From Candidatus Pseudothioglobus aerophilus (GTDB lineage Bacteria; Pseudomonadota; Gammaproteobacteria; PS1; Pseudothioglobaceae), in contig JACNFO010000020.1 of NCBI GenBank assembly GCA_014384565.1, positions 1 to 60,372 of the forward strand: a stretch of DNA of 60,372 nucleotides, given 5' to 3'. The position numbers were made by a program, and so were the translations under genes. The notes beneath the pieces are model-generated. The model was not told the origin of the DNA. It did not search any database and saw only the letters and a list, made by a program, of their open reading frames with translations. Positions 1-60,372 of the stretch are shown piece by piece; position 1 is the stretch's first letter; each line of letters begins with the position of its first letter.

Positions 1-2
1 TT

Positions 3-176
3 AGATTCCACGACCTTCGTCATTCTTGTGCGTCTTACTTGGCTCAATCTGGGGCTTCTCTCTTGGAGATAGCAGATGTCTTAGGGCATAAACAAATCAG
101 TGTGACTAAGCGTTATGCTCATCTATGTATTGAGCATAAGTCGAGTCTTATTAATCGAGTGATGGGTAATATTTAA
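3..176 (+). CDS. Tyrosine recombinase/integrase, C-terminal part only
   Basis: Only the last 57 residues are in the window; the gene continues to the left. The visible part has the catalytic end of a phage-type integrase: an H-D-L-R-H motif near the cut edge, a G-H-K motif about 30 residues later, and R-Y-A-H-L carrying the probable nucleophilic tyrosine. The family cuts and rejoins DNA at att sites during integration and excision of mobile elements. The spacing of H-x-x-R, G-H and Y is normal, so the catalytic end looks intact. It lies at the edge of a region with tRNA-His fragments, which supports a mobile island, but whether this enzyme acted there cannot be told. Whether the N-terminal part is intact is unknown. 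Confidence 0.85.
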   Translation, partial: RFHDLRHSCASYLAQSGASLLEIADVLGHKQISVTKRYAHLCIEHKSSLINRVMGNI

Positions 177-251
177 ATATTATCTTACCCCCATAAAAGG
201 AGCTGAATAAGAGGGATATATACTGAGTTCAAAATAATCTATAAATTTAAT

Positions 252-374
252 ATGAAAAAAATACTCTTATTGTTGCTCTTGTTGATGTGGTTTATTAATT
301 ATGACAAGATAGATTGTTACTTACACGCAGAAGATTTTTCTAAATGTAGTGCTAAAAATAATTGGGAATACTAA
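252..374 (+). CDS. Small 40-residue membrane or secreted peptide
   Basis: A 40-codon reading frame begins ATG-AAA-AAA and encodes a basic start, a run of seven leucines ending in M-W-F, then a short polar tail with two cysteines (about residues 21 and 32). This is the layout of a signal peptide or one transmembrane helix with a small periplasmic tail. It lies between the integrase remnant and the convergent Wzz gene, with only 14 bases to the Wzz stop. There is no clear Shine-Dalgarno sequence, so translation is not assured. I recognise no family. It could be a cargo peptide of the mobile region or a chance frame. Confidence 0.4.
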   Translation: MKKILLLLLLLMWFINYDKIDCYLHAEDFSKCSAKNNWEY

Positions 375-388
375 TGATAAAACCACCA

Positions 389-1819
389 TTATTTGTCTTT
401 TTGCTCGATTTCTTCTTCTTTAAAAAGATTCAACAATCCTGCAAGAATAATACTCATTACAAAACCGCCAATTAAAGCCAATACAATTAATAACATGTTT
501 TTTGAATTATTTGGAATAGGCTGAGCAGAGGCGTATTGTTGAACTTGCATTGCATCAATACCCGTCATATCCAGAACAACTGAATTCAGACTGGCACTCT
601 CGACATCTAGCTCGTTAATTCTTGCAATAAACGGGCTGTCATCTTGTCGCTCTTCAAGTGTTTTCAATAAATTATTATTTTGAATTTCATTGATTTGATT
701 ATTGAGACTAACTAGCTCAGGGATAAAAGGGTCATCACTGGTTCGTCCTTCAAGTGTTTGCAATAAATTATTGTTTTGAATTTCATTGATTTGATTATTG
801 AGACTAACTAGCTCAGGGATAAAAGGGTCATCACTGGTTCGACTTTTCAGTAATTCAACTCTTTCTAATAGTGCTTTTTCACCAAATAAATACCACTCTG
901 GTAAATCCTCATCTTCATTAATTGCAATATTCAAATTAATGTCATTATTACTCTCATTAATTTTTCCAAGGTTGTTGTCAATAATACCCAAATAACCTGC
1001 TAATTTGGCAGCAGCAGTCAGTGTCTCAATGTCATTCAATCGCTCTTCTTTTGCTTTGAACCTAGCTCTATCAATGAGGTCATTAAGCTCCCTTATTTTT
1101 TGAGCATCTTCCTCTTTAATTCTTTGAATTTGTGACAGGCGGTCTTCTTTAGCTTTTGCTAAGAGCATATTTTTTTCAAGCGTAATTTCTTCTAAACGAT
1201 TTGAAATCATCTGTTGCTCTAGATTAGTAATATTAAGAAATGTTTGTTGATTTGCTTTTGAGGCAACTTCATCGAGATACTCAGAGAGAACATCAGGATT
1301 TTCTCCTTCAATTGAGAGAATATAAGGTAGCTCAATTTTAGTAAATGTCTGATAATTATCATTATCATTATCATTTCCCTTTCCCTTTGAATCAATTTCA
1401 AATACTGACAGTTGAGTTGAATTAATAATTTCTGAGACAAACGCTTTAACATCAGCAATTGGTTCATTAGTCTCATTCAATTTATTTAAATAATCCCCAT
1501 CAAGGAAGACACTTTTTTGAAATGACTTAGAGCCAACTAAATTTAAAAATCGAGTGTAAATAGAATCTTTTGTTTCACTTAGTAATTGAAATTTATTCAG
1601 ATTAAGAACAGCTGTATCACTCGGTTTTAAAAAAGAGGTTTCTACCTTATATTGAAGAGGTAAAGTGCTTTGATAAATAAGATAGACAATTGCTAAAAGG
1701 GTTATGATTCCAGTAAATCCAAAAATAAAACGGCTTCTCTCTTTTAGTGATTTAGCGAGTTGCCTGAGGTCAATTTCATCATCGGCATAACTGCCATTAT
1801 TTAAATTGTCATTGTTCAT
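389..1819 (-). CDS. Wzz/PCP-family polysaccharide chain-length determinant
   Basis: The protein has the polysaccharide co-polymerase plan: a short cytoplasmic N-terminus, a first membrane helix at about residues 31-50, a long periplasmic region with predicted coiled coil, and a second helix near 444-468 ending in a charged tail. Wzz proteins set the chain length of O-antigen or other surface polysaccharides from the inner membrane. At 476 residues it is longer than classic Wzz, partly because residues about 326-389 are an almost exact 32-residue duplication. A short run of alternating Asn-Asp lies near residue 150. The start overlaps the end of the upstream small membrane protein gene by 11 bases, so the two are probably cotranscribed. 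No glycosyltransferase or Wzy gene is in view. Confidence 0.8.
   Translation of the reverse strand: MNNDNLNNGSYADDEIDLRQLAKSLKERSRFIFGFTGIITLLAIVYLIYQSTLPLQYKVETSFLKPSDTAVLNLNKFQLLSETKDSIYTRFLNLVGSKSFQKSVFLDGDYLNKLNETNEPIADVKAFVSEIINSTQLSVFEIDSKGKGNDNDNDNYQTFTKIELPYILSIEGENPDVLSEYLDEVASKANQQTFLNITNLEQQMISNRLEEITLEKNMLLAKAKEDRLSQIQRIKEEDAQKIRELNDLIDRARFKAKEERLNDIETLTAAAKLAGYLGIIDNNLGKINESNNDINLNIAINEDEDLPEWYLFGEKALLERVELLKSRTSDDPFIPELVSLNNQINEIQNNNLLQTLEGRTSDDPFIPELVSLNNQINEIQNNNLLKTLEERQDDSPFIARINELDVESASLNSVVLDMTGIDAMQVQQYASAQPIPNNSKNMLLIVLALIGGFVMSIILAGLLNLFKEEEIEQKDK
652..843 (-). repeat. 96-bp tandem duplication inside the wzz-like gene
   Basis: Two adjacent 96-base units (652-747 and 748-843) differ at only a few bases. 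Each encodes 32 residues starting R-T-S-D-D-P-F-I and ending L-L-(Q/K)-T-L-E. A third, strongly diverged half unit (Q-D-D-S-P-F-I) follows. The length is a multiple of three, so the duplication keeps the frame and lengthens the periplasmic helical region. Confidence 0.95.
1352..1376. repeat. Hexanucleotide microsatellite in the wzz-like gene
   Basis: About four units of a six-base motif (attatc on the plus strand) encode alternating Asn and Asp in the wzz-like protein. Changes in copy number would keep the frame. Confidence 0.7.
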
Positions 1820-2060
1820 TGAGTATTTTCCTTGCTGCCTGATTAATTAGCTCTAATCTTTGATTTCGATTATGAAGACCAGTAAGTAGTAATGAATGCC
1901 CAACTACTAAAAGATAAATAGCTAAAGCCTGCTCCCAGTTGATAAAAAATAAAGAGTAGACAGCACCTATAAGAAATAGAAAGTTAATTATTCCTTGAAA
2001 CAATTTTCCTAAAATTATTGGTACAGCAAAGGGAATGAGAAACGATATTCTGTATTGCAT
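1809..2060 (-). CDS. Small hypothetical membrane protein upstream of wzz
   Basis: This 83-residue protein has two or three hydrophobic stretches (about residues 6-22, 24-40 and 45-61) and a polar, basic C-terminal tail, so it is probably an inner membrane protein. I recognise no family. Its stop lies inside the start of the wzz-like gene (11-base overlap), a layout that suggests translational coupling and perhaps a shared role in surface polysaccharide. It starts at the first ATG; a stronger alternative start was not seen. No paired cysteines or catalytic motifs are visible. Confidence 0.6.
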   Translation of the reverse strand: MQYRISFLIPFAVPIILGKLFQGIINFLFLIGAVYSLFFINWEQALAIYLLVVGHSLLLTGLHNRNQRLELINQAARKILNEQ

Positions 2061-2213
2061 TACTAGATGATACTCTTTAATTGTATTTATTATAACAACT
2101 AAATTTATTATTACAACAAGTATAGTTCAAAATGATAATAGATTAATCTTCGCTTCTTCTATTTAATTTAGTTAATATTGAGGTAGGTAATAACAGCATA
2201 TAGTGGTTAACTT

Positions 2214-2248
2214 GGCACACTCTTAGCTGTGCCTAAGTACTGGCTAAG
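2214..2248. repeat. Overlapping, mutually exclusive hairpins
   Basis: GGCACA (2214-2219) can pair with TGTGCC (2228-2233), while CTTAGC (2222-2227), inside the loop of that hairpin, can pair with GCTAAG (2243-2248). Only one can form unless they fold as a pseudoknot. It lies between the small membrane protein start and the 3' end of the polymerase-like gene. No T run follows on either strand, so it is not a typical terminator. Confidence 0.4.
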
Positions 2249-2288
2249 CAAACCCCAATAGAGGGTCTTTCCATCTAAACTATATAAC

Positions 2289-3587
2289 CTACCAACCCCT
2301 CAATCTAGGGAGCTCATCCATTAGGCTTTTAAGGATTTTAGAATCACTCTGTTTAACAATAAAAGAATCGTAGACAGTAAGGACTGGTATTTTCAATTTG
2401 GTCAACCTTCTTACAATTTCAAATACTCTATCTGACTCCATACACGCAACCAAGTCACCCATTCTTTTACCCCTTAGATAATATGACCTAACAGATTTAT
2501 GTTTGTTCAAATAAAGGTTTAGCAATTCAGAAGGCTTTAGTTTAAATTTAAAGGCTTTGTATTCTTGAGATTCTTTAATTTCTTTCTTTGACCTAGTATC
2601 TTTATCGAAATCATTAATATAAGGCAAATAATGTTTTTCAAGAGCAGCTACAGCGGATTGAATTGAACCTGTGGATAACATAATAGTTGCTGCTTTCTTG
2701 ACAATATGTCTTGGGATGCAATAGGAGTCAACCTCAATATGATAAGGGTCACCTTCAGAATACCGCTCACCCGTAACTGTTATGTACAATACATTGACAG
2801 CACTGGCTTGGAGGTCTAGCTCAACTGTTTCTTCACCATCAATAGTAATGAGTTTTCTCTGAGAAGAACTGAGGTTGCACCAAGGTCCATACATTCGCCC
2901 ACCGAACTTAAGTATGACGCCACCAAATTCATTTTTATCGTGCTCAATAAACTTTCTTTGGAGTCTGAGGTTATCATAGTAATCAATCAATTCGAGTGTA
3001 CCTGTTTTCTTATTCTTCTTGCATAGCCCTATAAGGGCATCTTCAGCCAAGAAATCATTATATTTAGTTAGTTCAGCTCTCAGCCAATTTGAATACTTAT
3101 TGTCTTTGTAGTTAATTAACTTCTTTTTATTGTTCCTCAATAGAATAAGTTCAGGAGTCTCTTGTTGCCAATAATTTCCATACCAATTATTACTCTTAAA
3201 GAATTTTTTTAATTGATTAGTGGGAGCGATAGTTGTCGTTATGCTCTCACCTGTTTCTAGATTCTTTTTGCCTATAACCTGTTCAATATAACCCTTATCG
3301 ACTAAGGCATCTAAAACTGTGTTTAATGCCTTATAGCTAACCTTATGGAAGTTATACCTTTTAGTTCCAAGAGAGGTTCTTGCACGCGGAGTGATAAGTC
3401 TATTTTTCCCACAATAAACTAAGTTAAATAGAAGTAAGTTAAGCGACTTAAACTGCTCTATTCTTTTTAAGCCAATAGTTTTTCCTAGCTCTTTAGATGA
3501 GTTCAGAATATGAGGCTCGTGACTGTTAATAAATAGGTCGAGACTTTGAGCCTTGTGTCTGGTTATTTTTTCCTTCTTATCGAACAA
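2289..3587 (-). CDS. Putative family A polymerase-like (palm) protein of a mobile element
   Basis: This 432-residue protein has no closely recognised family, but three spaced motifs recall a divergent polymerase A palm. A motif A-like E-L-D-L-Q-A-S begins near residue 256, after G-G-R-M-Y-G-P-W and an I-T-I-D-G strand. A motif B-like R-H-I-V-K-K-A helix is near 300. A motif C-like V-Y-D-S-F is near 405. The N-terminal 130 residues look like a winged-helix domain with basic patches. Proteins of this general shape are carried by phages, plasmids and islands. The gene stands alone between the wzz unit and the tRNA-His remnant. The second acidic residue of motif C is Ser, as in H-D-S-F variants. 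Function is inferred from motifs only. Confidence 0.45.
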   Translation of the reverse strand: MFDKKEKITRHKAQSLDLFINSHEPHILNSSKELGKTIGLKRIEQFKSLNLLLFNLVYCGKNRLITPRARTSLGTKRYNFHKVSYKALNTVLDALVDKGYIEQVIGKKNLETGESITTTIAPTNQLKKFFKSNNWYGNYWQQETPELILLRNNKKKLINYKDNKYSNWLRAELTKYNDFLAEDALIGLCKKNKKTGTLELIDYYDNLRLQRKFIEHDKNEFGGVILKFGGRMYGPWCNLSSSQRKLITIDGEETVELDLQASAVNVLYITVTGERYSEGDPYHIEVDSYCIPRHIVKKAATIMLSTGSIQSAVAALEKHYLPYINDFDKDTRSKKEIKESQEYKAFKFKLKPSELLNLYLNKHKSVRSYYLRGKRMGDLVACMESDRVFEIVRRLTKLKIPVLTVYDSFIVKQSDSKILKSLMDELPRLRGW

Positions 3588-3854
3588 TTAAGTAATAATA
3601 TTTAGCCAATAAGTTATTATAACATATTCACTAATATATCCTACTCTTATAGTTTTATTTTTGTATAAAAATCAATATCTTACATAGAATATATTTAAGT
3701 ATGAAATATGCCATTATTATGCCTCTGAGAGCCTCAAATTCGCCACCCTAGAGTACTTAAATTACCTAGAAGGCATTACCCTTATTTAGTACCATTAGTA
3801 ACTCAAATAAAGTCTTAATATAACAAATAGTCACACACATCAAGTGAAAATTCT

Positions 3855-3980
3855 AAATTTCACATCAACCTCAGTTTCGCCGATTAACTAGTCACTCAAA
3901 AGGGGTGTCCTACCCCCTTCTCTATAGCCATTTTGTTGGTATAAAAAAAGTGCCTTTTTGTGTGCCCTTGAGTATATTTT
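3855..3980. repeat. Island repeat block, copy 1
   Basis: About 125 bases align at roughly four in five positions with 9295-9422. Shared stretches include tctaaatttcacatc, ctagtca-tcaaaagg, ccccttctctatag and tgttggta followed by an A run and tgcctttttg. A hairpin (AAGGGG at about 3898-3904 with CCCCTT at about 3914-3919) is kept in the other copy with changed bases. The left part resembles the short scars at 8061, 9891, 6991 and 7684. Confidence 0.75.
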
Positions 3981-4080
3981 GGGCTATAAAAGTGCCACTT
4001 AGTATGGTAGACTTACTATTGATTATTTATGGACTAATTTTCCTTTTTTAGTTGTAGGAATGGGCTTTGTGTATTGGTAT

Positions 4081-4098
4081 CCTTTACGCCAGTAAAGG
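4081..4098. repeat. Perfect hairpin left of the tRNA-His fragment
   Basis: CCTTTAC and GTAAAGG are exact complements around the loop GCCA. The second tRNA-His fragment has a different hairpin in the same place (CCAG/CTGG at about 10008-10020), so a structured element may be a shared part of this side of the junction. Confidence 0.6.
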
Positions 4099-4119
4099 GT
4101 AGCGTAACGAAGTGAAGCT

Positions 4120-4175
4120 AGAGCCCCGGATTGTGATTCCGGTTGTCGCGGGTTCGAGCCCCGTTTCTCGCCCCA
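4120..4175 (+). pseudogene. tRNA-His 3' fragment (GTG anticodon), probable att site
   Basis: The segment matches a bacterial tRNA-His from the 3' side of the D stem to the CCA end. It has a five-pair anticodon stem (CCGGA/TCCGG) around loop TTGTGAT with anticodon GTG, a T arm with GTTCGAG, and TTCTCGC plus C-CCA with the extra C expected for a tRNA-His discriminator. The matching 5' acceptor strand and D stem are absent upstream, so it should not fold into a complete tRNA. Tyrosine recombinases often use tRNA 3' halves as att sites, and the same sequence recurs at 10049. The intact gene must be elsewhere. Confidence 0.75.
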
Positions 4176-4390
4176 CTTCCTATTAGGGTTTCAGCCTAAT
4201 ACTCAACTAAAAATAAGTCAAAAAGTCCTTTTGTGTGATCTTTTGCGTGTCATAAAGAGCTTTTTTTTGGAGAAGTTTTATGACTTACTTTTTAATGGTG
4301 AATAAGATTTAATTCCCAATTAAATTAGGTATATAATCACTCAAAATTGACTCCACACTTAAACAAGAGCCTTAAATTTGGAGGTTTAAA

Positions 4391-5335
4391 ATGAGTAACG
4401 ATAAACAGGGAATTTCTTTTATCTTGATAGGAATGTTTTTCTTCAGCATTCAGGACGTTTTAGTTCGTCAGCTTGCCGATTATGCTTCTTTGACTCAAAT
4501 AATGTTTATTCGTGGAATGGTTGGCAGCATCATACTTATTATTTTTCTTAAATTAACTAAGCGTCGTATCGACTTCAGTTCATCGTTTCCAATTCTTGCC
4601 ATCACTCGAGTCTTACTATTTTTTATAGGTTTTTTATGTTTCTATTTTGCGTTGGCAAAAATGGAGTTTGCAGAGGCAACGAGCTTATTCTTTGTGACGC
4701 CATTATTTATAACAATATTATCAAAGTTTATGTTTAAGTCAGAAGTTGGTTTCTACCGTATTTGTGCCATTATTGTCGGTTTTATTGGTGTTTTACTTAT
4801 TGTTAAACCAAGCCCTACAGGATTTAATTACTTTACTTTACTGCCTATAATTACTGCTTTTACATACTCAGTATCAATGATGCTTGCTAAATATACAAGC
4901 GAAAAAGATAGCGTTTTCCAACAGATGCTTCATCTATATGGAGGTAGTGTTGTACTTACTTTTGGTGCTTGGTTGATAATTCCGTTAATCGAATTTGAAC
5001 CCTCTCAGGCTAAAAACCTAGAATACCTTATAAGAGATTGGTCAATTTACAATAATTCAGTGCTTGTAATGCTTCTTAGTATTGCAGCTGCTGGAAGTGC
5101 TGGAATGCTTCTACTTACATCTGCATACCGAATTGGCTCACCCCCAGTTATTGCACCTTTTGAGTATATTATGTTAATATTTGCTATTGGAAGTGGTTAC
5201 TTTATTTTTAGCGAGATACCTGATATTTATTCAATACTAGGAATGCTACTCATTACTGCAAGTGGACTCTTTGTTTTTATTCGAGAGGGAGTAAAGAAAG
5301 AACCAGTAGCGGTGAAAACCAGTTTACGCACCTAA
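4391..5335 (+). CDS. EamA/DMT-superfamily transporter (island copy)
   Basis: This 314-residue protein has about ten membrane helices arranged as two EamA repeats, the usual length and shape of drug/metabolite transporters. Family landmarks include the first helix F-F-S-I-Q-D-V-L-V-R, the R-G-M-V-G loop and the helix ending G-V-L-L-I-V-K-P. Substrates of this family (amino acids, nucleosides, organic anions) cannot be told from sequence. A strong GGAGG site lies seven bases before the ATG and a TATAAT hexamer lies about 55 bases upstream. It begins about 215 bases after the tRNA-His fragment. A second EamA gene follows the other fragment at 10129, so the two sit in parallel contexts although their sequences are clearly diverged. 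Confidence 0.85.
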   Translation: MSNDKQGISFILIGMFFFSIQDVLVRQLADYASLTQIMFIRGMVGSIILIIFLKLTKRRIDFSSSFPILAITRVLLFFIGFLCFYFALAKMEFAEATSLFFVTPLFITILSKFMFKSEVGFYRICAIIVGFIGVLLIVKPSPTGFNYFTLLPIITAFTYSVSMMLAKYTSEKDSVFQQMLHLYGGSVVLTFGAWLIIPLIEFEPSQAKNLEYLIRDWSIYNNSVLVMLLSIAAAGSAGMLLLTSAYRIGSPPVIAPFEYIMLIFAIGSGYFIFSEIPDIYSILGMLLITASGLFVFIREGVKKEPVAVKTSLRT

Positions 5336-5346
5336 TTAATATACTT

Positions 5347-5369
5347 TTCCTTTGATAACAAAAAAGGAA
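5347..5369. terminator. Candidate hairpin between convergent genes
   Basis: TTCCTTT and AAAGGAA flank a nine-base loop between the EamA stop and the DUF3105 stop. Only a short T run follows, so termination strength is uncertain. It could serve both converging genes. Confidence 0.35.
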
Positions 5370-5403
5370 TTTGACAAAACAAACCCTCATCTTTCTTCTA
5401 TTT

Positions 5404-5931
5404 TTATTTGGCGAATTTCTCTGGTGATTTATTTGTATATTTTTTTATAAACCTTAATACATAATCTTCACTTAGTGATGACTCTGTCATTTTGTCCAGT
5501 CGACCCCAAGAAGCCATAGCAATTTGAGTATCATTCGCCATACGCTCAGAGACCAGAACTCTGCCAGAGTATCTTTTAGCAATCTTCTTAAGCGTTGCTA
5601 TGGCATCAGGACTTATGTTTCGATATGTTATCCAGGTAAAGCCGTGCTCTAAATTATGAACACCATTAATATCCAATATCTCTCTGCTGTAAAACCCACC
5701 TTTAATGGCTCCAGCGTGAGGTCCTGATGTTGGCGGATTCGAGTTATAAACCTGGAGGGTTTCACCTTGGTTAATGTGGTCTCTATTTTGGATAGGAATA
5801 CTTTTACTCATATCCGCCATAATTATGGAAGGTGTTTTGAAGATTTGGTTATAGCCAAGTACACTGAGAACAATCAATAAAATTATTGGTAGCAGGATTT
5901 TGAAATTTATTCCTTTATTCTTATTTTTCAT
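5404..5931 (-). CDS. DUF3105 family membrane-anchored protein
   Basis: A basic start and one hydrophobic helix (about residues 11-29) anchor a periplasmic domain. It carries the DUF3105 signature N-P-P-T-S-G-P-H at 65-72 and H-N-L-E-H-G at 92-97. The clustered histidines suggest metal binding, but the family's biochemical role is not established. At 175 residues it is of usual size. It is divergent from the thioredoxin-like gene at 6009 with 77 bases between them, and next to a cytochrome c, so a periplasmic redox or metal-handling role is a reasonable guess. It lies between the two tRNA-His repeats and may be cargo. Confidence 0.8.
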   Translation of the reverse strand: MKNKNKGINFKILLPIILLIVLSVLGYNQIFKTPSIIMADMSKSIPIQNRDHINQGETLQVYNSNPPTSGPHAGAIKGGFYSREILDINGVHNLEHGFTWITYRNISPDAIATLKKIAKRYSGRVLVSERMANDTQIAMASWGRLDKMTESSLSEDYVLRFIKKYTNKSPEKFAK

Positions 5932-6008
5932 TGCAACAAAATGGTTATAGTAATTTGTATTATTGAATTATACGTTACAATAAATAAAATAACTTTTTAA
6001 GATTAAAA

Positions 6009-6497
6009 ATGAATAAGTATCTAACTCTAGTTTTACTAAGTATCACTTGTCTTTTTTCAGCAAACATCTTAGCTGAAGTAAAATTATTTCCTGTTATAGA
6101 AGGCCAAGATTTTTATACTGATGAGACCGTTAAATTTTCAGAGCTACTAGCAAATAAAACGAGCTTAGTGAATGTTTGGGCATCTTGGTGCACTACTTGT
6201 CGAAAAGAACATCAAATGATAATGAACATAGCTAAAACAACCAAATTACAACTTATTGGTATTGACTATCTAGATACGCGTGAAAATGGTGCAAAGTATC
6301 TACAAGAATTAGGAAATCCTTTTGATGAAATAATATTTGACCCTATGGGTAATATTGGAGCAGGCTTAGGAGTTTTTGCAACACCAGGAACTTTTTTAGT
6401 TGATGAAAATGGCGAAATTTTAAGTAACCATTTGGGAGAGATGACTCAAAAAATCTGGGATGAAAGATTTGCTTCACTCATACCAGAACTTATCTAG
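6009..6497 (+). CDS. Periplasmic TlpA/DsbE-like thioredoxin-fold protein
   Basis: The first 22 residues form a signal peptide ending near A-N-I-L-A. The mature part is a thioredoxin fold with the active-site motif W-A-S-W-C-T-T-C (cysteines 61 and 64) and a cis-proline region T-P-G-T-F near residue 125, as in TlpA, ResA and CcmG. These proteins reduce specific disulfides in the periplasm, often in cytochrome c or copper-centre maturation. The C-T-T-C spacer differs from the C-E-P-C/C-P-T-C seen in CcmG, so the target cannot be assigned. The next gene on the same strand is a cytochrome c, 62 bases downstream, which supports a cytochrome-related role. Confidence 0.85.
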   Translation: MNKYLTLVLLSITCLFSANILAEVKLFPVIEGQDFYTDETVKFSELLANKTSLVNVWASWCTTCRKEHQMIMNIAKTTKLQLIGIDYLDTRENGAKYLQELGNPFDEIIFDPMGNIGAGLGVFATPGTFLVDENGEILSNHLGEMTQKIWDERFASLIPELI

Positions 6498-6559
6498 TTA
6501 AGAAACAATTAAAACTTTATCTTTCTAGGATACAAACTGATGTATATTAATTTTTCATT

Positions 6560-6964
6560 ATGAAACTAATACTCTTAATTCCTTTAATTATATTTATTAC
6601 AGGATGTAATCCTGGTGATAAAGATAATGGCTCAGATTCCGCAGCGCTATCTGGTGAGGCGATTTATAATAAAAATTGTCTAGGCTGTCACGGCTCTAAG
6701 GGTCAAGGACTCGCTGAAGATTGGAAGGTAAAGGATGCAAATGGTAACTATCCTCCACCACCTCTTAATGGCACAGCCCATACTTGGCATCATTCGCCAG
6801 AGCAGTTACTCTACACAATTAACAAAGGTGGAGTAGAAATGGGTGGTCAAATGCCTGCATTCGAAGACTTGCTTTCCGAAGCAGAAAAGCAAGCTTTAAT
6901 AGATTACATATATGACCTTTGGCCAAAAGAAATTCAAACAAGATATGATGAGATGTTTAAATAG
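6560..6964 (+). CDS. Monoheme cytochrome c lipoprotein
   Basis: An N-terminal lipobox I-T-G-C places the lipidated cysteine at residue 16, so the protein is probably membrane-anchored on the periplasmic side. A single C-L-G-C-H heme motif lies at 40-44, and M98 within G-G-Q-M-P-A-F is the likely axial ligand. The domain fits class I cytochrome c (PF00034/PF13442 type). It should carry electrons between periplasmic partners; the partner is not known. It follows the TlpA-like gene on the same strand and faces the DUF3105 gene across it. The 134-residue length is usual for such proteins. Confidence 0.88.
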   Translation: MKLILLIPLIIFITGCNPGDKDNGSDSAALSGEAIYNKNCLGCHGSKGQGLAEDWKVKDANGNYPPPPLNGTAHTWHHSPEQLLYTINKGGVEMGGQMPAFEDLLSEAEKQALIDYIYDLWPKEIQTRYDEMFK

Positions 6965-6990
6965 GAGGCAGGATGCAGTTGATTCCAGCA

Positions 6991-7020
6991 ATTCACACAT
7001 CAAACGAAATTTGGACTTTT
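6991..7020. repeat. Short island scar at the 3' end of the DUF2306 gene
   Basis: attcacacatcaaacgaaat matches the left part of the scar at 8061 (cctcacacatcaaaagaaac) and of copy 1 at 3835. It ends a few bases before the stop of the minus-strand gene at 7028. The tRNA-like core is not present here. Confidence 0.4.
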
Positions 7021-7027
7021 AGATTGT

Positions 7028-7642
7028 CTATTTCATAACCTTCCAGTTCCAATAAATAATAACAGGAGTTATTAGCAAAGTAGGTAATACCCAAGGCAAC
7101 CATTGTGGCTCCATATTAACATTAACGACCAGAACGGCTGTAACTACAGCTATAGTGCCTCCCATCATATTGCTTAAATGTCTCGCAATACGTTTCTTGC
7201 CTGTGGCTTCTTGTCGTTTGTAAGCTTTATAATCTGTATAACCAAGTACTATGGCAAGAAATCCGAAGACAGTGAGAGTAATATATTGGGAGTTGTTCTC
7301 AATAGAATAGAATACGGCTAATACCCACATACCTAAACCAGCAGCAATCATCAATCCTACTGCTATCCAATCGACTATTGAGGCTATGCCTTTTCTATTT
7401 TGAGCGAAACGTCTTCCCGCAAAAGCTAGATAAAAAGAAAAGAAGGCAATTAAAAAAAGAAATACATTGCTAGTAATAATTGACATAGGCAATGCCGTAA
7501 GAAAAATACCAGCCATCCCCCAAAAGTAAGTCCTTCCAGCGGTGATATGGATCTTCTTTCCTTTCTCAGAACAGATTGCGAAAGCTGACGCTAATAGTGC
7601 TAATGTTCCTGCCAGAATGTGTATTGGTAATAAATATTCCAT
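7028..7642 (-). CDS. DUF2306-like multi-pass membrane protein
   Basis: The 204-residue protein has about seven hydrophobic helices. Its start, H-I-L-A-G-T-L-A-L, followed by a basic K-G-K-K-I-H-I-T-A-G-R segment and an aromatic helix, resembles the predicted membrane family DUF2306. No function is established for the family. It is one of four consecutive minus-strand genes (7028-9685), each separated from the next by a short spacer with a related repeat, rather than forming a tightly packed operon. A clear ribosome site is not seen. Family assignment is by pattern only. Confidence 0.6.
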   Translation of the reverse strand: MEYLLPIHILAGTLALLASAFAICSEKGKKIHITAGRTYFWGMAGIFLTALPMSIITSNVFLFLIAFFSFYLAFAGRRFAQNRKGIASIVDWIAVGLMIAAGLGMWVLAVFYSIENNSQYITLTVFGFLAIVLGYTDYKAYKRQEATGKKRIARHLSNMMGGTIAVVTAVLVVNVNMEPQWLPWVLPTLLITPVIIYWNWKVMK

Positions 7643-7683
7643 ATTGATATTCTGTTGATAATTGCCAAAGTTTATAGAAACTC

Positions 7684-7732
7684 ACCCTCACACGTCAAAC
7701 TAAAGTTGGACTGAGTAGTTTGTACTTTAGTT
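7684..7732. repeat. Island scar with 9-bp inverted repeat at the end of the 7731 gene
   Basis: The sequence contains cctcacacgtcaaac, related to the other scars, and then a perfect inverted repeat AACTAAAGT (7698-7706) and ACTTTAGTT (7724-7732) with a 17-base loop. The right arm overlaps the stop codon of the minus-strand gene. It may act as a transcription stop for that gene or be a structured recombination site; no T run follows. Confidence 0.45.
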
Positions 7733-8012
7733 AGTTGCTATGGTTTAATATTACAGAGCCAACTTTAGTATCTACAGCAACAATCCCTTGAATAGCGTCC
7801 ATTACTTTATTTTTTGCAGCAGTTGCTCTTTCCATTGCTTCGTTATTCTCATATAAAGTTACAGATATGTTGACGTTGCCTTCAGATTTAACTGCTATTA
7901 ATTGCTCTGCTTCTGGAAAGTCACTTGGTGCATTTGGAACGTAGGCTGCAGCAGCAATATCTGCCGCTTCATTTGATTCAAAGGTTACTGTTGTAATTCT
8001 TGCTACTGACAT
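7731..8012 (-). CDS. Small soluble protein, possibly dimeric alpha/beta-barrel type
   Basis: The 93-residue protein begins with a beta strand (A-R-I-T-T-V-T-F-E-S), continues with a helix, two strands around the middle (E-Q-L-I-A-V-K-S and N-I-S-V-T-L-Y-E) and a long helix rich in Ala, Lys and Met. This order fits a ferredoxin-like or ABM-type dimeric alpha/beta barrel such as small monooxygenase-like proteins. No cofactor or catalytic residues can be assigned. It is cytosolic by the absence of a signal peptide. It sits alone between two scar-like repeats on the minus strand. Confidence 0.55.
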   Translation of the reverse strand: MSVARITTVTFESNEAADIAAAAYVPNAPSDFPEAEQLIAVKSEGNVNISVTLYENNEAMERATAAKNKVMDAIQGIVAVDTKVGSVILNHSN

Positions 8013-8060
8013 TACTACTCCTAGTATTGTTTTTAAAGAAAATTAATTATAGTGTAACTG

Positions 8061-8113
8061 CCTCACACATCAAAAGAAACTTCTAAATTTCAAATCTAAC
8101 ACCGTTTCTCGCC
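8061..8113. repeat. Island scar ending in the tRNA-His 3' core
   Basis: The sequence cctcacacatcaaaagaaac then ttctaaatttcaaatctaac is followed by CCGTTTCTCGCCC, thirteen bases identical to the 3' end of the tRNA-His fragments. It lies eight bases from the stop of the minus-strand methyltransferase gene. The left part matches copy 1 of the repeat block. This is the clearest link between the scars and the tRNA-His site. Confidence 0.65.
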
Positions 8114-8120
8114 CTGCCTT

Positions 8121-9209
8121 TCAAGAGGCTTTGAAAATATAAATTTTTCCATCAATCCAGTTATTTCCCTCTTTCCTCAATCTCACATTATGGGAATCAA
8201 CTAATCTAAAGCCATTAGAAGCAACATCTAAAATATAGCTATCTGAGTGAGCATAGCGCGAACTTTTTAAAAGAGAATAACCTTCATCTTCTTGAGTTTC
8301 AATTGAAAATATAAACAAAGAATTTTTATTACAACACTTCTTTACTGCATTAAAAAAATTCGTTGGCTCGCCAATATATATAAATACATCTAGAGCAACA
8401 AATAGGTCATATTTTTCCTCTAATAATCCTAGCTGTTCAACAATATCACCAACTATCAAATTATCATAAATATCTAACTTCCTCGCTTTGTCTATCATAT
8501 TTGAAGAGAGGTCAATTCCTGTTAAATTATCACTAATTTCCCTCAAATCAGGGCCCGCTAGTCCAGTCCCACATCCCAAATCAACTACTTTTTTAAATGT
8601 AGACTTCGCATTATTTAACTTATAAATAATTTCTTTAATAATAAAGGGAAGCTTGTATTGAAGTTTTTCTACTAATGAATCATTAAATTTTTGAGCATAA
8701 TCATCAAATAAATTTTTTACATATTCTTTTGGAGGCTCTTTACTTGTATTTCCGGTAAGCGAATTGATCATATGTTGAGGTATAGCATAGTTCGGCTTCA
8801 ATGCAAGTGCTTTCTCATAATTCTGAATGGACATATCAACCTTTCCGAGAGCTGCATAGCAACCGCCAATCATATTAAATAGAAGCCCATCTTTAGGGCT
8901 ATTCTTTATTAATATTTCTAGTAAGTCTAATGCATCTAGAATTTGACCTTTGGAAAAAAAATAAATAACATTAAGAATTTTGTTAGTGTGGTTAACAGCA
9001 AACTCTGGATTAATATCTACTACTTTTTTATAACTTCTTACTGCCGTATCTAACTGACCAAGCTTGTGATTTGATTGACCTAGATTATAATGAGCTTCAA
9101 CATAGTTGGGTTTTATTAAAATAGCTTTCTCATAGAGGCTAATTGCCTTATCAAATTGACCTAAACTAAAATAACTATTACCCCTTTTATTGAAAAATAT
9201 ATGCTTCAT
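8121..9209 (-). CDS. TPR-repeat SAM-dependent methyltransferase (COG4976-like)
   Basis: The N-terminal half is made of tetratricopeptide repeats (about residues 1-70 and 95-145; e.g. Y-V-E-A-H-Y-N-L-G and Y-E-K-A-L-A-L-K-P). The C-terminal half is a class I methyltransferase with motif I V-V-D-L-G-C-G-T-G near residue 210, G-I-D-L-S as the acidic SAM ribose site, and D-L-F-V-A-L-D-V-F-I-Y downstream. The substrate is unknown; proteins of this kind occur near surface or island genes. The first TPR starts almost at the initiator Met, and an in-frame stop lies 18 bases upstream, so the N-terminus may have been trimmed. It is on the minus strand between scars at 8061 and 9295. Confidence 0.8.
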   Translation of the reverse strand: MKHIFFNKRGNSYFSLGQFDKAISLYEKAILIKPNYVEAHYNLGQSNHKLGQLDTAVRSYKKVVDINPEFAVNHTNKILNVIYFFSKGQILDALDLLEILIKNSPKDGLLFNMIGGCYAALGKVDMSIQNYEKALALKPNYAIPQHMINSLTGNTSKEPPKEYVKNLFDDYAQKFNDSLVEKLQYKLPFIIKEIIYKLNNAKSTFKKVVDLGCGTGLAGPDLREISDNLTGIDLSSNMIDKARKLDIYDNLIVGDIVEQLGLLEEKYDLFVALDVFIYIGEPTNFFNAVKKCCNKNSLFIFSIETQEDEGYSLLKSSRYAHSDSYILDVASNGFRLVDSHNVRLRKEGNNWIDGKIYIFKAS

Positions 9210-9294
9210 TTTTATGATTTTAGATTAAGAAAAATATTACTAATTAAAAGTTTTTATTGAAACACTATTCTAATCTAACAATAATAAAAAATAC

Positions 9295-9422
9295 GAATTT
9301 CACATCTAACTTGGTTTTCTCGATAATCTAGTCATTCAAAAGGGATGCCATATTCCCCTTCTCTATAGTCATATTGTTGGTACAAAAAAACCTGCCTTTT
9401 TGCGTGCGCTTGAGAGTATTTT
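9295..9422. repeat. Island repeat block, copy 2
   Basis: This is the second copy of the block at 3855-3980, with the same order of conserved segments and a conserved hairpin whose arm bases differ between copies (AAGGGA with TCCCCTT here). Its right end coincides with the stop of the XRE gene. ATCTAAC occurs twice on its left side (about 9272 and 9304). Confidence 0.75.
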
Positions 9423-9685
9423 TAACGAAAAAAAGAATTTGGTTTAAATATAGCCTCCATCTCAGTTAGTGAAATACTTAAAGAGTCACATAATCGCTCT
9501 ATATCTGAGAAAGCTATCGGTCCAGAGCCAGATTCAACTTCATTAATAAATGAAGTTTTGCACTTCATTTTTTTTGCAAGAGCCTCTTTAGTCACTCCTA
9601 ATTTTTTTCTTTTTTTAATAAATAGAGCTCTTAGTGCCTGATGAGCATCATTATGAAATAAATCTTTTTGAGGGTGAAATAGCAT
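9422..9685 (-). CDS. XRE-family helix-turn-helix regulator
   Basis: The 87-residue protein is essentially one Cro/C1-type HTH domain (about residues 20-75): L-R-A-L-F-I-K-K-R-K-K-L-G, then T-K-E-A-L-A-K-K-M, a turn, and S-F-I-N-E-V-E-S-G as recognition region. Such small proteins act as repressors of mobile elements or as antitoxins. No toxin gene adjoins it, so it may be a solo regulator or the remnant of a pair. An inverted repeat (9713-9731) about 28 bases before the start could be its own operator. It is the last of the minus-strand single genes before the right tRNA-His fragment. Confidence 0.8.
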   Translation of the reverse strand: MLFHPQKDLFHNDAHQALRALFIKKRKKLGVTKEALAKKMKCKTSFINEVESGSGPIAFSDIERLCDSLSISLTEMEAIFKPNSFFR

Positions 9686-9712
9686 TTGATCTAAACCTTA
9701 TAAATTAAATAA

Positions 9713-9731
9713 ATAGTTTATTATGAACTAT
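9713..9731. promoter_or_regulatory. Inverted repeat, possible XRE operator
   Basis: ATAGTT and AACTAT are perfect arms around a seven-base spacer, centred about 37 bases before the XRE start. Position and size suit an autoregulatory operator, but the region is AT-rich and such repeats arise by chance. Confidence 0.3.
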
Positions 9732-9890
9732 ATTAAAATAATTATTTTACTAATTTAATTAAACAATAAATCTACCTCAGTTGCCCCAAATAATTAGTTA
9801 CACAATCACTTCTGATATGCGAGTGATGGAATAATATCAATTCTATAGGAATATTTGGAATCTCCCCCCCCTAAGGTCTTTAAATTGGTG

Positions 9891-9924
9891 CAATTCATAT
9901 CTAATCCAGTTTCTCCGATTAACC
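9891..9924. repeat. Island scar with GTTTCTC core
   Basis: caattcatatctaatcca followed by GTTTCTCCGATTAACC resembles copy 1 of the block (cacatcaacctcaGTTTCGCCGATTAAC). It is a shorter version of the same junction sequence, about 125 bases left of the right tRNA-His fragment. Confidence 0.5.
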
Positions 9925-10048
9925 AATTTAAAAACATTATAATTAACCTTGGATTGAGTAACCCTGGTGTAACTCAAATTGAAAAGATAACAAGAGTCGC
10001 CCCCGTCCAGCTTTAACTGGATGCAAGCAACGTAGTTGTGGATGGATA

Positions 10049-10091
10049 GTGATTCCGGTTGTCGCGGGCTCGAACCCCGTTTCTCGCCCCA
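10049..10091 (+). pseudogene. tRNA-His 3' fragment, right copy (att site)
   Basis: Identity with the left fragment starts exactly at the GTG anticodon and runs through the T arm to CCA, with two changes in the T arm (GCTCGAA for GTTCGAG). The match continues about 25 bases past the CCA (to 10116), with a few differences. The anticodon 5' stem and everything upstream are unrelated to tRNA. A junction at the anticodon loop is typical of tyrosine recombinase crossover in tRNA genes. Together with 4134-4201 it forms a direct repeat around about 5.9 kb. Confidence 0.75.
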
Positions 10092-10128
10092 CTTCCTATA
10101 AGGGTTTCAGTCTAATATTTAATAAATA

Positions 10129-11088
10129 ATGAATCTCATTAAATTGATAAAAATACTACTTAATGACCTCTGGATAATTCAATTTTTTAAATTGCAAAGC
10201 TTTCAAACTAAAGCGATAATTTTTAATATCTTATCAATAGTATTTTTTTCAATAATGGTTATTTTTATCAGAAAAGCATCAGAAAATTTACATATTCTGG
10301 AAGTTGTTTTTTTTCGAAACCTGTTAGCTTTTATTGTAATGCTGCCATTATTAACATCTACTGGCCTAGCTGCAATAAAAATGAATAATACTAAGTTGTT
10401 TCTTATGAGAGGTTTTTTTGGTGCTATTGGAATGCTCGCTGGATTTACCTGCTTAACGCTAATACCGCTTGCTCAAGCCACAGCAATTAGCTTCTCAAAA
10501 CCAATATTTATAACAATTGGCGCGGCTATTTTTTTAGGTGAAATCATTAAGGCTCGAAGAATTGCTGCAATTATTATTGGCATTATTGGCATGCTCGTAA
10601 TTGTTCAGCCCGGTGTCAATAGTCTTTCATTTGGAATAATGCTTGCAATTATTGCGGCATTAGCTCACTCAGTTAATGCATTAATTGTAAAAAAACTTAC
10701 TCTTACAGACAGCCCTCAAGCAATTGTTACGTGGATGGTAATAATTCTTATTCCAATTACTTTTATTCCAGCCGTTGCGGTTTGGCAGTGGCCAAGCTTG
10801 GAAACCTGGCTTTACTTGTGGGGAATTGCAATTGTAGGCACGCTCGCGCATTTTTCATGGACTAAATCCTACACAATGGCCGAAATTACCAGCCTGGAGT
10901 CAATTGAATTTATAAAACTGCCAATTATGGCTCTTTTTGGGTGGATGATTTTTTCAGAAATTCCTGGCACCTGGACTTGGATTGGTGGCTCTATAATATT
11001 CCTATCAACAATATACATAAGCCGTCGAGAGGCAAAAGCTAGTAACTCCCTTAAACTTAATCATGAAGCTCAGGAACCGAAATTTTAA
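10129..11088 (+). CDS. EamA/DMT-superfamily transporter (right of the island)
   Basis: A ten-helix transporter of 319 residues with two EamA repeats; landmarks are F-F-S-I-M-V-I-F-I-R-K, V-F-F-R-N and the helix end M-L-V-I-V-Q-P. It differs in sequence from the EamA protein at 4391 but has the same architecture and also follows a tRNA-His 3' fragment directly. The given ATG lies 38 bases after the CCA and has no clear ribosome site; the first 30 residues are poorly conserved in type, so translation may start a little later (for example before the T-K-A-I-I-F segment). Substrate is unknown. Confidence 0.8.
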   Translation: MNLIKLIKILLNDLWIIQFFKLQSFQTKAIIFNILSIVFFSIMVIFIRKASENLHILEVVFFRNLLAFIVMLPLLTSTGLAAIKMNNTKLFLMRGFFGAIGMLAGFTCLTLIPLAQATAISFSKPIFITIGAAIFLGEIIKARRIAAIIIGIIGMLVIVQPGVNSLSFGIMLAIIAALAHSVNALIVKKLTLTDSPQAIVTWMVIILIPITFIPAVAVWQWPSLETWLYLWGIAIVGTLAHFSWTKSYTMAEITSLESIEFIKLPIMALFGWMIFSEIPGTWTWIGGSIIFLSTIYISRREAKASNSLKLNHEAQEPKF

Positions 11089-11194
11089 TGGCTGATGTCT
11101 GCATTTTTTTCTACTTAGATTTTATAATCCGACAATAATCCAACTTTTCAAATGGGTATACTAAGTTATAAATAAGATAAATTATTATTTAGTT

Positions 11195-11581
11195 ATGAGC
11201 TCTTACAAAGTATTTAAGCATCCTGAGAAAGGCTTTGAAGCTGTTAAATCTGGTTTTGCATGGCTTGCCCCTTTTAATCCTGTTTGGCCTTTATTTAGAG
11301 GACTATGGATGTTATTCATGACCTATATATTTTTCATTCTCGTTTTAGCTAGTATTGATGTTCAGATATATGGACTTGAGGATTTTATAGATATTACAAA
11401 TGCTAATAACTTGCAATGGATCTTTTTGATTGTTCAAATTGTTATATTTGCCTCTCCTGGTTTTAAAGGCAACGAGTGGACTGCAACAAATTTGCAAAAA
11501 AAAGGCTACATATTTGATTGCTCAATTGAGGCTAAAAACAAAAATGAAGCTCTTATATTGGCCACTAAATCATCATTCTAG
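11195..11581 (+). CDS. DUF2628-like membrane protein
   Basis: The N-terminus (Y-K-V-F-K-H-P, then E-A-V-K-S-G-F-A-W) fits DUF2628, a family of small membrane proteins of unknown role. Two helices follow (about residues 33-55 and 73-91), then a cytosolic tail of about 35 residues. At 128 residues it is of usual size. It is a lone gene, with the EamA gene 106 bases upstream on the same strand and a small lipoprotein gene converging from the right. Confidence 0.7.
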   Translation: MSSYKVFKHPEKGFEAVKSGFAWLAPFNPVWPLFRGLWMLFMTYIFFILVLASIDVQIYGLEDFIDITNANNLQWIFLIVQIVIFASPGFKGNEWTATNLQKKGYIFDCSIEAKNKNEALILATKSSF

Positions 11582-11659
11582 GAAAAGATTAATGAAGTCA
11601 ATGAATTGATGGTAAGTAAACTAAAGTTTGACTTATTGCAGGAAAATTAGTTTTTAATC

Positions 11660-11700
11660 AAAAAAAATCCCACTAAATAAGTACATACTCATTTGCGGGA
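11660..11700 (-). terminator. Terminator of the 48-residue lipoprotein gene
   Basis: Reading on the minus strand, an imperfect stem starting TCCCGC and ending GTGGGA is followed by eight T residues (11660-11668). It starts 23 bases after the lipoprotein stop, the expected place for intrinsic termination. Confidence 0.5.
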
Positions 11701-11723
11701 AATTTTAGTTTAGTATGGGTTTT

Positions 11724-11870
11724 TTAAAAAATACTTGTTACAGCACTCCATATTCCGCCTACTACCGTACCTACACCACTAACTGCTGCTGCTGGAACGG
11801 CCATAATAGTATCCATACAGCCACTGACTAACAATGCCATCATAGCAACAAATAAGAATCTTAACTTCAT
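11724..11870 (-). CDS. Small 48-residue lipoprotein
   Basis: The reading frame starts M-K-L-R-F-L-F-V and has a textbook lipobox L-V-S-G-C with the lipidated cysteine at residue 18. The mature peptide of about 30 residues is glycine- and alanine-rich with small-residue spacing (S-G-V-G-T-V-V-G-G) like a glycine-zipper membrane segment. An AGGAG site precedes the ATG by seven bases and a terminator follows, so it is a complete one-gene unit. The aspartate after M at +3 does not clearly decide inner or outer membrane. Size and style recall entericidin-like peptides, but no specific family is claimed. Confidence 0.8.
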   Translation of the reverse strand: MKLRFLFVAMMALLVSGCMDTIMAVPAAAVSGVGTVVGGIWSAVTSIF

Positions 11871-12020
11871 TTTAGAACTCCTAAATTAATTGAAATTTCA
11901 TTATAAAGTACTTTAAATTAATTATTTAATGAAATTCTACATTTATTCCAAATTTAGAAAATGATTTTAATCTTTCTTGTAAAGGGTATATTGTTTTGTA
12001 TAACTATAAATAAAAATACC

Positions 12021-12527
12021 ATGGAAAAGTATATTCATAAAATCATAGCAACTTTATTTCTATTGCTCTCTCTAAATACCTATGCATCAGCCCTGTCCGA
12101 TGATGCAATTCAGCGCGGCATAAATGAAACTTGCACGTCATACTTAAGTCAAATTGAGAAATCTTATAATTTAAATGGTTTAAATATAACATTTGCTCAT
12201 CCTGAGAGTCCATCTTTACTTCCTTCACTTCATATATCTTCTCAGAAATATAACAATGGGTCTTCAATTTTTTCAGCCACTCTGACTCCTGATGGCGATT
12301 ACTGCTATCTTTCAACTGTTCTAGTTACATCTGTGAATAATCAATCTTGTAGTGAAATATCTCAACTTAAACTTGGGGTAAACCCAGAACTGCAAGTTTC
12401 CAGCTATGCCGAGGGAGATTTCACTATTATTACGCCAAAAGATAATAGCTATCAAATAATTCTAACTACTCAAGGTGAGACTAGCTGCTCCATGACAGAA
12501 ACTCGAATGGTTTGGCCTGGGAGATAA
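12021..12527 (+). CDS. Secreted hypothetical protein with cysteines
   Basis: Starting from the ATG at 12021, the protein begins with a clear signal peptide (M-E-K-Y-I-H-K-I, hydrophobic core, cleavage near T-Y-A-S-A). An in-frame ATG 60 bases earlier would add a second hydrophobic stretch before the signal peptide, so the inner start is preferred. The mature part of about 145 residues has four cysteines that could form two disulfides and is mainly polar beta-type sequence. I recognise no family. It is alone between the lipoprotein and htpX, and is probably periplasmic. Confidence 0.6.
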   Translation: MEKYIHKIIATLFLLLSLNTYASALSDDAIQRGINETCTSYLSQIEKSYNLNGLNITFAHPESPSLLPSLHISSQKYNNGSSIFSATLTPDGDYCYLSTVLVTSVNNQSCSEISQLKLGVNPELQVSSYAEGDFTIITPKDNSYQIILTTQGETSCSMTETRMVWPGR

Positions 12528-12632
12528 CTCTTCCTGAATCAAATATAGCTTACAATTAAATCCTAGAATTTCTTAATCGTCTTATACTATTCTTTCTATA
12601 ATATAACCTTAACTTAAGTCAAGGAATACAAA

Positions 12633-13523
12633 ATGCAAAGAATATTTCTCTTTCTGTTAACGAATATTGCCATCATGGTAATCTTAAGCGTTACTCTCAG
12701 AATTTTAGGCGTAGAAAGCCTTCTAGCTCAAAATGGAAGTGATCTAAATTTAAATGCTTTAGTTATTTTTTCTGGAATTTTTGGTTTTGGAGGTGCATTT
12801 ATTTCATTGGCAATTTCCAAGTGGATGGCCAAAAGAATGACTGGTGCAAAAGTTATTGATAATCCTTCTAATAATGTTGAAAAGTGGCTTTTAGAAACAG
12901 TAAAAAAACAATCCAAAATTGTTGGCATTAAGATGCCAGAAGTTGCCATCTTCCCTTCTCCTCAAATGAATGCATTTGCAACGGGAGCAAGTAAAAATAA
13001 AGCCCTAGTTGCAGTATCTCAAGGTCTGCTTGACAGTATGACTCAAGGTGAAATTGAGGCTGTAATTGGACATGAAATGAGTCATGTTGCTAACGGCGAC
13101 ATGGTTACCCTTACGCTGATCCAAGGGGTAGTTAATACGTTTGTTATCTTCTTTTCAAGGGTCATTGGTCATGTTGTAGACAGGGTTATTCTAAAAAATC
13201 AGCGCGGCCACGGCATTGGTTACTTTGTTACTACAATTTTTGCGCAAATAGTACTCTCTATTTTAGCGAGCGTAATTGTTATGTATTTTTCTAGAAAGAG
13301 AGAATATGTAGCTGACACTGGAGGCGCTGATCTTGCGGGCCATCAAAATATGATAAATGCCTTGAAGCGTCTTGGCCAAAAAGAACCTGAAGCTCTTCCT
13401 GAGCAGCTGGCTGCTTTTGGTATTGGCGAAAAACCGAAAACTGGATGGCGCGAGCTTTGGTCTTCACACCCTCCTTTGGAAGATAGAATCAAAGCGTTAG
13501 AGCAAAGAGCAAAAACATCTTAA
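12633..13523 (+). CDS. htpX: Protease HtpX
   Basis: HtpX is a zinc metalloprotease of the inner membrane (M48B) that removes misfolded membrane proteins, together with FtsH. The zinc motif H-E-M-S-H lies at 147-151 and the third ligand is in R-E-Y-V-A-D about 70 residues later. Two helices at the N-terminus (about 5-25 and 42-60) and two more (about 160-180 and 200-222) match the family. The 296 residues are close to the E. coli length. A GGA site precedes the ATG, and a TATAAT hexamer lies at 12597-12602. The map gene follows ten bases after the stop, so they are likely cotranscribed. Confidence 0.95.
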
Positions 13524-13533
13524 TAAGATCTAA

Positions 13534-14310
13534 ATGTCAATATCTATAAAAAGCTCTGAGCAAATTAATAAAATGCGTGTTGCTGGGAAACTTGCGTCCA
13601 GTGTATTAGAGATGATTGGTGTTCATGTAAAGGCTGGCGTAACCACAGAAGAGCTTGATCAAATTTGTCATAGTTTCATAGTCAATGACTTAGAGTGTAT
13701 TCCAGCGCCACTGAACTATAACGGCTTTCCTAAATCTATTTGTACTTCGGTCAACAGTGTTGTTTGCCACGGGATACCGGGCAATAAGAAATTAAAAAAA
13801 GGCGACATAATCAATATTGATGTTACAGTCATTAGGGATGGATTTCATGGTGACACATCTAAAATGTTTATTGTTGGCAAGCCTAGTGTGAAGGCGGCAA
13901 AAATTTGCCAAGTTGCTCAAGATTGCATGATGCTTGGAATCAAACAAGTAAAACCTGGGATTCATTTAGGCGAAATTGGAAGAGTTATTGGAGCCTATGC
14001 GCACAGCAAGAACTGCTCTGTTGTTAAGGATTACTGCGGCCATGGTATTGGTGAGGTGTTTCATGAGCTCCCTCAGGTTATTCATTACAATGATGGGAAG
14101 ATTGATCGAAGCCCTATATTGGAACCTGGAATGACTTTTACTGTTGAACCTATGATTAATCTTGGTGGTTATGAAGTTATTACATCAAGACTTGATGGCT
14201 GGACGGTGACAACCAAAGATCGCTCTCTCTCGGCTCAATGGGAACATACAATATTAGTTACTGAAAGTGGGTATGAGATCTTAACGCTCCGAGAAGAAGA
14301 AAATTCATAA
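13534..14310 (+). CDS. map: Methionine aminopeptidase, type I
   Basis: This enzyme removes the initiator methionine from new proteins. All five metal ligands can be placed: the Asp residues in I-N-I-D-V and H-G-D-T-S, the His in G-H-G-I-G, the Glu in V-E-P-M-I and the Glu in W-E-H-T. At 258 residues it is a type Ia form without extensions. It follows htpX by ten bases rather than the rpsB-tsf neighbourhood where one copy of map is often found, so a second copy may exist elsewhere. Confidence 0.95.
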   Translation: MSISIKSSEQINKMRVAGKLASSVLEMIGVHVKAGVTTEELDQICHSFIVNDLECIPAPLNYNGFPKSICTSVNSVVCHGIPGNKKLKKGDIINIDVTVIRDGFHGDTSKMFIVGKPSVKAAKICQVAQDCMMLGIKQVKPGIHLGEIGRVIGAYAHSKNCSVVKDYCGHGIGEVFHELPQVIHYNDGKIDRSPILEPGMTFTVEPMINLGGYEVITSRLDGWTVTTKDRSLSAQWEHTILVTESGYEILTLREEENS

Positions 14311-14396
14311 CTTAACTAGATTAAGACTTCTAGGCTCAAACTGCTAATTAAGCTTGTGTTAAAATATCCTTTTTTTTAGACTTACTTATTGGGCCT

Positions 14397-15014
14397 GTGA
14401 AGCGCTTAACAAACTATCTAATATCCGGACTTTTATTTTGGATACCGCTTGCATTAACTGTTTTAGTTATCAAATTCTTTTTAGAGGTTGTTAATAACCT
14501 CGTCCCTGCAAGATTTTTACCCGAGGCTCTTCTTAACTTAAATACTTCTATTCCTGGCTCAGGCTTTGTTTTTGTTGTCCTAATTCTCCTTGTAACTGGA
14601 GCTTTGCTAACAAATATTTTAGGGCGAAAACTTTTAGATTTGTGGGAAAGGGCTCTTAACAAAATTCCAGGCTTTAGGAATATTTATAATGCGCTTAAAA
14701 AAATATCTTCAACAGTACTAAACACATCAAGTGAAAGTTTTAGAAGGGCATTTTTAATCCAATACCCCAGTAAGGGTATCTGGGTAGTCGCATTTCAATC
14801 TGGAGATTACAAAGGAGAGATTGAGGAAATTATTGGAGAGGATGTTATTAATCTATTTGTGCCAACAACGCCTAATCCAACTTCAGGATTTTTTGTAATA
14901 ATTCCAAAAAAAGACGCAATAGAATTAAAAATGTCTGTTGAAGAGGCCTTTAAACTAGTTATATCTGCTGGCGTAGTAACGCCAGACACTATAAAAATTA
15001 AGGAAAATAAATGA
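14397..15014 (+). CDS. DUF502 family membrane protein
   Basis: The protein has two or three membrane helices (about residues 7-30 and 52-75) followed by a soluble domain with [10 protein letters not shown] and a T-P-N-P-T-S-G-F-F segment, typical of DUF502. The function of this widespread family is not established. Translation appears to start at GTG (14397), as no ATG fits the conserved N-terminus [10 protein letters not shown]. Its stop overlaps the aspS start by four bases (ATGA), so the two are translationally coupled. Confidence 0.85.
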
Positions 15015-16765
15015 GATCAAATTTCTGCGGTGCACTGAATAAAGCCAATCTCAATGAAGAGGTTATTCTCTGCGGATGGGTCAATAGAAGGCGCGATCAT
15101 GGTGGCGTTATTTTTTTAGACTTGAGGGATAAGAAGGGGCTTGCACAAATAGTAATCAATCCAGAAACTGCAGATACATTTAAGTTAGCCGAAACAATTC
15201 GCAATGAATTTGTCATTAAGGTTACTGGAAAGGTTCTGGCTAGAGAAAGCGAAATGATCAATAAAAAGATTCCAACTGGTGAAATTGAGGTGCTTGCAGA
15301 TAAAATTGAAATATTAAATGCATCTAAGCCTATTCCATTTCAGCTCGACTCGATGGAAACTTCTGAAGAAGTCAGACTTAAATATCGCTATCTGGATCTT
15401 CGAAGAGATGAAATGCAGCAAAGATTAAGGTTAAGATCCAAGGTCACGCATTTCATGCGCGATTTTATGGATAAGAATGATTTCTTAGACATTGAAACCC
15501 CTTTTTTAACTAAAGCAACTCCAGAAGGTGCAAGGGATTACCTTGTGCCATCAAGAACTCATGAAGGAAGTTTTTTTGCATTACCTCAATCCCCACAGCT
15601 CTTTAAGCAGCTTTTAATGATGTCAGGCTTTGAAAGGTATTATCAAATAGTTAAATGCTTCAGAGATGAAGACTTAAGAGCCGACCGTCAACCAGAATTT
15701 ACGCAGCTGGATGTTGAAACTTCTTTTATGAATGAGGAGGAAATAACATCGCTAATGGAAGAAATGGTAAGAGGCTTATTTAAAGAAGTAGGGAGTATTG
15801 ATTTACCTAAAAAATTTCCCACTATTACTTACCATGATGCCATTAGTCTTTATGGTGTTGATAGACCTGACTTAAGAATCCCCTTACAGATAGTTGACGT
15901 TAATGAGATTATGAAAGATGTTGAATTTAAAGTCTTTTCTGGTCCAGCTAATAGTAATAAAGGAAGGGTAGCTGCCCTCAAAGTTCCAGGAGGAGCAACA
16001 ATTAGTCGTAAGCAGATTGACGATTATACAAAATTTGTCAGTATTTATGGCGCAAAAGGATTAGCATACATAAAGATAAATGATGATGGGCCTTCCTCGC
16101 CAATTATTAAATTTCTTGGTGATGATGTAACGCAACAAGTTATTGATTTAACAGAGGCTAAGAGAGGAGACATTATCTTCTTTGGGGCAGATAAATCCAA
16201 AATTGTAAATGAAGCCCTTGGAAGTCTCAGAGAAAAACTAGGTAAGGATTTAAATCTTTTCGATAAAGAGTGGGCTCCAATCTGGGTGATTGACTTTCCA
16301 ATGTTTGATGTATCAGATGATGGGTCACTCAATGCAATTCATCATCCATTTACAGCTCCTAGTGTTGACAGTAAAACACTTTTAGAGAACCCTGAGAAGG
16401 CACTTTCACGTGCATATGATTTAGTAATTAACGGCTCTGAAGTAGGTGGTGGCTCAATTCGAATTCATAAAAGTGAGATGCAAAAAACTGTCTTAAAACT
16501 TCTTGGAATAGAAGATGAAGAAGCAAGAGAAAAGTTTGGATTCCTACTCGATGCACTTGATTATGGTTGCCCTCCTCATGGCGGAATTGCTTTTGGTCTT
16601 GACAGATTAGTTATGACTCTTAGTAAGACAGACTCTATAAGAGACGTGATAGCTTTTCCTAAAACTCAAACCGCGGCATGTCTTTTAACTGATGCTCCCT
16701 CAAGTGTTTCTAAATCTCAACTTAAAGAATTAAATATTAAAGTTAGCCTTCCAGCTAAGTCTTAA
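15011..16765 (+). CDS. aspS: Aspartyl-tRNA synthetase
   Basis: A bacterial-type class II AspRS of 584 residues that charges tRNA-Asp (or tRNA-Asn too, if nondiscriminating). Visible are the N-terminal OB fold ([11 protein letters not shown]), motif 2 ([16 protein letters not shown]), the GAD insertion in the middle and motif 3 (G-I-A-F-G-L-D-R-L). The end [13 protein letters not shown] is close to the common F-P-K-T-Q-x-A-x-D form. nadA begins two bases after the stop. Confidence 0.97.
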
Positions 16766-16767
16766 AA

Positions 16768-17736
16768 ATGCAAGATATAGTAATTGATCGACCAATAGAA
16801 AATTTAATTAAGGAAGCCTTAAAGCAAAACAATGCCACTCTTGTTGCTCATTATTATGTCAGCTCAGATTTACAAATATTAGCTGAAGAATCAGGCGGCA
16901 TAGTTTCAGACTCTCTAGAAATGGCTAGATTTGGACAAAATAGTGATGCTGAGACAATTATCGTAGCTGGTGTTAAATTTATGGGTGAAACTGCGAAAAT
17001 ACTATCCCCTGAAAAAAGAGTGCTTGTTCTAGATGACCAAGCCACATGCTCTCTTGACTTATCGTGCCCAATTAATGAATTTTCAGAATTTTGTGACCAG
17101 AACCCTGATCATGTTGTTGTTGTTTATGCAAACACTTCAGCTGAGGTTAAAGCACGAGCTGACTGGGTTGTTACTTCAGGAAGTGCACTAAAAGTCGTTG
17201 AGAAACTTCACAGCGAAGGAAAAAAAGTTCTTTGGGCTCCAGACAAACACCTAGGCCATTATGTGCAGTCCAAAACTGGAATTGAAATGCTTATGTGGGA
17301 TGGGGCATGTATTGTTCATGAAGAGTTTAAAGCTGAAGGCCTTAAAAGGTTAATGCAACTCCACCCAGAGGCTGGAGTTCTGGTGCATCCTGAATCGCCA
17401 AAGGATGTTATCGCACTTGCAGATGTTGTTGGCTCGACAACTCAACTAATTAATGCTGCAGCCTCAAGGCCTGAAAATATGTTTATCGTTGCTACTGATA
17501 ATGGTATTTTTCATAAAATGAAGGAAATAGCGCCAAATAAAAAATTTATTGAGGCTCCAACTATGGGCGAAGGTGCGGACTGTGAATCGTGTGCTCATTG
17601 CAATTGGATGGCAATGAATACACTTGAAAAATGTCTTGATACTTTAAGTACAGGTAAAAATGAAATTCGTATCAGTACTCAAATCATAGAAAAAGCACAA
17701 CACTCAATTCATCGCTTACTAGAATTTACTAAGTAA
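16768..17736 (+). CDS. nadA: Quinolinate synthase A
   Basis: NadA condenses iminoaspartate with dihydroxyacetone phosphate to quinolinate for NAD synthesis, using a 4Fe-4S cluster. The substrate motif H-Y-Y-V-S-S-D-L-Q is near residue 30, and cysteines in C-S-L-D-L-S-C and [12 protein letters not shown] include the three cluster ligands. The 322-residue size fits the shorter NadA form. It is packed two bases behind aspS and 23 before yebC. nadB and nadC are not in the window. Confidence 0.95.
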
Positions 17737-17759
17737 TTTTTTGGAGAAATTAAACAGAT

Positions 17760-18500
17760 ATGGCAGGACATAGTAAATGGCACAACATTCAGCACAGGAA
17801 AGGAGCGCAGGATGCTAAGCGCGGAAAAGTATTCACTAAGCTCATTAAAGAGATTGTTATTGCGGCAAAAAAAGGTGGTGGTGTTCTAGAAAATAATCCT
17901 TCTCTGCGCGCTATTATTGATAAATCTCTAGCAGCAAATATGAAGCGTGACACGATAGAAAATGCGGTTAAGAGAGGCTCAGGTGATTTAGAGGGTGATA
18001 ATTATGAAGAAATACGTTATGAGGGCTATGGATTAGGAGGAACTGCCATCATGGTCGATTGCCTCACTGATAATAAAAATCGCACTGTCTCAGATGTTAG
18101 GCATGCTTTTTCAAAGCATGGAGGTAATTTAGGAACTGATGGGTCAGTCGCATACATGTTCACAAAACAAGGCTTTATAAGCTTCGCCTCAGGAGATGAG
18201 GATGAAATTATGGAGGTTGCTTTAGAATCTGGAGCTGAAGATATTATTGTCAATGATGATGGCTCTATTGACGTAGTAACTAGTCCAGATAGTTTTTTTC
18301 CTGTTAAAGATGCACTCATTGCGAGTAACTTAACACCCGATCACTCTCAAATTACTATGGAGCCAGCAAGCCGTATTGAGCTTAATATGGAAGATGCTGA
18401 GAAATTTATTAAACTCATAGACTGGCTTGAAGACCTTGATGACACCCAGGAGGTCTATCATAACGCTGAAATTTCAGACGAATTAATGTCTGAACTATGA
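17760..18500 (+). CDS. yebC: YebC/PmpR family protein
   Basis: The start [14 protein letters not shown] is the family signature, followed by the conserved [14 protein letters not shown] helix. Members were described as DNA-binding regulators and more recently as ribosome-associated factors that help translate proline-rich stretches; which role applies here is not shown by sequence. At 246 residues it is full length. A GGAG site lies 14 bases upstream of the ATG. The stop overlaps the purL start (ATGA). In many proteobacteria the gene lies near ruvC, which here is 31 kb away. Confidence 0.95.
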
Positions 18501-21500
18501 TTTCATTTCATTCGGGAATTCAAGCACTTCGAAATTTTAAAGTCAGGGATCTCAATGAAAAAATAAATTCCACTTTTCCACATATAAAACTATTATCTTC
18601 GGAATACATTCATTTTATTGAAACAGGCTCTAAGCTTAACAATAAAAGTCAATTAATTCTTGAGAAACTATTAAGTTATTCTCCTCAATCAAACACTTCT
18701 AACTCACTTCAAAAAATTATAATAATTCCTAGGATTGGAACCATATCGCCATGGTCCTCAAAGGCAACTGATATTTGTCAGCTTTGCAGTCTTCATGAAA
18801 TCAAAAGAATTGAACGAGGAATTATTTATCATTTTAGCCAAAAAATTAAATCTGAAGAATTAGAGGATATTCTTAACTTTGTAATGGATAGGATGACTGA
18901 ATCTCATCTTAAAAATATTGATGATTCAAGCTTATTATTTGACAAATTAAAGCCAAATTCATACAAAAGTATAGACATCCTTAAAGATGGAAAATCTGCA
19001 ATCATTAGTGCAAATGTTGAATTAGGTCTTGCCCTTAGCGATGGTGAAATGAATTATTTGTTTGATAACTTTTATAAGCTAGAAAGAAATCCCAGAGACA
19101 TTGAGCTAATGATGTTTGCTCAAGCTAATTCAGAGCATTGTAGACATAAAATTTTTAATGCAGACTGGACCATCGATTCAGAAAAACAAGCAATCTCACT
19201 ATTTGACATGATTAAGAATACTTATCATAAAAGTCCAAAAGGTCTTCTATCAGTCTATAGTGATAATTCAGCTGTTATGAGTGGCTATAAATCAAGTTTT
19301 TTTGAGCCCAACCATGAAGGTCTTTATACAACATCAAGTGCAGAAAAAGCGATATTAATTAAAGTAGAAACTCACAACCACCCTACGGCAATTGCTCCGG
19401 AGCCCGGAGCTGCAACCGGATCGGGAGGAGAAATTAGGGATGAAGGTGCAACAGGAAGAGGGTCAAAACCAAAAGTAGGTCTTAGTGGATTTTCAGTTTC
19501 AAACTTAAAAATACCAAATTCAATCAACCCCTGGGAAAAAGATTACGGCAAGCCAAGTCAAATTGCATCTGCTCTTGAAATTATGATTGATGGGCCTCTT
19601 GGTGCTGCTTCATTTAATAATGAATTTGGCAGGCCAAATACTTGTGGATATTTTAGGACATATGAGCAAAAAACTGAAAATAATGAAATTAGAGGCTATC
19701 ACAAACCAATTATGCTCGCTGGTGGCCTTGGAAATATAAGAGAAGACCATGTCGAAAAAGGCTCAATTTCTGATGGAGATGTTCTCATAGTTCTTGGTGG
19801 TCCTGCTATGTTAATTGGCTTAGGTGGTGGCGCTGCATCAAGTGTGGGTAGTGGAGATCAGAGCCAAGAGCTTGACTTTGCTTCAGTTCAAAGAGCAAAC
19901 CCAGAGATGCAAAGACGCGCCCAAGAAGTTATTAATTCTTGCATTCACTTAGGTAACAAAAATCCAATTGTTTCAATCCATGACATTGGTGCGGGCGGGC
20001 TTTCAAATGGCATCCCTGAACTAGTCAATGACTCTCAAAAAGGTGCTAATCTTCAACTAAGATCAATACCAAATGACGAAACAAAAATGTCTCCACTTGA
20101 GATATGGTGCAATGAGTCTCAAGAAAGATATGTTCTTGCGATTAAGGAAGAGAGCGTTGATTTATTTCGTCAAATATGTATCAAAGAAAGGGCGCCTTTT
20201 GCTGTCTTAGGAAATGCAACCGATAATCAACATTTAACTCTTGAAGACTCTCACTTTAAGAATAATCCAATTGACCTTGAAATGTCTTTACTCTTTGGAT
20301 CAACACCAAAAACTTTCAAAAATGTGTCATCACTTCCAAATAATGAGAAGGAATTTAATAACAGTACAATAAAGCTTAATGAAGCTATTAGTCGCCTTTT
20401 AAAACTTCCTACAGTTGCAAGCAAAAATTTCCTAATAACTATTGCTGATCGCTCAGTTACTGGACTCATTGCCAGAGATCAAATGATTGGACCATGGCAA
20501 GTGCCTGTAGCAGATTGTGCTATTTCATTAGCAGACTATTCTGGATACCAAGGCGAAGCCATGTCAATTGGTGAAAAAACGCCTTTGTCCCTTATTAATG
20601 CAGCGGCAGCGGCAAGAATGAGTATTGGAGAAGCATTGACTAACCTACTCAGCGCCTATATTGAAGACATAAGTCACATCAATCTCTCGGCTAACTGGAT
20701 GTGTGCAAGTGGATTTCCAGGTGAAGATGCAAAGCTTTATGAAGCTGTTAAAGCAATTGGCATTGAGCTTTGTCCCAAATTAGGACTAACAATACCCGTT
20801 GGCAAAGATTCAATGTCTATGAAAAGCACATGGAATGAAAATGGAGATGAAAAATCAGTTACAGCTCCCCTATCCTTAATAATTAGTGCATTCTCAAAAA
20901 TACCTGATGCAAGACTACAAATCACACCCTTACTTGATACCAAAATTGATTCAGAGCTTTTTTTAATTGACCTAGGACTAGGAAGAAATAGAATGGGTGG
21001 ATCTTGTTTAGCACAAGTTTACAACCAGGTTGGAAAAACCTCTCCAGATCTTGATGATCCAATTTTATTTGCCAAATTCTTTTCATTAATAAATAAGTTT
21101 AATAAAGAAAAGTTAATTAGCGCTTATCATGATCGCTCTGATGGAGGCGTTATTACAACTTTATTTGAAATGGCATTTGCATCTCATTGTGGTATGGAGA
21201 TCATTGGCACCAATACTATAAATGAACTCTTTAATGAAGAGTTGGGCTGTATTATTCAAATCCCAATTATAAATAAATCTATAGTTCTCAAAGACCTTGA
21301 AGACATTGGCCTTAAAAATTTCACTAGGCCTATTGCTAAGGTAAATAATACTGATGAAATTTTAATCTATCAAGAAAAGAGGTTAGTATTTCGCGAACTG
21401 AGAAAGAATCTTCATAAAGAATGGTCATCAACCTCTTTTGAAATTTCTAAGCTTCGAGATAATCCAATATGCTCAGAGTCAGAAAATAAGGAGTTACTAA

Positions 21501-22336
21501 AAATTTCTGATGGCTTAAAAGTTAAGACGACTTTTGATATAAATGAATCGATAAGTGCGCCATATTTAAATACTAAAGTAAAGCCAAAAATTGCTATTTT
21601 AAGAGAGCAAGGCATCAATGGTCATGTTGAAATGGCTGCTGCTTTTACACAGGCTGGCTTTGATGCTTATGATGTCCATATGAGTGAAATCCTTTCTGGA
21701 AAGATTGCATTAAAAAAATTCCAAGGTTTAGCGGCATGTGGTGGCTTTTCCTATGGCGATGTTTTAGGTGCAGGAAGGGGCTGGGCAAACTCTATTCTTC
21801 TAAATAGTAGGGCAAAAGATGAGTTTTCAGAATATTTTTCCAGAACTGATAGCTTTACTCTTGGAGTTTGTAACGGCTGCCAAATGGTTTCCAATTTAAA
21901 AGAAATTATTCCTGGCTCACAGAGTTGGCCTTTATTTGAAAAAAACACTTCAGAGCAATTTGAAGCGCGCTTTACAAGCGTTAAAATTGAACCAACTAAC
22001 TCCATACTTTTTAATGGAATGGAAGGCTCTATTATGCCAATAGCAATTGCCCATGGAGAAGGAAGGGTAAAATTTACCTCTAAGCAAAGTAAGAGTAATA
22101 TTTCTATGCATTACGTTGATTACTCAGGCAATAAAACCCAAACCTACCCACACAACCCAAATGGATCTGAAGATGGTATTGCAAGTATGTGTGATGACTC
22201 AGGAAGAATAACAATTATGATGCCACATCCTGAAAGAGTTTTTAGAGCGATTCAAAACTCATGGCATCCTGATGGATGGCAAGAAAGGTCGCCCTGGATG
22301 AGGATGTTTGAAAATGCCAGAAAGTGGGTTGATTGA
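18497..22336 (+). CDS. purL: Phosphoribosylformylglycinamidine synthase
   Basis: The large single-chain PurL of gammaproteobacteria, 1279 residues, catalyses the glutamine- and ATP-dependent fourth step of purine synthesis. The FGAM synthase domains carry [10 protein letters not shown] near residue 215 and E-T-H-N-H-P-T-A-I near 292. The C-terminal glutaminase domain has the catalytic cysteine in L-G-V-C-N-G-C-Q-M near 1129 and a His-Glu pair in P-H-P-E-R. It starts inside the yebC stop. No frame interruptions are seen over the long gene. Confidence 0.97.
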
Positions 22337-22360
22337 TAGATATGAATACTCATTGCCTCT

Positions 22361-23017
22361 ATGCTGCCTGACAAAATTATTAGAAGCAACAGAAAAACAT
22401 TAAGCATTTCAATTAATGAAAGTGCTGAATTAATTGTGCGCGCACCAAATCGAATATCGGATCAAAAAATTCAAAATTTTATTAATGAAAAAGAGAGTTG
22501 GATTACAAGAAATCAGTCAGCAATAATGGCCCGCGTTGAAGAAGCAGGAAAAGATAAGAATATGCTTCTATATCTTGGGGCACTTTTTCCAGTAAAAAAT
22601 GATAATTACGCTAAAAAGATTTCTTTTAATGGCAAGGAATTTGTAGCTGATCTTCAAAATAAGGAAAAAACCAATAAATCTTTAAAAACTTGGTACAAAA
22701 ATAAGTTTAAAGAAGTTGCAGTTCCACGACTATTTTATTTTGCCGAAAAACATAATTTACAGGTCAATCAAGTGAGGATTAAAGAGCAGAGAACGCTCTG
22801 GGGATCTTGCTCTTCCAGAAACAATATCAACCTAAATTTTCTTCTCATTATGGCACCATTAAAAGTAATTGACTATGTCATTATTCATGAATTAGTACAC
22901 ACCACTCATAAAAACCATTCAGCAAATTTTTGGAGTGCAGTTGAAGAAATTATGCCTAACTATAAAGAAGCTAAGCATTGGCTTAAAGAAAATGGTTACA
23001 GGTTAAGAACCTTATAG
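22361..23017 (+). CDS. YgjP-like (M48-type) metallopeptidase
   Basis: The 218-residue protein fits the YgjP/DUF45 metallopeptidase family, with R-T-L-W-G-S-C-S-S-R-N-N-I-N-L-N just before the zinc motif H-E-L-V-H, then H-K-N-H-S-A-N-F-W. The family's physiological substrates are not well known. No signal peptide is present, so it is cytosolic. It starts 24 bases after purL, probably in the same transcript, and converges on grxD with twelve bases between stops. The start ATG encodes M-L-P-D-K-I and has no strong ribosome site. Confidence 0.88.
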   Translation: MLPDKIIRSNRKTLSISINESAELIVRAPNRISDQKIQNFINEKESWITRNQSAIMARVEEAGKDKNMLLYLGALFPVKNDNYAKKISFNGKEFVADLQNKEKTNKSLKTWYKNKFKEVAVPRLFYFAEKHNLQVNQVRIKEQRTLWGSCSSRNNINLNFLLIMAPLKVIDYVIIHELVHTTHKNHSANFWSAVEEIMPNYKEAKHWLKENGYRLRTL

Positions 23018-23029
23018 CTAATTATTTTT

Positions 23030-23356
23030 TTAGCCGTTATACTTTTCTACAGCCTCTTCCATAGCCTCTTTCAATGTATCTTGCTCTGCCATTTCAAGAA
23101 TAATATCACCACCACCAACTAATTCAGAATTGAAATATATTTGGGGAAATGTTGGCCAGTCAGCAAAGTCAGGTAGGCTTTGAAAAACCTCTTGGTCTTC
23201 AAAGATGTTAACAAACGCAAACTCAACGCCCGTTGAAGCTAATGTTTGAGATGCACGAGCTGAGAAACCACACTGAGGAAACTGAGGCGTTCCTTTCATG
23301 TAGATAACTATCGCAGCACTATCAACTTGTTTTTGAATTTTTTCTAATACGTCCAA
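23030..23356 (-). CDS. grxD: Monothiol glutaredoxin Grx4
   Basis: The motif C-G-F-S within P-Q-F-P-Q-C-G-F-S-A-R-A is the monothiol glutaredoxin active site, and W-P-T-F-P-Q-I-Y and G-G-x-D-I are the glutathione-binding parts. GrxD proteins carry and donate 2Fe-2S clusters, with BolA-type partners, rather than acting as oxidoreductases. At 108 residues the protein is full length. It is a one-gene unit with its own upstream spacer of 72 bases. No BolA gene is in the window. Confidence 0.96.
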   Translation of the reverse strand: MDVLEKIQKQVDSAAIVIYMKGTPQFPQCGFSARASQTLASTGVEFAFVNIFEDQEVFQSLPDFADWPTFPQIYFNSELVGGGDIILEMAEQDTLKEAMEEAVEKYNG

Positions 23357-23428
23357 TTTAATACTCCAAAAGTTTTTTTTATTATTTTAGTATAGTATTT
23401 ACAAATCTACAAAGATTTGTAAAAACAA

Positions 23429-24019
23429 TTATTGCTTAATTGCCTGTGAGATTACATACTTTTGCCCTTGTTTAATTTTTTTATAATTGCCAAAAACCGA
23501 TTTAAAGTTATTTTTTATAAAGTCTTTAAGTCCATTGATTGTAACGACAGTAATCACGCCGCCAGGTTTGAGAGCGTCCAGAGCATCATAAAGAATTATT
23601 GAGAGTTGCTCACGTCCAACTTTAGCTGGGATATTTGAAACGATTTGATTAAATTTGATATCACTAGGGACTTGCAAAAAAGCATCTGAAAGGTACGCTT
23701 TTGCATTAACAATGTTATTAAGTTTTGCATTGTAGTTTGCAAGATCCACTGCAACAAAGTCTTTATCAACCATGTGAACTTCTCCCCTAGTACAGTGTTT
23801 TGCTAGCGCTAGGCCAATAGGGCCATAACCACACCCTAAATCTAAACAAACATCATCAATATCAGCACTAAAGTACTTCATCAAAAGCTTAGTACCATCA
23901 TCAAGGGCTCGAGGACTAAAAGTGCCCCATCGAGTGTGCAGTTTTAGATTTGAATTAAATAACTCTATATCAAGAACTATATCTTTTTTTAATTTAGCAA
24001 TGTCTTTGCGCTCAAACAT
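23429..24019 (-). CDS. RsmC-like SAM methyltransferase, small form
   Basis: The 196-residue protein is a class I methyltransferase of the MTS type: motif I L-D-L-G-C-G-Y-G-P-I-G near residue 58 and V-D-K-D as the acidic site. Motif IV reads V-S-N-I-P-A-K where RsmC and RlmG have N-P-P-F-H; the second proline and aromatic are missing, which casts doubt on a base N-methyltransferase activity of the RsmC kind. The N-terminal domain of RsmC is absent. It stands between grxD and trhO on the same strand with modest spacers. The target is unknown. Confidence 0.8.
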   Translation of the reverse strand: MFERKDIAKLKKDIVLDIELFNSNLKLHTRWGTFSPRALDDGTKLLMKYFSADIDDVCLDLGCGYGPIGLALAKHCTRGEVHMVDKDFVAVDLANYNAKLNNIVNAKAYLSDAFLQVPSDIKFNQIVSNIPAKVGREQLSIILYDALDALKPGGVITVVTINGLKDFIKNNFKSVFGNYKKIKQGQKYVISQAIKQ

Positions 24020-24093
24020 TTGTCAATCCTAATTAGAAGTGGTAATTATATAGAACTATAAAAAATCGATGTAATGCTAATATCAGCATTAAT

Positions 24094-25035
24094 TTAATTG
24101 TATTTATTGTATTTTGCAATTACTTTGTTAGCATCATCACCTATGTGTGATTCTCCGCGACTCTTTGCAAGCTGCACCTGTTTTTCTCTTTCACGGTAAC
24201 GACTAACTTGTGACGAGTTTTTTTTTCCATAACACCTTGGACAGGATGCTCCTTTTTCATAATGAGGATGCTCTTTATCTTCATCAGTAATCGGAAATCT
24301 ACAGGCATGGCACTGGTCATATTTTCCAAGCTCAAGATTATGTTTCACAGCAACTCTATCATCAAAAACAAAGCACTCGCCTTCCCATAAACTTTCATCT
24401 TCTTTAACTTCTTCAAGATATTTTAAAATTCCACCTTGAAGATGAAAAACATTTTCAAAGCCTTTAGATTTTAAATATGCGGTAGATTTTTCACAGCGTA
24501 TACCACCAGTACAAAACATGGCAATTTTTTTGTCTCGATATTTTTCTAAATTATTTTTCGTATAGGCTGGGAACTCTCGAAAAGTCTCAGTATTTGGATT
24601 AATAGAACCCTTAAAACTGCCTATTTCAAATTCATAATTATTTCGAGTATCAATTAAAACAACGTCAGGATCATTAATAAGCTCATTCCAATCCGCTGGC
24701 TTAACATAAGTACCAGAAGAAAATATAGGATCTATATCTGATATCCCTAACGTCACTATCTCTTTTTTTAACTTAACCTTAAGTCTTTTAAATGGAGGCT
24801 TCTCGCTATAAGAAAATTTATACTCCAAGCCAACTAGTCTCTCATCTTTTTTAAGATAATCAAGAGATTTCATAATGCTATCATTATCACCAGCAATCGT
24901 TCCATTGACCCCCTCTTTAGCTAATAATAAAGTACCTCTAATATTGAGCGAGTCTAAAAAAATTTTAAGAGGACCTTGAATTTCTTCAAAATCATCTAGA
25001 CGAGTAAACTTATATAAAGCGCAAATAGTGAGCAT
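24094..25035 (-). CDS. trhO: tRNA uridine-34 hydroxylase TrhO (YceA)
   Basis: The protein has the N-terminal domain of the YceA family ([15 protein letters not shown]), a rhodanese domain with C-T-G-G-I-R-C holding the essential cysteine near residue 174, and a C-terminal zinc-like cluster C-H-A-C-R then C-P-R-C-Y. TrhO makes 5-hydroxyuridine at tRNA position 34 with oxygen. At 313 residues it is close to the usual length. It is probably transcribed alone; a divergent dxs gene starts 178 bases away. Confidence 0.95.
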
Positions 25036-25213
25036 AATTCACAAATGAAAAAGTAGTGCGTTAATTTTACTAGTCAGTTGTATTCTTTTTTTACTATTTA
25101 ACCTTTTAAATAAAGATAAAAACTACATTAGGGCTCCACTATTGTTAATACTGAAAAGTGTATAATATTTTTCTTTTGCTCGATGAGCATCGATAATTCA
25201 GTTTAACTCAATA

Positions 25214-27016
25214 ATGCTAAATAATATTCTTAAGCCAAGTGACATAAAAAAACTAAGTATTGAAGAATTAAATGATCTTGCTTTGGAGATTAAATTATTC
25301 TTAATAGAGAGTATTGAACAAACTGGCGGGCATCTAAGCTCAAATCTTGGAACTATTGAATTAACCCTTGCAATGCATTATGTGTTTGACACTCCTAACG
25401 ATACCTTTGTTTGGGATGTTGGTCATCAAGCATATACTCACAAGATCCTAACTGGAAGAAGAGATTTAATGTCAACTCTGCGTCAAAAAGATGGCTTATC
25501 TGGCTTTACGAAAAGAAGTGAAAGTGAACATGATGCTTTTGGAGCTGGTCATTCATCGACCTCAATAAGTGCGGCCCTTGGTATTGCAATTGCTAACAAA
25601 TTACAACAAAAATCTGACACTTCAATAGCAGTTATTGGAGACGGAGCATTAAGTGGGGGCATGTCATTTGAGGCCATGAATCATGCAGGTGATACTAATG
25701 TTAATCTGCTTATCATTCTTAATGACAATGACATGTCGATTTCTCAGAATGTTGGGGCTTTGAGTAAATACCTTACTAGGCTTATTTCTGGAAAAATATA
25801 CTCAACTATGAAGTCAAAGTCTCTTGAGTTCTTAGAAAGATTACCACGTGTCCAAAAATTTGCTAAACGCTCAGAGGAGCATCTAAAAGGAATGTTTCTT
25901 CCAGGAACGTTATTTGAAGAGCTTGGGATAGAGTATTTTGGGCCAATTGATGGTCATGATATTCCCGCATTAATTAAAGCTTTACAAAATTTAAAAAATA
26001 TCGAAAATCCTCGAATTCTCCATATCATTACTAAAAAAGGTCATGGGCTAGAAGCTGCAGAGCAAAATCCATTAAAGTTTCATGGAATTTCTCCGCCATC
26101 AAGTTCTTCTAACAACTTTCCAAGCTACAGCAAAGTTTTTGGAGAATGGTTGTGTAATAGCGCCCAGAATGATGAAAGAGTAATTGGAATAACTCCAGCA
26201 ATGTCGGAAGGGTCAGGCATGGTTAATTTTGAAAAAAACTTTCCTGAACGCTTCATAGATGTCGCGATTGCAGAGCAACATGCTGTCACGCTTGCTGGAG
26301 GAATGGCAACTAAAGGATTAAAGCCAGTTGTGGCAATCTATTCAACATTCTTACAGCGTGGTTATGACCAATTTATTCATGATATCGCGTTACAAAATTT
26401 AAATGTTATTTTTGCTATTGATCGGGCAGGTCTTGTTGGAGCCGATGGTGCAACACATGCTGGTATTTTTGACTTAAGTTTTTTGAGATGTATTCCAAAT
26501 ATTGTTATTATGGCGCCAAGCTCCTCAATTGAAATGTACAAGGCCCTTAATTTTTCTCTTGAGTTTGATGGGCCAGTATGTGTAAGGTTTCCAAGAGGAA
26601 AATCAGCTATTGAAAAGTTTGTAACAGATCAATCACTAGAAATTGGAAAAGGAAAAGTCGTCAGGACTGGTAAAGATATTGCTATTTTTGCATTTGGTAA
26701 TATGCTTGAACCGGCCCTTAGAGCATCTGAAAAGATCAATGCAACAGTTATTGATATGCGGTTTGTTAAGCCGCTAGATGAAAATTTAATTATCGATACT
26801 GCCAACAGTTATAAAAAATTAATCTCAATTGAAGACAATACTGCAAGCGGGGGTGCTGGAAGTTCTATTAATGAATTACTTCAATCGAAAAACATTAAAA
26901 CGCGGCTCCATATCCTTGGTGTACCTGACTTAGTAACCGAACATGGATCTCAAGACGAGCTTTATTTGCTTTATGGATTGCATGAAGAAAACATTATTAA
27001 TGTGGCAAAAAATTAA
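25214..27016 (+). CDS. dxs: 1-deoxy-D-xylulose-5-phosphate synthase
   Basis: Dxs joins pyruvate and glyceraldehyde 3-phosphate with thiamine diphosphate in the first step of the MEP isoprenoid pathway. The thiamine motif G-D-G-A-L-S-G-G-M-S-F-E-A-M-N is near residue 145, the catalytic-His segment V-G-H-Q-A-Y is near 72, and the transketolase region G-V-T-P-A/D-R-A-G-L is present. At 600 residues it is slightly shorter than the usual 620. Upstream is a TATAAT hexamer (25161-25166) without a good -35 at 17 bases. It overlaps the next gene by one base. Confidence 0.97.
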   Translation: MLNNILKPSDIKKLSIEELNDLALEIKLFLIESIEQTGGHLSSNLGTIELTLAMHYVFDTPNDTFVWDVGHQAYTHKILTGRRDLMSTLRQKDGLSGFTKRSESEHDAFGAGHSSTSISAALGIAIANKLQQKSDTSIAVIGDGALSGGMSFEAMNHAGDTNVNLLIILNDNDMSISQNVGALSKYLTRLISGKIYSTMKSKSLEFLERLPRVQKFAKRSEEHLKGMFLPGTLFEELGIEYFGPIDGHDIPALIKALQNLKNIENPRILHIITKKGHGLEAAEQNPLKFHGISPPSSSSNNFPSYSKVFGEWLCNSAQNDERVIGITPAMSEGSGMVNFEKNFPERFIDVAIAEQHAVTLAGGMATKGLKPVVAIYSTFLQRGYDQFIHDIALQNLNVIFAIDRAGLVGADGATHAGIFDLSFLRCIPNIVIMAPSSSIEMYKALNFSLEFDGPVCVRFPRGKSAIEKFVTDQSLEIGKGKVVRTGKDIAIFAFGNMLEPALRASEKINATVIDMRFVKPLDENLIIDTANSYKKLISIEDNTASGGAGSSINELLQSKNIKTRLHILGVPDLVTEHGSQDELYLLYGLHEENIINVAKN

Positions 27017-27501
27017 TGAAAGCAACGCTCAAAAAATATAGTCCAAAACGTGAAAATGTTAATTTAGGATGGCTTAATAAACACCTAACCGATCCAGAGC
27101 TATGGAAATGGAATAAGAGATCTATCGCTAAAGGATTTGCTGTTGGTCTTTTTTGTGCTTTTCTTCCAGTACCAATTCATATGCTACTTGCTGGAATCCT
27201 TGCGGTTGCTTTTTCTGCGAATATTCTACTTTCATTACTAGTTGTTTGGGTAAATAACCCAATTACTATTGTGCCAATTTTCTACTTTACTTATAAATTA
27301 GGCGCCTCCATTATTGGAGTTGAAATCGATCCTGGATTTGAATTTTCATTTGGCTATTTGATGGATAACTTTTGGTCGGCGACACTAGCTCTATGGGTTG
27401 GAGGCATAATCACCTCAATTGTGGCATCAATACTAGGGTATTTTTCAATTATTTCAATTTATAGGTATAAAGCACTACAAAGAGTTAAACGTTTGAAATA
27501 G
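27016..27501 (+). CDS. DUF2062 family membrane protein
   Basis: The start [20 protein letters not shown] fits the DUF2062 signature, followed by four hydrophobic stretches with V-N-N-P-I-T near residue 79. The family is found widely in proteobacteria but has no proven function. The start overlaps the dxs stop (TAATG). Its last 17 bases overlap the end of the convergent ispG gene, so the genes share their 3' ends. Confidence 0.85.
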
Positions 27502-28567
27502 GTATGCGCCTTCTAATGCTGGCTTCTAAAGTGTCAACTAGTGACTCATTCTCAACCTTGCTGTGAGTTTTTCCGTCTATATATAGTAGATTCGGAGAGC
27601 CACCAGTAAGGCCAACACTGACCTCCTTCGCCTCACCTGGCCCATTAACAACACAACCAATTACAGCAACATCAATTGGCTCAGTGATATCTTCTAATCG
27701 AGCTTCAAGTTCATTAACAACCGAGATTACATCAAATTTTTGTCTTGAGCATGATGGGCATGCAATCAAATTAACGCCCTTCTTTCTTAAATGAAGTGAC
27801 TTTAAAATATCAAAACCAACTTTTATCTCATCCACAGGATCTGATGCAAGAGAGACTCTAATAGTATCACCAATACCTTCGCTTAAAAGTAAACCCATTC
27901 CAATTGAAGATTTAACAGTTCCAGAGCGAAAAGATCCAGCTTCTGTAATACCTAGGTGCAGTGGATTATCAATTTGAGAAGCTAATTGACGATAAGCAAA
28001 TACAGTCATAAAAACCTCAGAAGCTTTAAGTGAAACTTTAAAGTTATCAAAGTTTAGTCTATCTAAAATATCAATATGTCTAAATGCAGACTCAACCATC
28101 GCCTCTGGAGTCGGCTCAGTGTATTTTTTTTGTAAATCTTTTTCAAGGGATCCAGCATTAACACCAATACGAATAGGAATCCCATTATCTTTCGCAGCGG
28201 AAACAACCTCCCTTATTCGGTCCTCTTTACCAATATTCCCAGGATTAATTCGTAAACAGTCCGCACCATATCCTGCAACTTTTAAAGCAATTTTATAATC
28301 AAAATGAATATCAGTGATTAGAGGGATATTAACACGTGTCTTTATTTTTTTAAACGCTTCAGCTGCGTCCATCGTCGGAATTGAAACTCTAACAAGATCA
28401 GCTCCAGCTTTTTCAAGAGATAAGATTTGTGAAACTGTTGAGTCGACATCACATGTATCAGTATTAGTCATACTCTGAACAGTAATTGGAGCATCTCCGC
28501 CAATGGCAACATTGCCAACAAAAATTTTCTTAGAAACTCTTCTTTTAATTTTGTGTACTTGCTTCAT
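27485..28567 (-). CDS. ispG: 4-hydroxy-3-methylbut-2-enyl diphosphate synthase
   Basis: IspG carries out the sixth MEP step with a 4Fe-4S cluster. The cluster cysteines lie in C-P-S-C-S-R-Q near residue 268 and G-C-V-V-N-G-P-G-E near 303, and the N-terminal TIM-barrel start [17 protein letters not shown] is standard. It has the short bacterial form of 360 residues. It overlaps the upstream small membrane protein gene by 23 bases and converges with the DUF2062 gene, so it shares a locus with dxs, the first gene of the pathway. Confidence 0.97.
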
Positions 28568-28838
28568 AAGTGCTTATTACTTCATCAAGATTTTCAGTTA
28601 CTTCCTTAATTTCTTTTGGAGAATTTAAATTATTACTACTTTCAACAACTATATTCTCACTCACATCATCAAGACTTGGCTGACTAATTATGATTGAATT
28701 TGATTTACTTTCAGTTTTATCTTCCCCCTGAAAATAATACCATATAGCGCCAAAAATTAAAAAAAACAAAGAAAGCCAAAGCAGCCTCCTCTTTAAAGGT
28801 TTTTTCTTTTTAGGATAATAATTAATCCCGTCCAGCAC
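28545..28838 (-). CDS. Small single-pass membrane protein between rlmN and ispG
   Basis: The 97-residue protein has a very basic N-terminus (K-K-K-K-P-L-K-R-R), one membrane helix at about residues 18-36 and an acidic, low-complexity periplasmic tail. It overlaps both neighbours (17 bases with rlmN, 23 with ispG), so it is tightly coupled to them. In many gammaproteobacteria rodZ or pilF sits in this place; this protein has the RodZ-like basic stretch and helix but lacks the N-terminal HTH domain. It might be a reduced RodZ, but this rests on position and layout only. Confidence 0.6.
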
Positions 28839-29904
28839 TTCTTCTACTCTTATCTACAACTTTTCCAGCTAGTTGGCCACATGCCGCGTCAACATCATCA
28901 CCTCGCGTTCTTCTCGTAGTAGTTCGAATTCCTGATCGATACAAAATATCTTGAAACTTATCAATAGCAATGTCATTTGAAGTTGTATATTTCGTTTCAG
29001 GGAAAGGGTTGAAAGGTATTAGGTTGACCTTAGCTGACTCACCCTGAAACCAAAAATTTAATAATTTTGAGAGCTCCTGAGCTTGCTCAATAGAATCATT
29101 TACACCCTTAAGCATAACGTACTCGAACATTACATGTCGCTCTTGAGTTCCTGCATTCAAGTAGTAATGACAAGCTTTCATAAGCTCTTTAATAGGATAT
29201 TTTTTATTAATTGGGACAAGTACATCTCTTAATTCATCATTAGGGGCATGCAAGGAGATGGCCAAACTTACTGGAACTGTGTCTGACATTCTCATTAGTG
29301 CCGGAACAATCCCTGATGAAGAAACAGTAACCCGCCTCCTAGAAAGTCCAAATGCCCAATCATCCAAAAGGATATCACATGCATCATAAACAGCGGATTC
29401 ATTAAGTAATGGTTCGCCCATTCCCATAAAAACTACATTAGAAATTCGCCTACCTTTGTCCTTTAAATGGTTTTGAGCAATTAATACCTGTGCAATAATT
29501 TCATGGTTTTCAAGGTTACGATTAAATCCTTGATAGCCTGTCGCGCAAAAAGTACAAGCCAATGAACAGCCAACTTGAGAAGATATACAAAGCGTTCCTC
29601 TATCTTTTTGAGGTATATAAACTGTTTCAATATGATTTTCTTCACTCAACTTGATTACCCACTTAATAACTCCATCTTTTGAATTATCGATAGAGGTTAC
29701 TTCAGGCAATTCAATAGAAGCAATTGCCTGAAGTTTTTGTCTTAAGTCTTTTGAGAAGTTATGCATATCACCAAAGTCTGAAGCACCTTGGTGGAAGATC
29801 CACTGCATAATTTGTTTTGTACGAAATGGTTTTTCGTTTAAATCAGAAAAAAACTTCTTAAGCTTAACTTGAGTAAGCCCTAACAAGTTTTGTTTTTCTA
29901 ACAT
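28822..29904 (-). CDS. rlmN: Dual-specificity rRNA/tRNA methyltransferase RlmN
   Basis: RlmN is a radical SAM enzyme that methylates C2 of A2503 in 23S rRNA and A37 in some tRNAs. The cluster motif C-S-L-A-C-T-F-C-A is near residue 115, followed by the G-M-G-E-P-L segment. The two mechanistic cysteines fit positions near 115-122 and the C-G-Q-L near the end (D-A-A-C-G-Q-L-A-G). At 360 residues it is normal. ndk lies 24 bases upstream on the same strand. Confidence 0.97.
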   Translation of the reverse strand: MLEKQNLLGLTQVKLKKFFSDLNEKPFRTKQIMQWIFHQGASDFGDMHNFSKDLRQKLQAIASIELPEVTSIDNSKDGVIKWVIKLSEENHIETVYIPQKDRGTLCISSQVGCSLACTFCATGYQGFNRNLENHEIIAQVLIAQNHLKDKGRRISNVVFMGMGEPLLNESAVYDACDILLDDWAFGLSRRRVTVSSSGIVPALMRMSDTVPVSLAISLHAPNDELRDVLVPINKKYPIKELMKACHYYLNAGTQERHVMFEYVMLKGVNDSIEQAQELSKLLNFWFQGESAKVNLIPFNPFPETKYTTSNDIAIDKFQDILYRSGIRTTTRRTRGDDVDAACGQLAGKVVDKSRRSAGRD

Positions 29905-29927
29905 TACTAAGTCTCTTTTTAAGTTAT

Positions 29928-30353
29928 TTATCTAGTTCTTGGACAAACGCTATCATCGCCAAAAAAATATGCAATTTCTATTGCGGCGTTTTCTTGAGAG
30001 TCTGAACCGTGAACAGCATTTTCGTCTAATGACTCTGCAAAATCTGCCCTAATAGTCCCGGCATCTGCTTCTTTTGGATTAGTCGCACCCATAATTTCAC
30101 GATGCTTTGCAACTGCATTTTCGCCTTCAAGAACTTGAACCATAACTGGCCCAGATGTCATAAAGCCTACAAGATCTTTATAAAAAGGTCTATCTTGATG
30201 AACAGCATAAAATCCACCTGCCATTGCTTCATCTAAGTGAATCATTTTTGATGCAACAATTTTAAAACCAGCATCTTCAAAACGAGAGTAAATTTGACCA
30301 ATTACGTTTTTAGCCACAGCATCTGGCTTAATTATTGATAAAGTTTGTTCCAT
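29928..30353 (-). CDS. ndk: Nucleoside diphosphate kinase
   Basis: Ndk balances nucleoside triphosphates by passing phosphate through a histidine. The active-site segment N-A-V-H-G-S-D-S is near residue 117, and K-P-D-A-V near the start is typical. I choose the ATG at 30353 (protein M-E-Q-T-L-S), six bases inside a possible TTG start, because a GGGGA site lies at the right distance and the family starts here. About 141 residues. It heads the ndk-rlmN-small protein-ispG run. Confidence 0.96.
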
Positions 30354-30422
30354 GAACAATCCCCAGTTAATTAAAAAGCCGGTATTTTACCATGCAGTTG
30401 TGTATTTCTTATGCTCAGAGAT

Positions 30423-30462
30423 AAAAAAAGAAGATATGCTTATCTATTAAAAAAACTTCTTT
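30423..30462 (-). terminator. Candidate terminator of the oxidoreductase gene
   Basis: Just after the oxidoreductase stop on the minus strand, an AGATA/TATCT hairpin is followed by TCTTTTTTT; a wider AAAGAAG/CTTCTTT pairing encloses it. It separates that gene from ndk. Confidence 0.4.
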
Positions 30463-30468
30463 ATTAGG

Positions 30469-31776
30469 TTAACTTTTCATAATTAATTTTGTTCGACGAT
30501 AGTAATCTAATAAATCAAAAGCCCTAAAATAAGCGCTCGCAATTGGAAGAAACCACGGCTTTCCATAATAGTAAGGTCTAGTTTGCAGAGGTGTATCTTC
30601 AAAAACAGTTACTTTTTGATCAGGATTTAACATTTTCAATGCAGCCATATGTCCCAAATATGGCGCCATTGCAACTCCATTTCCACAGTAACCTAGCGCA
30701 GAATAAACCCCTTTATTAACACTAAGGTTTGGTAATTGACTGAAAGTAAAGCCTGTAAATCCAGTCCAACAATGACTAATTTCAACATCTTCTAAAGAAG
30801 GAAAAATTTCTATAAGCATTTTACGCAGAGTTGGTAATGCCTCTTCAGCAGAAATCGAATGCATAGCTGCACGCGTTCCTAGCATTATTCTTGTACCGCA
30901 AGGAGTTGGCCTATAGTAACAATAGCGCTTACGGGTTTCAACCATACAATGGCCGCCAGGTAAAAGAGTCTGAACTTTATCTTTACCAATATCCACTGTT
31001 GTTATTACAAAACTTGGTACAGGTAATACCCGCCTTGCTAAATACTTAGAAAGACTTGGCCTTGTATATCCATTAGTAGCCATAAGAACTTGCTTACAGT
31101 GAATTTTTGAATTTGAAGTTAAAACATCAAATCCATTTTGTTTTAATTTATTAACTTTAACTACAGGCTTGTTACCAAAAACCTTTGCCCCTGCTTCTAA
31201 TGCAAGCTTTAATAAGCCATAATGAAATTTACGCGGGTGGACTGAGCCATGATCTTGATAAAACTGTCCTCCAAAATATAACTCTGTTTTTATTGATTTA
31301 GACAGCATATCAGGACCAATCATTTTAGAGTTAAAGTCATCGATAGCTTTTAATTTTTGTAAGTTATCTGACATACTGGCTTGATCTTTAGGAAGCCATG
31401 AAGTTCTTAATCTTCCACAAACATTAAACTCACAATCAATATTATTTTCTTCAATCAAGTTAGATGTAAAAGCTAGCGAAGCATTAGCTTCTTTATGAAT
31501 TTCTGCTGCAATAACTTCGCCATATTTTTTCTTTGCCTGGTCTGTTGAAACCTTATGACCAGAACCTAGCATTCCACCATTCCTAGTGCTTGCTCCAAAT
31601 CCAATCATCTCTGAATCTAAAACAATGACATTTTTACCAGATTTAGATAACGTTAAAGCTGCGCTTAATCCTGTATAACCAGCGCCAATAATGACAATAT
31701 CTGCCTTTAATGGAAGTGCTTCAATATTTTCAAATTGTGGCTGGCCGTCCCACCAAAAGGGAGTGAATTTAGTCAT
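30469..31776 (-). CDS. FAD-dependent amine/amino acid oxidoreductase (PuuB/DadA-like)
   Basis: The protein is a D-amino-acid-oxidase-type flavoprotein. It has the dinucleotide motif I-V-I-I-G-A-G-Y-T-G-L-S-A-A near residue 30, the acidic end V-L-D-S, and F-G-A-S-T-R-N-G-G-M as in gamma-glutamylputrescine oxidase and glycine oxidase relatives. The substrate cannot be fixed; no polyamine or amino acid catabolic genes adjoin it. At 435 residues it is typical. It is flanked by a strong terminator on the HU side and a weaker one on the ndk side, so it is a unit of its own. Confidence 0.85.
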   Translation of the reverse strand: MTKFTPFWWDGQPQFENIEALPLKADIVIIGAGYTGLSAALTLSKSGKNVIVLDSEMIGFGASTRNGGMLGSGHKVSTDQAKKKYGEVIAAEIHKEANASLAFTSNLIEENNIDCEFNVCGRLRTSWLPKDQASMSDNLQKLKAIDDFNSKMIGPDMLSKSIKTELYFGGQFYQDHGSVHPRKFHYGLLKLALEAGAKVFGNKPVVKVNKLKQNGFDVLTSNSKIHCKQVLMATNGYTRPSLSKYLARRVLPVPSFVITTVDIGKDKVQTLLPGGHCMVETRKRYCYYRPTPCGTRIMLGTRAAMHSISAEEALPTLRKMLIEIFPSLEDVEISHCWTGFTGFTFSQLPNLSVNKGVYSALGYCGNGVAMAPYLGHMAALKMLNPDQKVTVFEDTPLQTRPYYYGKPWFLPIASAYFRAFDLLDYYRRTKLIMKS

Positions 31777-31836
31777 TTCAGGGTATTAATTAAAAACCTT
31801 TAAAATAGTATATCAACCAAATAATTTTTTTTCAAA

Positions 31837-31868
31837 TAAAAAAAAGGCGCCCAAGAGCGCCTTTTTTT
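31837..31868. terminator. Strong bidirectional terminator after the HU gene
   Basis: GGCGC (31846-31850) pairs with GCGCC (31857-31861) around a six-base loop, flanked by an A run on the left and seven T residues on the right, so it can stop transcription in both directions. It ends the HU gene on the minus strand, 20 bases past its stop. Confidence 0.88.
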
Positions 31869-31887
31869 AATAACTAATTAATAAATA

Positions 31888-32160
31888 CTAGTTACATGCG
31901 TCTTTCAATGCCTTGCCAGCTTTAAATGCAGCGACATTTGAAGCTTTAATTTGAATCGTAGCACCTGTTTGTGGATTACGGCCACTGCGAGCAGCACGAG
32001 CTCTAACTACGAAACTACCAAAGCCAGTAAGTTGGACACCATCACCACTTGCCATTGCTGAAGTAATAGCGCCTGTTGTTGCGTTTAGCGCTCTTGCAGC
32101 ATCAGCTTTAGATAAGTTAGCGCCTGATGCGATTGCATCAATTAATTCTGATTTATTCAT
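31888..32160 (-). CDS. hupB: HU-family DNA-binding protein
   Basis: A 90-residue histone-like protein; it has the start [11 protein letters not shown], the central G-F-G-S-F and the DNA-binding arm with G-R-N-P-Q-T-G. HU bends and compacts DNA and takes part in many site-specific events. The upstream TTG would add five residues, but those bases are the GAGAG ribosome site, so the inner ATG is the start. A single gene with its own leader of about 175 bases and a strong terminator. HU and IHF can be confused, but the sequence fits HU best; alpha or beta is not decided. Confidence 0.95.
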
Positions 32161-32338
32161 TTTAATTCTCTCCAATAAAAGTTTGTTATAAAAAAAGACA
32201 AAGCGAAAGAGGTAACTTTAAACCTATTTCAGGAGGAAAGAATCACAAGAAACCATCTGCCTCCAACGCTGTATCTAGAAGTTATTGTACTATCAAAATA
32301 AAGTTATTTGAAAAATAATGTAAAAAAAATATTTTATT

Positions 32339-32815
32339 CTAGCGATTCCCTTCTTTTAGGGCTCTTGCTTTATCCATTTTCCAGTCTCTTTCTTTAATAT
32401 CTTGACGTTTATCATGACCTTTTTTTCCTTTAGCAACGCCAATTTCTAACTTAACCCTACCTCTTGCCCAATAGAGTTTTAATGGAACGACTGTAGCTCC
32501 TTTTTGAGTAATTTTTTCTCGAAGTCTATTAATTTCAAGTCTGTTTAATAGTAATTTTCGAGTTCTTGTTGGATCACACTCAACATGGCTGGAGGCTGAA
32601 TTTAGTGGAGATATATGAGCACCAAAAAGGAACAGCTCATTATTTTTGTAAATCACATAGCTTTCAGTAATTTGAACTTTGCTATCTCTAAGGCTTTTAA
32701 CTTCCCAGCCAAGTAAACTTAAACCTGCTTCAAGGCTTTGTTCGATAAAATAGTCATGCCTTGCTTTTTTATTTAAAGCAATAGTATTTGAATTATCTTT
32801 TTTATTTTTTGCCAT
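32339..32815 (-). CDS. smpB: SsrA-binding protein SmpB
   Basis: SmpB binds tmRNA and starts trans-translation of stalled ribosomes. Family motifs present are [20 protein letters not shown] and the basic tail K-G-K-K-x-x-D-K-R. The start is placed at the inner ATG (M-A-K-N-K-K), which matches the family's usual M-A-K-K start; the frame stays open 22 codons further but into the divergent ratA gene. The result is 158 residues, typical. The ATG overlaps the ratA ATG. The ssrA gene is not seen nearby. Confidence 0.95.
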
Positions 32816-33245
32816 GCATCGTATTTCAAAAAGCGCAATTGTTCCATATACACCCCAACAAATGTTTGAGCTAGTTAACAATATTGATGACTATTCTCAA
32901 TTTTTAAACTGGTGTGATTCCTCCTCTATTTTAAATCAAACTGACAACCAAATCACTGCGTCAGTCGAGATTAATAAAGGTGGCATTAAACAAACGTTTT
33001 CAACACTGAATACTTTGACACCCTTTCAATCAATTGCAATGGAGCTAGTTGATGGGCCATTTGATGAGCTTTCAGGTGAATGGCGCTTTGAGCCACTGGG
33101 TGAAAATGCCGCAAAAATTCATTTGGATCTTCAATTTAAATTTAAATCAATGCTAATTGATATAGCTTTGTCACCTGTTTTTAAAAATATAGCCAATTCT
33201 CAATTAGATTCGTTTGTTGCAAGAGCAAAATATATTTATGGCTAA
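32814..33245 (+). CDS. ratA: RatA/Coq10-like START-domain protein
   Basis: A 143-residue single START/polyketide cyclase domain beginning [12 protein letters not shown], the same start as E. coli RatA. Members are described as ubiquinone-binding Coq10-like proteins; E. coli RatA was also reported to block ribosome subunit joining. The start codon overlaps the divergent smpB start codon (CATG), leaving no leader on either side and no Shine-Dalgarno site. Its end overlaps rluE by eight bases. Confidence 0.93.
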
Positions 33246-33768
33246 ACTTATTGCTTTGAATAAACCATTTGGAGTTATTTGCCAGTTCAGTGGAGATAAT
33301 AATACTTTATCAAACTACGTTGACATTCCGAATGTCTATCCAGCCGGTAGGCTTGATAAAGACTCAGAAGGATTGGTGATTCTTACAGATAATGGTAAGT
33401 TACAAAACTTAATATCCAACCCAAAATACAATAAAACCAAAACCTATGTTGTTCAAGTAGAAGGAGAGCTAAGCGCTATTGCAGCTTCTGCTCTAGAGAA
33501 AGGCATTAAACTTAAGGATGGAAATACTAAGCCTGCAATTGTCAAAATAATTGAAGAGCCTAACTGGCTTTGGGCAAGAACACCTCCAATAAGAGTAAGG
33601 AAAAATATTCCAACTTCGTGGATTGAAATTTCAATAAGTGAGGGGAAAAATCGTCAAATAAGAAGAATGACAGCAAGCGTAGGATTCCCAACCCTCAGGC
33701 TAATTAGAACAAAAATTGATAAGTGGCACTTAGGAGATATAACCTCAGGATCTTATGTCACTCTTTAA
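33238..33768 (+). CDS. rluE: 23S rRNA pseudouridine synthase RluE type
   Basis: A short RsuA-family pseudouridine synthase without the S4 domain, as in RluE, which modifies U2457 of 23S rRNA. The catalytic aspartate is in A-G-R-L-D-K-D-S-E-G-L near residue 40, and the end shows G-K-N-R-Q-I-R-R-M and the L-x-R-x-x-I pattern. The ATG at 33238 gives [12 protein letters not shown], the family start; an earlier in-frame ATG would add eight residues inside ratA. It overlaps ratA at the start and the DUF455 gene at the end by 14 bases. Confidence 0.92.
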   Translation: MAKLIALNKPFGVICQFSGDNNTLSNYVDIPNVYPAGRLDKDSEGLVILTDNGKLQNLISNPKYNKTKTYVVQVEGELSAIAASALEKGIKLKDGNTKPAIVKIIEEPNWLWARTPPIRVRKNIPTSWIEISISEGKNRQIRRMTASVGFPTLRLIRTKIDKWHLGDITSGSYVTL

Positions 33769-34558
33769 GCTCGCATATGAAGCCCTCATATGCAATAGTG
33801 TTGAAAAAAAAATTCTACTAATTGGTGATTTAAAGAAACATCAAATACCATTTGATATCAAAAAATCTAAAGTTAATGTAATTAAAATACCCTCTCCAGG
33901 AAGGCCTTTAAAGCCTAATTTAGTTGATTTCAAAGGAGCTCCAAAAAGAGATCGATCTGATTCAGGCATGATAAAAAATATTCATGCAATTTGTCATATC
34001 GAATTTAATTCCATTAACTTAGCACTAGACGCAATCTATAGATTTCAGGAAATGCCCCATCAGTATTATGCAGACTGGATTCGGGTAGCCAATGAAGAGA
34101 CAACCCACTTCTCACTTATCAAAGATTACCTTGAGTCCGTTGGCCATAGTTATGGTGATTTTGATGCCCATAATGGTTTGTGGCAAATGACAGTTGATAC
34201 AGATTATGACGTTTTATCAAGAATGGCTTTGGTTCCAAGAGTTCTAGAGGCTAGAGGTTTAGATGTAACTCCAAGAATTAGAAAAAAATTTAAAGATGCA
34301 AAGCTTCATAAGATGGTTGAAATTTTAGATATTATTTTTAAAGATGAAATCGGCCATGTAAAGATTGGGAACTATTGGTATCAATACTTATGTCATAAAA
34401 GAGATCTTGACCCAATTAATACATTTGACTTGTTAATAAAAAAGCACATTGGGTCTAATTTGCGTGGGCCATTTAATATTGAAGCAAGGCTTTTATCAAA
34501 TTTTAGTCAAAATGAATTAGATTATCTCGAGCACCCTGAGTTACTAAAAACTAACTAA
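33755..34558 (+). CDS. DUF455 ferritin-like protein
   Basis: The 267-residue protein has the ferritin-like metal-site pattern of DUF455: H-I-E near residue 81, N-E-E-T-T-H near 113, then V-L-E-A-R-G-L-D and D-E-I-G-H. These supply Glu and His ligands for a two-metal centre in a helical bundle. The family's reaction is not well established. The 14-base overlap with rluE suggests coupled translation, so the divergent block ratA-rluE-DUF455 is likely one operon. It converges on rnhA with an overlap of eight bases. Confidence 0.9.
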
Positions 34559-34988
34559 TTTCATCCATGGCTTGATTTGCCAAAAGATCTGCCATATCAT
34601 TACCTGGGTCGTCACTATGTCCTTTAACCCAGTGCCAATTAACTGAAAACTCTTGATTAAGGTCATCTAATTGTTTCCAAAGCTCTACATTTTTAACTGG
34701 CTTTTTATTAGCGGTCTTCCAGCCTTTTGCTTTCCAGCCTTCAATCCAATCATTTATACCTTGAATAACATACTTGGAATCTGTGTATAAATCAACAGTA
34801 ATATCACTTGATTTGAGAGCTTGTAGTGCTTTAATTGATGCTGTTAGCTCCATCTTATTGTTTGTAGTATTTAACTCAGAACCTTTTAATTTCTTGTCAT
34901 GATCTTTGTACCTCAACCATGCTCCCCATCCACCAATCCCAGGATTACCTCGGCACCCACCATCTGTATAAATTACAATTTTTTCCAT
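34551..34988 (-). CDS. rnhA: Ribonuclease HI
   Basis: RNase HI degrades RNA in RNA-DNA hybrids. The catalytic residues are visible: Asp in I-Y-T-D-G-G-C near 9, Glu in K-M-E-L near 47, Asp in L-Y-T-D-S-K near 69 and Asp in D-P-G-N-D-M-A-D near 133. The 145 residues are the usual length, and the basic handle K-A-K-G-W-K is present. It is on the minus strand just three bases downstream of the amidotransferase gene, probably one transcript with it; the usual neighbour dnaQ is not here. Confidence 0.96.
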
Positions 34989-34991
34989 GGT

Positions 34992-36764
34992 CTAGTTATT
35001 TACATTAAGTTGAAGCCAATACTCAAGCAAAGCTAAGTGCCATAGTCTTGATCCATTCAAAGCTGTCATATAATCTTTAGGAGAATTAATCACTTTATCA
35101 ATATATTGCTGATTAAATATACCTCTATTACGACATGCACTCGATAAAAGTATATCAGACATAAATTCCAAAAAATCACCCTGAATGTACTTTAGAGCTG
35201 GCATTGGAAAATAACCTTTTTTTCGATCTATTACAGAATCTGGCAGGAGTCCTCTTGAAATCTGTTTAAGAGGGTACTTTCCCTCATCCCTCATTTTTAA
35301 TGAAGGTGGCATACTTAGGGCCCATTCAACTAATTCAGTATCCATAAATGGCACTCTAGCCTCAAGGCCCCATGCCATAGTCATATTGTCGACCCGTTTC
35401 ACAGGATCATCAACAATTAACCTTGTCATATCAGTGCGGAATACTTTATCAATAAAAGAGTCTGCGCCTGGCTTTAAAAACTCTTTATTTAGCCAATTAT
35501 GAGTATGATTATCACCTTGATATATTGATGATACTGTTTGTAAATACTCATCATGCGGCCTATCAACATAATGCTTTGAGAAGCGTTCTACTTCATTACC
35601 TTGTTCATTCGCCATTCTTGGATACCAAAAATACCCAGCGAAAGCTTCATCAGCCCCTTGTCCAGATAAGACAACTTTAGTATGCTTTGAAACTTGCTCA
35701 GAGAGCAAATAAAAAGCCACAGCGTCTTGACCAACCATTGGCTCTGACATATTCATAACTGCCTCTGATAATCGTGGAAGTACTTCTTTATTACTCACTT
35801 GATACTTTTTATGTTGTGTTTTAAATTTTGAGACAATTTGATCTGAATACTCAAATTCACTCCCAACTTCGTCGTCGATGTCTTCAAATCCTATTGAAAA
35901 AGTGCGAATATCTTCATGACCCGCTTCCTTTAAAAGAGCAACAATAAGTGATGAGTCTAATCCGCCAGAAAGTAAAACTCCTATTGGCACGTCAGATGCA
36001 GACATTCTTTTCATAACTGCAGAAGTTAATAACTCATGCGTTCTTTCAATATAGTCCTGATCTGAAATATTTTCCTCTAGCCTTTTTGCGCATGGTTGCC
36101 AATATGTTTTTTCGCGTAATTTACCATTAGGACTTAATGTAAAAAAAGTACCTGGCTTTAATTTCTGAATTCCATTAATAATAGTATTTGGCGCTGGCAC
36201 AACACCATGAAGAGATAACTGTTGATGCAAAGCAACAGGATTAATACTTTTATCAAGTTTTTGAGTAAGTAAAGCCTGTGAATTTGATGCAAAAGTAAAC
36301 GCTTTAGAAGTAATATTGAAATAAAGAGGTTTAATGCCCATTCTATCTCTTGCAACAAAAAGTTGCTGAGAAGATCGGTCCCAAATAGCAAAAGCAAACA
36401 TTCCGTCAAGGTGATTAACGCAATCTTCACCCCAAAAATGATATGCCTTTATTATTACTTCTGTATCAGAGTTTGAAAAAAAGACATAACCATTACTTAT
36501 TAATTGAGAACGAAGTGCCTTATAGTTGTATATCGTTCCATTAAATACTAATGTTAATTTAAGAAAATCATCTACCATTGGTTGCGAACCTAAATTCGAC
36601 AAGTCAATAATACTTAAGCGCTGATGTCCAAAACCAATCTTCCCTTCAAGCCATTTTCCTTTTGAATCAGGCCCCCTTTTGGCAAGTTTACTCATCATAT
36701 CATCTAGAGATTTTGTAGAAACAATCTCCCCATCAAATCGAAATTGACCGCAAATACCGCACAT
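34992..36764 (-). CDS. AsnB-type glutamine amidotransferase, NAGGN-synthase-like
   Basis: The N-terminus M-C-G-I-C-G has the nucleophile Cys2 of class II glutaminases, and the synthetase domain carries the ATP loop L-S-G-G-L-D-S-S near residue 265. Some segments (D-P-V-K-R-V-D-N-M-T-M-A-W-G-L-E-A-R-V-P-F) and the 590-residue length resemble the enzyme that amidates N-acetylglutaminylglutamine, an osmolyte, more than plain asparagine synthetase. The partner acetyltransferase/ligase gene (ngg) is not next to it; rnhA follows instead. It could still be asnB. A dyad lies in the divergent region with leuC. Confidence 0.82.
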   Translation of the reverse strand: MCGICGQFRFDGEIVSTKSLDDMMSKLAKRGPDSKGKWLEGKIGFGHQRLSIIDLSNLGSQPMVDDFLKLTLVFNGTIYNYKALRSQLISNGYVFFSNSDTEVIIKAYHFWGEDCVNHLDGMFAFAIWDRSSQQLFVARDRMGIKPLYFNITSKAFTFASNSQALLTQKLDKSINPVALHQQLSLHGVVPAPNTIINGIQKLKPGTFFTLSPNGKLREKTYWQPCAKRLEENISDQDYIERTHELLTSAVMKRMSASDVPIGVLLSGGLDSSLIVALLKEAGHEDIRTFSIGFEDIDDEVGSEFEYSDQIVSKFKTQHKKYQVSNKEVLPRLSEAVMNMSEPMVGQDAVAFYLLSEQVSKHTKVVLSGQGADEAFAGYFWYPRMANEQGNEVERFSKHYVDRPHDEYLQTVSSIYQGDNHTHNWLNKEFLKPGADSFIDKVFRTDMTRLIVDDPVKRVDNMTMAWGLEARVPFMDTELVEWALSMPPSLKMRDEGKYPLKQISRGLLPDSVIDRKKGYFPMPALKYIQGDFLEFMSDILLSSACRNRGIFNQQYIDKVINSPKDYMTALNGSRLWHLALLEYWLQLNVNN

Positions 36765-36808
36765 AAATTTAACCTTTAAACTTTAAAATCAACACCTCAG
36801 AGTTACCT

Positions 36809-36837
36809 AGAAATATAATCAGTTGTTATATATTTCT
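36809..36837. promoter_or_regulatory. Inverted repeat in the leuC/amidotransferase spacer
   Basis: AGAAATATA (36809-36817) and TATATTTCT (36829-36837) are perfect arms around an eleven-base spacer, in the middle of the 133-base divergent region. It could be a regulator's binding site serving one or both genes; the AT-rich context makes chance possible. Confidence 0.35.
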
Positions 36838-36897
36838 ATAATTGAGGCTAACTTAGAAATGTAAAATAGTCATTTTATCAAGTATTACTATCTAATA

Positions 36898-38301
36898 ATG
36901 TCTCAAACACTCTACGATAAATTAATGAGCGCTCATATGGTTCATGACCAGGATGGAGCGTCGCTTATTTATATAGATCGTCAGCTTATTCATGAAGTCA
37001 CTTCTCCACAAGCATTTGAAGGACTTACTTTAGCTGGAAGAAAGATTTGGCGTAACAAATCTAACCTTGCAGTTCCTGATCATAACGTTCCAACTACAGA
37101 AAGATCAAGTGGTGTTAGTAGCATAACCGACCCAATCTCGAGGCTTCAGGTAGAAACGCTAGATAAAAACTGTGAAACATTTGAAATAAATGAAATTCAA
37201 ATGAATGATATCCGACAAGGGATTGTTCACGTTATTGGGCCCGAACAGGGTGCAACACTTCCTGGAATGAGTATTGTTTGTGGAGATTCGCATACAACAA
37301 CTCATGGCGCTCTTGGAGCGCTGGCTTTTGGAATTGGAACTTCTGAAGTTGAGCATGTGCTTGCAACTGGCTGCTTATGGCAGAGCAAAGCTAAAAATAT
37401 GAAGATTGAAGTTAAAGGCCAATTAGCGAATAATGTAAGTGCTAAAGACGTCGCATTATATGTGATTGGGAAAATTGGTACTGCAGGTGGAACTGGATTT
37501 GCAATTGAATTTTGTGGCTCAACAATTCAAGATATGAGCATAGAAGGTCGAATGACGCTTTGTAATATGTCAATTGAGGCAGGGGCAAAAGTTGGTATTG
37601 TAGCAGTTGATGATAAAACTATTAACTACGTTAAAGGTAGGCCTTTTTCACCGGTAGGTGAGAATTGGGATTCAGCCGTAAAATATTGGAACACTCTGCA
37701 TAGTGATGCTGATTCGAACTTTGATGAATCAATCTTAATCGATGCAAGTCTTATTAAGCCTCAAGTAACTTGGGGAACATCTCCAGAGATGGTCGTTGAT
37801 ATTAATGGCTCAACACCTGATCCAAAATTAGAGAAAGATGAGGTTAAAGCTGAAAGTATACGAAATGCTTTAAAGTACATTCATTTAAAGCCCAATACCT
37901 CAATGAGTTCGGTAGCAATAGATAAAGTATTTATTGGCTCTTGCACTAACTCAAGAATTGAAGATTTAAGAATAGCTGCTTCTGTTGCAAAGGGTAAAAA
38001 AATTGCTCATAACATAAAACTAGCTCTTGTAGTTCCAGGCTCTGGACTTGTGAAAAAGCAAGCTGAAGATGAAGGACTTGATAAAATTTTTAAAGATGCA
38101 GGTTTTGAGTGGAGAGAGCCAGGATGTTCAATGTGCCTTGCAATGAATGCAGATAAACTAGAAGCTGGAGAGAGGTGTGCGAGCACATCAAATAGGAACT
38201 TTGAAGGTAGGCAAGGACAGGGCTCTTTTACTCATCTTGTAAGCCCAGCAATTGCAGCAGCGAGTGCAATTGCAGGACATTTTTCAGGAGTAGAGTCATG
38301 A
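36898..38301 (+). CDS. leuC: 3-isopropylmalate dehydratase large subunit
   Basis: LeuC with LeuD forms isopropylmalate isomerase, the second step of leucine synthesis. The aconitase-type cluster cysteines are in G-S-C-T-N-S-R near residue 347 and G-C-S-M-C-L near 407-410. R-S-S-G-V and G-D-S-H-T-T-T-H-G are standard substrate and cofactor elements. At 467 residues it is full length. leuD overlaps by four bases. leuA and leuB are not in the window. Confidence 0.97.
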
Positions 38302-38912
38302 AAAAATTCACCTCTTTAAGCTCCATTGCTACGCCTTTAGATCGAGCAAATATCGATACAGACGCAATCATTCCAAAACAGTTCTTAAAGTCTATTAAAA
38401 AAAGTGGATTTGGACCTAACTTATTTGATGAATGGCGTTATTTAGATCATGGTGAGCCTGGGATGGATAATTCAAAACGACCAATCAATCCTGACTTTGT
38501 ATTAAATAATCCTAAATATTCAAAAGCTCAAATTCTACTTACCAGAAGGAACTTTGGTTGTGGCTCCTCTCGAGAGCATGCTCCATGGGCATTAGAAGAC
38601 TTTGGATTTAGAGCAATTATTGCACCTAGCTTTGCTGATATTTTCTATAACAACTGCTTTAAAAATGGCATTCTTCCAGTTGTTTTAAGTAGTGAAATTG
38701 TGGATGGTCTGTTTGAATATAGTGGAAACATAGTCATCAACCTTTATGACCAAAGTGTAACGACAGATACTCATTCTTTTGAATTTAATGTTGATCCCGA
38801 AAGAAAACGCAGACTGATCAATGGGCTTGATGATATTGGTTTAACATTGCAATATGAAGATCAAATACGTTTATTTGAAACAGAACACTTTAAAAAGCAC
38901 CCCTGGTTATGA
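38298..38912 (+). CDS. leuD: 3-isopropylmalate dehydratase small subunit
   Basis: The swivel domain partner of LeuC, with [15 protein letters not shown] at the start and the [16 protein letters not shown] substrate loop near residue 78. The 204 residues match the bacterial form. Both its start (with leuC) and its stop (with ruvA) are four-base ATGA overlaps, so three genes form one unit that mixes amino acid synthesis with DNA repair. Confidence 0.97.
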
Positions 38913-39505
38913 TTGGTCATCTAAAAGGTAAAATTATTAGCAAAAATCCACCCGAAGTACTTCTAGAAGTTGGTGGTGTTGGCTATGAAATACTGTGCCC
39001 TATGTCCACGTTTTATCAGCTTGATAAAACCTCAGAAGACACATTATTATTCACTCATTTAAGCATTAAAGAAGATGCACACACGTTATTTGGATTTATC
39101 ACTAAGGATGAAAAAAGTATCTTTAGAGAGTTAATAAGGGTTAATGGTGTTGGCCCTAAAGTTGCTCTTGCAATTTTGTCACACCTTTCTGTAAATGCTC
39201 TCATTGAATGTATTTCAAATGAGGACGCAGACCTTTTATCAAAAACTCCAGGGATTGGAAAGAAAACTGCCCTTAAACTAATTGTAGAACTTCAAGATAG
39301 GCTGAGTAAGCTTGAACTAGTTGGAAGTCCTGGTGGAAGTACCCATGAATTTAAACAGAGTGGAAATCCGAATAGCATTCAAGCCGTTGAGGCGCTTCAA
39401 TCTCTAGGCTTTAAAACGAAGGAAGCCAATAAAATGGTTTCAAAAATTTCTGACCAAAACCTTTCTACCGAGCAGCTTATTCGCTTAGCACTTCAAAACA
39501 AGTAA
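38909..39505 (+). CDS. ruvA: Holliday junction branch migration protein RuvA
   Basis: RuvA holds four-way DNA junctions for the RuvB motor. The OB-fold start M-I-G-H-L-K-G-K-I, the helix-hairpin-helix segments [10 protein letters not shown] and T-P-G-I-G-K-K-T-A, and the C-terminal domain that touches RuvB (E-A-L-Q-S-L-G-F) are all present in 198 residues. It is in an operon with leuCD, not with ruvC or ruvB, which are at 49785 and 56652. It converges with the RND gene directly (no gap). Confidence 0.96.
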
Positions 39506-42500
39506 TTAGACAACTACCTTCTTTCTAGAAAACTTTGTTTTAACTCTACCAAGCATATTAATAAAATCATAGTTCATGAGATACATACAAGGCAAAAGAA
39601 CTAAAGTTAGAAGTGTACCAAACATTAGTCCATAGCCGAGTGCGAGAACCATTGGTTGTAAAAACTCATCTTTGCCGCCAATCCCATACGCAAGTGGTAA
39701 TACCCCTGCCATTGTTGTTAGAGTAGTTAAAACTACCGCTCTTAAACGATCCCTCGAGCCTTTTGCAATCCAAACAATTTTGTCTTCTAGTTTGGCACTT
39801 TTATGCTTAATATAGTTTAAGTGACTTACCATAACCAAAGAGTCGTTCACAATAACTCCCATTAAACCTAGAGCACCTGTTAGAGCAAAGAAACTTAGGG
39901 AATAACCATGGAAGTGAAATGCCCAAACTACCCCAATCAGTGCAAATGGAAAGCTTGCTAAAACAAGAAGGGGTTGAGAGTATGAGTTAAATAGTATAGC
40001 AAGGATTAGGAAAATACCAACAATTGCTACAACAAAAGCGTAAAGAAAATCTCGTAATGAATCAATTTGTTCTTGCGCACCACCGCCTGTAATGATTGAT
40101 ACTTGAGGAAAATCAACTGCAAGATTTAATTCCTCTAAAGAGGTTTTCAAAGTTTTGGTTTTATTTGTTACCCGCTCATCAATACTTGCTGAAAGTTTGA
40201 TGGACCTATCGCCATCAAAATGATTGTAATCAGGCTCTCCCTCAATCTCTCGAAGCGTTGAGAATTGACCCATTGGTATTAGCTTGCCTTGACGATTTTT
40301 GACAGAAGTATTCTTAATGAAATTTTCAGTGTAATCATTTTCTCCTATATATACTCGAACATCTTCCTCGTTTCCAGCAATAGTAATGTCAGTTACATAA
40401 GAGCCTGAAAATGCTGTTCTAAGATGTCTATAAACTGACTGATAATCAACACCTAGACGAGCCATCTCATCAAAATCAAGTACTGTTTCGATTCTAGGTT
40501 TACCAATCTCATCATTACGGTCTATATCATCAACGCCTTCAATGGAGCTGAGAATTTCTTCGAATCTATTGGCAGCTAAGTTTCTCTGAGAATCGTTTTC
40601 AGAAACGAGCGTAACCTCAATATCAGAGCCTCTTGGAGGTCCAGGTGCTATTAAAGTTATATCAATTTTGTCAGCACCCTCAATATCTGCCACTAGTGCT
40701 TCAAGCTTATCTGCCATATCTTCTGCAGTTCTTTCCCTGTCACTTGTTGGTGTAAGAGTAATTTTAATGTTTGCAATATTTGTAAAGTAACTTCCAATCT
40801 TGCTGGTGAAAGAGTCAAGGTCACTTCCTATCTCATTAGCAATGATATTCTCGACCTGTATAACAATATTTTCAGTATAGGCAGCAGAGCTTCCATTAGG
40901 AGTTTCAATGTTTGAAAAGATTACTGTTGCACCTCTTGAAGGAAATAAATTAAATGGAATATTTTTGACAGCAAAAATTGCCGAATAAATTAGTAAAGCA
41001 ATAAATAGTGGAACAATCAAATAGCGCCATCTTAAAGCATGGTGCATCATCCTGTTGTAGAGGTTTTCAAATGGGATAAACCAAGTCTTTTGCTTTTCCA
41101 CTTTTTGAGTTGCAAGGTGAGCTGGAAGCGCAAAGGTAATCTCTAAAAAAGAAATCCCTAAAGCAAATATTACAACTACGGGAAGCACATAAATAAACTT
41201 TCCTAAAGTTCCGGACATTAAAAAGAATGATGACATCACAAGCATGGTCGATATTATGGTCGTTATCACTGGCAGAATAACCCGCTTTAGGCCTGTAACA
41301 ACATTTTTATAGAGATCTCCTCCCTTTGCCTTATAGTGGTGAATGCTTTCAGCAATAACAATACTATCATCCACCACAATTCCGAGCACAATGATGAAAC
41401 CAGAAAGAGATATTAAGTTAATTGTGTTGCCTGTTAGTCCCATAAAGGCGACAGTTCCTAACAAAGTTACGGGGATACTGACAGCAACCCAAAAAGCAGT
41501 TTTTATGGAAAGAAATGCACCTAAAACGACAAGAACTAGTGCTAGACCAATATAGCCATTTTTAAGAATTATATCAATTCGGTTAGCAACTGCCAATGAA
41601 GAGTCATCAGTAAAAAAAATGTTAATCTCATCTGGATAATATTCTTGCAGCTCTGAAACTCGCTCTTTAACTCTTTTTGCAGTTCTAATGATATCCGCTT
41701 GACTAGTTTTTTTGATCTCAAGAATAAAGCCTTTAGTTCCATTTACTCGAGTTATAGATTTTTCTTCTTCTTCACCTCTAAATACTTCAGCAATATCAAT
41801 AAGCCTTATAACAGGACCATCAAAGCTAGATTTAATAACAACATTTTTAATGTCATCAACACTTTCAAATTCAGACAATATGACAATATTTTTCTCTAAG
41901 TCTTGTTGGTTATTATCTCCAACCGTAAAGCGAGCGTTTCTAGAAGAAATTGCAGAGATAACTTCATTAATTGACATGTTATATTTATCAAGCTTGTCTG
42001 GGTTAACTTTAATTTGAATTTCACTATCTAGATAGCCACTTTTATCAATCGCAGAAACACCTTTGACTTTAAGAAGAGCTGTTTCTAAATCGTCAGTAAT
42101 TTGTCGTGATTGGTCATAATCTATCAAGGAGCCGTCAATGTTGATAGTAATGATTGGGAATTCAGAAACATTAAAATCAACTACCTGAGGAAGATCTGTT
42201 ACCTCTTCAGGAAAACTTTTGACTTGATTTACAGCATTTCGAACATCATTTTTTACGGTCTGAACATCCTTTAAGTCTGCCTCTAAGGTAACAATAATAG
42301 ATGAGAGACCTTCACGAGAGGTCGAAGATATTTCTTTAATACCACCAACGCTTGATAATTCTTTTTCAATTACGTTTGTAACTGCTTTTTCAACGTCTTC
42401 AGGAGATGCCCCAGGATAAGCCGTTGTAACACTAAGAATTTCAAAATCAACTGCAGGAAACTGATCTCTTTGCATTCCAACAACTGCTAGCGTACCTATT

Positions 42501-42571
42501 GCTATAAAGGCAAGAGAAAAAACTAAGGCGAACTTTTTTTGCCTAACTAAAAAATTTAAAAAAGAATCCAT
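39506..42571 (-). CDS. RND efflux permease (AcrB/MdtBC-like)
   Basis: A 1021-residue inner membrane pump with twelve membrane helices and two large periplasmic loops, of the HAE family. The N-terminus (F-L-V-R-Q-K-K-F-A then V-D-F-E-I-L-S-V-T-T-A-Y-P-G-A-S-P-E-D-V-E) is typical, and helix 4 carries G-I-V-V-D-D-S-I-V with the acidic pair used in proton transfer. No membrane fusion protein or TolC gene lies beside it, although such partners usually do, so it may pair with distant genes. typA is upstream on the same strand, 67 bases away. Its substrates are unknown; AcrB-like drug or organic exporters are possible. Confidence 0.93.
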   Translation of the reverse strand: MDSFLNFLVRQKKFALVFSLAFIAIGTLAVVGMQRDQFPAVDFEILSVTTAYPGASPEDVEKAVTNVIEKELSSVGGIKEISSTSREGLSSIIVTLEADLKDVQTVKNDVRNAVNQVKSFPEEVTDLPQVVDFNVSEFPIITINIDGSLIDYDQSRQITDDLETALLKVKGVSAIDKSGYLDSEIQIKVNPDKLDKYNMSINEVISAISSRNARFTVGDNNQQDLEKNIVILSEFESVDDIKNVVIKSSFDGPVIRLIDIAEVFRGEEEEKSITRVNGTKGFILEIKKTSQADIIRTAKRVKERVSELQEYYPDEINIFFTDDSSLAVANRIDIILKNGYIGLALVLVVLGAFLSIKTAFWVAVSIPVTLLGTVAFMGLTGNTINLISLSGFIIVLGIVVDDSIVIAESIHHYKAKGGDLYKNVVTGLKRVILPVITTIISTMLVMSSFFLMSGTLGKFIYVLPVVVIFALGISFLEITFALPAHLATQKVEKQKTWFIPFENLYNRMMHHALRWRYLIVPLFIALLIYSAIFAVKNIPFNLFPSRGATVIFSNIETPNGSSAAYTENIVIQVENIIANEIGSDLDSFTSKIGSYFTNIANIKITLTPTSDRERTAEDMADKLEALVADIEGADKIDITLIAPGPPRGSDIEVTLVSENDSQRNLAANRFEEILSSIEGVDDIDRNDEIGKPRIETVLDFDEMARLGVDYQSVYRHLRTAFSGSYVTDITIAGNEEDVRVYIGENDYTENFIKNTSVKNRQGKLIPMGQFSTLREIEGEPDYNHFDGDRSIKLSASIDERVTNKTKTLKTSLEELNLAVDFPQVSIITGGGAQEQIDSLRDFLYAFVVAIVGIFLILAILFNSYSQPLLVLASFPFALIGVVWAFHFHGYSLSFFALTGALGLMGVIVNDSLVMVSHLNYIKHKSAKLEDKIVWIAKGSRDRLRAVVLTTLTTMAGVLPLAYGIGGKDEFLQPMVLALGYGLMFGTLLTLVLLPCMYLMNYDFINMLGRVKTKFSRKKVVV

Positions 42572-42638
42572 AATTTACTTTTAATTTAGCTCAAATCGGA
42601 TGATTATATAGGTGAACAATGAAGAAACAGTGAAGAGT

Positions 42639-44450
42639 TTATGAACTCTTTGACCTTTTTCTCAAGTTTTCAGTAAGCAGTCTTTTACGAATCCTGATGT
42701 TATGAGGAGTAACTTCAACTAACTCGTCATCATCAATAAATTCCAGTGCTTGCTCTAAATCTAAGGTAATCTTTGGAGTTAATGCAACTGCCTCATCAGT
42801 ACCTGATGCCCTTACATTAGTTAACTGCTTACCTTTCATAACATTAATTACAAGATCTTTATCCCTTGTGTTAATTCCTACGACCATACCTTCATAGATG
42901 TCCTCGCCATGGCCCACAAAAAACTTACCACTTTTCTGTAAATTAAATATCGCATAAGCAACAGATTTGCCTTGATTCATCGAAATTAAAGATCCATTCG
43001 TCCTTTGACCAATCTTTCCATCCTTTTGAGGCTTATAAGAGTCAAATGTTGAGTACATTAGCCCAGTTCCAGTCGTTGCCGTTAAAAACTCAGTTCGAAA
43101 TCCAATTAAACCTCTAGCTGGAATTTTAAAATCAAGCTTTACTCGTCCTTTTCCATCTGGAGTCATATTGGATAGCTCCGCTTTTCTTTCGCCTAATTTC
43201 TCCATCACAGAGCCTTGATGAACAGATTCCACATCAACCGTTAAGTCTTCAAAAGGCTCACAGGTAACTCCGTCAATTTCTTTAAGAATAACTTGAGGCC
43301 TTCCTACCGATAATTCAAAGCCCTCTCTTCGCATCGTTTCAATCAAAATTGAAAGGTGCAACTCACCTCTGCCTGAAACCACAAACTCAGAGGAATCTTT
43401 AGTATTTTCAACTCTTAAAGCTACATTATAAATAAGCTCTTTATCAAGCCTTTCTCTAATATTTCTAGATGTAATATATTTTCCATCTAGGCCTGCAAAT
43501 GGAGAATCGTTAACTCTGAATGCCATACTAACCGTAGGCTCATCAACACTTAAAGGAGGTAACGCCTCAACTTTAGTTACATCACAGATCGTATCTGAAA
43601 TTGATATATTTTCAATACCAACTACCCCAACTATATCTCCTGCATTAGCAGAACTAACATCATGCCTCTCTAGACCATTAAAACCTAATAATTGAACAAT
43701 TTTAACTTTACGCTCGGTTCCATCAGGTGAAATTAAGATGTTCTGCATATTTTTCTTAGCAACACCTCTTTCAATTCTTCCAATTCCAATTGCTCCTACA
43801 AATGAAGAGTAGTCTAATGACGTTATCTGCATTTGAAATGGGCCATCAATATCCACCTTAGGAGCGGGTGCTTTTTCAACAATTAATTCAAACATTGGGG
43901 TCATATCACCCTCTCTAACAGTGTCGTCTTCAGATGCATAGCCGCCGAGTGCTGAGGCATATATGACTGGAAAATCTAATTGCTCTTCAGTCGCGCCTAA
44001 CTGATCAAATAGCTCAAATACCTGATCAATTACCCAGTCGGGTCTGGAGCTATCGCGATCAATCTTGTTAATCACTACAATTGGATTAAGGCCCTGCTCA
44101 AAAGCTTTCTTTGTAACAAAACGAGTTTGAGGCATCGGGCCATCGCTAGCATCAACTAATAGCAATACACTATCGACCATAGAAAGCACCCTTTCAACCT
44201 CACCACCAAAGTCAGCGTGGCCTGGAGTATCAACAATATTAATTCTATAATCTCCCCATTTAATAGCTGTATTTTTTGAACTGATCGTGATTCCTCTTTC
44301 TTTTTCAAGATCGTTAGAATCCATCATCCTGTCAGTCGCCTTAAAACGATCATCAAATGTTTGTGATTGAGAAAGTAATTTATCTACTAACGTAGTCTTT
44401 CCGTGGTCAACGTGGGCGATAATTGCTATATTTCTTAAATTGTTTGCCAT
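42639..44450 (-). CDS. typA: Translational GTPase TypA/BipA
   Basis: TypA is a ribosome-associated GTPase linked to stress and cold adaptation and to 50S assembly. G1 [10 protein letters not shown]3 D-T-P-G-H-A-D-F-G and G4 N-K-I-D-R-D appear in the N-terminal domain, followed by EF-G-like domains and the BipA-type C-terminal part ending near residue 603. Length is typical. The gene is divergent from rlmE with about 143 bases between starts, which should hold both promoters. Confidence 0.96.
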
Positions 44451-44593
44451 TTAATAATTTACTCATAAAAAATCGATGTCGTATTATCCCGTAAAAACCT
44501 AACAATACCCAAGCTAAATCAAAAATCAATTTAGTATTGCTGGATACCCTTCTCTTATAAAATACATCTAATATTCTATTTATTTTTGAAACT

Positions 44594-45211
44594 GTGGCCA
44601 AAAAAGGAAGCTCTCGTCGCTGGATGCAGGAGCATTTAAGTGATGAATACGTAAAAAAAGCACAAAAAGAAGGCTATCGATGCAGAGCAGTCTATAAGCT
44701 ACTTGAAATTATTGAAAAGGGTCAACTTATTAAAAATGGTGATAAAGTGTTAGATTTAGGCGCTGCACCTGGAGGATGGTCTCAAGTTGCATTAAAGTTT
44801 ACAGGCAAATCTGGGCAGGTAATTGCGAGTGATATTTTGCCAATTGAAGAAATAAATGGAGTCAGCTTTCTTCAAGGAGACTTTACAGAACAGTTCATAT
44901 ATGATGATTTAATATTAATGACTAATGGCAACAAGTTTGATACTGTTTTGTCTGATATGGCACCAAACATGAGTGGCCAACTATCTGTTGATCAGCCTAA
45001 GTCAATGTATTTAGCTGAACTAGCTCTAGATATGGCCACTAAAACCTTGTCAAAAAATGGCAACTTCATTGTCAAGGTATTTCAGGGTGATGGTTTTGAT
45101 ACTTATGTTAAAAATGCTAGAAATATTTTTAAAAAAGTTTCTGTCATCAAACCAAAAGCATCTCGTCCAAGATCTAAAGAAGTTTATTTATTAGCAAGTC
45201 AGTTAAAATAA
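44594..45211 (+). CDS. rlmE: 23S rRNA 2'-O-methyltransferase RlmE (FtsJ)
   Basis: RlmE methylates U2552 of 23S rRNA. SAM motif [12 protein letters not shown] near residue 54 and the family's S-D-M-A-P and F-I-V-K-V-F-Q segments provide the K-D-K-E catalytic set. 205 residues, typical. The usual neighbour ftsH is absent; it is followed by ispB six bases later, with dinG after it, so the three plus-strand genes may share a transcript. No strong ribosome site is seen before the ATG. Confidence 0.95.
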
Positions 45212-45217
45212 ATCCTT

Positions 45218-46189
45218 ATGCAAAATTTTAGTGAAATTCATACTCTCATGAAGAGCGACCTAGTGATGACGGATGAAATTCTAGTTAATCGACTGGATTC
45301 AAATGTGGACCTCATTAGTCAAATGAGCCAGTACATTATCAACTCAGGTGGAAAGCGAATAAGGCCACTTCTTCTATTATTATGTGCCAGAGCAACGAAT
45401 TATAAAGGTGATTATCATCACTCAATGGCAGTTGTAATTGAACTCATTCATACTGCAACTCTTCTGCATGATGATGTCGTAGATAACTCATCCACTCGTC
45501 GAGGCCATGAAACTGCAAACGAATTATGGGGGAATGCCCCAAGCGTTCTAGTCGGTGACTTTTTGTATTCAAGGGCATTTGAAATTATGGTTGAACCCAA
45601 TTCGATGCAAATAATGAAGATCTTATCTAAAGCAACCAATCAGATTTCAGAAGGAGAGGTGCTTCAATTATTAAATATTAAAAATGCTAACGTTTCTCGG
45701 TCAGAATATTTTGAAGTAATTGAAAGAAAAACAGCGTGTCTCTTTAAAGCTGCATGCCAGATAGCTGGAATCTTATCTGAATCCAATAAAAACATAATTG
45801 ATGGGCTTGGTAGCTTTGGAATGCATTTAGGTAATGCCTTTCAAATTATAGATGACACCCTTGATTATGAATCAGATCCTTCAGCTATTGGAAAAGAAGT
45901 TGGCGATGACTTATCTGAAGGAAAAGTTACACTTCCAATGATTTACGCCCTTGAAAATACCAAAGGGATTGAAAAAGTAACTCTTTCTAATGCCATAATC
46001 AATGCTGACTCTTCGAACATAGATAATATTGTAAATATTCTTCTTAGTGTTAATGCATTTGAATATAGTCGCAAAGTAGCAAAAAATGAATCCACTAAAG
46101 CACTGAAGTTTCTGGAAGTTATTCCTAACTCTGAATATCGCTGTGCACTTGAACTATTATGTGAGCTTTCACTAGATAGAAGCTCCTAA
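45218..46189 (+). CDS. ispB: Polyprenyl diphosphate synthase (octaprenyl type)
   Basis: A trans-prenyltransferase making the quinone side chain. The first Asp-rich motif L-L-H-D-D-V-V-D is near residue 85, with the T-R-R-G after it, and the second is Q-I-I-D-D-T-L-D-Y near 215. The 323 residues fit IspB. The product chain length cannot be read from sequence; octaprenyl is the common gammaproteobacterial case. It uses precursors from the MEP pathway, of which dxs and ispG are in this window. Confidence 0.93.
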   Translation: MQNFSEIHTLMKSDLVMTDEILVNRLDSNVDLISQMSQYIINSGGKRIRPLLLLLCARATNYKGDYHHSMAVVIELIHTATLLHDDVVDNSSTRRGHETANELWGNAPSVLVGDFLYSRAFEIMVEPNSMQIMKILSKATNQISEGEVLQLLNIKNANVSRSEYFEVIERKTACLFKAACQIAGILSESNKNIIDGLGSFGMHLGNAFQIIDDTLDYESDPSAIGKEVGDDLSEGKVTLPMIYALENTKGIEKVTLSNAIINADSSNIDNIVNILLSVNAFEYSRKVAKNESTKALKFLEVIPNSEYRCALELLCELSLDRSS

Positions 46190-46197
46190 ACCACTTA

Positions 46198-48261
46198 ATG
46201 CTAACAACAAAACTTAAACAACAAATACGTTCTTCCTTTGAAGATGCGAAAAAACAATTACCAGATTTTAGTAACCGCTCATCTCAAAATAAAATGATTG
46301 CTGAGATTTCAAAAACATTGACAGGTGAGTATGCCAATTCAAACCCAATAATATGTGTTGAAGCTCCTACTGGAACTGGGAAAACTATGGCTTACCTAGT
46401 GAGCTGCTTACCAATTGCAAAAGAGTCAAAAAAGAAGCTAGTTATAGCTTCTGCAAATGTAGCCCTTCAAGAACAAATTCTAAATAAAGATATTGTTGAG
46501 GCAAGGAAATACTCCTCAGTTGATTTTGAATATGCTTTAGCTAAAGGAAGGTCAAGATATGTTTGTATTCGAAACTTAATTAACCTGACAGAAGACAATT
46601 CAAGCTCTCCTTCTCTTTTAGATGATGCTCTTCTTTGGGATGAAAAGCCAAGTAAAAATGACTTAGATGTTTTAAGTGAAATGACTGAAAGCTATTCTGC
46701 CACAAGGTGGAGTGGGGAGATTGATGACCTTGAGAATCCACCTGAAAATAAATTATGGCAAAAAATTGCCTGCAATCGATTTACTTGCAACTCTAAAAAT
46801 TGTGAATTTTATAATGATTGTGCTTTTTTTAAAGCTAGAAAAAAAGCCTCACATGCTGATGTAATTATTGCAAATCATGACCTAGTTTTGGCTGATATTA
46901 TTAATGGTAACAATGTTCTTCCTGAAGTTGAAGATTGTATTTTTGTTTTTGATGAGGCTCATCACTTATCTCAAAAAGCGCTTTCTCATTTTTCACTGGG
47001 TGGAAGTACTGAGTTCATGAAAACATCTATCCGTCAATATCAGAGCGCCATAGATCAGATTATAAAAATTATAAAAATTACACCCCCTCTTAGTTATATT
47101 GAAAAAACAGACGAAGCTATAAGCGAGCTAACTGAGGTCATCTCAAATCTTGAATACCAAGATGACATTCATCTATTCCCCATAACTGGCGTGCCTAGTG
47201 AAATACTGAACCTAACCAAACAAATATTGGTCTTATTTAATTCAGCGTATAAAGATTTTTCAGAGCATAAAGATATTTGGGAAGAGCACTATAAAAGCCA
47301 TAATATTGACCAGGCTATAACTGACAACTTAAATAATATAATTGGTCAAAATAATCAAAATCTATCTTCAATCTTATCACTTTTAAATACATTTAATCAA
47401 AACCTAAATAATGAGCAAGCTCCAACAAGTAATTGGATAAGTCAATCAAAGCTTGCTAATAAAAAAAATAACTATCAACTAAATACTGCAAAAATTGATG
47501 TTTCTAACTATTTAGACAAATTAATATGGTCTAAAGCAGCAGGAGTTGTTTTTACATCGGCTACATTGACTGCTCTAGGAAGCTTTGATAGATTAAATCA
47601 GCAGCTTGGATTAAAGTTATTAGAAAATCAGTATCTTCGCCTGGCATCTCCGTTTAATCATGAATCAGTTGACTTTATAATCGCTAAAATTAAAGCAAGT
47701 CCAACACAGTCTTTTGATCACACTCAAGAAATTGCGCTAGAGTTAAAAAAACGTATTGATACATCAGCAGCCACACTCGTGCTTTTTGCATCAAACTATC
47801 AAATGCAGAGTGTAGCCGACTTAATAGAAAAATCATTAGATTGTGATCTATTTATTCAAGGTGAATATAGCAAGAAAAACATTTTAGAAAGACATGTTGA
47901 AAATAGAAAAAATGGGAAAGGCAGCATAATTTTTGGTCTTGATAGTTTTGCTGAAGGCGTTGATCTTAAAGGTGATAATTTAAACCATGTGATTATTGCA
48001 AAGTTAAGATTTAGCGTTCCAACATCGCCAATTGAAAAAACGACTCAATCGTATCTTGAGTCGTTAAATCGAAATTCATTTATGGAAATTTCCCTGCCTG
48101 ACGCTTCATTAAGATTAATACAAGCTTGTGGTAGACTCATAAGAACTGAGACAGATACCGGTAAAATTACTATTTTTGATAACAGACTAGTAACAAAGTT
48201 TTATGGAAAACATCTTATTAAAGCACTTCCAAATTTTAATGTTATTGTAGAAAAAAACTAA
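46198..48261 (+). CDS. dinG: ATP-dependent DNA helicase DinG
   Basis: A superfamily 2 (XPD-like) 5'-3' helicase with an iron-sulfur cluster. Walker A is E-A-P-T-G-T-G-K-T near residue 57, the DEAH box is F-D-E-A-H near 251, and cysteines at about 122 and in C-N-R-F-T-C-N-S-K-N-C-E-F-Y-N-D-C supply the cluster. Near the end, L-I-Q-A-C-G-R-L-I-R is motif VI. DinG resolves R-loops and other structures. 687 residues are close to the family norm. An AT-rich hairpin follows the stop. Confidence 0.93.
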   Translation: MLTTKLKQQIRSSFEDAKKQLPDFSNRSSQNKMIAEISKTLTGEYANSNPIICVEAPTGTGKTMAYLVSCLPIAKESKKKLVIASANVALQEQILNKDIVEARKYSSVDFEYALAKGRSRYVCIRNLINLTEDNSSSPSLLDDALLWDEKPSKNDLDVLSEMTESYSATRWSGEIDDLENPPENKLWQKIACNRFTCNSKNCEFYNDCAFFKARKKASHADVIIANHDLVLADIINGNNVLPEVEDCIFVFDEAHHLSQKALSHFSLGGSTEFMKTSIRQYQSAIDQIIKIIKITPPLSYIEKTDEAISELTEVISNLEYQDDIHLFPITGVPSEILNLTKQILVLFNSAYKDFSEHKDIWEEHYKSHNIDQAITDNLNNIIGQNNQNLSSILSLLNTFNQNLNNEQAPTSNWISQSKLANKKNNYQLNTAKIDVSNYLDKLIWSKAAGVVFTSATLTALGSFDRLNQQLGLKLLENQYLRLASPFNHESVDFIIAKIKASPTQSFDHTQEIALELKKRIDTSAATLVLFASNYQMQSVADLIEKSLDCDLFIQGEYSKKNILERHVENRKNGKGSIIFGLDSFAEGVDLKGDNLNHVIIAKLRFSVPTSPIEKTTQSYLESLNRNSFMEISLPDASLRLIQACGRLIRTETDTGKITIFDNRLVTKFYGKHLIKALPNFNVIVEKN

Positions 48262-48266
48262 TTATA

Positions 48267-48289
48267 AATTTTATATTTTTTATAAAATT
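48267..48289. terminator. AT-rich hairpin after dinG
   Basis: AATTTTATA and TATAAAATT are perfect arms around TTTTT, just after the dinG stop. It lacks G-C pairs, so as a terminator it would be weak. Confidence 0.3.
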
Positions 48290-48306
48290 AAAGGTTAGCA
48301 GAACTT

Positions 48307-48609
48307 TTAATAAATACTCTTCCAAGCTTTCAGATGATCCCTCCATCCGCTCCTCACCCTTATTCCATGGCGCTGAGCATACCTCTCCATTATCACTATA
48401 AAATTAAGCGCATCATCTATTCTTTGCATTTCATCTAAATTTCTAACCAGAGGATGATCATTAACACCTCGATGACGAACAATAAAATTCTCGTCAATTA
48501 AAATAGATGTTTTTAAGGCTGCTCCCTCAGGATTAACAATGCCATACTTTTCCATAATTTTATGGTCCTTATCAGAAACTAATGGAAAAATAAAGGCATT
48601 TAACTTAAA
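48307..48609 (-). pseudogene. Peroxiredoxin (AhpC/Prx type) remnant, truncated and frameshifted
   Basis: The frame reads F-P-L-V-S-D-K-D-H-K-I-M-E-K-Y-G-I-V-N-P, then R-H-R-G-V-N-D-H-P-L-V-R-N-L-D-E, the middle of a 2-Cys peroxiredoxin. The N-terminal half with the peroxidatic cysteine is missing. After D-A-L-N-F the frame breaks: adding one base to the A/T run at 48400-48403 restores the family tail G-E-V-C-S-A-P-W-N-K-G-E-E-R-M, which includes the resolving cysteine. As read, an 82-residue chain could be made, but it would lack both cysteines. The gene ends between dinG and the divergent efflux gene. The frameshift alone could be a read error in a homopolymer; the truncation cannot. Confidence 0.85.
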
Positions 48610-48644
48610 ATAGGTCGATACATAATTAGAATATTAAGTTAGCA

Positions 48645-49781
48645 ATGCACTCTATCAATCGTTCTAAAGAAAGTCAAAAAGCTACCGTTATAGGGGCAAT
48701 TATTGATTTTTTACTTTCTGTTATAAAAGTATCTCTAGGCATCATAGGTCAATCAGGAGCTCTCATTGCAGATGGAATTCATTCTTTCTCAGATCTGCTC
48801 ACAGACTGGGTTACATGGTATGCCGCAAAACTTTCTGGAGAAGCACCAGATGCTGATCACCCATATGGTCATGAAAGATTTGAAACGGTTGCAACTTTAG
48901 GATTAAGTATCTTTTTAGCAATAGTTGGTACCATTATTATTATTGATGGATTTGGACGTTTCAGCAATGCCGCTGCTCTAAAACATGAAAACTGGTTAAT
49001 TGCGGCTGCTGCATTATCAATCTTTAGTAAAGAGGCTTTGTATTGGTATACAGTTAAAGTTGCTAAAAATATTAAGTCTGACCTTCTTAAAGCGAATGCT
49101 TGGCATCATAGAACTGATGCATTTTCCTCTATAGTTGTTGTTATTGGAATTATAGGTGCAGCCAATGGATATTTTTTCCTAGATAGCGTTGCTGCAATTA
49201 TAGTTGGCTTAATGGTTATTTATATTGGCTGGCAACTTGGATTTGAAGCGACTAAAGAATTAGTAGATACTTCAATTGATCCAGAAGACATAAAAAATCT
49301 TCATAAAGCACTTGCTGAAATTAAAGGAGTGAACAGCGTTCATACTCTAAGAACCAGAAAAGTTGGCCATAAAAAATCAGCTGACGTTCATGTCCAGGTC
49401 AATCCATTTTTATCCGTTAGTGAAGGCCATATAATAAGCGTTAGTGTTGAGAGAGTTGCGAAAGAATGTATCGAGGAACTTGATGACGTTACTGTTCATA
49501 TTGATCCTGAAAATGATGAAGAAAAAGAAGATGCGCCTTATAAGAACCTTCCAGAAAGAGCACAAGCATTAAAGATTATTAGTCAGTCGCTCAAACTTGA
49601 GAACTGCTCTTATGAAATCGAAAGAACCCAACTGCACTATCTAGAGGGTGAAATACTAGTGGACTTTTATCTTTCGGTGGATTATTTAAATAATAATGAA
49701 ATTAGTACAATCAATTTTGAGCTCAGCGAAATTATAAAAAAACTGCCAGGATTTGGTGAAGTAAAAGTTTACTTTAGTTAA
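48645..49781 (+). CDS. Cation diffusion facilitator (FieF-like)
   Basis: A CDF-family metal exporter with six membrane helices. Metal site residues are seen in D-G-I-H-S-F-S-D near residue 45 and the H-R-T-D segment near 156, and the loop D-A-D-H-P-Y-G-H is standard. The cytosolic domain of about 90 residues contains H-V-Q-V-N-P, and there is an extra tail of some 80 residues that resembles a second such domain. Substrate could be zinc, iron or manganese. The protein (378 residues) is longer than FieF (about 300). It is divergent from the peroxiredoxin remnant and its start lies close by. Confidence 0.9.
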   Translation: MHSINRSKESQKATVIGAIIDFLLSVIKVSLGIIGQSGALIADGIHSFSDLLTDWVTWYAAKLSGEAPDADHPYGHERFETVATLGLSIFLAIVGTIIIIDGFGRFSNAAALKHENWLIAAAALSIFSKEALYWYTVKVAKNIKSDLLKANAWHHRTDAFSSIVVVIGIIGAANGYFFLDSVAAIIVGLMVIYIGWQLGFEATKELVDTSIDPEDIKNLHKALAEIKGVNSVHTLRTRKVGHKKSADVHVQVNPFLSVSEGHIISVSVERVAKECIEELDDVTVHIDPENDEEKEDAPYKNLPERAQALKIISQSLKLENCSYEIERTQLHYLEGEILVDFYLSVDYLNNNEISTINFELSEIIKKLPGFGEVKVYFS

Positions 49782-49784
49782 TTT

Positions 49785-50255
49785 TTACAACGCATGGTAT
49801 GCATGACAAATTGCTCCTGCTAGAGCGTCTCCAGCATCTTCTTGCGGCGCTTTATTTAATTTGAGGAGCTGCTGGACCATAAAAGAAACCTGCTCCTTCG
49901 AGGCGTGACCTCTTCCAACAACTGCCTTTTTAATTTGATTGGCTGTGTAATCTATAATTGGAATACCTTGGCCTCCAGTAGCAGAAATAATTGCACCGCG
50001 AGCATGCCCAAGTTTAATTGCAGCATCAGGATTTGGCCTATCAGGCCGCATAAATACTCTTTCAATAACGACTATATCAATTTCATGCTTGGCAATAACC
50101 TCTTTAACGCCCTCATATATCGTAATAATTCGCTCATTTAAATCACCCTGAGTTCTGATACAACCACTACTAAGATATGTAAATTTTAGTTTATTTGCCT
50201 CAATTAAACCAAAACCAGTAATTCTAGACCCAGGATCTATACCAAGTATTTTCAT
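49785..50255 (-). CDS. ruvC: Crossover junction endodeoxyribonuclease RuvC
   Basis: RuvC cuts Holliday junctions. The catalytic acids are the Asp in I-D-P-G near residue 7, the Glu in V-I-E-R near 66, and the pair in E-D-A-G-D-A-L near 139-142. The 156 residues are slightly short of the E. coli protein but complete. It is alone, not in a ruvAB operon: ruvA and ruvB are 10 kb and 6 kb away, each in other units. yebC, which often stands with it, is also elsewhere. Confidence 0.95.
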   Translation of the reverse strand: MKILGIDPGSRITGFGLIEANKLKFTYLSSGCIRTQGDLNERIITIYEGVKEVIAKHEIDIVVIERVFMRPDRPNPDAAIKLGHARGAIISATGGQGIPIIDYTANQIKKAVVGRGHASKEQVSFMVQQLLKLNKAPQEDAGDALAGAICHAYHAL

Positions 50256-50343
50256 TGGGATATTTTATCAGCTATGTAAAAACTAACCAGTATTTTAGTA
50301 AAAAAGTTATAATGTTTTTTAAAAAATTTTAAAAGGAAAATTT

Positions 50344-50703
50344 ATGTCAGTAATTGAGCTTTCACAAGCAAATTTAGATGAGACTATTAACAATAATGAA
50401 ATTGTTATTATTGATTTCTGGGCTCCTTGGTGCGGTCCATGTATTCAGTTTGCTCCAACCTTTAAAGAAATCTCTGAGAAAGTTGATGGAGTGACCTTTG
50501 CTAAAGTCAACACTGAAGATGAACAAGAACTTGGCGCTCAATTTCAAATTAGATCAATCCCAACTTTAATGATTTTTAGAGATGGAATTGGAATTTTTTC
50601 ACAGCCAGGGTCTATGTCTGGGAAAGACTTAGAAGACTTATTAGAAAAAGCTAAATCAATTGACATGAATGAAGTAAGAAAGGAGCTTAAAGATCAAAAA
50701 TAA
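50344..50703 (+). CDS. Thioredoxin
   Basis: A small cytosolic thioredoxin with active site W-A-P-W-C-G-P-C near residue 27-34 and cis-proline in R-S-I-P-T-L. The chain is 119 residues; it has a polar helical tail about ten residues longer than TrxA. AAGGA lies seven bases before the ATG and a TATAAT hexamer lies at 50308-50313. It may be the main thioredoxin or a second one. It is alone, converging with the ArsC-like gene. Confidence 0.92.
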   Translation: MSVIELSQANLDETINNNEIVIIDFWAPWCGPCIQFAPTFKEISEKVDGVTFAKVNTEDEQELGAQFQIRSIPTLMIFRDGIGIFSQPGSMSGKDLEDLLEKAKSIDMNEVRKELKDQK

Positions 50704-50709
50704 AACTAG

Positions 50710-51048
50710 CTAAAAAAAATCTAAATATTTCTGCTCACTAAAACCTACCATTATTTTTTCATCTCTGATCATAACTGGCCTCTTAATTAAAGTTGGGTAT
50801 TTCAAAATTAATTCATAATCAACATTATCTTTTTCAATTTCAGTTAATGTTCGATAGGTAGTTGAGCGCTTATTTATAAGCACCTCAAATCCAACTTTTT
50901 CAATCATTTTTTGAAACTCATTTTTTGAAATTGGATCGACTCTAAAGTCTATAAATTCATAAGCTATATCATTATTAGATAAATACTTAAGAGCTTTTTT
51001 GACGGTATCACAGCTCTTGATACCATAAATTTTATTAGCGCTACTCAT
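50710..51048 (-). CDS. ArsC/Spx-family protein (YffB-like)
   Basis: A thioredoxin-fold protein of 112 residues with the single N-terminal cysteine in G-I-K-S-C-D-T-V-K-K-A, as in YffB. The pattern R-P-V-M-I-R-D near the end is the usual substrate arginine region. True arsenate reductases have further conserved arginines, and no ars genes lie nearby, so a role as glutathione-dependent thiol reductase is more likely. The dtd gene is 47 bases upstream on the same strand. Confidence 0.85.
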   Translation of the reverse strand: MSSANKIYGIKSCDTVKKALKYLSNNDIAYEFIDFRVDPISKNEFQKMIEKVGFEVLINKRSTTYRTLTEIEKDNVDYELILKYPTLIKRPVMIRDEKIMVGFSEQKYLDFF

Positions 51049-51095
51049 AATAAGTATTGGAAAATTTATTGAAGACAGATAAAAGCATAAACTAC

Positions 51096-51533
51096 TTAAG
51101 TTTCTAAAAGAAAGGTTACTGGCCCATCATTAACAAGTGAAACCTGCATGTCCGCTCCAAAAATACCACTTTCAGTAATGATGCCCATAGATTGAGTTTT
51201 TTCAAGAAAATTATTGTATAGTTTTTCTGCTTCAGTTGGCAGCATTGCTGTTGAAAAACCTGCCCTTGTTCCGTTCTTGGTGTCTGCTGCAAGAGTAAAT
51301 TGAGATACAATTAAAAGCTCTCCATTTATATCACGAATACTTAAATTCATCTTCTCATCCGAATCTGGAAAAACTCGATATGAGAGTATTTTTTTTACCA
51401 TCTTATCTGAGGACATCATGTCATCTTGCTTCTCAATACCAATAAAGACTAGCAGGCCTTTACTAATTTGGCCCACTACTTTTCCTTCAACTTCAACCTT
51501 TGAAGAGCTTACTCTCTGAAGCAAAGCTTTCAT
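51096..51533 (-). CDS. dtd: D-aminoacyl-tRNA deacylase
   Basis: Dtd hydrolyses D-amino acids from tRNA. It has S-Q-F-T-L-A-A-D near residue 77 and the Gly-cisPro motif in N-D-G-P-V-T-F near 137, both hallmarks of the family. 145 residues, full length. It is four bases after glyS, so it is probably on the same transcript as the translation enzyme, a sensible pairing. Confidence 0.96.
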   Translation of the reverse strand: MKALLQRVSSSKVEVEGKVVGQISKGLLVFIGIEKQDDMMSSDKMVKKILSYRVFPDSDEKMNLSIRDINGELLIVSQFTLAADTKNGTRAGFSTAMLPTEAEKLYNNFLEKTQSMGIITESGIFGADMQVSLVNDGPVTFLLET

Positions 51534-51537
51534 TTAG

Positions 51538-53574
51538 TTATGCTGAGAGGTGAGAAATATCAGCAACAGATAAAAACAGGGCTCTAACTCGACTAATCAG
51601 AGCAAGTCGAGCCTCACGTACTTTTAAATCCTCTGTATTGACCATAACATTATCAAAAAATGTATCGATCGCCTCTTTTAATTCAAGCAGCGAGCGCATG
51701 GTCGTCTTGTAATCTTTTTTATCTGATAATTCTTTAGATAGTAACTCTGTAGCTTTATACAGATTTTTTTCCGAGTCTTCAATTAACGCCTCAGAATTAA
51801 GGTCATTATGATGTTTGGTTGAATCTTTAAGAATATTTGCAATTCTTTTATTTGACTCAATCAAGCTCTTGGCGTCAGCACTTTGAATAAACTCATTAAG
51901 CGCTTCAACTCTCAAATGAAAATCAAACGGTGAGTCTGGACTAACTGCCAGAACAGCTTCATACAAGTTGCTATCGATATTAGCATCTTTGTAGTAGGCC
52001 TTTAGCCGCTCCATCATAAATTTATAGATTGAGTCAGAGGTGCCTCTATCTACTCCCTCTAAGTGTAAATCTAGAGAGAATTTAATCAATGACTTAAGGT
52101 TTAATTCTATTTTGGCCTCAAGCAGTATTCGCAGCAGTCCAAGAGCAAGCCTTCTAAGTGCATAGGGATCTTTAGAGCCTGTTGGAGCCTGCCCAATTCC
52201 ATAAATACCACTAATAGTATCTAGCTTATCGGCGATTGCAACTACAAGACCTTCACTTGTAGAGGGTAATGTATCTCCTGAAAATCGAGGTTGATAGTGC
52301 TCTCTAATAGCTATTGAAACAGCTTTTGACTCTCCATCATTAAGAGCATAATAACCACCCATAATTCCTTGTAAATCAGCAAATTCACCAACCATTTCAC
52401 TTAAAAGATCAGATTTGCATAAAAGACCAGCTCGAGAAGATTCTTTAGGATCGAATCCAACCAACTCTGCAATATAAGAACTTAGGTGTTCTATCCGTTT
52501 CGCTTTTTGAGCCATGGAGCCAAGAGACTTCATAAACAAAACATTATCCAGCCCATCTATTCTCTGATCAAGCCTGACAGCCTTATCTTGATTCCAAAAA
52601 AACTCAGAATCTGATAGTCTAGGATGAATAACCCTTTCATTGCCCTCAATAACAACATTTAAATTACTCGATTCATTGTTTGCAACAGAAATAAATAATG
52701 GCAACAGACTCCCCTTACTGTCAACTAAATGAAAGTATTTTTGGTGTGACTTCATCGCCGATATTAGAGCTTCATGCGGAACAGATAGGAATTTTTCATC
52801 AAACTTTCCAACAAAAGCTCTAGGGTACTCAACTAGGGCACAAACTTCATCCAGCAAAGATTCATCTATAACTACTTCAGCATTATTCTGCTTTGCTACT
52901 AATAAAACCTGCTCACGGATAATCTCTTTGCGCTTTTTAAAATCAACAATGATTTGAGCACTTTTTGACATTACCGACTCATACTCGCTCGCATGTAAAA
53001 GTTCAATAGTAAGATCTTTTTGAAATCTTAAACCCCTCGTAACTCTTCCACTTTCAAGTCCCATGATTTTTGCTGGAACGATCTCATTATCAAGCATTAC
53101 AACTAGCCAGTGGACCGGCCTAACAAAAGAATGGTCTGCACTGCCCCATTTCATTGCTCTTGTAATTGGAATATTTTTAATTGAGCTTTCTATGATTTTT
53201 GGTAAGAGGTTACTTATATTTTGACCAGTCTCTTCTTTTGAGTAAAAGTAATACTCTTTAGCGCCTAATTGCTTTTTTTCAAGCTGACTTAAATCAACTC
53301 CACAAGATTTAGCAAAGCCTTTAATCGCCATTTCTGGAGATTCTGTTGAAGGGCCTTTTTTTTCTATAACTTGGTCTTTTTGATTGCTTTGTAGCTCTGT
53401 AATAGATACAGCTAAGCGCCTTGGGGTAGCGAAAGACACGATACTTGATGAAGAAATATTAACCTTTTTAAGTTCATCAACAATATTGTTCTTAAGGGAC
53501 TCTGAAAGCTTTAATAAAAGCTTTGGAGGCAGCTCTTCAGTTCCCAATTCCAATAAAAAGTCATGTGTTTTCAT
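51538..53574 (-). CDS. glyS: Glycyl-tRNA synthetase beta subunit
   Basis: GlyS is the tRNA-binding beta chain of the bacterial alpha2-beta2 glycyl-tRNA synthetase. The start [14 protein letters not shown] and the HD-like middle part with [15 protein letters not shown] are standard. The 678 residues are typical. The alpha chain gene glyQ, which usually lies directly upstream, is missing: tolA ends 14 bases before glyS. The alpha chain must be made elsewhere. Confidence 0.96.
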
Positions 53575-53588
53575 AGGTAATATTTAGG

Positions 53589-55130
53589 TTAATTTACACT
53601 AAATATAAAATAGAGCTCTTTATCAAAGACAGCCTCATCAGGAGCCCCAGGGAGTGGTGATGCTTTATTTACAGCCCTTTCAATTGAGTCCTTAAATGAT
53701 TTACCAAGAGAGCTATTACCCACATTAGCATTTTTAACATCTACCGCCTTAACATTTCCATCTCTATCTTGAACTACATAAACTTCAGCTGTCCAATCAT
53801 CTTCAGCTGACTGGTACCTCCAAAAGGTTTTAACTCTAGCTGCTATATTATTTATATAAGCATTTTGAAGCGTATTAAGTTGATCCTCAATGATTAATGA
53901 TCTTGCAGTATCTTGCTCATCTTGAACTTCTTTGGCAAGGAGCTGTCTGTATTGAATTTCAGCTTCAGCCTCTTTAAGAGCCGCTATTTCTAGCTCCAAT
54001 AGATCCTTATTCTGCTGATCTTCTTCTAACTGTTTGGATGCCTCTTTGACGAGTAACTCGGCCTCTTTAGTTTGGGCTTCAACAGTATCTTGTTTGACTT
54101 CAGCTGCTTTTATTTTAATTTCTAATGCGACACGCTTTGCTTCTGCTAATTTTAATTTCAGCTCTTCAGCAATTCGTTTCGCTTCAGACTCCCGAAATTC
54201 TTTTTCAGCATTCTTTGCTTTAGCCTCTTCATTTATGCGTATTTCCTCAGCCTCTTTTACTAATGCAGTTGCTTCTTTTGCTAATATTTCTGCCTCTTGA
54301 GTTTTAGCCTCTTCGGCTTTTCGTTTTATTTCCGCAAGTTTTGTTTTAACTTCTTCTTGCTTTCGTTTTGCTTCAGCAAGCTCAATCTTTTTAGCCGCAG
54401 CCTCAACAAGAATCTCAGCCTCTTTAGTCTTAGCCTCTTCATCTATACGTTTCGCTTCAGCTTTTTTCGCTTTGTCCTGTTCAATTTTTGTCTTTGTCTC
54501 AGCATCAGCAATTATTTCATTAGCTTTACTCGCTTGAATTTCAGCTTCTTTAGTCTTGGCCTCTTCTGATTTACGCTGAAGTTCTGCCATAATTTTTTTA
54601 GCTTTTGCCTTTAAAGCTTCCTGCTCTGCAACTTTCTGGTCTTTTTGAGCAGTCTCTGATCTCTTTTCTTCGCTTTTAATCTTTTGTTGCTTTTGTTTCT
54701 CTACATCTTTTAACCGCTGTTGCTCTGCTTCAATTATCTCCATATCAATCATAACTGCTTGAACTGGCGCAGAAGGCAAGATACTTGAGTTTTGCTCTGG
54801 AGGACTCCAGCGCTCAACATTTGCATACAGTAAACCAAATAGAAGAGATGCATGTAGGATTACTGCGGCCCAAAAAGCGATTGGATGTTTTTTAGATATC
54901 TTAACCATTGGCTGCATCATTGTATTGATGAGGCCTAATATAAATAAGGCGAATTTTTTTAGGTACTTGTAAAGAACACTTGAAGCCTTAATAATGAAAT
55001 TTTTAAGTCCAGAGGTTTTAGCTTCTTGCACATCTGAAGATCCCCCTTTATCTTTTTCTTCTGAGTCTAATTCTGCTTTTTTAGGTAATAAGTTACTAAA
55101 AAACTGAGTAATTTTTTTAAAAAAATTCAT
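53589..55130 (-). CDS. tolA: TolA, cell envelope bridging protein
   Basis: TolA links the inner-membrane TolQR motor to Pal at the outer membrane. The single membrane helix is at about residues 85-108 (H-P-I-A-F-W-A-A-V-I-L). The long coiled coil (about 150-400) is built of Lys/Glu/Ala repeats such as E-E-A-K-T-K-E-A-E-I. The C-terminal globular domain follows (W-T-A-E-V-Y-V-V-Q-D to I-F-S-V-N). Unusual is an 80-residue cytosolic extension before the helix, with K-K-A-E-L-D-S and a second hydrophobic stretch near 60-78. The order tolQ-tolR-tolA is kept, but tolB does not follow; glyS does. Confidence 0.9.
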   Translation of the reverse strand: MNFFKKITQFFSNLLPKKAELDSEEKDKGGSSDVQEAKTSGLKNFIIKASSVLYKYLKKFALFILGLINTMMQPMVKISKKHPIAFWAAVILHASLLFGLLYANVERWSPPEQNSSILPSAPVQAVMIDMEIIEAEQQRLKDVEKQKQQKIKSEEKRSETAQKDQKVAEQEALKAKAKKIMAELQRKSEEAKTKEAEIQASKANEIIADAETKTKIEQDKAKKAEAKRIDEEAKTKEAEILVEAAAKKIELAEAKRKQEEVKTKLAEIKRKAEEAKTQEAEILAKEATALVKEAEEIRINEEAKAKNAEKEFRESEAKRIAEELKLKLAEAKRVALEIKIKAAEVKQDTVEAQTKEAELLVKEASKQLEEDQQNKDLLELEIAALKEAEAEIQYRQLLAKEVQDEQDTARSLIIEDQLNTLQNAYINNIAARVKTFWRYQSAEDDWTAEVYVVQDRDGNVKAVDVKNANVGNSSLGKSFKDSIERAVNKASPLPGAPDEAVFDKELYFIFSVN

Positions 55131-55143
55131 AATTAGAATTCAA

Positions 55144-55596
55144 CTAATTTGGGTTTTCGGTCATAAAACCAACCTTATCAATCTTGCCATACTGTTTTAA
55201 TACAGCAATAATTTCAATCACTTTTTCGTAAGCTACTTTTTTATCGCCCCTAACAAAAACTTGCATATCTGGATAAATCTCTTTTCGAGCAAGCACTTGA
55301 TTTATAGCCACATTTAATGAAACTGGTTCAAGATCTTCAATCGCATCCATTCCAGGACTGGTCATTGGATTTATAAAGTAGTTTCCATCTACATCAACTG
55401 AAATAATTGAAGGCTGCTGGTCTTGGTAATCAACAACTCCAGCAGGGGCGCTTGGCAAGTCAACCTCAACGCCTTGCTCAATAATTGGGGTAGTCATCAT
55501 AAAGATAACTAAAAGGACTAGCATTACATCAATATATGGAACGATATTGATATCTGCATGGATATCAGGCCTTGAGCGCCTAGGCAGTTCTATCAT
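55144..55596 (-). CDS. tolR: TolR
   Basis: TolR is the ExbD-type partner of TolQ. Its single helix starts with D-I-N-I-V-P-Y-I-D-V-M-L-V-L-L, where the second aspartate (near residue 24) is the proton-path residue. A periplasmic domain of about 110 residues follows. At 150 residues it is usual. Its start overlaps the tolQ stop (ATGA). tolA starts 13 bases later. Confidence 0.95.
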   Translation of the reverse strand: MIELPRRSRPDIHADINIVPYIDVMLVLLVIFMMTTPIIEQGVEVDLPSAPAGVVDYQDQQPSIISVDVDGNYFINPMTSPGMDAIEDLEPVSLNVAINQVLARKEIYPDMQVFVRGDKKVAYEKVIEIIAVLKQYGKIDKVGFMTENPN

Positions 55597-56264
55597 TTTT
55601 GTCTCTGAAGGATTACAAAAATCTCTTCCACAAATGCGGTGTACTTATTACCAATTTCCTCAACATGCGAAACCAATCTGTTGTAAGCGATAGTTGCGGG
55701 TATTGCCGCAAAAAGTCCAAAGGCAGTTGCGATAAGGGCTTCCGCAATACCAGGAGCAACAATTGCTATCGTTGCCTGCTTAACTGATGCAAGACCAATA
55801 AATGAATGCATGATTCCCCAAACTGTACCAAAAAGACCAATATAAGGGCTTGAAGATGCAATCATCGCAAGAATAGAAAGGCTAGAATCAAGCCGATCAA
55901 TCTCATTACTCGCAGAGGTATTCATTGACCTATACGCTCTTTCAGAATTCATAATGCGTAATTGACTAGACGTGGACTTGCTATGAGTAAACTCTTTGTA
56001 GCCAGAGCCAAAAATATCTTCCATTGCAGTCCAGTCAGAGGCTAAAGGAGGCAGATTTTTATACAGAACAGATAGCTCACTTTCTCTTTCAAATTCTTGG
56101 TGAAAATTTTCAATATCACTGGATGCATCCATCAAAATCTTTTTCTTAGACATAATTACAGTCCAAGAGTAAATTGACATCAAGACCAATATAATCATAA
56201 CTAACTGAACAACAAGTCCAGCGCTAAATATTAGGCCAACAATTGATAAGCTATTTTCTTCCAT
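55593..56264 (-). CDS. tolQ: TolQ
   Basis: TolQ is the proton-channel subunit of the Tol-Pal motor, with three membrane helices (about residues 10-32, 130-155 and 165-190) and the hallmark G-T-V-W-G-I-M-H-S-F. It drives outer membrane constriction at division. 223 residues, typical. Its start lies 14 bases inside ybgC, a tight coupling as seen in many relatives. Confidence 0.95.
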   Translation of the reverse strand: MEENSLSIVGLIFSAGLVVQLVMIILVLMSIYSWTVIMSKKKILMDASSDIENFHQEFERESELSVLYKNLPPLASDWTAMEDIFGSGYKEFTHSKSTSSQLRIMNSERAYRSMNTSASNEIDRLDSSLSILAMIASSSPYIGLFGTVWGIMHSFIGLASVKQATIAIVAPGIAEALIATAFGLFAAIPATIAYNRLVSHVEEIGNKYTAFVEEIFVILQRQK

Positions 56265-56655
56265 TTAGTTTCTCCATGATTTCTTGCGGAAAAGCGCAAG
56301 GCTTTAAATTATTTTTTAATACAGAAACTACCTTTACTTCAGCCTTAAATAATACCGTATTTTTCTCTATATTCGTTATTTTCTGAGCAAAAATTAAGCT
56401 CGCATGTTTAACTAATTCAATGCGAGTTTGAACCTCAATAGTGTCATCAAGAAAAGCGGGTAATAAATAATCTGCCTTCACAGACTTCACAACAAAGACT
56501 AGCCCAATCTCCTCTGCAATAGTGGCTAGTTCAAAACCAAGTTCACGGAGATGTTCAGTCCTGCCCCTTTCAATATACTTTAAATAATTAGCATAATAAA
56601 CAACGCCGCCAGCATCTGTGTCTTCATAATAGACTCTTACAGTTAATCTACTCAT
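56251..56655 (-). CDS. ybgC: YbgC acyl-CoA thioesterase
   Basis: A hotdog-fold thioesterase with the catalytic aspartate in [16 protein letters not shown] near residue 15. YbgC is the usual first gene of the tol-pal cluster and acts on acyl-CoA or acyl-ACP. 134 residues. It overlaps ruvB by four bases, as in several gammaproteobacteria. Confidence 0.94.
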
Positions 56656-57680
56656 TTACCATACAAGTCTTGAGTATGACTAAGGCGAACCTCTCCTATA
56701 TGAGAGAAGGCAAGGTCTGTCGCAATTCTTCCGCGTGGCGTTCTCATTATAAAACCCTGCTGCAGAAGGTAAGGCTCTATCATATCCTCTAAGGTTGATC
56801 GCTCTTCACCAAGCGCAGTAGCTAAAGTATCAAGTCCTACTGGTCCCGCTGAAAACTTAGTAATAATGAGGCTAAGATAATCTCGATCGAGCTGTTCAAG
56901 GCCTGCCTCATCAACTTTTAACGTTTCAAGAGCTTCTTTTGCAATTTGTATATTTATTACACCATTTGTTTTAACATCTGCAAAATCTCGGACTCTTCTT
57001 AAAAGGCGATTAGCGATTCTAGGGGTTCCTCTTGAGCGCTTAGCAATTTCTAAGGAGCCCTGGCCTTCGATTTCAATATTTAAAATTGAAGCGGACCTTT
57101 CTACTATCTCTTGCAGCTCTTTAACGTTATAAAAAGTCAAACGATGGACTATTCCAAACCTATCTCTCAGAGGTGATGTAAGCATTCCTGCTCTGGTAGT
57201 TGCACCAATCAGAGTAAATGGCGGCAGCTCTAGCTGGACTGAGTGAGCAGCAACGCCCTCTCCTACCAAAATATCGAGTTTAAAATCCTCTAATGCGGGA
57301 TAAAGAATTTCCTCAACAACTGGGTTGAGCCTGTGAATTTCGTCTATAAAAAGAATGTCAAATGGTTCAAGCTTAGTAAGTATTGCAGCCAAATCTCCAG
57401 AGCGCTCCAGAACAGGGCCAGACGTTTGTTTAATACCTGCACCCATTTGATTGGCAATAACATTGGCAAGAGTCGTCTTACCTAATCCTGGAGGCCCATA
57501 AATTAGGCAATGATCAAGAACATCTGAACGTGACTTTGCTGCCTGAATAAATAAAGACATTTGTGATTTGACATCTTCTTGGCCAATATAATCTGCAAAT
57601 GAATTTGGCCTAACTGAGGTGACCTTTAGATCCTCATTATTTTGATTTTCTCCGCCAACTAGGCTGTCCTCTTCAATCAT
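56652..57680 (-). CDS. ruvB: Holliday junction helicase RuvB
   Basis: RuvB is the AAA+ motor for branch migration. Walker A is G-P-P-G-L-G-K-T-T near residue 63, Walker B is L-F-I-D-E-I-H-R near 110, sensor 1 is G-A-T-T-R-A-G, and the C-terminal winged helix ends with R-T-P-R-G-R. Length 342 is normal. It leads the ybgC-tol block. The divergent hemA promoter lies upstream. Confidence 0.97.
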
Positions 57681-57784
57681 CTTTAATAATTGTTTTAAAT
57701 TTTATGATCTTTATTTTAGACCAATAGATAACTATATTTATTAATTATACAAAACTATCGCTTTATCTTAAACTGCTTTATCTT

Positions 57785-57813
57785 TTGATGAAATTGAATA
57801 GACAATGTATAAT
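57785..57813 (+). promoter_or_regulatory. Sigma-70 type promoter of hemA
   Basis: TTGATG (57785-57790) and TATAAT (57808-57813) are 17 bases apart, a near-ideal housekeeping promoter. It is 30 bases from the hemA ATG, in a 163-base divergent spacer. Confidence 0.65.
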
Positions 57814-57843
57814 TAATGGATTCAATTATTTTCGTTTTTTTAA

Positions 57844-59112
57844 ATGTCGAATATTGCAATATTGAGTGTAAACCATCAGATAGCCCCAGTAGCAATTAGG
57901 GAAAAAGTAGCCTTTGCTCATGGTGAGCTTGCGCCCGCTATTTCCTCTCTACTTTCACTCAAAGAAATTAAAGGCTGCGTTATCTTTTCTACCTGCAACA
58001 GGTCAGAAATTTACGTATCCCATAACTCAAAGAACATTCGTGATGTTTTAATAAAGTTTTTAGCATCCAGTCACGGTATTGATTATCACTCTTTACTTGA
58101 GTATGTTTCTTATTATGAAGAAAATGAAGCCGTCCAACATATATGTAATGTTGCTTGTGGGCTGGAATCTTTAGTTCTAGGCGAGCCTCAAATTTTTGGC
58201 CAACTAAAAGATGCTTATCAGCTCTCTAAGAATGAAAGCGCTTTAGATAAAATTTTAGAAAAATTATTTCAACATGTCTTTAAAATCGCAAAAAAAGTTC
58301 GTACTGACACAAATATAGGTTCTTCACCAGTCTCAGTTGCTTATTGCGCTGTTAAGCTAAGTGAAAAAATATTTACAAACCTATCAAGTCAAACTGTTTT
58401 GCTTATAGGCGCTGGAGAGATGATTGAGCTAAGTGCTCAGCACCTTAGTAAGAGAGGTGTAAGAAAAATGATTTTTGCAAATAGAACTATAGAAAATGCC
58501 CAGCCAATTGCAATTAAGCATGATGCCGAGGCGATTTCATTAAAAAGCCTATCTGAAAATCTTCATAGGGCGGATATAGTTATCTCCTCAACAGCAGCGC
58601 CTATTCCAATTATTGGAAAAGGCTTAATTGAAACAGTTCTTCATCAAAGAAAACATAAACCAATGCTACTTATTGATTTAGCTATTCCTAGAGACATTGA
58701 ACCAGAAGCGAATCAATTAGAAGATGTATTTCTATATAGTGTGGACGATTTACAGCAAATTGCTAATAGCAATTTAGAAGAAAGACTAAAAGAAAAAGTT
58801 ATTGCTAAGAAGATAATTAATGCAAAAAGTGTTGATTTTATTGAATGGGCAAACAATATTCCTAATGAAGAGATAATTAAAAATCATAGAAGGCAAGCAA
58901 ATTTACTTAAGGATGAGCTATTACAAACTGCCTTAAGAAAACTTAAATCAGGTTCAAATCCTGACCTAGTGGTAGAGGAGCTAGCTGACAAACTTACTAA
59001 TAAATTACTTCACAAAACTTTAGAGAATTTAAAGAATCCTAGCAATCTTAAAACTGACTCTCATGAAATAGTCGAAAAAGATAAAACAAATCCCTCTAAG
59101 ATCGACAACTAA
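57844..59112 (+). CDS. hemA: Glutamyl-tRNA reductase
   Basis: HemA starts heme and siroheme synthesis by reducing glutamyl-tRNA. The catalytic cysteine is in [10 protein letters not shown] near residue 50, E-P-Q-I-F-G-Q and the NADPH site G-A-G-E-M follow, and a dimerisation helix ends the protein. At 422 residues it is usual. No strong ribosome site is seen. Its stop overlaps the prfA start (TAATG), the common hemA-prfA order. Confidence 0.97.
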
Positions 59113-60200
59113 TGAATCAATCAATCCTCACTAAATTAGAGCAATTATCCATGCGCCTTGAAGAAATCAACGCGATGCTCTCAGATCAGTCTATTGCCTC
59201 TGATCAAAATAAATTTAGAGAGCTTTCCATAGAGCATTCTCAATTAAGTCCAATAAATGACAAGTACATTGAATATTTATCAGTCGTTGCTGATATTGAT
59301 GCTGCAGAAGTGCTTCTCCATGAAGATGACCAAGACATTAAAGAAATGGCTGAGGAAGAAATTGTTTCAGGTCGAAAGATTTTAGAGCAACTAGAATTTG
59401 ATCTTAAGAAATCACTTCTTCCAAAAGATCCGAACGACTCACGTAATATTATTATTGAAATTAGAGCAGGAACAGGTGGAGATGAGGCAAGTATTTTTTC
59501 AGGTGATCTTTATAGAATGTACACTCGATATGTAGAAAAATCTAAATGGCAGCTTGAGATATTAAGCTCTAATTTAGGGGAGCATGGTGGCTTTAAAGAA
59601 ATTATTGCTCGAATAAGTGGCACCAACGTCTACTCAAAACTTAAATTTGAATCCGGTGCTCATCGCGTTCAAAGGGTTCCAGAAACTGAGTCTCAAGGAA
59701 GAGTTCATACATCTGCTTGCACCGTTGCTGTAATGCCAGAAGTTTCTAGCATTGAAGAAGTGAATATCAATATGAATGATGTAAGGGTTGATACCTTTAG
59801 GGCTTCTGGAGCTGGAGGTCAGCATGTCAACAAAACTGACTCTGCAGTTCGCGTAACTCATATTCCTACTGGGACCGTTGTAGAATGTCAAGATGGCCGC
59901 TCTCAACATAAAAATAAAGCTCAAGCTTTATCAGTTCTAGCATCCAGAATTTTGGATGCTCAACAACAAGAACAACAGAAGGAGCAGGCCTCTCAAAGAA
60001 AAGAACTCGTTGGAAGTGGCGATCGCTCTCAAAGAATCAGGACTTATAATTATCCCCAAGGAAGAGTTACTGACCATCGGATTAATTTAACGCTCTACAA
60101 ATTAAGCGAAGTCATGGAGGGGGAATTAGAGGCAATTATAGACCCGCTAGTAATTGAGCAACAAACTAACCAATTGACCGCACTTAATGAATCCCTTTAA
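59112..60200 (+). CDS. prfA: Peptide chain release factor 1
   Basis: RF1 reads UAG and UAA. It has the G-G-Q motif within [10 protein letters not shown] near residue 237, and [10 protein letters not shown] is standard. The codon-recognition P-x-T region is near S-K-L-K-F-E. 362 residues, typical. prmC, which often follows, is absent: a metal permease gene converges and overlaps the stop by a few bases. Confidence 0.97.
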
Positions 60201-60372
60201 CTGCGTCTATTCGGGAGGAATTGGGCAACAAAAAAGAAAACTCCTAAAGTAATAACTATGGCAGGACCAGTTGCTAAATCAAATGTAATTGAAGTGTAAA
60301 GCCCTAATAAAACAGAAACAATTGATATGATCATTGAGCTAAAAATCATTGCTATAGGTGAGTTTGAAAAAA
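60197..60372 (-). CDS. ABC-3 family metal permease (ZnuB/MntB-like), C-terminal end
   Basis: The visible 58 residues end a membrane protein of the zinc/manganese ABC permease family: a helix [14 protein letters not shown], then [17 protein letters not shown] and a short basic tail. The S-x-x-x-D-x-x-x-G-P-x-I-V pattern is typical of the last two helices of ZnuB. The rest lies beyond the window. Its stop overlaps the prfA stop. Confidence 0.75.

Follow-up and report, generated by a model that had tools for sequence, protein, structure and literature searches.

A decayed tRNA-His island in Candidatus Pseudothioglobus aerophilus and a possible genus-wide system of gene cassette arrays

The textbook example of a system that stores and shuffles single genes is the integron. 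A contig of Candidatus Pseudothioglobus aerophilus carries four minus-strand genes (7028-7642, 7731-8012, 8121-9209 and 9422-9685), each with a repeat adjoining its 3' end, which raises the question of whether this is a cassette-like array and, if so, of what kind. The window, meaning the whole stretch of 60,372 nucleotides that was analysed, makes up contig C34 in a draft genome of 1.47 Mb. With a probability of roughly 55%, we read the region of these genes as belonging to a decayed tRNA-His island and as containing two cassettes of an array system that extends across the genus. The finding is the wider system to which the window, a decayed example, points.

The repeats at the 3' ends of the four genes lie at 6993, 7688, 8063 and about 9293. 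The initial annotation had taken them for copies of one scar; its genes and their 3' repeats were confirmed, and the single scar proved to be two families, a cassette site and an island-end motif. The features are as follows.

3 to 125, plus strand: tyrosine recombinase, C-terminal fragment at the contig end
2289 to 3587, minus strand: 432-aa protein of PHROG 4756 (function unknown), with relatives in or beside other tRNA islands
3832 to 3852, plus strand: degenerate left half of the cassette site, joined to the motif at 3853
3853 to 3907, plus strand: island-end motif
4119 to 4175, plus strand: 3' copy of tRNA-His, island attachment remnant
6993 to 7018, plus strand: cassette site, core exact (pattern match)
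7019 to 7687, minus strand: cassette 1, with gene 7028-7642 (204 aa) against the site direction
7688 to 7713, plus strand: cassette site with 4 mismatches
7714 to 8062, minus strand: cassette 2, with gene 7731-8012 (93 aa) against the site direction
8063 to 8082, plus strand: left half of the cassette site, joined to an island-end motif
8083 to 8129, plus strand: island-end motif, degenerate copy
8121 to 9209, minus strand: TPR plus methyltransferase gene, flanked by two island-end motifs
9293 to 9347, plus strand: island-end motif without cassette site
9422 to 9685, minus strand: small helix-turn-helix regulator gene (HTH_3)
about 9893 to 9933, plus strand: island-end motif, degenerate, without cassette site, recognised by eye, about 110 bases before a tRNA-His copy
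10041 to 10091, plus strand: 3' copy of tRNA-His without an intact tRNA, island attachment remnant

Because the copies at 9293 and about 9893 are motif without site, only genes 7028 and 7731 lie in site-bounded units, and one boundary of the second unit is a half-site. Neither the 204-aa nor the 93-aa protein had a match in Pfam or PHROG. At another locus (L196) a gene end similar to that of the 8121-9209 gene comes after an island-end motif.

The core of the cassette site, TCACACATCAAACGAAATTTGGACTT, is 26 bases long and usually preceded by CCCTCCC; the site as a whole measures 26-34 bases. At up to 4 mismatches the window contains two matches to the core, and 100 Markov sequences of equal size contained none. 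By pattern search, the method behind all genome-wide site counts, the site was found at up to 3 mismatches in 27 of 29 genomes of the window's genus (reversed pattern as control: 0) and in both genomes of one sister genus, and was absent from the family's nine other genera, which makes it present in 2 of 11. The further scar copies that the initial annotation proposed to look for therefore recur across the genome and the genus. An exact 25-mer scan of a genome collection gave 52 stretches, from records labelled as Thioglobus, SUP05, the PS1 clade or unclassified gammaproteobacteria and from one Rhodospirillales-named MAG; as to phage carriage, viral contigs gave no exact 25-mer match to the site. 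The Rhodospirillales-named MAG, UWMA-0295 (L086, L099, L101), has exact sites and a unit 95% identical to that of a gammaproteobacterial MAG, and is probably a mislabelled or mixed bin. The cultured strain Ca. Thioglobus singularis PS1 also carries the site, and since its genome is complete (1,714,148 bp; PMC4616169) the site is no artefact of draft assembly.

The 26-base core is conserved across species far better than the surrounding sequence, which suggests, from sequence conservation, that it is bound by a protein. The site shows no clear inverted repeat at its core such as tyrosine recombinases usually use. Some sites take a longer form, of about 110 bases, and 37 of these were extracted. 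A second site type occurs at L086 5359, L093 3303, L104 6326 and L112 5575, in which the flanks are unchanged (CACATC...TTTGG) and the 8-base middle is AGAGAGGA-like in place of AAACGAAA. An Rfam search of the window and the array loci returned tRNA only, and a consensus fold of all sites gave nothing, the alignment being gap-rich. As the copies are few, clustered and co-oriented, we infer that the site is not a DNA-uptake sequence, and this candidate was rejected. Among open-licence papers on Thioglobus, SUP05, integrons, tycheposons and flanking repeats, none describes the repeat.

The architecture of the arrays was assessed on 100 distinct units, each running from one site to the next, both in the same orientation and no more than 4 kb from each other, in loci fetched because they contain sites, with simple ORF calling. 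The median unit is 1150 bases (1.15 kb) long; exactly one ORF of at least 60 aa was called in 67 units and two in 21. Successive sites within 4 kb were co-oriented in 103 pairs and not in 1. Of 97 units, 76 have their main ORF on the same strand as the site and 21 have it on the other, and the main ORFs of neighbouring units share a strand in 36 cases and differ in 19. Gene strand is therefore much looser than site strand (p 1e-6 for main ORF against site, 2e-9 for neighbouring main ORFs), which makes site direction a property of the array and not of the gene; a plain promoter would not explain it. Several array loci occur per genome, with up to eight sites in an array and no tRNA copies between them. 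The cargo includes an aldo-keto reductase, a Rieske oxygenase, a Lyase_1/FumaraseC_C enzyme, a phosphodiesterase and a methyltransferase. Long secreted proteins at L010 104-2104 and L034 7695-16221 have the site, promoter, signal peptide and N-terminal stretch in common and then diverge, as if a single 5' module served different proteins.

Related units recur in different species beside different neighbours, and in the clearest pairs the homology stops in or beside the site. Units 95-97% identical between species stand in differing flanking sequence, and the identity breaks off at the site; the aldo-keto reductase unit, for example, is 96% identical from site to site between the window's genome and another species, and its flanks differ. 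Cassette 1 of the window is 84% identical, site to site, to L032 13833-14529 of another species, where the gene is likewise directed against the site; such reverse-gene units, too, move as units. The window's genome and seven others share a locus linked to tRNA(CAT), at which the cassettes differ between species. Its first site lies 290-320 bases past the tRNA, except in two cases, where the distances are 494 and 878. A same-strand tRNA end within 1.5 kb upstream was found for 12 of the 89 site clusters, as compared with 2% of positions drawn at random from those loci; tRNA linkage of site clusters is enriched, not general. Within a single population, neither insertion nor excision was seen. 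The content between scars thus varies between genomes and species, as the initial annotation had proposed to check, and its cassette-like array is borne out, by the relatives far more strongly than by the window.

In the unit common to L086 and L104 (95% identity) the left site halves differ, CATCAGAGAGGG against CATCAAACGAAA, and the two are common from TTTGG on, which places the exchange inside the core. Cassettes would enter and leave by recombination between two sites, with the exchange point, clear in this one case, between CACACATCA and TTTGG; a cassette beginning TTTGGAC would be joined to the preceding half-site. A -35-like hexamer, TTGGAC, stands in the right half of the site. At 17 +/- 1 bases beyond it, 75% of same-strand units have a TATAAT-like hexamer (40% at control offsets), as do 62% of the 21 opposite-strand units (35% at control offsets), so the two strand groups hardly differ. 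Once joined, a cassette probably supplies or completes a predicted promoter of its own. Some arrays adjoin tRNA genes or lie in tRNA islands, and some seem to end at a joint of half-site and island-end motif. Most likely the exchange is carried out by a trans-acting enzyme. In its full form, the proposal is of integron-independent cassette capture, in which a dedicated trans-acting recombinase would use a promoter-bearing site of 26-34 bases, with the tRNA-island end motif as acceptor, to shuffle accessory genes in ocean bacteria of a widespread group; this we put forward tentatively, at less than even odds.

The island-end motif, approximately CTAAATTTCACATCTACCCCAGTTTCCCCGATTAACTAGTCATTCAAAAGGGGTG, occurs in 10 of the 29 genomes, typically with a 3' copy of tRNA-His about 200-270 bases further on, or else close to tRNA-Pro or tRNA-Lys. 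Relatives have fuller islands, in which a tyrosine recombinase lies directly beside tRNA-His, -Lys, -Arg or -Pro and, in several cases, the tRNA end is present a second time. Copies of tRNA 3' ends serve as attachment repeats at L118, L125, L127 and L030/L120 and in the window at 4119-4175 and 10041-10091. The recombinase beside a tRNA is thus found in relatives, and the window holds only the recombinase fragment at 3-125; the intact tRNA-His gene of its genome is on contig C52. Some tRNA islands have cassette sites inside them or at their far border. At five places (window 3832 and 8063, L009, L193 and L196) the left half of the cassette site joins the motif directly, and we infer that these joints are array ends. 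Site and end motif may have a pattern in common, TCACA(CA)TC-N8-TTT.

The supposed tRNA-His core of the scars, GTTTCTCG, is a variant of this end motif (CAGTTTCCCCGATTAACTAG), which elsewhere stands beside tRNA-Pro and tRNA-Lys copies; it is independent of tRNA isotype and merely resembles tRNA-His, and the tRNA-core reading was rejected. The genuine tRNA-His 3' copies are those at 4119-4175 and 10041-10091, on either side of the region. The serial integration of small elements, for which that core had been cited, stands in so far as the region lies in a tRNA-His island with several decayed ends in tandem.

Some further observations concern the islands. Tyrosine recombinases of about 335-350 aa, many beginning MATIQK, lie directly beside different tRNA genes in different species (L118 9381-10394, L120 7098-8099, L121 7422-8432, L122 7583-8593, L126 6748-7797, L127 6676-7719), and in the islands of this family the tRNA target changes and a common end motif is kept. 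Islands of another kind carry a P4-like integrase and are found at tRNA-Arg or behind a tyrS-like gene (L175, L177, L178, L185); their cassette site lies 2.4-4.1 kb from the integrase gene and points back to it, and a site sometimes forms the end of an island with such an integrase. Proteins of PHROG 4756 lie in or beside tRNA islands (window 2289-3587, L127 2088-3332, L030 7832-9127); judged by eye they have motifs like those of family A DNA polymerases, and the protein may be a replication protein of the islands. The window at 9893-11088 and contig C28 of G000 (L009) at 1-1210 have the same order of end motif, decayed tRNA-His copy and EamA transporter gene; the common block is a duplication, followed in C28 by a cassette site.

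Tyrosine recombinases and IntI were looked for in the genomes of the genus, and no recombinase lies consistently beside the arrays. The tRNA-island recombinase family and the P4-like integrases were both rejected as the cassette enzyme, being island integrases that are absent from several site-carrying genomes. Recombinases of XerC/XerD-like length occur throughout the genus, and in four genomes with sites (G010, G013, G018, G024) the only two tyrosine recombinases are of this length. The genus has its own dif, ATTTCGTATAATTTATATTATGTTAAAT, with one clear match per genome. An Xer/dif site was dropped, since the cassette site by eye matches only the XerC arm, and that loosely (9/11), and the second site type has no match. 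IntI (TIGR02249) exceeded the cut-off in none of the 29 genomes. The drafts among them lack some sequence, although 11 genomes reach a completeness of at least 90%; the hits below threshold coincide with XerC/XerD-like and island recombinases.

With no enzyme found among the tyrosine recombinases and IntI, homologous recombination is a serious rival. The site would then be a dispersed promoter or regulator-binding repeat, and units would be shuffled by homologous or short-homology recombination without a dedicated enzyme. The -35-like hexamer with its spaced -10-like partner (75% against 40%) fits this, as do the extra homology offered by the roughly 110-base form and the reuse of the site together with N-terminal gene modules. 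The 21 of 97 main genes directed against sites that are themselves co-oriented 103:1 do not, nor do reverse-gene units that move as units or a 26-base core kept between species far better than its surroundings; we regard this explanation as possible, though a minority one.

The repeats might instead mark old joints where small tRNA-targeting islands inserted one after another, and so be island remnants with no cassette system behind them. The tandem of several end motifs and two tRNA-His 3' copies in the window speaks for this, and so do the sites in and at the far border of islands. The cassette site, however, is neither a tRNA end nor the end motif, no tRNA copies separate the sites in arrays of as many as eight, and the compared unit pairs suggest unit boundaries without tRNA or island-end sequence, so that this account is improbable. 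A true integron array, or CALIN, with unusual sites would explain the co-oriented sites and the mostly single genes, and the initial annotation had seen a hint of it in GTTRRRY. Against it stand IntI below cut-off in all 29 genomes, the lack of any of the 37 extended sites with both RYYYAAC and GTTRRRY boxes, and the folding of 30 extended sites, which as a test for attC-like hairpins was no better than dinucleotide shuffles (mean z -0.17 top, 0.05 bottom). With IntI, box pair and folding all failing, integron/CALIN was rejected and is very improbable.

If the cassette-array reading is true, Thioglobus/SUP05 would have come to cassette storage by a different route, one that uses neither IntI nor attC-like sites, and the site would be a sequence tag for a mobile gene pool of streamlined ocean bacteria. 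As cultured PS1 carries sites, the idea can be tested.

Among known systems, dif/Xer modules resemble the present one in their short site (about 28-34 bases) and in the XerC/XerD-like-length recombinases found throughout the genus; they differ in that the genus has a dif of its own, which the cassette site matches loosely in one half-arm. The tycheposons and tRNA islands of marine bacteria are matched by the relatives with a tyrosine recombinase beside a tRNA, a second tRNA-end copy and cargo between. Islands of Methylophilaceae have a tRNA-Met border, xerD and cargo, and others are marked by tRNA-Lys-end repeats (PMC10872708); in the parts of such reports consulted, no small units bounded by a separate, non-tRNA repeat are described inside islands. 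With integron arrays, CALIN included, the system shares head-to-tail units, co-oriented sites (103:1), mostly one gene each and content varying between species, as seen in the 100 units with their differing neighbours. Unlike them, it has no IntI, no GTTRRRY/RYYYAAC pair and no excess single-strand folding; its genomes carry several array loci each, and its site contains a promoter-like element. It works as the cassette array of an integron does without, on these tests, being one.
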